From positions 1-24,597 of IMG/VR virus record IMGVR_UViG_3300037242_000012: a DNA stretch of 24,597 nt; one strand, 5' to 3'. This stretch comes from a virus. Shown piece after piece: positions 1-24,597 of this stretch (its first letter is position 1; each line of letters starts with the position of its first letter). The position numbers and the translations under genes are program-made. The notes below the pieces were generated by a model, which saw only the letters and a list, made by a program, of their open reading frames with translations, was not told the DNA's origin and did not search any database.

Positions 1-48
1 CTCGTGGTCGAAGGCAAGGTTCCGCTGGAGACTGACCGCTCGGCCTGA
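1..48 (+). CDS. 3' end of an upstream gene (partial, unidentified)
   Basis: The first reading frame of the window encodes the last 15 residues of a protein (ending ETDRSA) and stops at a TGA at 46-48. It lies immediately before and inside the N-terminal coding region of the terminase large subunit, so by position it could be the end of a small terminase subunit or another packaging gene. Fifteen residues are too few to identify it. The overlap with the TerL frame is at least 48 bp. Confidence 0.4.
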   Translation, partial: LVVEGKVPLETDRSA

Positions 49-1261
49 GCAGCTTCCCCCCAAGACCGACTGGCTGACCTGGCTGGTGATGGCCGGCAGA
101 GGATTTGGCAAGACTCGCACAGGCGCCGAAGCCGTCTCCCACTACGCCCACGAACACCCAGGCGCTCGCATAGCCCTGGTTGCCCCCACATGGCGAGATG
201 TCCACGACACGATGGTCGAGGGCGAGTCTGGTCTGCTGAGCGTCGTGCCGCAGGACTGCGTCAAGCAGTGGAACTCCACCAAGGGTGAGTTGACCTTCAC
301 CAACGGGTCGAAGTGCTTCAGCTATGCGGCAACCCAGCCCGACCGGCTCAGGGGACCGCAGCACGAGTTTGCGTGGGGAGACGAGGCAGCGTCCTGGGAA
401 CGGCCCGAGACGTGGGACCAACTCCTCCTCGGATTGAGACTCGGTGATAAGCCCAGGGTCATCCTCACCACCACTCCCAAGCCCAGAAGGATGGTCAGGG
501 AGATTCGAGCGCGGGATAACACCGAGACCACGTTCGGGTCCACCTACGAGAACCTGGAGAACCTCGCCCCGGAGTTTGCCGAGACCGTCCTTGCCCTATA
601 CAAAGGCTCACGTTATGAGCGGCAGGAGATCTTCGGCGAACTGATCGAGGATGTCGAGGGTGCGCTGTGGACCCTCGACCAGCTGGACAAGCTGCGCGTG
701 GACGAAGCCCCCAAGGATCTGATCCGCTGCGTAGTGGGCGTCGACCCTGCAGGAGGTGGACGCGACCAGACGGGGATCGTGGTCTGCGCCCGAGGTGCAG
801 ACGGGCACGGATACGTCTTGGCTGATCGGTCGGGTCAGTTCCATCCCGAGGAATGGGCCAAGCGGGCCATCGCTGCTTACCACGAGTTCAAGTGCGACTC
901 GATCATCGCCGAGAAGAACTACGGCGGCGAGATGGTCGAGCACACGATCGTCACGGTCGATCCGATGGCGAGCGTGCGGCTGGTCACGGCCACGAGAGGC
1001 AAGGTGGTGCGAGCCGAGCCCATCGCCACTCAGTACAGCCAAGAGCGTGTCCACCACGTCGGCTCGTTCCCTCAACTGGAGGATCAGATGACGCAGTGGA
1101 CACAGGACTCAGGCGAGTCTCCTGACCGCATGGACGCCCTCGTATGGGGACTGACCGAGGTGATGGAGAACAGCTCTGCCCTGGCGTTCCTGAACCAGAT
1201 CAAGGACAAGAAGGCGGTCCAGCCATCCAACGGACTGGCTGCGCTGGGTTACACGCGCTAG
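2..1261 (+). CDS. terL: Terminase large subunit (N-terminus probably beyond the window edge)
   Basis: ATPase/nuclease motor that translocates and cuts phage DNA into the prohead through the portal. Counting from the first in-frame GTG at 86, the Walker A loop GRGFGKT is at residues 4-10, Walker B FAWGDE at about 95-100 with catalytic D99/E100, and the coupling motif TTTPKP at 128-133. The RNase H-like nuclease has D220 in VVGVDPAGG, E276 in IIAEKNYGG, and D347/D350 in SPDRMDAL. GTG86 would leave almost nothing before the P-loop. The same frame is open to base 2 and encodes RPEQLPPKTDWLTWL just upstream, which fits the usual TerL adenine-binding N-terminus. The real start is therefore probably left of the window; no ATG, GTG or TTG lies between 2 and 85 in frame. 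The TAG stop directly abuts the portal ATG, suggesting translational coupling. Confidence 0.95.
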   Translation, partial: SWSKARFRWRLTARPEQLPPKTDWLTWLVMAGRGFGKTRTGAEAVSHYAHEHPGARIALVAPTWRDVHDTMVEGESGLLSVVPQDCVKQWNSTKGELTFTNGSKCFSYAATQPDRLRGPQHEFAWGDEAASWERPETWDQLLLGLRLGDKPRVILTTTPKPRRMVREIRARDNTETTFGSTYENLENLAPEFAETVLALYKGSRYERQEIFGELIEDVEGALWTLDQLDKLRVDEAPKDLIRCVVGVDPAGGGRDQTGIVVCARGADGHGYVLADRSGQFHPEEWAKRAIAAYHEFKCDSIIAEKNYGGEMVEHTIVTVDPMASVRLVTATRGKVVRAEPIATQYSQERVHHVGSFPQLEDQMTQWTQDSGESPDRMDALVWGLTEVMENSSALAFLNQIKDKKAVQPSNGLAALGYTR

Positions 1262-3949
1262 ATGGCCTTCTGGAGCCGACCGACGGCAGACGAGATCGCG
1301 GACAAGATCATTGAGAAGGCCAGCCTTAACATGCCTGGCGGGGTGAAGCAACTCCCGGCAGGCACCACGACCACCACGCTCACCCAGGAGCAGGCACGAG
1401 CCTTGGCGAACGGCAACCTGATGTCGCCAACCCAACTCCTACCGCGCAACCCGATGGACGCCGTGGCGAACTTCGGGCCGAGCCAACCCCTACCCTCTCA
1501 ACCGCTCGACCCTTTGCAGACATGGGGACGACCGCTACCCAGGCGGAGCGAGTACCCGGTCGCCTGGAACCTGCAACTCAAGCCTCAGCGGATCGTGCCC
1601 TTCGAGATCCTCAAGGCCTGCGCTGACCAGTGCGATGTCGTCCGTAGGTGCATCGACATCCGCAAACAGGCCATCCAGGAGCAGGACTGGGACATCGCGC
1701 TCACAGCCACGGCTACGGCCCAACTCATGGCCAACATGGGCGACGACTCGCTCAAGGGACCGGGCAGCAAACTCATCAAGGCCCAGGCGCTGGGCAGGGC
1801 GCAGTTCGCGGATGACATCGAGCGGGTCCGTGGGTTTCTGGAAGAGCCGGACCCGATCAACCACCTCAGTTGGACCGAATGGCTAGGCAACCTGCTGGAA
1901 GAGCACTTTGTGTACGACGCGCTCTCGGTCTACCCGTGGCGGGCATATGGCGGCCAGGTCGTCGCCTTGGTGATCCTGGACGGCGCGACGATCAAGCCCC
2001 TACTGGATGAGTACGGCAACACACCGCAACATCCGTACCCGGCCTTTCAACAGATTCTTTACGGCTACCCCCGGGGCGAGTTTCAGGCCGCGCCCAACCC
2101 CGACGCCGAGTTCCTGTCGGATCAACTGTTCTATCGCCCACGAGACAGGCGCTCGGGCACACCCTACGGCTGCTCACCCACCGAGAAGGCACTACCGATG
2201 GCCGACCTGTGGATGAAGCGCCAGGCGTGGCTCAGAGCCGAATACTCAGAAGGTGCTACGCCTCAGCTGATAATGAAGGCGGACGGGACGATGAGCCCCT
2301 CCGACCGGGTCCAGCACGAGGCGTCGTTCAACGATGAACTGTCCGGGGACACCAAGGCCCGGCACCGGATCAAGGTCATTCCCGCTGGCTTCGATCCTGT
2401 GCAACTGGACGAGATGTCCCAGAAGTACAGCAACGACTACGACCAGTTCCTGATCACCCAGATTGGCTCGCGGTTCGCCGTGATGCCGACTCAGTTGGGG
2501 ATCATTCCGCAAGGGACTGGCGGCATCTTGGGCCGCGGCACGATGCCGGGCCAGCAGGACATCTCCGAGACCCTTGGCGACGGGCCTCTCGAAGAATGGC
2601 TGATCGACGTGGTCAACGCGATCTGCCGGCTGTACCTCGACATGCCCAAGGAGCTGACCCTGACTTTCACGGGCGGAGGGATTGACGAAGACGCCCAGGT
2701 CAAGGCGACAACCCAGACCACTCTAGTCAATGGCGGGTTGCGAACCCTGAACGACATCCGGGCGGAGAACGGAGACTCGCTGTACGAGTTCCCTGAAGCC
2801 GACATGCCGTTCATCTCAACCATGCAGGGGCCGGACTTCCTGCCAGGGTCTTCAGTTAAACCAGATCCTTTGGGGCCAGACGGCAACCCTCTTCCTCCGA
2901 AGGCGCCACCGACCCGTCAGGCGGATGCGCCTAGCCGGTCTGAGGTGCAGATCCGCAAGACGGCAGAGATCGGCCAGTTCCGTACCTTTGCTCAGAAGCG
3001 TCAGGGGAAGGCGTGGCGTCCGTTCGAGTTCACCTCGGTCACCCCGTCGATGGCCAGGGCGCTCAACGCAGCAGGCGAGCGAGGCGACGCCTTGGCGATC
3101 AAGGTGCTCACTACGGAAACCCTCAAGGCCGAGGGAGAGTGCTGCAACGGCATGACGGCTTCCGAACATCGCCATCTGACGACAGACGGCAAGTGCTGCA
3201 CCGATCAACCCCCAACCGAGGACAAGCGCTCGCCTAAAGAGTTGGAGGGCAGTCTCCCAAAAGCGGCCGCGCCTACTAAGGCGCTTCCCCCACAGACGCA
3301 GAAGGGGGACGAACTCGCCGCTTCGGTCGTGCCAGCCATTCTCTCGGCCCTGGCCGGTGGATTCAGTCCTATTGGGCTGATCCTCGCTTGGCGCGAGGAC
3401 AGCGCCGAGGCTCGATCCATTTTCGTCGCAACAGAGGAACGTCTTCTACTTGCCGCGCTCAGGCCGATTGCCGAAGAGGCTTACGAGCAAGGCGCGGATA
3501 TCACCTCGTACTTCCTCCGCACAGAGGTGCTTCCGGAGCCCGGTCTGTCGGATGTCCTGCTCGAACTGGACGTCTGGATCAAGGGCATGGCATCCGTCTC
3601 CATCGATCAGATCGGTGACGAGATAACGGCTGGCATCAAGGCGGACGAGACCAACGCGCAGATCGCTGCACGGATTGAACCGATCCTGCACGACACCCAG
3701 AGGGCCATGACCATCGCTCGCACCGAGGTGGCGAGAGCGATGGAGACAGCGAGCTACCACCAAGCGGTGGCCGCGCAGATGCAACGCAAGGAATGGCTCA
3801 CCGCCGAAGACGACAAAGTGTGTTCGATCTGTGCGGCCAACGAAGCCGAAGGCGACATCCCAATCAACGATCCCTATGCCTCGGGCGACCTCAACGCCCC
3901 GGCTCATCCTCATTGCCGCTGCACCAGCCTCTGGCTACCAGCGAGCTGA
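1262..3949 (+). CDS. Portal protein fused to a MuF-type minor head protein
   Basis: An 895-residue protein, far longer than a usual portal of about 400-550 residues. Residues about 90-560 look like a phage portal: conserved segments include the CDVVRRCIDIRKQAI region near residue 125, the YGCSPTEKALPMADLWMKRQ region near 300, and the N-x-L-R-AENG segment near 500. A linker rich in Pro and charged residues contains two vicinal Cys pairs (about 628-629 and 643-644). The C-terminal 120 residues match the Mu gpF/SPP1 gp7-like domain: ARTEVARAMETASYHQ near 818, CSICAAN near 854, and HPHCRCTSLW near 882. The portal forms the dodecameric DNA gate; MuF domains sit inside the head and may be ejected with DNA. 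ATG1262 follows the TerL stop with no Shine-Dalgarno of its own, so coupling is likely. The fusion is read directly, with no stop or frameshift between the parts. Confidence 0.92.
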   Translation: MAFWSRPTADEIADKIIEKASLNMPGGVKQLPAGTTTTTLTQEQARALANGNLMSPTQLLPRNPMDAVANFGPSQPLPSQPLDPLQTWGRPLPRRSEYPVAWNLQLKPQRIVPFEILKACADQCDVVRRCIDIRKQAIQEQDWDIALTATATAQLMANMGDDSLKGPGSKLIKAQALGRAQFADDIERVRGFLEEPDPINHLSWTEWLGNLLEEHFVYDALSVYPWRAYGGQVVALVILDGATIKPLLDEYGNTPQHPYPAFQQILYGYPRGEFQAAPNPDAEFLSDQLFYRPRDRRSGTPYGCSPTEKALPMADLWMKRQAWLRAEYSEGATPQLIMKADGTMSPSDRVQHEASFNDELSGDTKARHRIKVIPAGFDPVQLDEMSQKYSNDYDQFLITQIGSRFAVMPTQLGIIPQGTGGILGRGTMPGQQDISETLGDGPLEEWLIDVVNAICRLYLDMPKELTLTFTGGGIDEDAQVKATTQTTLVNGGLRTLNDIRAENGDSLYEFPEADMPFISTMQGPDFLPGSSVKPDPLGPDGNPLPPKAPPTRQADAPSRSEVQIRKTAEIGQFRTFAQKRQGKAWRPFEFTSVTPSMARALNAAGERGDALAIKVLTTETLKAEGECCNGMTASEHRHLTTDGKCCTDQPPTEDKRSPKELEGSLPKAAAPTKALPPQTQKGDELAASVVPAILSALAGGFSPIGLILAWREDSAEARSIFVATEERLLLAALRPIAEEAYEQGADITSYFLRTEVLPEPGLSDVLLELDVWIKGMASVSIDQIGDEITAGIKADETNAQIAARIEPILHDTQRAMTIARTEVARAMETASYHQAVAAQMQRKEWLTAEDDKVCSICAANEAEGDIPINDPYASGDLNAPAHPHCRCTSLWLPAS

Positions 3950-3963
3950 CCCTGGAGAGATCA

Positions 3964-5415
3964 ATGCCCGAAGACATCACATACGCCGCGGTAGGCTCGA
4001 TAACCAAGTCCGGACCTCCCGTGGACGGCGTGTGGTCCTTCGAGGTCAGCAAAGCCACTGGACCCGATCTCGACCTCGACGGACAGGAGGTTGACATGGG
4101 CTGGGCCATGCCTGCCATGCAGGAGTGGTTCAAGACGGGTGGGAACATCCGGGAGCAGCACGATCCCAAGCGAGCGGTGGGAAAGGCGCTGACCCTCGAA
4201 GAGAAGGAAGACGGCTCCTACATCGCTGGCAAGATCGTTGACCGTGACGCTGGCCCCAAGCTGGAGCATGGCATCTTCAACGGCTTGTCCGTGGGCATCA
4301 AGGGCGCCACGGTCATCAAGAGCAAGTCCGCTCCCAATGGTCGGATCGTCGGCGGGAAGATCGTTGAGGTCTCCTTGGTGGACCGGCCGGCCAATCCCAC
4401 CGCCAAGCTCGTACTCGCCAAGGCGGCGGGCGCAGACGGCGCGTTCGAGGCTGTCGAAGAGCTGGTCGAGTTGGCTGAGCGAGTCGATCACTCCCATTCG
4501 CACAACCACTCAGAGGGCCATCACAAGCACGTCCATGTCCACGGGCCGGACGTGGCCGAGCACCGGGCGCTGGACTCCGGCGTTCCGCACAACCACAACC
4601 ACTCGGAAGAGCAGAGCGATTCCCTGACCGGCTATGGGGACGACCCGTCCGAGAAGGCAGCTGACATCGAGAAGGCCAAGTTGAAGCAGAAGGAGCGTGA
4701 CGCGCTCGATGCTTCTGACTTCGCCCTGCCGGACTCGCGTGAGTACCCCATCCAGGACGAGAGCCACGCGCGTGCCGCTCTTTCCATGCTCCACAACGCC
4801 TCGCCTGAGGATCAAAAGAAGATCAAGGCTGCGGTGCATCGTCGCTATCCCGACATCGGGAGCGATGACAAGGAGAAGGGCGTGGACCCCCTGGTTGTGA
4901 AAATCACTCTGTCTGACGAACAGATGGCGGAGATCGCCGAGCTTGTCAAGGGCAAGCCCATCAAGCCAACCAAGTCCCATCCCGACCCTGACGGTAATGG
5001 GGACAACGACCTCACCCCTGAAGGGGACACGGATCACGACTACTGGAACGAGGATGGAACCCTAACCGACAAGGGCAAAGCCTCTGGCCTTAAGCCAAAG
5101 AGCAAGTCCGCCGACCCAGACATCATCAAGGCCACCGTGGCTGAGGCGACATCAGAGATAGAGGCCAAATGGTCCAAGAGGGTCGAAGACCTTGAGACCC
5201 AGATGGCAGAGATCTTGAAGACGCCGATCCCCGGTGCCGTGACCCGAACCCGTCCAACGCTTGCCGCCCAAGTCTCCGCGGAGCGGGCGATGCTGGAGCA
5301 GAAACGGGAGCGCCTTATGGATCTCGCCGCCAACTTCCCAGATCAGGATGCCCGCAAGGGGTATGCCGAGATGGTGAAGGAGACGGACGCCGAGATCAAG
5401 AAACTCGCTAGCTAA
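3964..5415 (+). CDS. Prohead (HK97-type) maturation protease with His-rich insert and coiled-coil tail
   Basis: A serine protease that cleaves scaffold/capsid during prohead maturation. The frame is open from 3793, but ATG3964 is preferred: it follows the portal stop by 14 bp, has GGAGAG upstream, and gives the usual N-terminus. The protein is 483 aa. The protease domain covers about 1-155: H66 in EQHDPKRAVGKA, S109 in GLSVGIKG, and the VSLVDRPANP strand near 136-145, typical of the U35/HK97 prohead protease family. Residues 176-213 hold 13 histidines among Ser/Asn/Glu. A segment from about 255 to 300 resembles a domain seen in other phage head proteins. The last 100 residues are charged and coiled-coil-like, consistent with a built-in scaffold. 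The gene is 11 bp ahead of the capsid gene. The protease call is firm; the scaffold role is inferred from position and composition. Confidence 0.9.
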   Translation: MPEDITYAAVGSITKSGPPVDGVWSFEVSKATGPDLDLDGQEVDMGWAMPAMQEWFKTGGNIREQHDPKRAVGKALTLEEKEDGSYIAGKIVDRDAGPKLEHGIFNGLSVGIKGATVIKSKSAPNGRIVGGKIVEVSLVDRPANPTAKLVLAKAAGADGAFEAVEELVELAERVDHSHSHNHSEGHHKHVHVHGPDVAEHRALDSGVPHNHNHSEEQSDSLTGYGDDPSEKAADIEKAKLKQKERDALDASDFALPDSREYPIQDESHARAALSMLHNASPEDQKKIKAAVHRRYPDIGSDDKEKGVDPLVVKITLSDEQMAEIAELVKGKPIKPTKSHPDPDGNGDNDLTPEGDTDHDYWNEDGTLTDKGKASGLKPKSKSADPDIIKATVAEATSEIEAKWSKRVEDLETQMAEILKTPIPGAVTRTRPTLAAQVSAERAMLEQKRERLMDLAANFPDQDARKGYAEMVKETDAEIKKLAS

Positions 5416-5426
5416 AGGAAACACAC

Positions 5427-7154
5427 ATGCCCACGCTGCCCCCGCTCCGAGAGATGTTCGGGGACGGTCTCTCGCAGATTGAGATCGCCCAGAAACTCGA
5501 AGAGCTCAACACCGTTTGGTCGGGGATCAAGGAGAAGTCCGTTCGAGGGGACTATCCCAAGCCCGAGATCGGTCGGTTTGCCGACCATCGCGAGCCAGAT
5601 CCTCGCGCCGCCAAGATGCAGGAGTACCAGCGCGTCATCGACCTGGAGAAGTCGCTGGCTCCCGATCAGATCGCCTCAGTCTCGACTGCGATCGAGGCTG
5701 CCAAGCAGGCCCAGGCCGACATCCAGAAGGACTGGAGCTTCAGCTCTCCCTCTCCCGCCCTGGTGCCCTACGACCTCTTGCCAGTTGTCCAAATGCTGGT
5801 CAACCACAAGACCCCGCTCTACAACCGGATCGCGCAAGGCCCCGCGTCAGGCATCGCGCACCACTACCTGCAGGTGACGGGTTACTCCAACACCGGCATG
5901 GGTGGGAACGCGAACCTCCTGGCGGGCTTGGACTCAGACTCGGTATCGACCGCGTTCGGGCCGATCAACCTCCGCAGGGGTCCGCAGATCAGCTACACGA
6001 CCAACTCAGGCTCAGTCACGATGATCGAGCACGGCCTGTCAGATCAGGTCAACTGGGGCATCGCCAAGAGCATGGCGGGGCAGATCGACGCTCGCCAGCT
6101 CTCGCACACCGGATTGCTGTGGTCCTCGATGCTTGCCGCCGAGCGGGAGCATCTCTACGGACGCGGCAGCCAAACGGGGTTCTCCGGAGCGTTGGCTGCT
6201 CCGACCACGATCACCCTCACCGCTGCCGCTGCAGGGGCGGGACAGACCGGGAACACGGCGGACATCGCCACCCTCTACGTCTACGTCTGCGCCAACTCAG
6301 GCTCAGGCGATTCAGTGGCGTCCACCGTAGCCACCTCAACTGCTCTTTCGGCCACAACTGGCGACATCATGAAGGTCAACATCGGCGGACCGTCCACTGG
6401 CGCGTTCACCTATGACATCTTCTGTGGCACCGCGACTGGCATCGCCAACGCCTATTACTCGGGGTCGACCTCGCAGACCGGCACCGCTGCCTACGTGATC
6501 AACTTCACGGGCGCCGGCACGGGTGGAGTCCCGAACGCGGGCACTCAGCCGCCTTCAGCCGATCAGTCGGCAAACACCAACTCCTACGACGGCATCCTGA
6601 CCGAGGCAGTGGTCAACGGTGGCTACCAAGGGACCGGCCAAGGGACATCAAACGCCTGGGACACGGCCAATGTGGGCAAAGAGTTCCAGGATGCCTTCGG
6701 GGTTCTCTACGGAGCGTCCCAAGGCTCGACCACAACCAACAGGTTGGCCGACCCGGACGAGATCTTCCTCACCGCTTCGATGAGGCGCTCGTTCTCCGAC
6801 CTGATGCAGACCGCAACTTCAACCAACTACCGGCTCACAGCCCAGATCGTTGACGGCAACGTGATCACAGGTGGATTGGTGACGGGCATCCAGAACAAGA
6901 CCACCGGCAGGGACAATGTGCCCCTCACGGTCCACCCCTACATGCCCCAAGGATGCGCGGTCATCCAGTCCTTCACCCTGCCTGTCCCGGACAGCAACGT
7001 CTCCGAGACGGTGATGTTCCGCCAGGTGCAGCCGTTTATGAGCGTGGACTGGCCCGATATCCAATTTTCATATGACATCTCGACGTACTGGTTCGGAAGC
7101 CTCGTCCACTACGCACCCCAGTGGTCGGGATGCCTGACGGGCGTCAACGAGTAA
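5427..7154 (+). CDS. Major capsid protein, HK97 fold, with inserted Ig/FN3-like domain
   Basis: The main shell protein, 575 aa. The start is ATG5427 with AAAGGAAA about 7 bases upstream. Residues 1-105 are charged and helical, suitable for a delta/scaffold segment removed by the upstream protease. Core segments typical of HK97-fold capsids follow: LVPYDLLPVVQMLVNHKTPLYN-type N-arm/E-loop region (about 112-135), SVTMIEHGLSDQVNWGI (about 196-212), an A-domain around 430-470 with DEIFLTASMRRSFSDL, and a C-terminal HPYMPQG...STYWFGSL region. Residues about 258-380 are rich in Thr, Ser, Gly and Ala with beta-like alternation and interrupt the core. They resemble Ig/FN3-type insertions known from other phage capsids and would project from the capsid surface. 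A hairpin lies just after the stop. Confidence 0.9.
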   Translation: MPTLPPLREMFGDGLSQIEIAQKLEELNTVWSGIKEKSVRGDYPKPEIGRFADHREPDPRAAKMQEYQRVIDLEKSLAPDQIASVSTAIEAAKQAQADIQKDWSFSSPSPALVPYDLLPVVQMLVNHKTPLYNRIAQGPASGIAHHYLQVTGYSNTGMGGNANLLAGLDSDSVSTAFGPINLRRGPQISYTTNSGSVTMIEHGLSDQVNWGIAKSMAGQIDARQLSHTGLLWSSMLAAEREHLYGRGSQTGFSGALAAPTTITLTAAAAGAGQTGNTADIATLYVYVCANSGSGDSVASTVATSTALSATTGDIMKVNIGGPSTGAFTYDIFCGTATGIANAYYSGSTSQTGTAAYVINFTGAGTGGVPNAGTQPPSADQSANTNSYDGILTEAVVNGGYQGTGQGTSNAWDTANVGKEFQDAFGVLYGASQGSTTTNRLADPDEIFLTASMRRSFSDLMQTATSTNYRLTAQIVDGNVITGGLVTGIQNKTTGRDNVPLTVHPYMPQGCAVIQSFTLPVPDSNVSETVMFRQVQPFMSVDWPDIQFSYDISTYWFGSLVHYAPQWSGCLTGVNE

Positions 7155-7172
7155 CTCTCCCCCTCCGGCGGT

Positions 7173-7199
7173 GAGCGTCCCGACCAGCCCGGGGCGCTC
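7173..7199 (+). terminator. Strong RNA hairpin after the capsid gene (possible attenuator or mRNA stabiliser)
   Basis: GAGCGTCCCG at 7173-7182 pairs with CGGGGCGCTC at 7190-7199: ten base pairs including one G-U wobble, with a 7-base loop. It sits 18 bp after the major capsid stop and before the next Shine-Dalgarno. No T-run follows, so it is not a canonical intrinsic terminator; partial termination or 3'-end protection of abundant capsid mRNA is the likelier role. Confidence 0.55.
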
Positions 7200-7223
7200 C
7201 CGCCACTCTCTCGGAGGATCTTC

Positions 7224-7694
7224 TTGCGGGTTCTCTGCGCCTATACCAAACTCCATCCGGCGACCAAGGCGGCACTCGACACCTTCGCTCCCGAGACGGA
7301 GTTTGTCGATGTCTCCCGTTCGGACTCGGGCTACTTCGACCTGCTGGCTGATGTTTGGCGGCGGCAGGAGACGTTTCTGAACGTCGAGCACGACATCGAG
7401 ATCCACGAAGGGGTCGTCGAGTCAGCCAAAGGATGCAAGCAGCCCTGGTGTGTCTGGCCCTACGAAGGGCATAGCCACGAGGAACTGACTGGCGCCCTTG
7501 GTTGCACCAAGTTCGGAGCGCGACTGATGCGCGATCTCCCGTCTCTGATGGACGAGGTCGGCGACATCCAGGACTCTGTACCTAGGCGGTATTGGGGTCG
7601 AGTCGATGCGCGAATTCTCGTGACCCTGCGCGCCCACGGCCTGCGCCAACCCCATCTTCACGAGTCGGTCAAACACCATCTGTACGGAGTCTGA
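7224..7694 (+). CDS. Possible glycosyltransferase-like phage protein
   Basis: A 156-aa protein starting at TTG7224, with CGGAGGA upstream at good spacing and no ATG nearby. Visible segments are FLNVEHDIEI (about 51-60, a DxD-like acidic turn after a hydrophobic strand), QPWCVWPYEG (73-82), ALGCTKFGARLM (91-102) and a C-terminal block with W124, D128 and HLHESVKHH. This pattern recalls phage proteins annotated as glycosyltransferase-like, with a GT-A style metal site, but the match is from memory and no catalytic residue is proven. It lies directly behind the capsid gene and hairpin, where a capsid-modifying enzyme would make sense. The alternative is a head-associated protein of unknown function. 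The downstream gene is in the same frame after a TGA. Confidence 0.5.
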   Translation: MRVLCAYTKLHPATKAALDTFAPETEFVDVSRSDSGYFDLLADVWRRQETFLNVEHDIEIHEGVVESAKGCKQPWCVWPYEGHSHEELTGALGCTKFGARLMRDLPSLMDEVGDIQDSVPRRYWGRVDARILVTLRAHGLRQPHLHESVKHHLYGV

Positions 7695-7706
7695 GCCATC
7701 GAACTC

Positions 7707-7955
7707 TTGAGCACCGACAAGGCCGCGACCTCCCTGCAGATCTTTGAGGGCGGGCCGACCTACAAAGCCAACAAGAACGGCGTGGTGAACGTTGAGAACC
7801 CCACTCACGCCAAGATCCTGCGCCAGATGGGTGCGACACCGCACCTGTACGGGTCAACCCAGCCGGACACCGAGGTCTGCTCGTGTGGAGGCCGGAAGTT
7901 CCCGTTTCAACAGGTTTGCGGGGACTGCTACCGCAAGGAGGAAGCTAATGCCTAA
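7707..7955 (+). CDS. Small Cys4 zinc-ribbon protein, function unknown
   Basis: An 82-aa protein with a TTG start at 7707, the first possible start after the preceding TGA in this frame; the Shine-Dalgarno is weak. The N-terminal half contains a FEGGPTYKANKNGVVNVEN stretch and no recognisable domain. The C-terminus has C58-x-C60 and C71-x2-C74 flanked by basic residues, as in a small zinc ribbon. It lies in the head-completion region and its end overlaps the next gene by 8 bp. It could be a minor head protein or a regulator; the sequence does not decide. Confidence 0.7.
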   Translation: MSTDKAATSLQIFEGGPTYKANKNGVVNVENPTHAKILRQMGATPHLYGSTQPDTEVCSCGGRKFPFQQVCGDCYRKEEANA

Positions 7956-8217
7956 AGGCCAATACCAGCGACGCCCCGTAAACCCAACTCCCGTCGATCT
8001 CCCGGCTCCCGATCCCGCACCCGCCCAGGCTGCCGTGGAGCAGGCTGAAGTTGCCATAGCCGAGGCTGAGCAGAAGGTTGAGGAACTGAGCCTGGTGGAT
8101 GTGAACGACTGCCTCAAGGTTGGTGACTTCGTCGGCAAGGGCAACCGCCAGATCTCCAACACCTACGGCGAGTTCCTGGTTGATCCAGAGACGGGGAAAG
8201 TCACCAAGTGCCTGTAG
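7948..8217 (+). CDS. Small hypothetical head-region protein
   Basis: An 89-aa protein. The open frame begins earlier, at 7792, but ATG7948 is chosen because AAGGAGGA lies 5-6 bases upstream and the earlier part is an Arg/Thr-rich shadow of the preceding gene. The sequence has a basic Pro-rich start, a Glu/Ala-rich helix (about 30-48, EQAEVAIAEAEQKVEEL) and a compact C-terminal half with two cysteines (DCLKVGDFVG and VTKCL). No family is recognised. It overlaps its neighbours at both ends, as expected inside a phage operon. Confidence 0.7.
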   Translation: MPKGQYQRRPVNPTPVDLPAPDPAPAQAAVEQAEVAIAEAEQKVEELSLVDVNDCLKVGDFVGKGNRQISNTYGEFLVDPETGKVTKCL

Positions 8218-8381
8218 CCAAGAAGGATCAGGTCACGCCTGAAACCTTCGAGACGTGGGTGCGCGCCATCGTGGCGGACGAATTCGAGAAGCGCAAGAGC
8301 TTGCTCGAAGAGGCCGTGGCCAAGATGCTGGCTGAGCACGACGCCCAGGCACGGCAGAACGCCGTACTAGCGCGCATCTGA
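8208..8381 (+). CDS. Very small helical hypothetical protein (57 aa)
   Basis: A GTG at 8208 opens a 57-codon frame that ends with TGA at 8379-8381. The protein begins MPVAKKDQVTPETFETWV and continues as a charged amphipathic helix with many Glu, Lys and Ala. It overlaps the previous gene by 10 bp and shares one base with the ATG of the adaptor gene (TGATG). It fills what would otherwise be a 160 bp gap in a tightly packed operon, which is the main support for it. Function is unknown; many phages place a tiny helical protein just before the adaptor gene. Confidence 0.65.
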   Translation: MPVAKKDQVTPETFETWVRAIVADEFEKRKSLLEEAVAKMLAEHDAQARQNAVLARI

Positions 8382-9298
8382 TGACCGTCGCCCCCGCGAT
8401 CTCGCAGATTTCGCGCCCCGAGACCGCAGGGATTCCCTACCTCACCGCACAGGAGTTCACCAACGCGCCGACCGGGGTGCCGATCTCCAATCTATTGACG
8501 TCCGGAAACGCTACTCAGCAGATGGTTGCCCTGCAAGCCGTCATCCTCCGAGCGTCGTCTTGGATGGATGTGCAGTGCCACCAGGTCCTGGCAAGCACAA
8601 CGGATACCGAGATGGCTCGCGGACGGATGCGGCGGGACGGGTCGATCTACGTCTTCCCGCGGTGCTACCCGATCCGAGAAGTGATCTCCGTTGCGGTGAA
8701 CTACCAGCCCCTCAACTTCACCCCGCTGACCTCGCTTGCCAATGTGGTGCCGCTGAACCGGACCTTTGTGATCTACCAAGCCCCCTTCCCCTTTCAGTCC
8801 AACCAGGGACCGATCCAGTTCGGCCCGATAGGGAATTGGGAAGAGTGCTGGGTCCAGTACAGCTACGTTAACGGCTACCCCGTAACCACTTTGGCAGACG
8901 CTTGCGCTGCGGCCGCCGACTCCATCACCGTCGTCTCAAGCCTGGGGATGATCCCGGGAATGGTCCTGACCATTTCGGACAACCCGAACACGGAGACGGT
9001 CGGGGTGGAGTCTGTTTCGGGCAATGTGGTCACCCTGACCGGAACCACGCAGTACGCCCACGCAGAGGGGATCTACACGTCCTCTCTGCCCGAGGCAATC
9101 AAACAGGCGGCCATTCTCGCCACCTCCGGCTTCATCCGCTTGCGCGGATCGGGAGCGGTGACGATGGCTTCGATCGGCACACAGCCTAAGGACGTGGCCG
9201 GCGCCGACCCGGGCGGGTTGGAAGACCTGGCCAACGCCAGCCAGATTCTCCACGAAGGCGGCTTCGTAGCCCAGGTGTCGCTGCCGAGCCAACTGTGA
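8381..9298 (+). CDS. Head-tail connector / adaptor (gp6-like) with inserted beta domain
   Basis: A 305-aa protein at the position of the HK97 gp6/SPP1 gp15 adaptor that binds below the portal. The N-terminal third (YLTAQEF, LQAVILRASSWMDVQCHQVL) fits the helical adaptor core, and PRCYPIREVISVAVNYQPL leads into beta strands. The C-terminal helix LPEAIKQAAILATSGFIRLR completes the core. Between them, residues about 170-230 contain a Gly/Val/Thr-rich insert (SITVVSSLGMIPGMVLTI...) ending with YAHAEG, a beta-barrel-like insertion seen in many actinophage connectors. The usual adaptor is 100-200 aa, so the insert accounts for the extra length. ATG8381 overlaps the preceding stop by one base. Confidence 0.75.
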   Translation: MTVAPAISQISRPETAGIPYLTAQEFTNAPTGVPISNLLTSGNATQQMVALQAVILRASSWMDVQCHQVLASTTDTEMARGRMRRDGSIYVFPRCYPIREVISVAVNYQPLNFTPLTSLANVVPLNRTFVIYQAPFPFQSNQGPIQFGPIGNWEECWVQYSYVNGYPVTTLADACAAAADSITVVSSLGMIPGMVLTISDNPNTETVGVESVSGNVVTLTGTTQYAHAEGIYTSSLPEAIKQAAILATSGFIRLRGSGAVTMASIGTQPKDVAGADPGGLEDLANASQILHEGGFVAQVSLPSQL

Positions 9299-9807
9299 GC
9301 AGGCAGGGCGTCAGACAGGCCGTCGCGGCCTATGTCAACCCCAACTCCGTTCCCGGGCTGGCGACCATGTACACCGCCTTCCCCCGAGACATGCTCGGCG
9401 AGAACTTCACCAATACTCTGATACCCGGAACCATGACCGGTTGTTCGGCCTTTCCGTTCATCTCCACCTCTCACGACCAGAGGATCGGCTTCGGACTCAA
9501 GAAAGAGCAATACGAGGTCACGATCCAGTTCGCGTTCGCCTCCCAGCAGCCCGAGGGAACCGACGCGCAGGACGACGTCGACAACATCCTTGATGCAGTG
9601 GTTGCCTTGATCCGCGCCGATCCCACGCTGGGGACGGAAGGCAGCACCACTGATCCCATCTTCCAGGCGGGGGAAGGAGACCAGCTGGGGGCCGCAGACA
9701 TCGTGGTCCGCCAGGAGCTTCCGGTCGTGGTGCCCGATGGCGGAACGATCGTCATTTGGGCGACCGTCGAGTTGACCGTTCTCCAACTTCCCATCGTTGC
9801 CTACTAG
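9295..9807 (+). CDS. Neck protein, probable tail terminator
   Basis: A 170-aa protein starting at GTG9295, overlapping the adaptor stop by 4 bp. Its make-up fits small neck or tail-terminator proteins: an N-terminal helix (VRQAVAAYV), a long polar beta region, the helix DDVDNILDAVVALIRADP (about 91-108), and a C-terminal beta sheet (PDGGTIVIWATVELTVLQL). It lies between the adaptor and the tail tube gene, where the terminator ring protein is normally encoded. The role is assigned by synteny and general fold pattern, not by a signature motif. A stopper protein is the alternative. Confidence 0.6.
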   Translation: MSRQGVRQAVAAYVNPNSVPGLATMYTAFPRDMLGENFTNTLIPGTMTGCSAFPFISTSHDQRIGFGLKKEQYEVTIQFAFASQQPEGTDAQDDVDNILDAVVALIRADPTLGTEGSTTDPIFQAGEGDQLGAADIVVRQELPVVVPDGGTIVIWATVELTVLQLPIVAY

Positions 9808-9817
9808 GAGAGATTCC

Positions 9818-10039
9818 ATGACTTCCTACAAGTTCACGGGTGAGGTTGAGGAGATCTTCCCCTTCGGCCTGCTGAAACCCGGGCAGGAGATTGAACTCCC
9901 CCGAGCCGTCAACCATCCGCGCTTGGAGCGCGTCGACAACCCCAAGGACGCCAAGGCCAAGAGGGATGGCGACCACCAAACGTTCATCCCATCCAAATCA
10001 CCGCAGGCCCACGAAGCCGAATCTAAGGAGAGTGACTGA
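9818..10039 (+). CDS. Small hypothetical protein before the tail tube gene
   Basis: A 73-aa protein. ATG9818 is preceded by AGGAGAG at correct spacing; an upstream in-frame start at 9797 lies inside the previous gene and lacks such a site. The N-terminal half forms a plausible beta element (YKFTGEVEEIFPFGLLKPGQEIELP), followed by a highly charged, probably disordered C-terminus. No known family is recognised. It shares one base with the tail tube start. Similar short proteins in this position are common in actinophages, with unknown roles. Confidence 0.7.
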   Translation: MTSYKFTGEVEEIFPFGLLKPGQEIELPRAVNHPRLERVDNPKDAKAKRDGDHQTFIPSKSPQAHEAESKESD

Positions 10040-11025
10040 TGCCCACGTTCGCTACTGCTCTAGCTGCCCCAAAACGAACAGTGGGCATCGCCAAGGAGGC
10101 TACCAAGGGAACTTGGGTCACACCTTCGGCCACTATCGGGCTGGATACCTTCGATCCCGTCGACAACATCACCGAGCTCCCGGTGACCGGGATGCGTGGC
10201 TCGATGGGCACCGACTACGGCATGGTCCCTGGCATCGGTCATTCGGACATCTCGTGCGGTGGCCCGGTCTACCCGGACACTATTGGATGGTTCTTGGCTG
10301 GCGTGGGAGGGGACTTGGCAGTCACCGGGTCGGCTGCTCCCTACACCAACGTCATCTCGCTGCTCAACTCTGGGCAAGGCCAACCTTCGTCTCACTCGCT
10401 GACCGATGTGTACGGAGCCACCCAGGCGCGTGCATATACGGCCGTCCAGTGGAGCGAGGTGGCGCTTAACTTTGCCGCCCCGTCGTTGCTGAGCTTCACC
10501 GCCAAGGGGATGGGACTTCTCTCGACTCAAGAGACCGCGCCCACGCCGTCCTTTACAACCGTGATGCCCTTCCCTGTCTGGCAGTTTCAGGCGACGATCA
10601 ACTCCATCACCACTCTCTTCGTGACCAAGGCCACGGTGACTATTACCCGGAAATCCACAGTCATCCCCCAGCTGAACGCAACCCAGACCCCGGCCCAGCT
10701 CTTCCTCGGGCCGATCTCCTCGGTCGCTTGGAAGTTCACCGTCCTGGGGGACGCTTCGGACACTGCACTGGGTTACTACCTCAACGGCACCCAGATCCCG
10801 CTTGACCTTACGGCTTCCTATGGCACCAGCGGAGCCGCGGTGGAGTTGGACGTCCACTCGACAGACGTCGCCCTGACCTCGGCGCCGATCAAGACCGAGA
10901 ACGACTACATCACCTTCGACTGCTCAGGGACGGCGATTATGAACTCGACCGACGCGGGCACTTCGGGCGGGACGAGTCCTTTCAAGATTACCCTTAAGAA
11001 CGCGGTCGATGGGGCGTACGTATGA
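10039..11025 (+). CDS. Major tail (tube) protein
   Basis: A 328-aa protein that should polymerise into the tail tube. It opens with PKRTVGIAKEATKGTWVTPSA, the typical start of the actinophage tail tube family, and continues as a beta-rich chain without long helices. VTITRKSTVIP (about 198-208) and FLGPISSVAWKFTVLGD (about 223-239) fit the tube beta-sandwich. It lies immediately before the chaperone pair. ATG10039 overlaps the previous TGA by one base and is preceded by AAGGAGAG. The last 4 bases overlap the chaperone start. Confidence 0.85.
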   Translation: MPTFATALAAPKRTVGIAKEATKGTWVTPSATIGLDTFDPVDNITELPVTGMRGSMGTDYGMVPGIGHSDISCGGPVYPDTIGWFLAGVGGDLAVTGSAAPYTNVISLLNSGQGQPSSHSLTDVYGATQARAYTAVQWSEVALNFAAPSLLSFTAKGMGLLSTQETAPTPSFTTVMPFPVWQFQATINSITTLFVTKATVTITRKSTVIPQLNATQTPAQLFLGPISSVAWKFTVLGDASDTALGYYLNGTQIPLDLTASYGTSGAAVELDVHSTDVALTSAPIKTENDYITFDCSGTAIMNSTDAGTSGGTSPFKITLKNAVDGAYV

Positions 11026-11549
11026 GGCACCTCAACCTCCCTTCTGGTGGGTGGGCGGACGTGCGCGAACCTGACGAACTCACGACCAAGGGCAGGCGCG
11101 CGATTCAAAGAGCCCTACTGCACATCTCCCCCGAGACCAGAACGGCGCTCCAGGAGATCAAGCGCCTTCGCGACAACGGGACAGCCGAAGAGGATCTGCC
11201 CAAGGTGCAGGATGTCTTCAGTCAACAAGATGCCGAGGCCTCGTGGGAAGCCAACGACGCCTGTGTGCTCGCCTTGGTGGCGAAGTGGTCCTTTGAGCAC
11301 TCCATCACCGCAGACGGGCTGCAAGAGTTGCCGGTGGCCGACTACGACAAACTCACGGCCTTCTGCGCCCCTGCCATCCAGGCCGGCCAAGTGGACTTCT
11401 CCCCGACCAAGGAAGTTCTGGCTGATCCGGAGGGGCATGTAAACCACCCTTTTGGCAACTTGAGCGAGTCAAACAAGCCCTCGCCGGATTCATCCGGCTC
11501 CCCGGTCCCCTACCCGATGCCGTCCGAGACCACCGTCTCGTCCGTCTGA
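11022..11549 (+). CDS. Tail assembly chaperone, short (unshifted) form
   Basis: A 175-aa protein that would bind the tape measure protein during tail assembly (lambda gpG-like role). It starts at ATG11022 inside the end of the tube gene. The sequence is helical and acidic with conserved-looking segments (LTTKGRRAIQRALL, ASWEANDACVLALVAKWSFE, LQELPVADYDKLTAFCAPAI). The terminal 30 residues after the slippery site at 11447-11453 are low-complexity Ser/Pro, as expected for a short read-on tail when no frameshift occurs. Position between the tube and tape measure genes supports the call. Confidence 0.85.
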   Translation: MRHLNLPSGGWADVREPDELTTKGRRAIQRALLHISPETRTALQEIKRLRDNGTAEEDLPKVQDVFSQQDAEASWEANDACVLALVAKWSFEHSITADGLQELPVADYDKLTAFCAPAIQAGQVDFSPTKEVLADPEGHVNHPFGNLSESNKPSPDSSGSPVPYPMPSETTVSSV

Positions 11550-11671
11550 CTGGCTGGACCTTCGAGGAGATCGACAACGCCCCGGCCAAGCGGGTTGACT
11601 GGCTCTTGGCGGTAGACAGAGAGTTCCAAGAGGCGCGTCGTTCAGATGTCTCGTCAAGGAGCCCTAATTGA
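11022..11671 (+). CDS. Tail assembly chaperone, long form made by -1 frameshift
   Basis: A joined product: 11022-11453 in the first frame, then 11453-11671 in the -1 frame, giving about 216 aa. The -1 frame is open from 11426 to the TGA at 11669-11671. It encodes a coherent sequence after the shift: PFWQLERVKQALAGFI, then FEEIDNAPAKRVDWLLAVD, typical of the T part of phage G/T chaperones. No credible independent start serves this segment. The heptamer C CCT TTT at 11447-11453 is a canonical X XXY YYZ slippery site in the right phase. The long form should bridge the tube protein and the tape measure. Confidence 0.8.
11447..11453 (+). promoter_or_regulatory. -1 programmed ribosomal frameshift site (CCCTTTT)
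   Basis: Read as C CCT TTT in the chaperone frame, both tRNAs can re-pair one base back (CCC TTT). Downstream are two possible stimulatory stems: GCGAG at 11464-11468 with CTCGC at 11480-11484, and GCCGGA at 11483-11488 with TCCGGC at 11493-11498. The second is the stronger stem but lies 29 bases away; the two share bases 11483-11484, so they compete. Confidence 0.75.
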
Positions 11672-12714
11672 CCGGTGAGGCCGACTTCACGTTCAGGGTG
11701 GACCCCAGTTCGGTCGATAAGTGCTCGTCGGCCCTGGATGATCTGAAGCAGCGGATGCACGTTGCCAACTCCCGCGCCACCGCGAGCGGGATCGCTGCGG
11801 TGCAAAGGCGATCCAAAGAAGCCGCTTCGGGCGCTCCTGGCCCGAAGGTAATCACGGGAAGGCTGAGGGACTCGATCTGGGTCGAGGGCCCTGAGCCGAG
11901 CGGCGACAGTCGGTTCTCGGCCAAGGTCGGGCCCACTGTGATCTACGGACGCATCCAAGAGTTGGGCGGAACCATCGTCCCCAAGACCAAGAAGACCCTC
12001 TTCTGGATAGGTGACGATGGGCAGCCGCATTTCGCCATGCGGGTCACGCTCCCTCCTCGTCCTTATATGCGCCCCGGGCTCAGCTCGGCCATGCCCGAGA
12101 TCCAAGACGCATACGCCAGCGAGTGGGGCAAAGCCACTTCCTCCGACTACCAGGAAGGCTTTGCGACTCCCTCCCCGCCGCCCCCTCCCGAGCCGCCATT
12201 CACGCACTCAGCCAAGTTCTTGGCCTACGAGGAGGCTCAGCTTCACGACGTGATGCGGGAGGGCCGCAGCTCCTACGAGGGCGAGGAATTCAAGCCCTAC
12301 GGCTCCAAGAATGTGGCCAGCGAACCCAGACCCGAGTCTGAGATGGAGGCGTGGCGGAAGCTCCAGCACAACCCCTCTCCCAAAGAGATGGCTGAGTCTC
12401 AAGAACGGTTCTCTCGCCTCGATCGCAAGCTAACTTCTCGTCCGGGAACGAGCCGTACTCCGCTCCGCAAGTTCCATGCCGAATCCGGGATGGAGTCCTG
12501 GGACGCTTACAACCAGGCTTTAGCGCGGTTCGCGAAACGGCACCCGAGCAGCGGTCTGATCAGTGCGCTGCGAGACGAGAGCCCCCGGGTGGTCCGCGCC
12601 CGCAAGGCTACTGAGAATGTGACCAAGCCGGTCAAGGCTGCTGCCAAGAAGGCTCATCACGGTAGTGGATTTACCAAGAAGGTGCGCGGGTTCGGGATTC
12701 GCCGAATCCTCTAG
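11668..12714 (+). CDS. HK97 gp10-like neck/tail component with long C-terminal extension
   Basis: A 348-aa protein with a TTG start at 11668. AAGGAG lies six bases upstream, and the start overlaps the stop of the frameshifted chaperone by 4 bp. Residues about 1-150 match the HK97 gp10 family: VQRRSKEAASGAPGPKVITG, LRDSIWVEG, YGRIQELGGTI and PRPYMRPGL near the domain end. That family is usually about 100-150 aa. The remaining 200 residues are basic and polar with a Pro-rich joint (PSPPPPPEPPF near 170) and no recognised fold. The usual place for gp10 is before the tube gene, so its position after the chaperones is unusual. The gene converges on an opposite-strand gene; both stop codons lie in one CTAG. 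Confidence 0.75.
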   Translation: MTGEADFTFRVDPSSVDKCSSALDDLKQRMHVANSRATASGIAAVQRRSKEAASGAPGPKVITGRLRDSIWVEGPEPSGDSRFSAKVGPTVIYGRIQELGGTIVPKTKKTLFWIGDDGQPHFAMRVTLPPRPYMRPGLSSAMPEIQDAYASEWGKATSSDYQEGFATPSPPPPPEPPFTHSAKFLAYEEAQLHDVMREGRSSYEGEEFKPYGSKNVASEPRPESEMEAWRKLQHNPSPKEMAESQERFSRLDRKLTSRPGTSRTPLRKFHAESGMESWDAYNQALARFAKRHPSSGLISALRDESPRVVRARKATENVTKPVKAAAKKAHHGSGFTKKVRGFGIRRIL

Positions 12715-12863
12715 CGGATCAGTAGGGCGATGGCGCCCAAGATGCCGACGCTGAGCGGTATCGAACACCCGAGACAGCCACAGGGCAAGTTGAGCCTTGC
12801 GGAAGGTCGGCGTCGGTAGCCCTTGCGGCGGTTCTGCCTCCTAGGCGGGTAAGGTCGGCCCAT
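12711..12863 (-). CDS. Small basic single-span membrane protein (50 aa)
   Basis: On the opposite strand, ATG at 12863 opens a 50-codon frame. The N-terminal half is strongly basic (RRQNRRKGYRRR), followed by a Cys motif CGCLGC and a hydrophobic helix (SIPLSVGILGAIALLI) that reaches the C-terminus. This layout suggests a small inner-membrane protein with its basic N-terminus in the cytoplasm. GAGGAG lies about 14 bases upstream, further than ideal, and the start overlaps the zinc-finger gene end by 23 bp, so translation may be coupled. Function is unknown; exclusion or lysis-timing roles are possible but unsupported. Confidence 0.5.
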   Translation of the reverse strand: MGRPYPPRRQNRRKGYRRRPSARLNLPCGCLGCSIPLSVGILGAIALLIR

Positions 12864-13056
12864 CCGCGAGAACGTTACTCCTCTTTTTGGCAGCGTAGGC
12901 TGCTCGGACCCGATGGGCGTCCGAACAGAACTTGGCCGAGTGCTTGCCCGGGACGAACCCGATCTCGCACACCGGACAGATCGTGAGCCCCTCCGGGTAG
13001 GCCAAGATCGGTTCGCCTCTGTTGCTAGGCGGCATGGGCGGGCGTCCAAGAGGCAT
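12841..13056 (-). CDS. Small zinc-finger protein (CxxC...CxxxH)
   Basis: A 71-aa protein on the opposite strand. The core CPVC (27-30), FVPGK and FCSDAHRVRAAYAAKKR (43-59) matches the widespread actinobacterial zinc-ribbon motif in which a CxxC knuckle is followed by a YCSDxCRxR-type second knuckle. Here the last ligand would be H48 rather than Cys. The basic tail after the finger is compatible with nucleic-acid binding. The start at 13056 gives a second in-frame ATG at residue 8 (13035); neither has a strong Shine-Dalgarno, so the exact start is uncertain. It overlaps both neighbouring opposite-strand genes. Confidence 0.6.
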   Translation of the reverse strand: MPLGRPPMPPSNRGEPILAYPEGLTICPVCEIGFVPGKHSAKFCSDAHRVRAAYAAKKRSNVLADGPTLPA

Positions 13057-13399
13057 CGCTCAGAGTATCGCCGCTCCAGTCCTGGTCTTCGCACCGCTCC
13101 TGGCGCCTAGCTTCGCGCCAGTCGTTGATCTCGCGGTGCAGCCCGGTCAGGAAGATCGATCCCATGCTACTTAGGCTCAAGACGACGACCGCGTAGCAGC
13201 AGAGATAGGCGATCTGCACCTTCCGGTCCCACATCGAGGCGATCCCGGTCGACCAGACCTGGGTCACGTCGTGGGCCAGGTAGAGGCAGCCTAGCGATCC
13301 GATAACGGCCGCGATCAGAGTCACGCCGAAGGCTAGGCCTAGGCCGGTGCGCTCCGTGCTCCACTCGATCAGGTTGGGCGCTGTCTTCCAAGTAGTCAT
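13025..13399 (-). CDS. Two-span membrane protein of unknown function
   Basis: A 124-aa protein, first gene of the opposite-strand cassette. ATG at 13399 is preceded by AAGGAG with about seven bases of spacing, the best ribosome site in the cassette. Two hydrophobic segments are visible, about 18-41 (LGLAFGVTLIAAVIGSLGCLYL) split here only by position, and about 62-87 (QIAYLCCYAVVVLSLSSMG). A charged cytoplasmic-type tail follows (HREINDWREARRQERCEDQD). The two-helix hairpin and charged tail are compatible with a holin or a superinfection-exclusion protein, but no family is recognised. Its orientation against the structural operon implies separate expression timing. Confidence 0.65.
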   Translation of the reverse strand: MTTWKTAPNLIEWSTERTGLGLAFGVTLIAAVIGSLGCLYLAHDVTQVWSTGIASMWDRKVQIAYLCCYAVVVLSLSSMGSIFLTGLHREINDWREARRQERCEDQDWSGDTLSDASWTPAHAA

Positions 13400-13418
13400 T
13401 ACGGTCTCCTTGCGAGCT

Positions 13419-13455
13419 ATTCCTTACGCCAAGAGTGCGCGTAACCCGTAGGAAT
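13419..13455. promoter_or_regulatory. Composite dyad in the divergent intergenic region (candidate operator)
   Basis: An inner stem pairs TTACGC (13424-13429) with GCGTAA (13439-13444) around a 9-base loop. It is flanked by ATTCC (13419-13423) and GGAAT (13451-13455) as an outer five-pair stem, with a six-base one-sided bulge. It lies between the divergent starts of the opposite-strand membrane gene and the tape measure gene, and would cover the expected -10 zone of the TTGACA promoter candidate. It could be a repressor site or an RNA structure. Confidence 0.4.
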
Positions 13456-13460
13456 GTCAA
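13455..13460 (-). promoter_or_regulatory. Candidate -35 box (TTGACA) for the opposite-strand cassette
   Basis: A perfect TTGACA reads on the opposite strand, about 56 bases ahead of the membrane protein ATG at 13399. No good -10 hexamer lies 16-18 bases downstream (the hexamer at a 17-base spacing is CACTCT), so this is only a candidate. The cassette does need its own promoter because it opposes the late operon. Confidence 0.35.
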
Positions 13461-13492
13461 GCGCCGTCAGTAAATCGTGACAGGAGGTGGGT

Positions 13493-15772
13493 ATGCCAGG
13501 CGAGTACCTCCCTCCTGTAGTCGCGAGCCTCACCGGGGACACGTCCGACTTTGATGAGGCGATCGACGACGCCAAGGAGAAGCTGGACAGCTTCAACGAG
13601 ACGGATGCCACGGCCACCCTCGATCTGGACGACGAGGAAGCCCAGGCCACCTACGACGAGATGTCGGCCCAACTGGACGACTGGGATGCCAAGCAAGAGA
13701 CCGCAACCCTCAGCGTCGATGACGAAGAGGCGATGGCCTCGATCTTGGAACTCGACGCCCAGGCCGACGAATGGGGCAAGAAGCGCGAGGACGCGTCGAT
13801 AGGCATCAGCGACACCAAGTGGGCCGAGGCGATGGCTCAGATGACAGCACTCACGGCCGAGATCGAGGTGCTTTCGGCGGCCTATGACGAACTAGCCGCG
13901 AGCGCTGACGCTGCCGCCAATGCCGAAGACTCGGGCGGTGGGGGCGGAATGGCCTTCGACCTGGGAGACGCCCTCGGCGCTCTCGGGTCATTTCTAACGG
14001 CCGGCCTATTGGGGGTAGCGATCGGAATCGCGCTAACGGGTCTTATCGCCATTGTCCAGGGCCTTTCGTTCGCCATCGGCGGCCTTGTGACCATGTTCTC
14101 CATCGCGCTTCCGGGAGCTCTTGCATTCGCCGCGATGGCCTTTGAGCCTCTGGAGAAGGTCATCACGGCGATCACGGCCGGAACCCAACTCACCGGCCCG
14201 TTGGGAACGCTGGAAACAGCAATCCTCGGGATCAAGAGTGCGTTCGACCAGATGGAGGCGCTGGCCCAACCAACGATCTTTGCCGCGCTCATCAATGTGG
14301 CTCAGCAGTTGGATCGGATTCTCCCCACACTCGCCCCACTGTTCACCACGGCAGCTGCCGGGTTTCAGGCATTTATGGACCCGATCCTTAAGTCGATGGA
14401 GAATAACAACTTCACCCAGTTCATAGGCTGGATGTCGAAAGAAGGGGTCCCTGTGGCGAGTGCCTTTGGCACCGCTGTCGCGAACATTGGGATCGCTTGG
14501 GCCAACTGGATGCAAGCCTTTGGCCCCGCGCTCCCGGTCCTTGAGGGTGGCCTGAAGACCGTAACCAAGGACTGGAAGAATTTTGCCGAATCCCTTCAGA
14601 AGTCGCCTGCGTGGAATGACAACTTCCTCAAGAACGGAGAGAAAGACTTAGCCCAAGTCGGGATCTTCTTCAAGAACCTCGGCAACGCCATAGGCCAGTT
14701 GTTCCTCTCGATCGGCCCAAATGGACCCGTGATCCTGAGCGACCTCAACCATGCGTTTGAGTCGATGGCCAAGATCCTGACCCCGCTTCTCGGTCCGTTG
14801 GCCCACCTGTTCGCCGGACTGGCCACCGACCTTGGGGATTTCTTGGTTGGGCTCTCGGGGGGTGGTCATACCACCACCAAGAACTTCGGGAAGCTCATCA
14901 CGCAGCTAGGGGACGACGCCAAGAAATCTGGGCCCGAGTTCAGGAAGCTGGGCGAGGACATCGGCGACATCCTGGGCCCGGTCAGCCAAGTCTTTGGCCC
15001 GCTGGCCACCCTTGTTGGGCTTATCAATAAGGCCGGACCGACCAAGCCCCTCTGGGACAACATCCTCCAGGGGCCGTTGGCCAACATCACCGCCGACTCA
15101 TCCAAGACACAACAGGGACTCCTGCAGTCGTGGGCTGCCACAGGCGCACAGTTTGAACACAACATCAACTCGTGGATGAAGTCTGTGGACAAGGATGTGG
15201 CGGGAGGCATGGCCACATTCGCCGACGAATTCACCAAGGTGTGGAGCAACGTCGGGACGGCGCTCAACAACTGGATGAAGGACTCGGTGGGGCCGTCCTT
15301 TCACGACTTGCCCGGAAACATCGTTCATGCGATGTCGGGCATGGCCGGAACGGTAGGGGGCTTCTTTGTAAGCGTCTGGGACAAGATCGAGAAAGACGTC
15401 ACCAGTTTCATAGCCACGATCGTCGGCTACTTCTCCAAACTCCCGGGCGACATAACAAAGGCTGTAGGAAACATCAGCATTGGCGGGATCAGTCTCGGCA
15501 GCCTTTCTCACCTCATCCCTGGACTCGCCTCGGGCGGCCCGGTTCTCGCCGGCGTCCCCTATATAGTCGGCGAGAACGGCCCGGAACTCCGAGTCTTCAG
15601 CTCCCCCGGAGCGATCGTTCCCAACGGCCAGTTCGGTCGGGGGATCACCTATTCCCCCAGCTACAACATCACCCTGCAAGGGACCGATCCTTCGCTCCTG
15701 GGTCAGGTCCGGGCGTTGCTGACTCAGCATGATGCCCAGTTGCAGCAGCAGTTACTGGCCTCCGGCTACTGA
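13493..15772 (+). CDS. Tape measure protein
   Basis: A 759-aa protein that sets tail length and is ejected with the DNA. ATG13493 is chosen over GTG13487 because AGGAGG at 13482-13487 then has proper spacing. The N-terminus has a GDTSDFDEAIDDAKEKLDSF start typical of actinophage tape measures and an acidic helical tandem repeat (about 35-110). Gly-rich residues about 143-152 lead into a hydrophobic block (about 153-220) with several membrane-spanning candidates. The C-terminus has ASGGPVLAGVPYIVGENGPE, a signature of phage tape measures. At roughly 0.15 nm per residue the tail would be about 110 nm, an estimate from family knowledge. Its stop shares one base with the next ATG. It is preceded by an opposite-strand cassette. 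Confidence 0.92.
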   Translation: MPGEYLPPVVASLTGDTSDFDEAIDDAKEKLDSFNETDATATLDLDDEEAQATYDEMSAQLDDWDAKQETATLSVDDEEAMASILELDAQADEWGKKREDASIGISDTKWAEAMAQMTALTAEIEVLSAAYDELAASADAAANAEDSGGGGGMAFDLGDALGALGSFLTAGLLGVAIGIALTGLIAIVQGLSFAIGGLVTMFSIALPGALAFAAMAFEPLEKVITAITAGTQLTGPLGTLETAILGIKSAFDQMEALAQPTIFAALINVAQQLDRILPTLAPLFTTAAAGFQAFMDPILKSMENNNFTQFIGWMSKEGVPVASAFGTAVANIGIAWANWMQAFGPALPVLEGGLKTVTKDWKNFAESLQKSPAWNDNFLKNGEKDLAQVGIFFKNLGNAIGQLFLSIGPNGPVILSDLNHAFESMAKILTPLLGPLAHLFAGLATDLGDFLVGLSGGGHTTTKNFGKLITQLGDDAKKSGPEFRKLGEDIGDILGPVSQVFGPLATLVGLINKAGPTKPLWDNILQGPLANITADSSKTQQGLLQSWAATGAQFEHNINSWMKSVDKDVAGGMATFADEFTKVWSNVGTALNNWMKDSVGPSFHDLPGNIVHAMSGMAGTVGGFFVSVWDKIEKDVTSFIATIVGYFSKLPGDITKAVGNISIGGISLGSLSHLIPGLASGGPVLAGVPYIVGENGPELRVFSSPGAIVPNGQFGRGITYSPSYNITLQGTDPSLLGQVRALLTQHDAQLQQQLLASGY

Positions 15773-17763
15773 TGGGGATCGGCTTTGTCGGGGCTGGGGC
15801 CTGCCTCAATCCGCTCTCTAGTGCTCCCCAAGCCCAGATGCCGACCGCTGCCGTGCCCGGCAATCTAGCGGTGGCGTGTGTAACCGATCCGGGTGACTGG
15901 ACCGCCACGGCCCCCTCTGGCTGGACGCTGATTGGCAATGATGGCGAGAACCAGACCTTGTTCTCCTACACCGTCCAGCCGGGCGACCCGGGGGCGACGT
16001 TCACATTCGGAGATAGCACCGGGAACGGCACCGCCGACATCGTCGTCTACTCGGGCGTTGCGGGCGTCGGGCCGCACGGCGGCGCGGCCAACTCCCTGGT
16101 AGCGCCCTCGGTGACTGCCCGCGAGTCGGGCGACTGGCTAATCGGTTTCTGGGCCACGATGGGCACTTCCGATCCCAGCACGTTCACCCTCACCGTGCCC
16201 GTGGCGATGACTGGCGACCTTGCAAGGGGCGGCTCCTTTAGCAGTTCCCACAATTGGTACGCAGCTCGCGCCGTCGGCCATCTCTTGCTGGGTTCGTCGG
16301 GCGCGACAGCCACGCAGACCGCGACGGGCGCTTGGAGCAGCGGCTCTGGGCAGTTCGAGGGTGCCCTGGCGCTTATCCTGTATGCCATCGCCCCGCCGCC
16401 GGCCCCGACCCTTCTATCGCCAGCCAACGGTGCTTACCTGGACCTCGCCGCGGGACAGACCTTCTCCTGGACCTACAACGGCGTAGGGACACCCCAGACC
16501 CAGTATTACTTCCAGCGGGTGCTCTCGGGGACCCAGTCGTGGTGGACGGGCTCCGCATTCACGGGGAGTTCGACAGCTGTCACCTCGTCCTCGACCTCGA
16601 TTGCCTTCGGCTCCACCACATGGACGGACGGGGACACCTACACCTGGCTCGTCAACACGGTCAACGCGGCCGGAGCCGGAACCTACTCGGCCCCGTTCAC
16701 GATCATCGCGGAGGCGGCTCCCACTCTCTCGGTGAGCGCGCCGACTGGAACCCAGACCACGTTGGGACCGACCGTTACTTGGTCGGCCACCTTCCCGACC
16801 ACAGCGCCGACGCAGGTTACCTACCGGATCTGCGTCTACTCCTCCGCGCAGTACGGCGCCGGTGGCTTCTCGCCCGGAGTTTCCGCAGCAACCTACGACT
16901 CGGGCAACGTCAATAGCACGGCGACCTCGGCCGTCAGCGGGCAGTTGACCGCAACCGGCACCTTCCGCGCCTATGTCCAAGTGACCGATGCGCATCAGGC
17001 GTCTGCCTGGGAATACTCCCAGTTCACCCAGAGCGTCACTGTCCCTTCGGCCCCCACGTTGACTGCGGCATGGCAGTCTGCCTCGGCCTCGGTTCTGCTC
17101 ACGGCTACCGGGAGCGGGACTTTCGACTCTCAACCGACCTATGCCAGTTTCTTCTACTCCGACAACGGAGGAACGACCTGGCAGTGGGTCAGGGGTGGAT
17201 CGGACGTCTCGCTCTCTACGGGCACAGCGACGCTAACCGATTACGAGATCCCGGCCAACGCCACCCGGGAGTACTACGCGGTGGTTTCCGCCCTGGTCTC
17301 GGGTGCCGTCTACACCTCCAACCCGTCGACAACGCAGAGCGCGACCTCAAGTCTCTCCAACTGGTGGCTCAAGAACCCACTCACTTCTGGCCAGAACATC
17401 ACGGTCGAGGTCTCGGCAGACTTCGCCACCGACCGGATAGAGCAGAGCACGGTCAACTACCTTTTGGGGCAGGACCTCCCGGTGGTGCTGTTCGACACGG
17501 TTGCGGGGACGGATGGGTCGATCACCGTCACCACGACCACCAGCGCGGCCTACACGGCCTTGGAGACGATCCTTGGCGCCCAGGCCGTCCTCCTCTTGCA
17601 GAGTCCATTTGGCGGCAACTGGTACATCCGGTTGGCGATCACCACGGCTTCGGCCAGCACGGCACAGGAGTCGGGAACCCTCTCGGCCAGCTCCGCTGCT
17701 TCGCCCTTTAGGGTCACGATCGTCTCGTACGTCAACGTGGCGATGCCCCCAATCACTTCCTGA
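15772..17763 (+). CDS. Multi-domain minor tail protein with Ig/FN3-like domains (distal tail candidate)
   Basis: A 663-aa protein directly after the tape measure gene, where the distal tail protein is usually encoded. Residues 1-200 form a Thr/Ser/Gly-rich beta domain (APSGWTLIGNDG, TADIVVYSGVAG). Then come FN3/Ig-like modules beginning PPAPTLLSPANG (about 205), APTLSVSAPTG (about 313) and SAPTLTAAW (about 425). The C-terminal 120 residues (WWLKNPLTSGQNITVEV, LPVVLFDTVAGTDGSITV) resemble the C-terminal part of minor tail proteins that attach to the tail tip. The modules suggest sugar or surface contact. Start and stop each share a base with neighbours (TGATG). The tail role is firm; the Dit assignment is by position. 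Confidence 0.75.
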   Translation: MGIGFVGAGACLNPLSSAPQAQMPTAAVPGNLAVACVTDPGDWTATAPSGWTLIGNDGENQTLFSYTVQPGDPGATFTFGDSTGNGTADIVVYSGVAGVGPHGGAANSLVAPSVTARESGDWLIGFWATMGTSDPSTFTLTVPVAMTGDLARGGSFSSSHNWYAARAVGHLLLGSSGATATQTATGAWSSGSGQFEGALALILYAIAPPPAPTLLSPANGAYLDLAAGQTFSWTYNGVGTPQTQYYFQRVLSGTQSWWTGSAFTGSSTAVTSSSTSIAFGSTTWTDGDTYTWLVNTVNAAGAGTYSAPFTIIAEAAPTLSVSAPTGTQTTLGPTVTWSATFPTTAPTQVTYRICVYSSAQYGAGGFSPGVSAATYDSGNVNSTATSAVSGQLTATGTFRAYVQVTDAHQASAWEYSQFTQSVTVPSAPTLTAAWQSASASVLLTATGSGTFDSQPTYASFFYSDNGGTTWQWVRGGSDVSLSTGTATLTDYEIPANATREYYAVVSALVSGAVYTSNPSTTQSATSSLSNWWLKNPLTSGQNITVEVSADFATDRIEQSTVNYLLGQDLPVVLFDTVAGTDGSITVTTTTSAAYTALETILGAQAVLLLQSPFGGNWYIRLAITTASASTAQESGTLSASSAASPFRVTIVSYVNVAMPPITS

Positions 17764-18926
17764 TGTACCCGGCGTCCGCTCTCTTCCAGAGCACCTGCTC
17801 CGGTTCCTACAAGATCGCCCAGAACGCTTTGGTGTTCTCCGAGGGCGTGCAGGTCCTTCCTCCCGCGGGTCAGAGCATTGCCATCGCGTCCTCGGGCGGT
17901 TCGGTGACGGTGGACACGACCCAAGCCGTGCGGCGAACGATGTCGATCACACTCATCGACCCCAACGGATGGCTGACCCCCACCTCGGCGTCTTCTCCCC
18001 TCTCGCCTTTCGGGAATGAGATGCAACTCTTCTCGGGGATCACCTATCCCTCGGGCGCTGTGGAACTCATCCCGCTCGGGATCTTCGCCATGACCTCGGT
18101 GCTGCCCAACTTTAGCGGGAACAACTTCACCATTGCAGTGCAGGGATCAGACCGGGGCTACACCGTGGGGTTGCGGACCCTCACCTCTCCGATCTCGTTC
18201 GCGGCTGGCATAAGTGTCGCCTCGGCCATGACGACCCTGATCGGAGGTTTGATGCCCAACGGGGCGCAGTTGGTGATGAACTCTGCCGCTTACTCGGCCA
18301 CGATGGTTGCCACCACGCTGAACATGGGCGACAACCCCTGGACGGATGCGGTGCAGCTGGCCCAGAACATCGGGATGCAGCTCTACTTCGACCTCTACGG
18401 GAACTGCCAACTGCAACCGGTCCCCGATCCCACAACCGTCTCTCCTTCGTGGAACTTCAACTACGGCAACGGCTCAATGATTCAGGGCGCGGCCCGCAAT
18501 CTCACCCAGCAAGGCGACTCGGGGCCGATCTCCAACGACTTCTACATGATCTATGAAGGGACGGGCACCACGGCCTCAGACAACCCTCCCGTTCAGGGAA
18601 GGGCTTTCGACAACAACCCTCAGTCCCCCATGTATATCTACGGGCCATTTGGCGACGTGCCGAGCTTCGTCTACACATCGGTCTTGCAGGCCCAGGCCGA
18701 CGCCGACGCCGCAGCGCAGCAGCTTCTCTCGCTTTCCGAGGGGGAGGCCGACGGCCTGACGCTCACCACCCAGCCCGTCCCCTTCTTGGACGGCTACGAC
18801 GTGGTCTCGGTGGACATTCCCAAGATGTACGTGAACGCCAACTATGTGATCGACGCCCTGACCATCCCGATAGGGTTGGGACAGGGGTCGACCCTGACCC
18901 TCCGTAAAGCGGTGTCGGGCGCATGA
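17763..18926 (+). CDS. Minor tail / baseplate hub protein, DUF5047-like
   Basis: A 387-aa protein. The segment SSGGSVTVDTTQAVRRTMSI near 44-63 followed by IDPNGWLTPTSASSPLSPFGNE matches the actinophage DUF5047 minor tail family. In these, a curved beta barrel like that of phage hub proteins encloses the tail lumen. Later parts (DNPWTDAVQLAQNIGMQLYFDLYGN near 190-215; ADADAAAQQLLSL near 315) fit the rest of the hub fold. It follows the distal-tail candidate with a one-base overlap and overlaps the next gene by 4 bp. The family is recognised from memory of the motif pattern. Confidence 0.75.
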   Translation: MYPASALFQSTCSGSYKIAQNALVFSEGVQVLPPAGQSIAIASSGGSVTVDTTQAVRRTMSITLIDPNGWLTPTSASSPLSPFGNEMQLFSGITYPSGAVELIPLGIFAMTSVLPNFSGNNFTIAVQGSDRGYTVGLRTLTSPISFAAGISVASAMTTLIGGLMPNGAQLVMNSAAYSATMVATTLNMGDNPWTDAVQLAQNIGMQLYFDLYGNCQLQPVPDPTTVSPSWNFNYGNGSMIQGAARNLTQQGDSGPISNDFYMIYEGTGTTASDNPPVQGRAFDNNPQSPMYIYGPFGDVPSFVYTSVLQAQADADAAAQQLLSLSEGEADGLTLTTQPVPFLDGYDVVSVDIPKMYVNANYVIDALTIPIGLGQGSTLTLRKAVSGA

Positions 18927-19522
18927 CCAGAGGACTCGGCAAGACCTTCGTGGGGATGCACGCCAAGCCCCAGGGTCACCAGTTCCATGTCGGCTACGTC
19001 CAGTCGATCCAGTGGAGCGACACCCCTCCCGACCTGACCATCCTCTTCAGCGCCAACACCAACGCCGTCTCTGGCATCCGTTTCCTCTCGTCCTACTCCC
19101 CGCAGGTTGGGGATTACGTGATGGCCACCCACACGGGAAGCATCCGGGTCCAGGGCGGCGGTGACTGGCTGGTTTTAGGGACGGTGGGCGTGGCCTCTGG
19201 CTGGCAGACCTTCTCCTACTCCAACTCCTGGGTAAGCGGGGGTGGACCGGCAGCCGCGGGGACCGTCGCCGGGTACCGGATAACGGGAAATATCGTGAGA
19301 CTGGGCGGCAACATCAAGAGCGGCGCGAACAACACATCCCCCTTCACGCTGGCCGCCGGGTACCGCCCGGCGGCGCAGGTCTATCTCACCAGCGCGTCAG
19401 ACGTGAGCAACGCGCCGAATGTAGCCCAAGTCTCCATCACCACAGCCGGGGTGGCAAACGTGATCGCCGCCTCTGGCTGGGAAGTGGTGGTGCTCGATGG
19501 GATGACCTTCACGGTCGACTAA
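18923..19522 (+). CDS. Small tail tip / fibre protein
   Basis: A 199-aa protein. The first 90 residues (PQGHQFHVGYVQSI, PQVGDYVMATHTGSIRV, DWLVLGTV) look like a small OB-fold baseplate-type domain. Residues about 110-199 form a Gly/Ala-rich beta region with repeated strands (ITGNIVRLGGNIKSG; AAQVYLTSASDVS), as in phage C-terminal fibre domains. It starts at ATG18923 inside the stop of the hub gene. The two-domain reading is inferred from residue patterns. The 100 bp to the next gene contains only a short leftover frame ending at 19614. Confidence 0.65.
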   Translation: MTRGLGKTFVGMHAKPQGHQFHVGYVQSIQWSDTPPDLTILFSANTNAVSGIRFLSSYSPQVGDYVMATHTGSIRVQGGGDWLVLGTVGVASGWQTFSYSNSWVSGGGPAAAGTVAGYRITGNIVRLGGNIKSGANNTSPFTLAAGYRPAAQVYLTSASDVSNAPNVAQVSITTAGVANVIAASGWEVVVLDGMTFTVD

Positions 19523-19622
19523 TCGACGGTGTACGTGGCTACGCCGAGGCCACGGTGACGACAAAGATCGACGGCGCCAACCAGGACTGCTACTTCGATA
19601 TCCAACAGACCTGAGGAGGCAT

Positions 19623-19934
19623 ATGGCTTACACCATCTACCAGGGAGACCTCCTGCCGGCCCTTGTCTTCACAGCAACCAGCCAGCCTTCTGGAGCAGCG
19701 GTGGAACTCACTGGCGCCACCTGCACGGTGTTGTTCGGCCCCACAAACGGCCAGGCGGGGTTCGTTGGCGCGGGGAGCGGAACCATCCTGGACAACGTCT
19801 ACACCTACCAGTTGGCGACCGCCGACACGGCCACGGCGGGCACGTTCCAGGTCCAGCTGGAGGCTGTCTTCCCCGGCTCTCTTCCCCAGCACTTCTCGCC
19901 CCAGATCGTTGTTATCCAAGCCCCGGTGGCCTAA
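19623..19934 (+). CDS. Small baseplate protein with BppU N-terminal-like domain
   Basis: A 103-aa protein starting at ATG19623 with GAGGAGG four bases upstream, a very strong site. The pattern YQGDLLPALVFTATSQPSGAAVELTGAT followed by TCTVLFGP and FQVQLEAVFPG fits the small beta-sandwich domain of phage baseplate upper proteins (BppU N-terminal-like). That domain normally attaches receptor-binding proteins to the tail tip. Here it stands alone without a receptor-binding C-terminus, so it may serve as a separate adaptor. Confidence 0.65.
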   Translation: MAYTIYQGDLLPALVFTATSQPSGAAVELTGATCTVLFGPTNGQAGFVGAGSGTILDNVYTYQLATADTATAGTFQVQLEAVFPGSLPQHFSPQIVVIQAPVA

Positions 19935-19958
19935 AACCAACTCATTAGGAGACTCGTT

Positions 19959-20381
19959 GTGCCCCTGACGAACTACGGCGACCAATCGCTCATCCAGAAT
20001 CTCTTCGGGAAGACGGTCTACACCTTCCCGAGCACGCTCTATGTGGCGCTCTCGACCACGACCCCCGCCCAACCGACAGGTTCGCTGAACTTCACCGAAC
20101 CTTCGGGTAACGGCTACGCCAGGGTCGCGGTGACCAACAACACGACCAACTGGGTCGAGGTCAGCTCCCCGCCCACAGACGGGTACGAGCAGGCCAATGG
20201 GACGGCGATCACCTTCCCCACTGCGACCGGATCGTGGGGGACCGTGACCTACTTCGGGGTCTACGACGCCGCCACCTCGGGCAACTGCATCGGGTTCGGA
20301 GCCCTGACCACCAGCCAGACGATCAGCCTGGGGGGAACACCCTCGTTCGCGATTCAGGCGATGACGATCCTGCTCTCGTGA
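19959..20381 (+). CDS. Phage tail protein, Gp80-type
   Basis: A 140-aa protein with a GTG start at 19959 and AGGAGA upstream. It carries the marks of a widespread tail protein family: LTNYGDQSLIQNLFGKTVYTFPSTLYVALSTT at the start (quoted here only as its two halves, NLFGKT and TLYVALSTT), YARVAVTNN in the middle, ITFPTATGSWGTVTYFGVYD, then GALTTSQTISLGGTPSFAI and a final beta strand. The fold is beta-rich. Members lie among tail tip genes; the precise function is unknown. It overlaps the next gene by 4 bp. Confidence 0.7.
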   Translation: MPLTNYGDQSLIQNLFGKTVYTFPSTLYVALSTTTPAQPTGSLNFTEPSGNGYARVAVTNNTTNWVEVSSPPTDGYEQANGTAITFPTATGSWGTVTYFGVYDAATSGNCIGFGALTTSQTISLGGTPSFAIQAMTILLS

Positions 20382-20545
20382 GCGAATTGGAAGGCGGCGA
20401 GCACACGCTACCCAAGGGCGCGATAGTCATCCCTGCCGACGATGAGCCGATCGTGCTGTCCGAAGGCGGCCGGCTGATCGTTCCCTTTGGGATCGCCCTT
20501 GAGGGGAAGCTTGTGGTGCAGTCTCGAACGAGCCAGAAAAACTGA
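20378..20545 (+). CDS. Tiny hypothetical tail-region protein (55 aa)
   Basis: GTG20378 overlaps the preceding TGA by 4 bp and opens a 55-codon frame ending at 20545. Much of the sequence alternates hydrophobic and charged residues (LPKGAIVIPADDEPIVLSEG, RLIVPFGIALEGKLVV), suggesting a small beta sandwich. Its stop shares a base with the ATG of the lyase gene. The tight overlaps at both ends are the main support that it is real. No family is recognised. Confidence 0.6.
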   Translation: MSELEGGEHTLPKGAIVIPADDEPIVLSEGGRLIVPFGIALEGKLVVQSRTSQKN

Positions 20546-21636
20546 TGAGGCTGAGACGCGCTGGAGCGCTGGTTGCGGGGATCGGGGCGATCCTCGCCAT
20601 CGCTTTCACCCTGCTCCCCGCCGCTGCCCACTCGGCCAAACTCACCGCACCCACCAACCTGCAAGGACAGGTCGGCCCTAGCTCGGTCAACCTGACTTGG
20701 AACGGGGTCGCGGGCGCCACCTCCTACCAAGTGGACCAGCGGGACACCCAGATCGACGTCACGTCGTCCACTGAGTACCCGGTCGCCCCGCTGAGTGCTG
20801 GGTGGTACACCTTCAAGGTCCGGGCCCAGGCGTCCGGGGAGCGCACGTCCTCTCCCGCCGTCATCACGGTTCATGTGGCCTCCGGAGGGCCAACCCCCAC
20901 ACCGACGTCGACGGGCACCCCAACTCCAACTCCCGCTCCCACAGGGACGCCGGGCACTTGCTCGCCGGGCACTTTCCCCACGTCCTACTTCTCGCCGGAC
21001 TTCGAGGGGCCGATCTCGCGCACCTTCTCGGAGCAGTTCATCACCGACTCGGGGAGCTACATCACCACCTGCTACCCGGCGGGTTCGAGCGCACCTTCGA
21101 GCGGACACCCGGGCGGGGCGCAGGCTCTCCTGCCGATCACGGCTGGGTCTGCGGATTCCTACACCCTCACCTACGACCTGCGGTTCCCGGTCGGGTTCGA
21201 GTTCGTCAAGGGTGGGAAGCTGCCCGGATTGTGCGGCGGCCAGTGCTGGACTGGGAGCAACAACGGAGCGGGTGGATGGTCTGCTCGGTTCATGTGGCGC
21301 ACCAGCGGGCAGGCGGAAGTCCTCCTGTCCGATGCCACCACGACCGGCTACGGCACGGACCTTGGGTTGGGAAGTTGGGATTGGCTGGCAGACGGGCAGT
21401 TCCACACACTGACCGAGCAGGTCACCATGAACACTCCGGGGCAGCCTAACGGCGAGATCACCGTCACCTACAACGGGGTGCAGGTCAACCAGTTCACCGG
21501 CCTGACTTTGTCTGCCTCGGGGGACACCGAGGAGATCGACTCACTCATGTTCACGACCTTCTACGGTGGGCATGACAGCTCTTGGGCACCGAATAGCGTC
21601 CAGCACATCGACTTCCGCAACTTCGCCGTAGGGTAA
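20545..21636 (+). CDS. Secreted FN3 plus polysaccharide lyase family 14-like enzyme
   Basis: A 363-aa protein with the layout of a secreted bacterial carbohydrate enzyme. Residues 1-31 form a signal peptide: MRLRR, a hydrophobic core to about 25, then AHSA with probable cleavage before K32. Residues about 35-113 form an FN3 domain (APTNLQGQVGPSSVNLTW, SYQVDQRD, WYTFKVRAQ). A Pro/Thr linker covers about 115-137. Residues about 145-363 match the PL14-type lyase fold (jelly roll): YDLRFPVGFEFVKGGKLPGL (about 210-229), WSARFMWRTSG (245-255), NTPGQPNGEITV and FTTFYGGHDSSWAP. This fold cleaves uronic-acid polysaccharides in known members. Catalytic residues cannot be assigned with certainty here. 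It may degrade capsule or slime on or around the host. ATG20545 shares a base with the previous stop. Confidence 0.85.
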   Translation: MRLRRAGALVAGIGAILAIAFTLLPAAAHSAKLTAPTNLQGQVGPSSVNLTWNGVAGATSYQVDQRDTQIDVTSSTEYPVAPLSAGWYTFKVRAQASGERTSSPAVITVHVASGGPTPTPTSTGTPTPTPAPTGTPGTCSPGTFPTSYFSPDFEGPISRTFSEQFITDSGSYITTCYPAGSSAPSSGHPGGAQALLPITAGSADSYTLTYDLRFPVGFEFVKGGKLPGLCGGQCWTGSNNGAGGWSARFMWRTSGQAEVLLSDATTTGYGTDLGLGSWDWLADGQFHTLTEQVTMNTPGQPNGEITVTYNGVQVNQFTGLTLSASGDTEEIDSLMFTTFYGGHDSSWAPNSVQHIDFRNFAVG

Positions 21637-21640
21637 CCTC

Positions 21641-23677
21641 GTGGCCTACACGGTCACGATCACTTATACGTCGCCGACCACGGCGAACTCGGTGCTGCGC
21701 TTCTATGAGGTAGACCCCACCGGGACGGTGATCCAGGACCTCTACGCCTTGGGGTCGGGGCTGGCCGCCACCGCGACGATCTCCCCGTCGACTCCGGCAT
21801 CCACGAGCCTCCTGGTCATCGAGATCGGGATGAACGACGGCACCGCTCCTGGGGCGACGATCTCGGGAGTCTCGGACGGCACGAACACATGGTCGCAGGC
21901 CGCGATCTCGCAGAACTCCGCCCGCAAATCGTCCGACGCCCAGTGGTACTCCTACCAGGGCAACACCGGAGCGGTGGACAAGGCGGTTGGTGCAGCCCCG
22001 GCCTCTACGACTGCTCCCTCGTCCGGCGCCACTGGCACCACCACCAATGCGACCGACTTTGTGCTCGGTGGTCATGCCTACGCCGGGTCCAGCTCGGTCA
22101 CCGACACCATCACGGCCGGTGGGTGGACGGTAGAGACGCAGCGCACCTCGACCGGCTCGGACACGATCAACAACGTCTCGGGCTACCAGGTCACCTCTTC
22201 CACGGGTAGTTTCACGTTCGCAGGCACTCTGTCGGCGACAGAGCAGTGGGCGGCCACCTGCGTCGCCTACGAGCTGCCGTCGGGGGGTGGGGCGCCGGTT
22301 GCCCTCGCCGGCCAGATCGCCTCGTCCTCCACCCTCAGCGCTACCGCACTCGACGGCGAAGCGCTGCACGGACAGATAGCCTCCGCCTCAACGCTCTCTG
22401 CCGTCCTCTCGGTGGCGGTCCCGCTGTCGGGTCAGATCAGCTCGGCATCAAGCCTCAGCGCGACTCCCAGCGTCGCCGTGGGGGTGGCCGGGCAACTCTC
22501 GTCCGTCTCGGCTTTGTCCGGCGACCTTCTTGAGTACGTCCCGCTCGCTGGGGCCATCGCGTCTGCCTCAACGCTTGGCGCCACGCCTTCCGTCGCCGTT
22601 GGGTTGGCGGGTCAGGTCGGGTCGACAGCGACCCTCTCCGGGACGCTCGGTCAGGCGGTCGCACTCGGCGGCCAGATCGCTTCTTCCTCGGTCCTGTCCG
22701 CGACCGTGCTGGATGGCGAGGCCCTCCACGGACAGATAGCCTCAGCGTCGACCTTTGCAGGATCGCTCAGCGTGGCCGTCGGCCTGAAGGGCCAGATAGC
22801 CTCAGCGACCACTCTCTCTGCGGCGCTGGCCATCCCTCTCTCGGGTCAGATCAGCTCAACCTCGACGCTTTCCGGCGATCCGTCAGTAGCCGTAGCTCTT
22901 TCTGGACAGGTCACCGCTAGCTCGGTCCTCTCGGGCCAGCTGCTAGGCAGCGCCGCTCTCGCGGGAGAGATCGGCTCCGCGTCCACCTTGACCGGGGCGC
23001 TCTCGCAAGCCCAGGCACTTTCGGGTCAGATCGGCTCCGTCTCGACCTTGGGCGCATCCCTCTTGGACGCCGACGCCCTGCACGGGCAGATCACATCCGG
23101 CTCGACCCTGTCCGGCTCGCTCGCGGTCACCACTCCTGTCCCGCTGTCGGGTCAGATCGCATCTGCCTCCACACTGAGCGCCAAGCCCTCGGTGAAGGTG
23201 GCACTGGTCGGCCAGGTCGCCTCGGCTTCCACGCTCTCGGGCACCGCTCAGACCGCCATCCCGCTCGCTGGCCAGATGGCCTCCACGTCGTCTCTGTCGG
23301 GCAAGCTGGGAGTCCTGATCGCGCTCTCGGGGAGCGTCCAGAGTTCGTCCAGCCTCGCGGGAAGTGCGCTGCTAGCCATCGCCCTCTCCGGGCAGCTCGC
23401 AAGTTCATCCGGTCTATCGGGTGATCTGGGTATCTGGGTCGCGCTTGCGGGCGAGATCAGTTCTCAGTCGGCGCTTGCGGGTGATCTCCAGGTTCGCCTC
23501 TCGGCCACGATCTTCCTCTACTTCAACGTCTTCGCCTGGGATGGGCATCTGGGCGCGGCAAGTTTCGACGGAACTGTCTCCGCAGAGGCGAGCGACGGGA
23601 ATCTCAGCGCCGAGTCCTGGAACGGCGAAGCGGACGCGAACGCCTGGGATGGCCAAATCACAGCCAAGCTGATCTAA
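21641..23677 (+). CDS. Repeat-rich tail fibre / tail-associated protein (20 x 20-residue repeats)
   Basis: A 678-aa protein beginning at GTG21641, four bases after the lyase stop; the ribosome site is weak. Residues 1-220 form a Ser/Thr/Gly-rich beta domain (SLLVIEIGMNDG, DFVLGGHAYAGSS, WTVETQRTS). Residues 221-620 are twenty repeats averaging exactly 20 residues, consensus [AP]LSGQIASASTLSGxLSVAV. Residues about 630-678 contain a second, shorter repeat of about ten residues (AWDGHLGAAS, FDGTVSAEA, SDGNLSAES, WNGEADANA). The regular pattern suggests a stacked beta structure such as a solenoid or fibre shaft. Proteins with this type of repeat are found in the tail regions of many uncultured siphoviruses. 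A role in surface display or receptor binding is inferred from position, not proven. Confidence 0.8.
   Translation: MAYTVTITYTSPTTANSVLRFYEVDPTGTVIQDLYALGSGLAATATISPSTPASTSLLVIEIGMNDGTAPGATISGVSDGTNTWSQAAISQNSARKSSDAQWYSYQGNTGAVDKAVGAAPASTTAPSSGATGTTTNATDFVLGGHAYAGSSSVTDTITAGGWTVETQRTSTGSDTINNVSGYQVTSSTGSFTFAGTLSATEQWAATCVAYELPSGGGAPVALAGQIASSSTLSATALDGEALHGQIASASTLSAVLSVAVPLSGQISSASSLSATPSVAVGVAGQLSSVSALSGDLLEYVPLAGAIASASTLGATPSVAVGLAGQVGSTATLSGTLGQAVALGGQIASSSVLSATVLDGEALHGQIASASTFAGSLSVAVGLKGQIASATTLSAALAIPLSGQISSTSTLSGDPSVAVALSGQVTASSVLSGQLLGSAALAGEIGSASTLTGALSQAQALSGQIGSVSTLGASLLDADALHGQITSGSTLSGSLAVTTPVPLSGQIASASTLSAKPSVKVALVGQVASASTLSGTAQTAIPLAGQMASTSSLSGKLGVLIALSGSVQSSSSLAGSALLAIALSGQLASSSGLSGDLGIWVALAGEISSQSALAGDLQVRLSATIFLYFNVFAWDGHLGAASFDGTVSAEASDGNLSAESWNGEADANAWDGQITAKLI
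22301..23500 (+). repeat. In-frame 60-bp tandem repeat array with nested 6-unit duplication
   Basis: Twenty degenerate copies of a 60-bp coding unit span exactly 1,200 bp. Individual units are 54-66 bp. The pair marked by DGEALHGQIASAST recurs at about 22352, 22712 and (as DADALHGQITSGST) 23066, that is every six units, which implies an older duplication of a six-unit block. Confidence 0.85.
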
Positions 23678-23727
23678 ACCGGAGCGCCCTATGCACCTCA
23701 CTACATCCCTGGCAGAGCGTTCCTCTC

Positions 23728-24108
23728 ATGGCAGATGAACCAGTCCACGGCAACGGGGACCGGACGGCCAAGGACTACCTGGCCAGCATCGAGAAGAAGG
23801 CGGACACCGCTCAACGCTCGGTAGACGACCTCTACAACCGCCTGTTCGGACTTCCCAAAGACCCCAGCGACACGGGAGCTCTGGGAGCGATCCGCGAGGA
23901 CATCCGCCTGTCGTTTCGCAGGCACAACACCGACGACGACGCTCGTTGGGCAAGACACGATCAAGAGCAGACCAGGCGCGACACGGAAGATTCCGCAAGG
24001 GAAGACAAGGACGTTGAGGGCAGACGTTGGCGCCGCACCTTCCTTGTCGCATTGGGCGGCGTCTTGGTCGCTTTCGCCACTGTCATCGTCCTGGTGGTGC
24101 TGAGATGA
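23728..24108 (+). CDS. C-terminally anchored membrane protein (lysis-region candidate)
   Basis: A 126-aa protein starting at ATG23728. Residues 1-100 are highly charged and helical (YLASIEKKADTAQRSVDDLYNRLFGL, then an Arg/Asp-rich segment). Residues about 103-125 form a single membrane helix (FLVALGGVLVAFATVIVLVVL) ending in Arg. A long cytoplasmic helical part with a C-terminal anchor is seen in some phage holin-like or membrane-complex proteins. No direct Shine-Dalgarno is visible; a 15-codon frame (23691-23738) with GGAG ahead of it overlaps the start and could provide coupling. It overlaps the next gene by 4 bp. The holin call is positional inference only. Confidence 0.7.
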   Translation: MADEPVHGNGDRTAKDYLASIEKKADTAQRSVDDLYNRLFGLPKDPSDTGALGAIREDIRLSFRRHNTDDDARWARHDQEQTRRDTEDSAREDKDVEGRRWRRTFLVALGGVLVAFATVIVLVVLR

Positions 24109-24539
24109 CAAAACGCAAAGACACCCTGCTGATGGGCGTGCTCGGCCTCCTTGCGTTGGCAGTCGTTCTGGTCGGCTGGGCGGCAATCTCCTTTCATAAC
24201 CAGAGCAACGCCCTACAGAAGGCCGAGAACAAGGTAGTGGCCGCAAACCACCAGGGATCGCTGCGAGACCACGAGTCCTTGCGCCATCTCCAGAGCCGGG
24301 TGAACTTCCTCGACCACGCGCTGGACTTGGTTTGCAAGGAAGCTGCGCTCCCGTGTCCCCCACCCTTCCCGAATGTCAAGCCGATACCCAAGCCGACGGG
24401 CGGCACGTCCGGGTCGGCCACAGCGGTGCCCACGCCCAGTGAGAGCCGCGCCAGTCCTTCGGGTGAGCCAACGGCCACGCCGAGCCCTTCCCCCACGCCA
24501 ACCCCAGTCCTCTGTATCGGGAGTTTCTGCATTGGATGA
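24105..24539 (+). CDS. N-terminally anchored membrane protein with coiled coil and Pro/Thr/Ser linker
   Basis: A 144-aa protein starting at ATG24105, overlapping the previous stop by 4 bp; the longer open frame to the left is a shadow of the previous gene. After MTKRKD comes a single membrane helix (about 8-29), a short helical segment (about 34-75) with two Cys (77 and 84), then a Pro/Thr/Ser linker (about 95-135) and a C-terminal CIGSFCIG with two Cys (137, 142). The layout puts the linker and Cys pairs outside the membrane. This is spanin-like in general shape, or a second holin/envelope factor, but no family is recognised. Confidence 0.7.
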   Translation: MTKRKDTLLMGVLGLLALAVVLVGWAAISFHNQSNALQKAENKVVAANHQGSLRDHESLRHLQSRVNFLDHALDLVCKEAALPCPPPFPNVKPIPKPTGGTSGSATAVPTPSESRASPSGEPTATPSPSPTPTPVLCIGSFCIG

Positions 24540-24597
24540 CCTGGTCCTCGAGCGCATCACGGCTCCCAAGCCGGTCGGCGCGTACCTGCACTCGCTC
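24532..24597 (+). CDS. 5' end of a further gene (partial)
   Basis: A TTG at 24532, with GGGAG upstream at good spacing, opens a frame that runs off the right edge: 22 codons, beginning MDDLVLERITAPKPVG. It overlaps the previous gene by 8 bp. An ATG at 24536 in another frame gives a Ser/Arg-rich product and is less likely. By position an endolysin or other lysis enzyme would be expected, but the sequence is too short to tell. Confidence 0.5.
   Translation, partial: MDDLVLERITAPKPVGAYLHSL

Follow-up and report, generated by a model that had tools for sequence, protein, structure and literature searches.

Why would a tailed phage carry, among its tail-fibre genes, a protein that begins like an exported enzyme, and is such a protein still able to cleave polysaccharide? 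The question arises towards the 3' end of a 24,597-nucleotide stretch of viral DNA (hereafter the window), a 24.6-kb piece of a virus record with a siphovirus-type late module. An earlier note described a gene of the tail cassette as encoding a secreted-type FN3- and PL14-like lyase, and proposed that the infected cell exports it to strip polysaccharide, a public-goods weapon rather than a virion part.

The late operon and its phage

The late module is ordered terminase, portal, protease, capsid, tail genes and tape measure, followed by the fibre genes. The reading frame in question (20545..21636, + strand) is real and whole, as had been described: it starts with ATG, encodes 363 amino acids, lies between fibre genes, and its PL14-fold product is recognized by the profile PF21294, by structure modeling and by Foldseek. 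Upstream, and sharing its operon, is a gp80-type fibre gene (19959..20381, +; PF23140, E = 1.4e-33). A 55-amino-acid ORF read from the sequence (20378..20545, +) overlaps the two genes that it separates, by 4 bp and 1 bp respectively. The PL14-fold gene can be placed in the late operon because its ATG overlaps the stop of this ORF (TGATG) and because the next gene starts 4 bases past its own stop. That next gene (21641..23677, +) is repetitive and fibre-like, with many LxGQIxSxSxLSG-type repeats; profile searches gave it no family match and a scan of viral contigs gave it no relative.

Further downstream, a small protein with a C-terminal membrane segment (23728..24108, +) is putatively holin-like. 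It is followed by a protein with an N-terminal membrane segment, a Pro/Ser/Thr-rich tail and a C-terminal CIGSFCIG (24105..24539, +), whose resemblance to a spanin is very weak. The two may form a lysis or membrane module. Ahead of the tape measure gene, a 772-base stretch (12714-13487) carries minus-strand ORFs, one of 71 aa at 12841-13056 that is zinc-ribbon-like (CPVC/CSDAH) and one of 124 aa at 13025-13399 with two apparent membrane segments.

Phages of Rhodococcus, Streptomyces and Brevibacterium encode relatives of the tail protein at 17763, and for this reason an actinobacterial host is suggested. Judging from the tail-gene matches and the PL14 tree, the phage is probably actinobacterial and its host is likely a member of the Actinomycetota. 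The closest phage contigs, found by their terminases (84%, 85% and 69% identity), are syntenic with the window up to about the gene at 15772 and stop before the PL14 cassette. Contig scans for relatives of the neighbouring genes at 17763, 15772 and 21641 returned none, and the PL14-fold protein had no match in a collection of 50,697 phage records. Single-sequence scans (P0001) of viral and genome contigs likewise gave zero matches, and relatives were fetched only with alignments. Among named phages, no consistent case was found of a secreted enzyme carried as cargo beside gp80.

Domain architecture and the N-terminus

In a hydropathy and charge scan of the window genes, the N-terminus of the PL14-fold protein (MRLRRAGALVAGIGAILAIAFTLLPAAA) has an n-region of charge +3, a strongly hydrophobic core and the sequence LLPAAA/HS. 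It is the most hydrophobic N-terminus in the window apart from that of the membrane protein at 24105, and in the same scan the remaining tail genes showed no Sec-type signal. A translation start that skips this segment was considered and rejected, as no ATG, GTG or TTG follows the signal before the next domain begins. With a positive n-region, a hydrophobic core and an A-x-A motif all at the true start, residues 1-28 (20545..20628, +) read as a Sec-type signal peptide with probable cleavage after residue 28 (AAA/HSAK). The earlier proposal of a Sec-type signal cut at AHSA is therefore kept for the signal and revised for the site, since AHSA places a His at -3 and AAA/HS better fits the A-x-A rule. 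The signal-type N-terminus supports an export architecture as had been suggested, and from it we infer that the protein is Sec-exported.

Residues 32-112 (20638..20880, +) form an FN3/Ig-like region with weak profile matches (FN3con, E = 0.0086; Ig_J, E = 0.0036; PHROG J-fibre, E = 3.5e-6) and low-confidence structure models. The Pfam matches of this region all fall below the cut-off, and no FN3 family exceeds it in this protein; the similarity to FN3/Ig domains noted earlier holds in this weak form, and the FN3 label itself is unproven. The Pro/Thr-rich linker (residues 115-140; 20887..20964, +) is directly visible in the translation. Residues 169-360 (21049..21624, +) form a PL14 beta-jelly-roll domain. 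They score 153 bits with PF21294, whose cut-off is 27 (E = 1.2e-44), and across most of the domain the pLDDT of the AF2 model is >90. The leading Foldseek matches (E 3e-15 to 2e-11) are 5GMT (PL14; E = 3.3e-15, TM(target) 0.71), Aly36B (PL36; E = 8e-13) and vAL-1 (PL14), and the fold is a beta-jelly-roll of the 5GMT/3GNE kind. The PL14-type fold recognized earlier is thus borne out by both profile and structure, and sequence and fold both place the protein in PL14.

Loss of the catalytic tyrosine pair

If the PL14 domain were an intact lyase, its catalytic residues would be expected at fixed motif positions. K197, S219, R221, Y233 and Y235 of vAL-1, which we take to be active-site residues, share these positions with K143, R169, Y185 and Y187 of Aly36B (PDB chain numbering), and the equivalents in the window protein are K225, S246, R248, L260 and S262. 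The active-site Lys225 (21217..21219, +; vAL-1 K197, Aly36B K143) and the conserved SxR motif, Ser246-Ala-Arg248 (21280..21288, +; vAL-1 S219/R221), are kept. The catalytic Tyr-x-Tyr (vAL-1 Y233/Y235, Aly36B Y185/Y187) is replaced by Leu260-Leu-Ser262 (21322..21330, +). The protein also retains the GGKLPGL and GG-W motifs and most structural and cleft residues, and two further residues that are usually conserved are altered, R323 to S and D352 to V. Measured against PL14, the profile, the fold and the Lys/Ser/Arg residues are found and the Tyr-x-Tyr is absent; measured against the PL36 active site, Lys and Arg are present and both Tyr are absent.

The Ser at position 262 occurs only in the window protein. 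Of 98 other PL14 sequences in the alignment, 96 have Tyr here, one has His and one is truncated; at the position of Leu260, 81 have Tyr and 15, all Fibrobacter-type, have Leu. The active-site Lys and Arg are each found in 97 of the 98. The scan patterns by which these relatives were fetched included the Lys and Arg motifs and did not include the Tyr pair. Conservation of the Tyr pair is therefore not a selection effect, and that of Lys and Arg is partly one. Sequencing error was rejected as the source of the loss: the changes from Tyr to Leu (CTC) and from Tyr to Ser (TCC) require at least three base changes, the flanking residues differ as well, and there is no frameshift. An alignment slip was also rejected, as the nearest relative aligns without gaps (VLLSDATTTGYG versus VYAYFADTTGYG).

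PL14 enzymes act by Tyr/Tyr beta-elimination (PMC8618178), which should not operate here because the Tyr-x-Tyr is Leu-x-Ser. In the PL36 enzyme Aly36B the catalytic center consists of Lys143, Arg169, Tyr185 and Tyr187, and Lys143 serves as both base and acid (PMC8286568). As Aly36B works via a Lys that is kept in the window protein, some catalysis is still conceivable. The protein could then be an active exported depolymerase that uses Lys225, as PL36 does, to cleave host or neighbour polysaccharide, and it would act as a free enzyme, linked to lysis or serving as a public good. This is unlikely in our judgment, although the retained Lys225, Ser246, Arg248, GGKLPGL and GG-W agree with it, as do two precedents: vAL-1, a PL14 of a chlorovirus, is left unpackaged in the lysate (PMC9614988), and soluble phage depolymerases freed at lysis without assembly into virions are known (PMC5380687). 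The Y-x-Y is present even in PL36, where Tyr185 is thought to help proton transfer (PMC8286568); other PL14 sequences almost always have Tyr where this protein has Ser262, and the changes at 323 and 352 add to the departure. The name "PL14 lyase" is unwarranted, because the catalytic Tyr pair was looked for and is absent. Loss of the active residues had been named beforehand in the earlier note as evidence against its own proposal, and this has come about in part, with the Tyr pair gone and Lys, Ser and Arg remaining. The notion of an active lyase weapon is weakened accordingly; a role in binding or altered chemistry is more likely than a depolymerizing "public-goods weapon", which the evidence does not establish.

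Viral and cellular PL14 proteins and a proposed role

PL14 proteins have been reported from molluscs, bacteria and algal viruses. We found eight PL14 proteins on seven further viral contigs (L095, L096, L106-L110), none with a strongly hydrophobic N-terminus and all with the Y-x-Y kept. The window protein is the reverse, with the signal present and the Y-x-Y lost. The PL14s of L095, L106, L107, L109 and L110 resemble it in having the PL14 domain on a viral contig, but differ in lacking a signal peptide, in carrying other extra modules and in keeping the Y-x-Y. The contrast strengthens the earlier view that the protein is something other than a usual tail depolymerase. In four of the seven contigs a tail-fibre, sheath, baseplate or capsid gene lies near the PL14 gene (tail genes in L109 and L110, a capsid gene in L107, a fibre gene in L106). 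L110 encodes two PL14 proteins side by side (7951-10116), both with a Pro-rich N-terminus, next to a baseplate wedge gene.

Virions often contain Ig-like modules, and such neighbourhoods, together with the position of the window gene between fibre genes of a late operon, could mean that the protein is a virion component, a fibre-tip glycan-binding or depolymerase domain whose N-terminal segment is uncleaved or a mere anchor. A PL14 protein of the chlorovirus PBCV-1, A561L, is indeed packaged (PMC9614988). We nevertheless consider assembly into the virion unlikely, as the strongly hydrophobic N-terminus has no counterpart in the eight viral PL14 proteins, resembles a Sec signal complete with A-x-A site, and in this respect stands alone among the tail genes of the window.

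Known systems offer partial parallels. Chlorovirus vAL-1/A215L shares a virus-encoded PL14 fold and an N-terminal Pro-rich stretch, but belongs to an algal virus, is an active lyase with Y233/Y235, is expressed early and lies in no bacterial phage operon. Aly36B is similar in fold and in its Lys/Arg positions, and differs in retaining Y185/Y187 and in giving Lys143 the roles of both acid and base. Soluble phage EPS depolymerases are like the window protein in its proposed action outside the virion, but the described ones are active enzymes and are released by lysis, not by a Sec signal. No description of a Sec-tagged phage PL14 was found in a literature search of incomplete coverage.

Cellular PL14s look mostly exported, many of them as lipoproteins; by a rough threshold, 58 of the 86 proteins have hydrophobic or lipobox N-termini. 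The nearest relative of the window protein (L074; about 47% identity, the best among bacteria) pairs with it in the tree at 99% SH-aLRT. Its genome was submitted as Melainabacteria, but is counted here as Actinomycetota because its phylum grouping equals that of Pseudonocardia. The exported PL14s of Actinomycetota (L074; Pseudonocardia L016, L018 and L023; L116) are about 41-47% identical to the window protein within the domain, L074 being the sister sequence, and likewise have a signal or lipoprotein N-terminus, a low-complexity linker and a PL14 domain; they differ in being cellular genes with the Y-x-Y intact, L074 within an alginate-like synthesis locus. There (L074:1-7119), the PL14 gene neighbours GT2, two beta-helix proteins, a UDPG/GDP-mannose dehydrogenase and a mannose-6-P isomerase, and the locus looks like one for alginate-type synthesis with PL14 in the place of AlgL. 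This resemblance suggests an anionic polyuronate as the ligand of the window protein.

Recent transfer from a host, which the earlier note had raised, is not borne out, given this best bacterial identity and a GC content and third-position GC like those of the neighbouring phage genes. A capture might have left a decaying passenger, a host exoenzyme that lost its active site and now has no function. The missing Tyr pair, the other altered residues and a long branch (0.92) are compatible with decay, which we still hold to be very unlikely in view of the intact ORF, the overlapping neighbours in the operon, the phage-like codon-position GC, the retention of most structural and cleft residues and the high confidence (>90) of the PL14 model.

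To our minds, there is about an even chance that the gene encodes a captured PL14 of actinobacterial type that is exported, has lost the Tyr/Tyr chemistry, and is mainly a binder of anionic extracellular polysaccharide or an atypical lyase. A tailed phage would have captured a secreted PL14-fold protein and would express it late, together with its tail-fibre genes, and Sec export followed by cleavage would take the protein out of the infected cell. The cleft, with Lys225, Ser246 and Arg248, would hold an alginate- or polyglucuronate-like extracellular polysaccharide, to which the N-terminal Ig-like module perhaps adds. The protein would be mainly a binder (a pseudo-lyase), at most an unusual PL36-like Lys-dependent lyase, and its benefit would presumably fall at phage release or spread. 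An export-tagged, Tyr-less PL14 in an actinobacteriophage tail operon would represent a phage protein working outside both cell and virion, and whether the pseudo-lyase grips, masks or performs unusual chemistry could be addressed with one purified protein. It is quite improbable that the exported retired lyase is a glycan-binding decoy. Such a decoy would coat anionic surface polysaccharide on the infected cell and on neighbouring cells, and would thereby mask a phage receptor (superinfection exclusion) or stop progeny from adhering to debris; a lyase would then have been converted into a secreted pseudo-enzyme.

Further observations concern other genomes. In Modestobacter (L050), GT2 and beta-helix genes are found in common with the L074 locus, and in nine Halomonadaceae loci (among L035-L070) the PL14 gene lies <6 kb from a UDPG/GDP-mannose dehydrogenase gene, suggesting that PL14 is a partner of polysaccharide synthesis in Halomonadaceae too. 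In a genome grouped with the Actinomycetota (L113), a PL14 domain ends a long repetitive fibre-like protein, possibly of a prophage.
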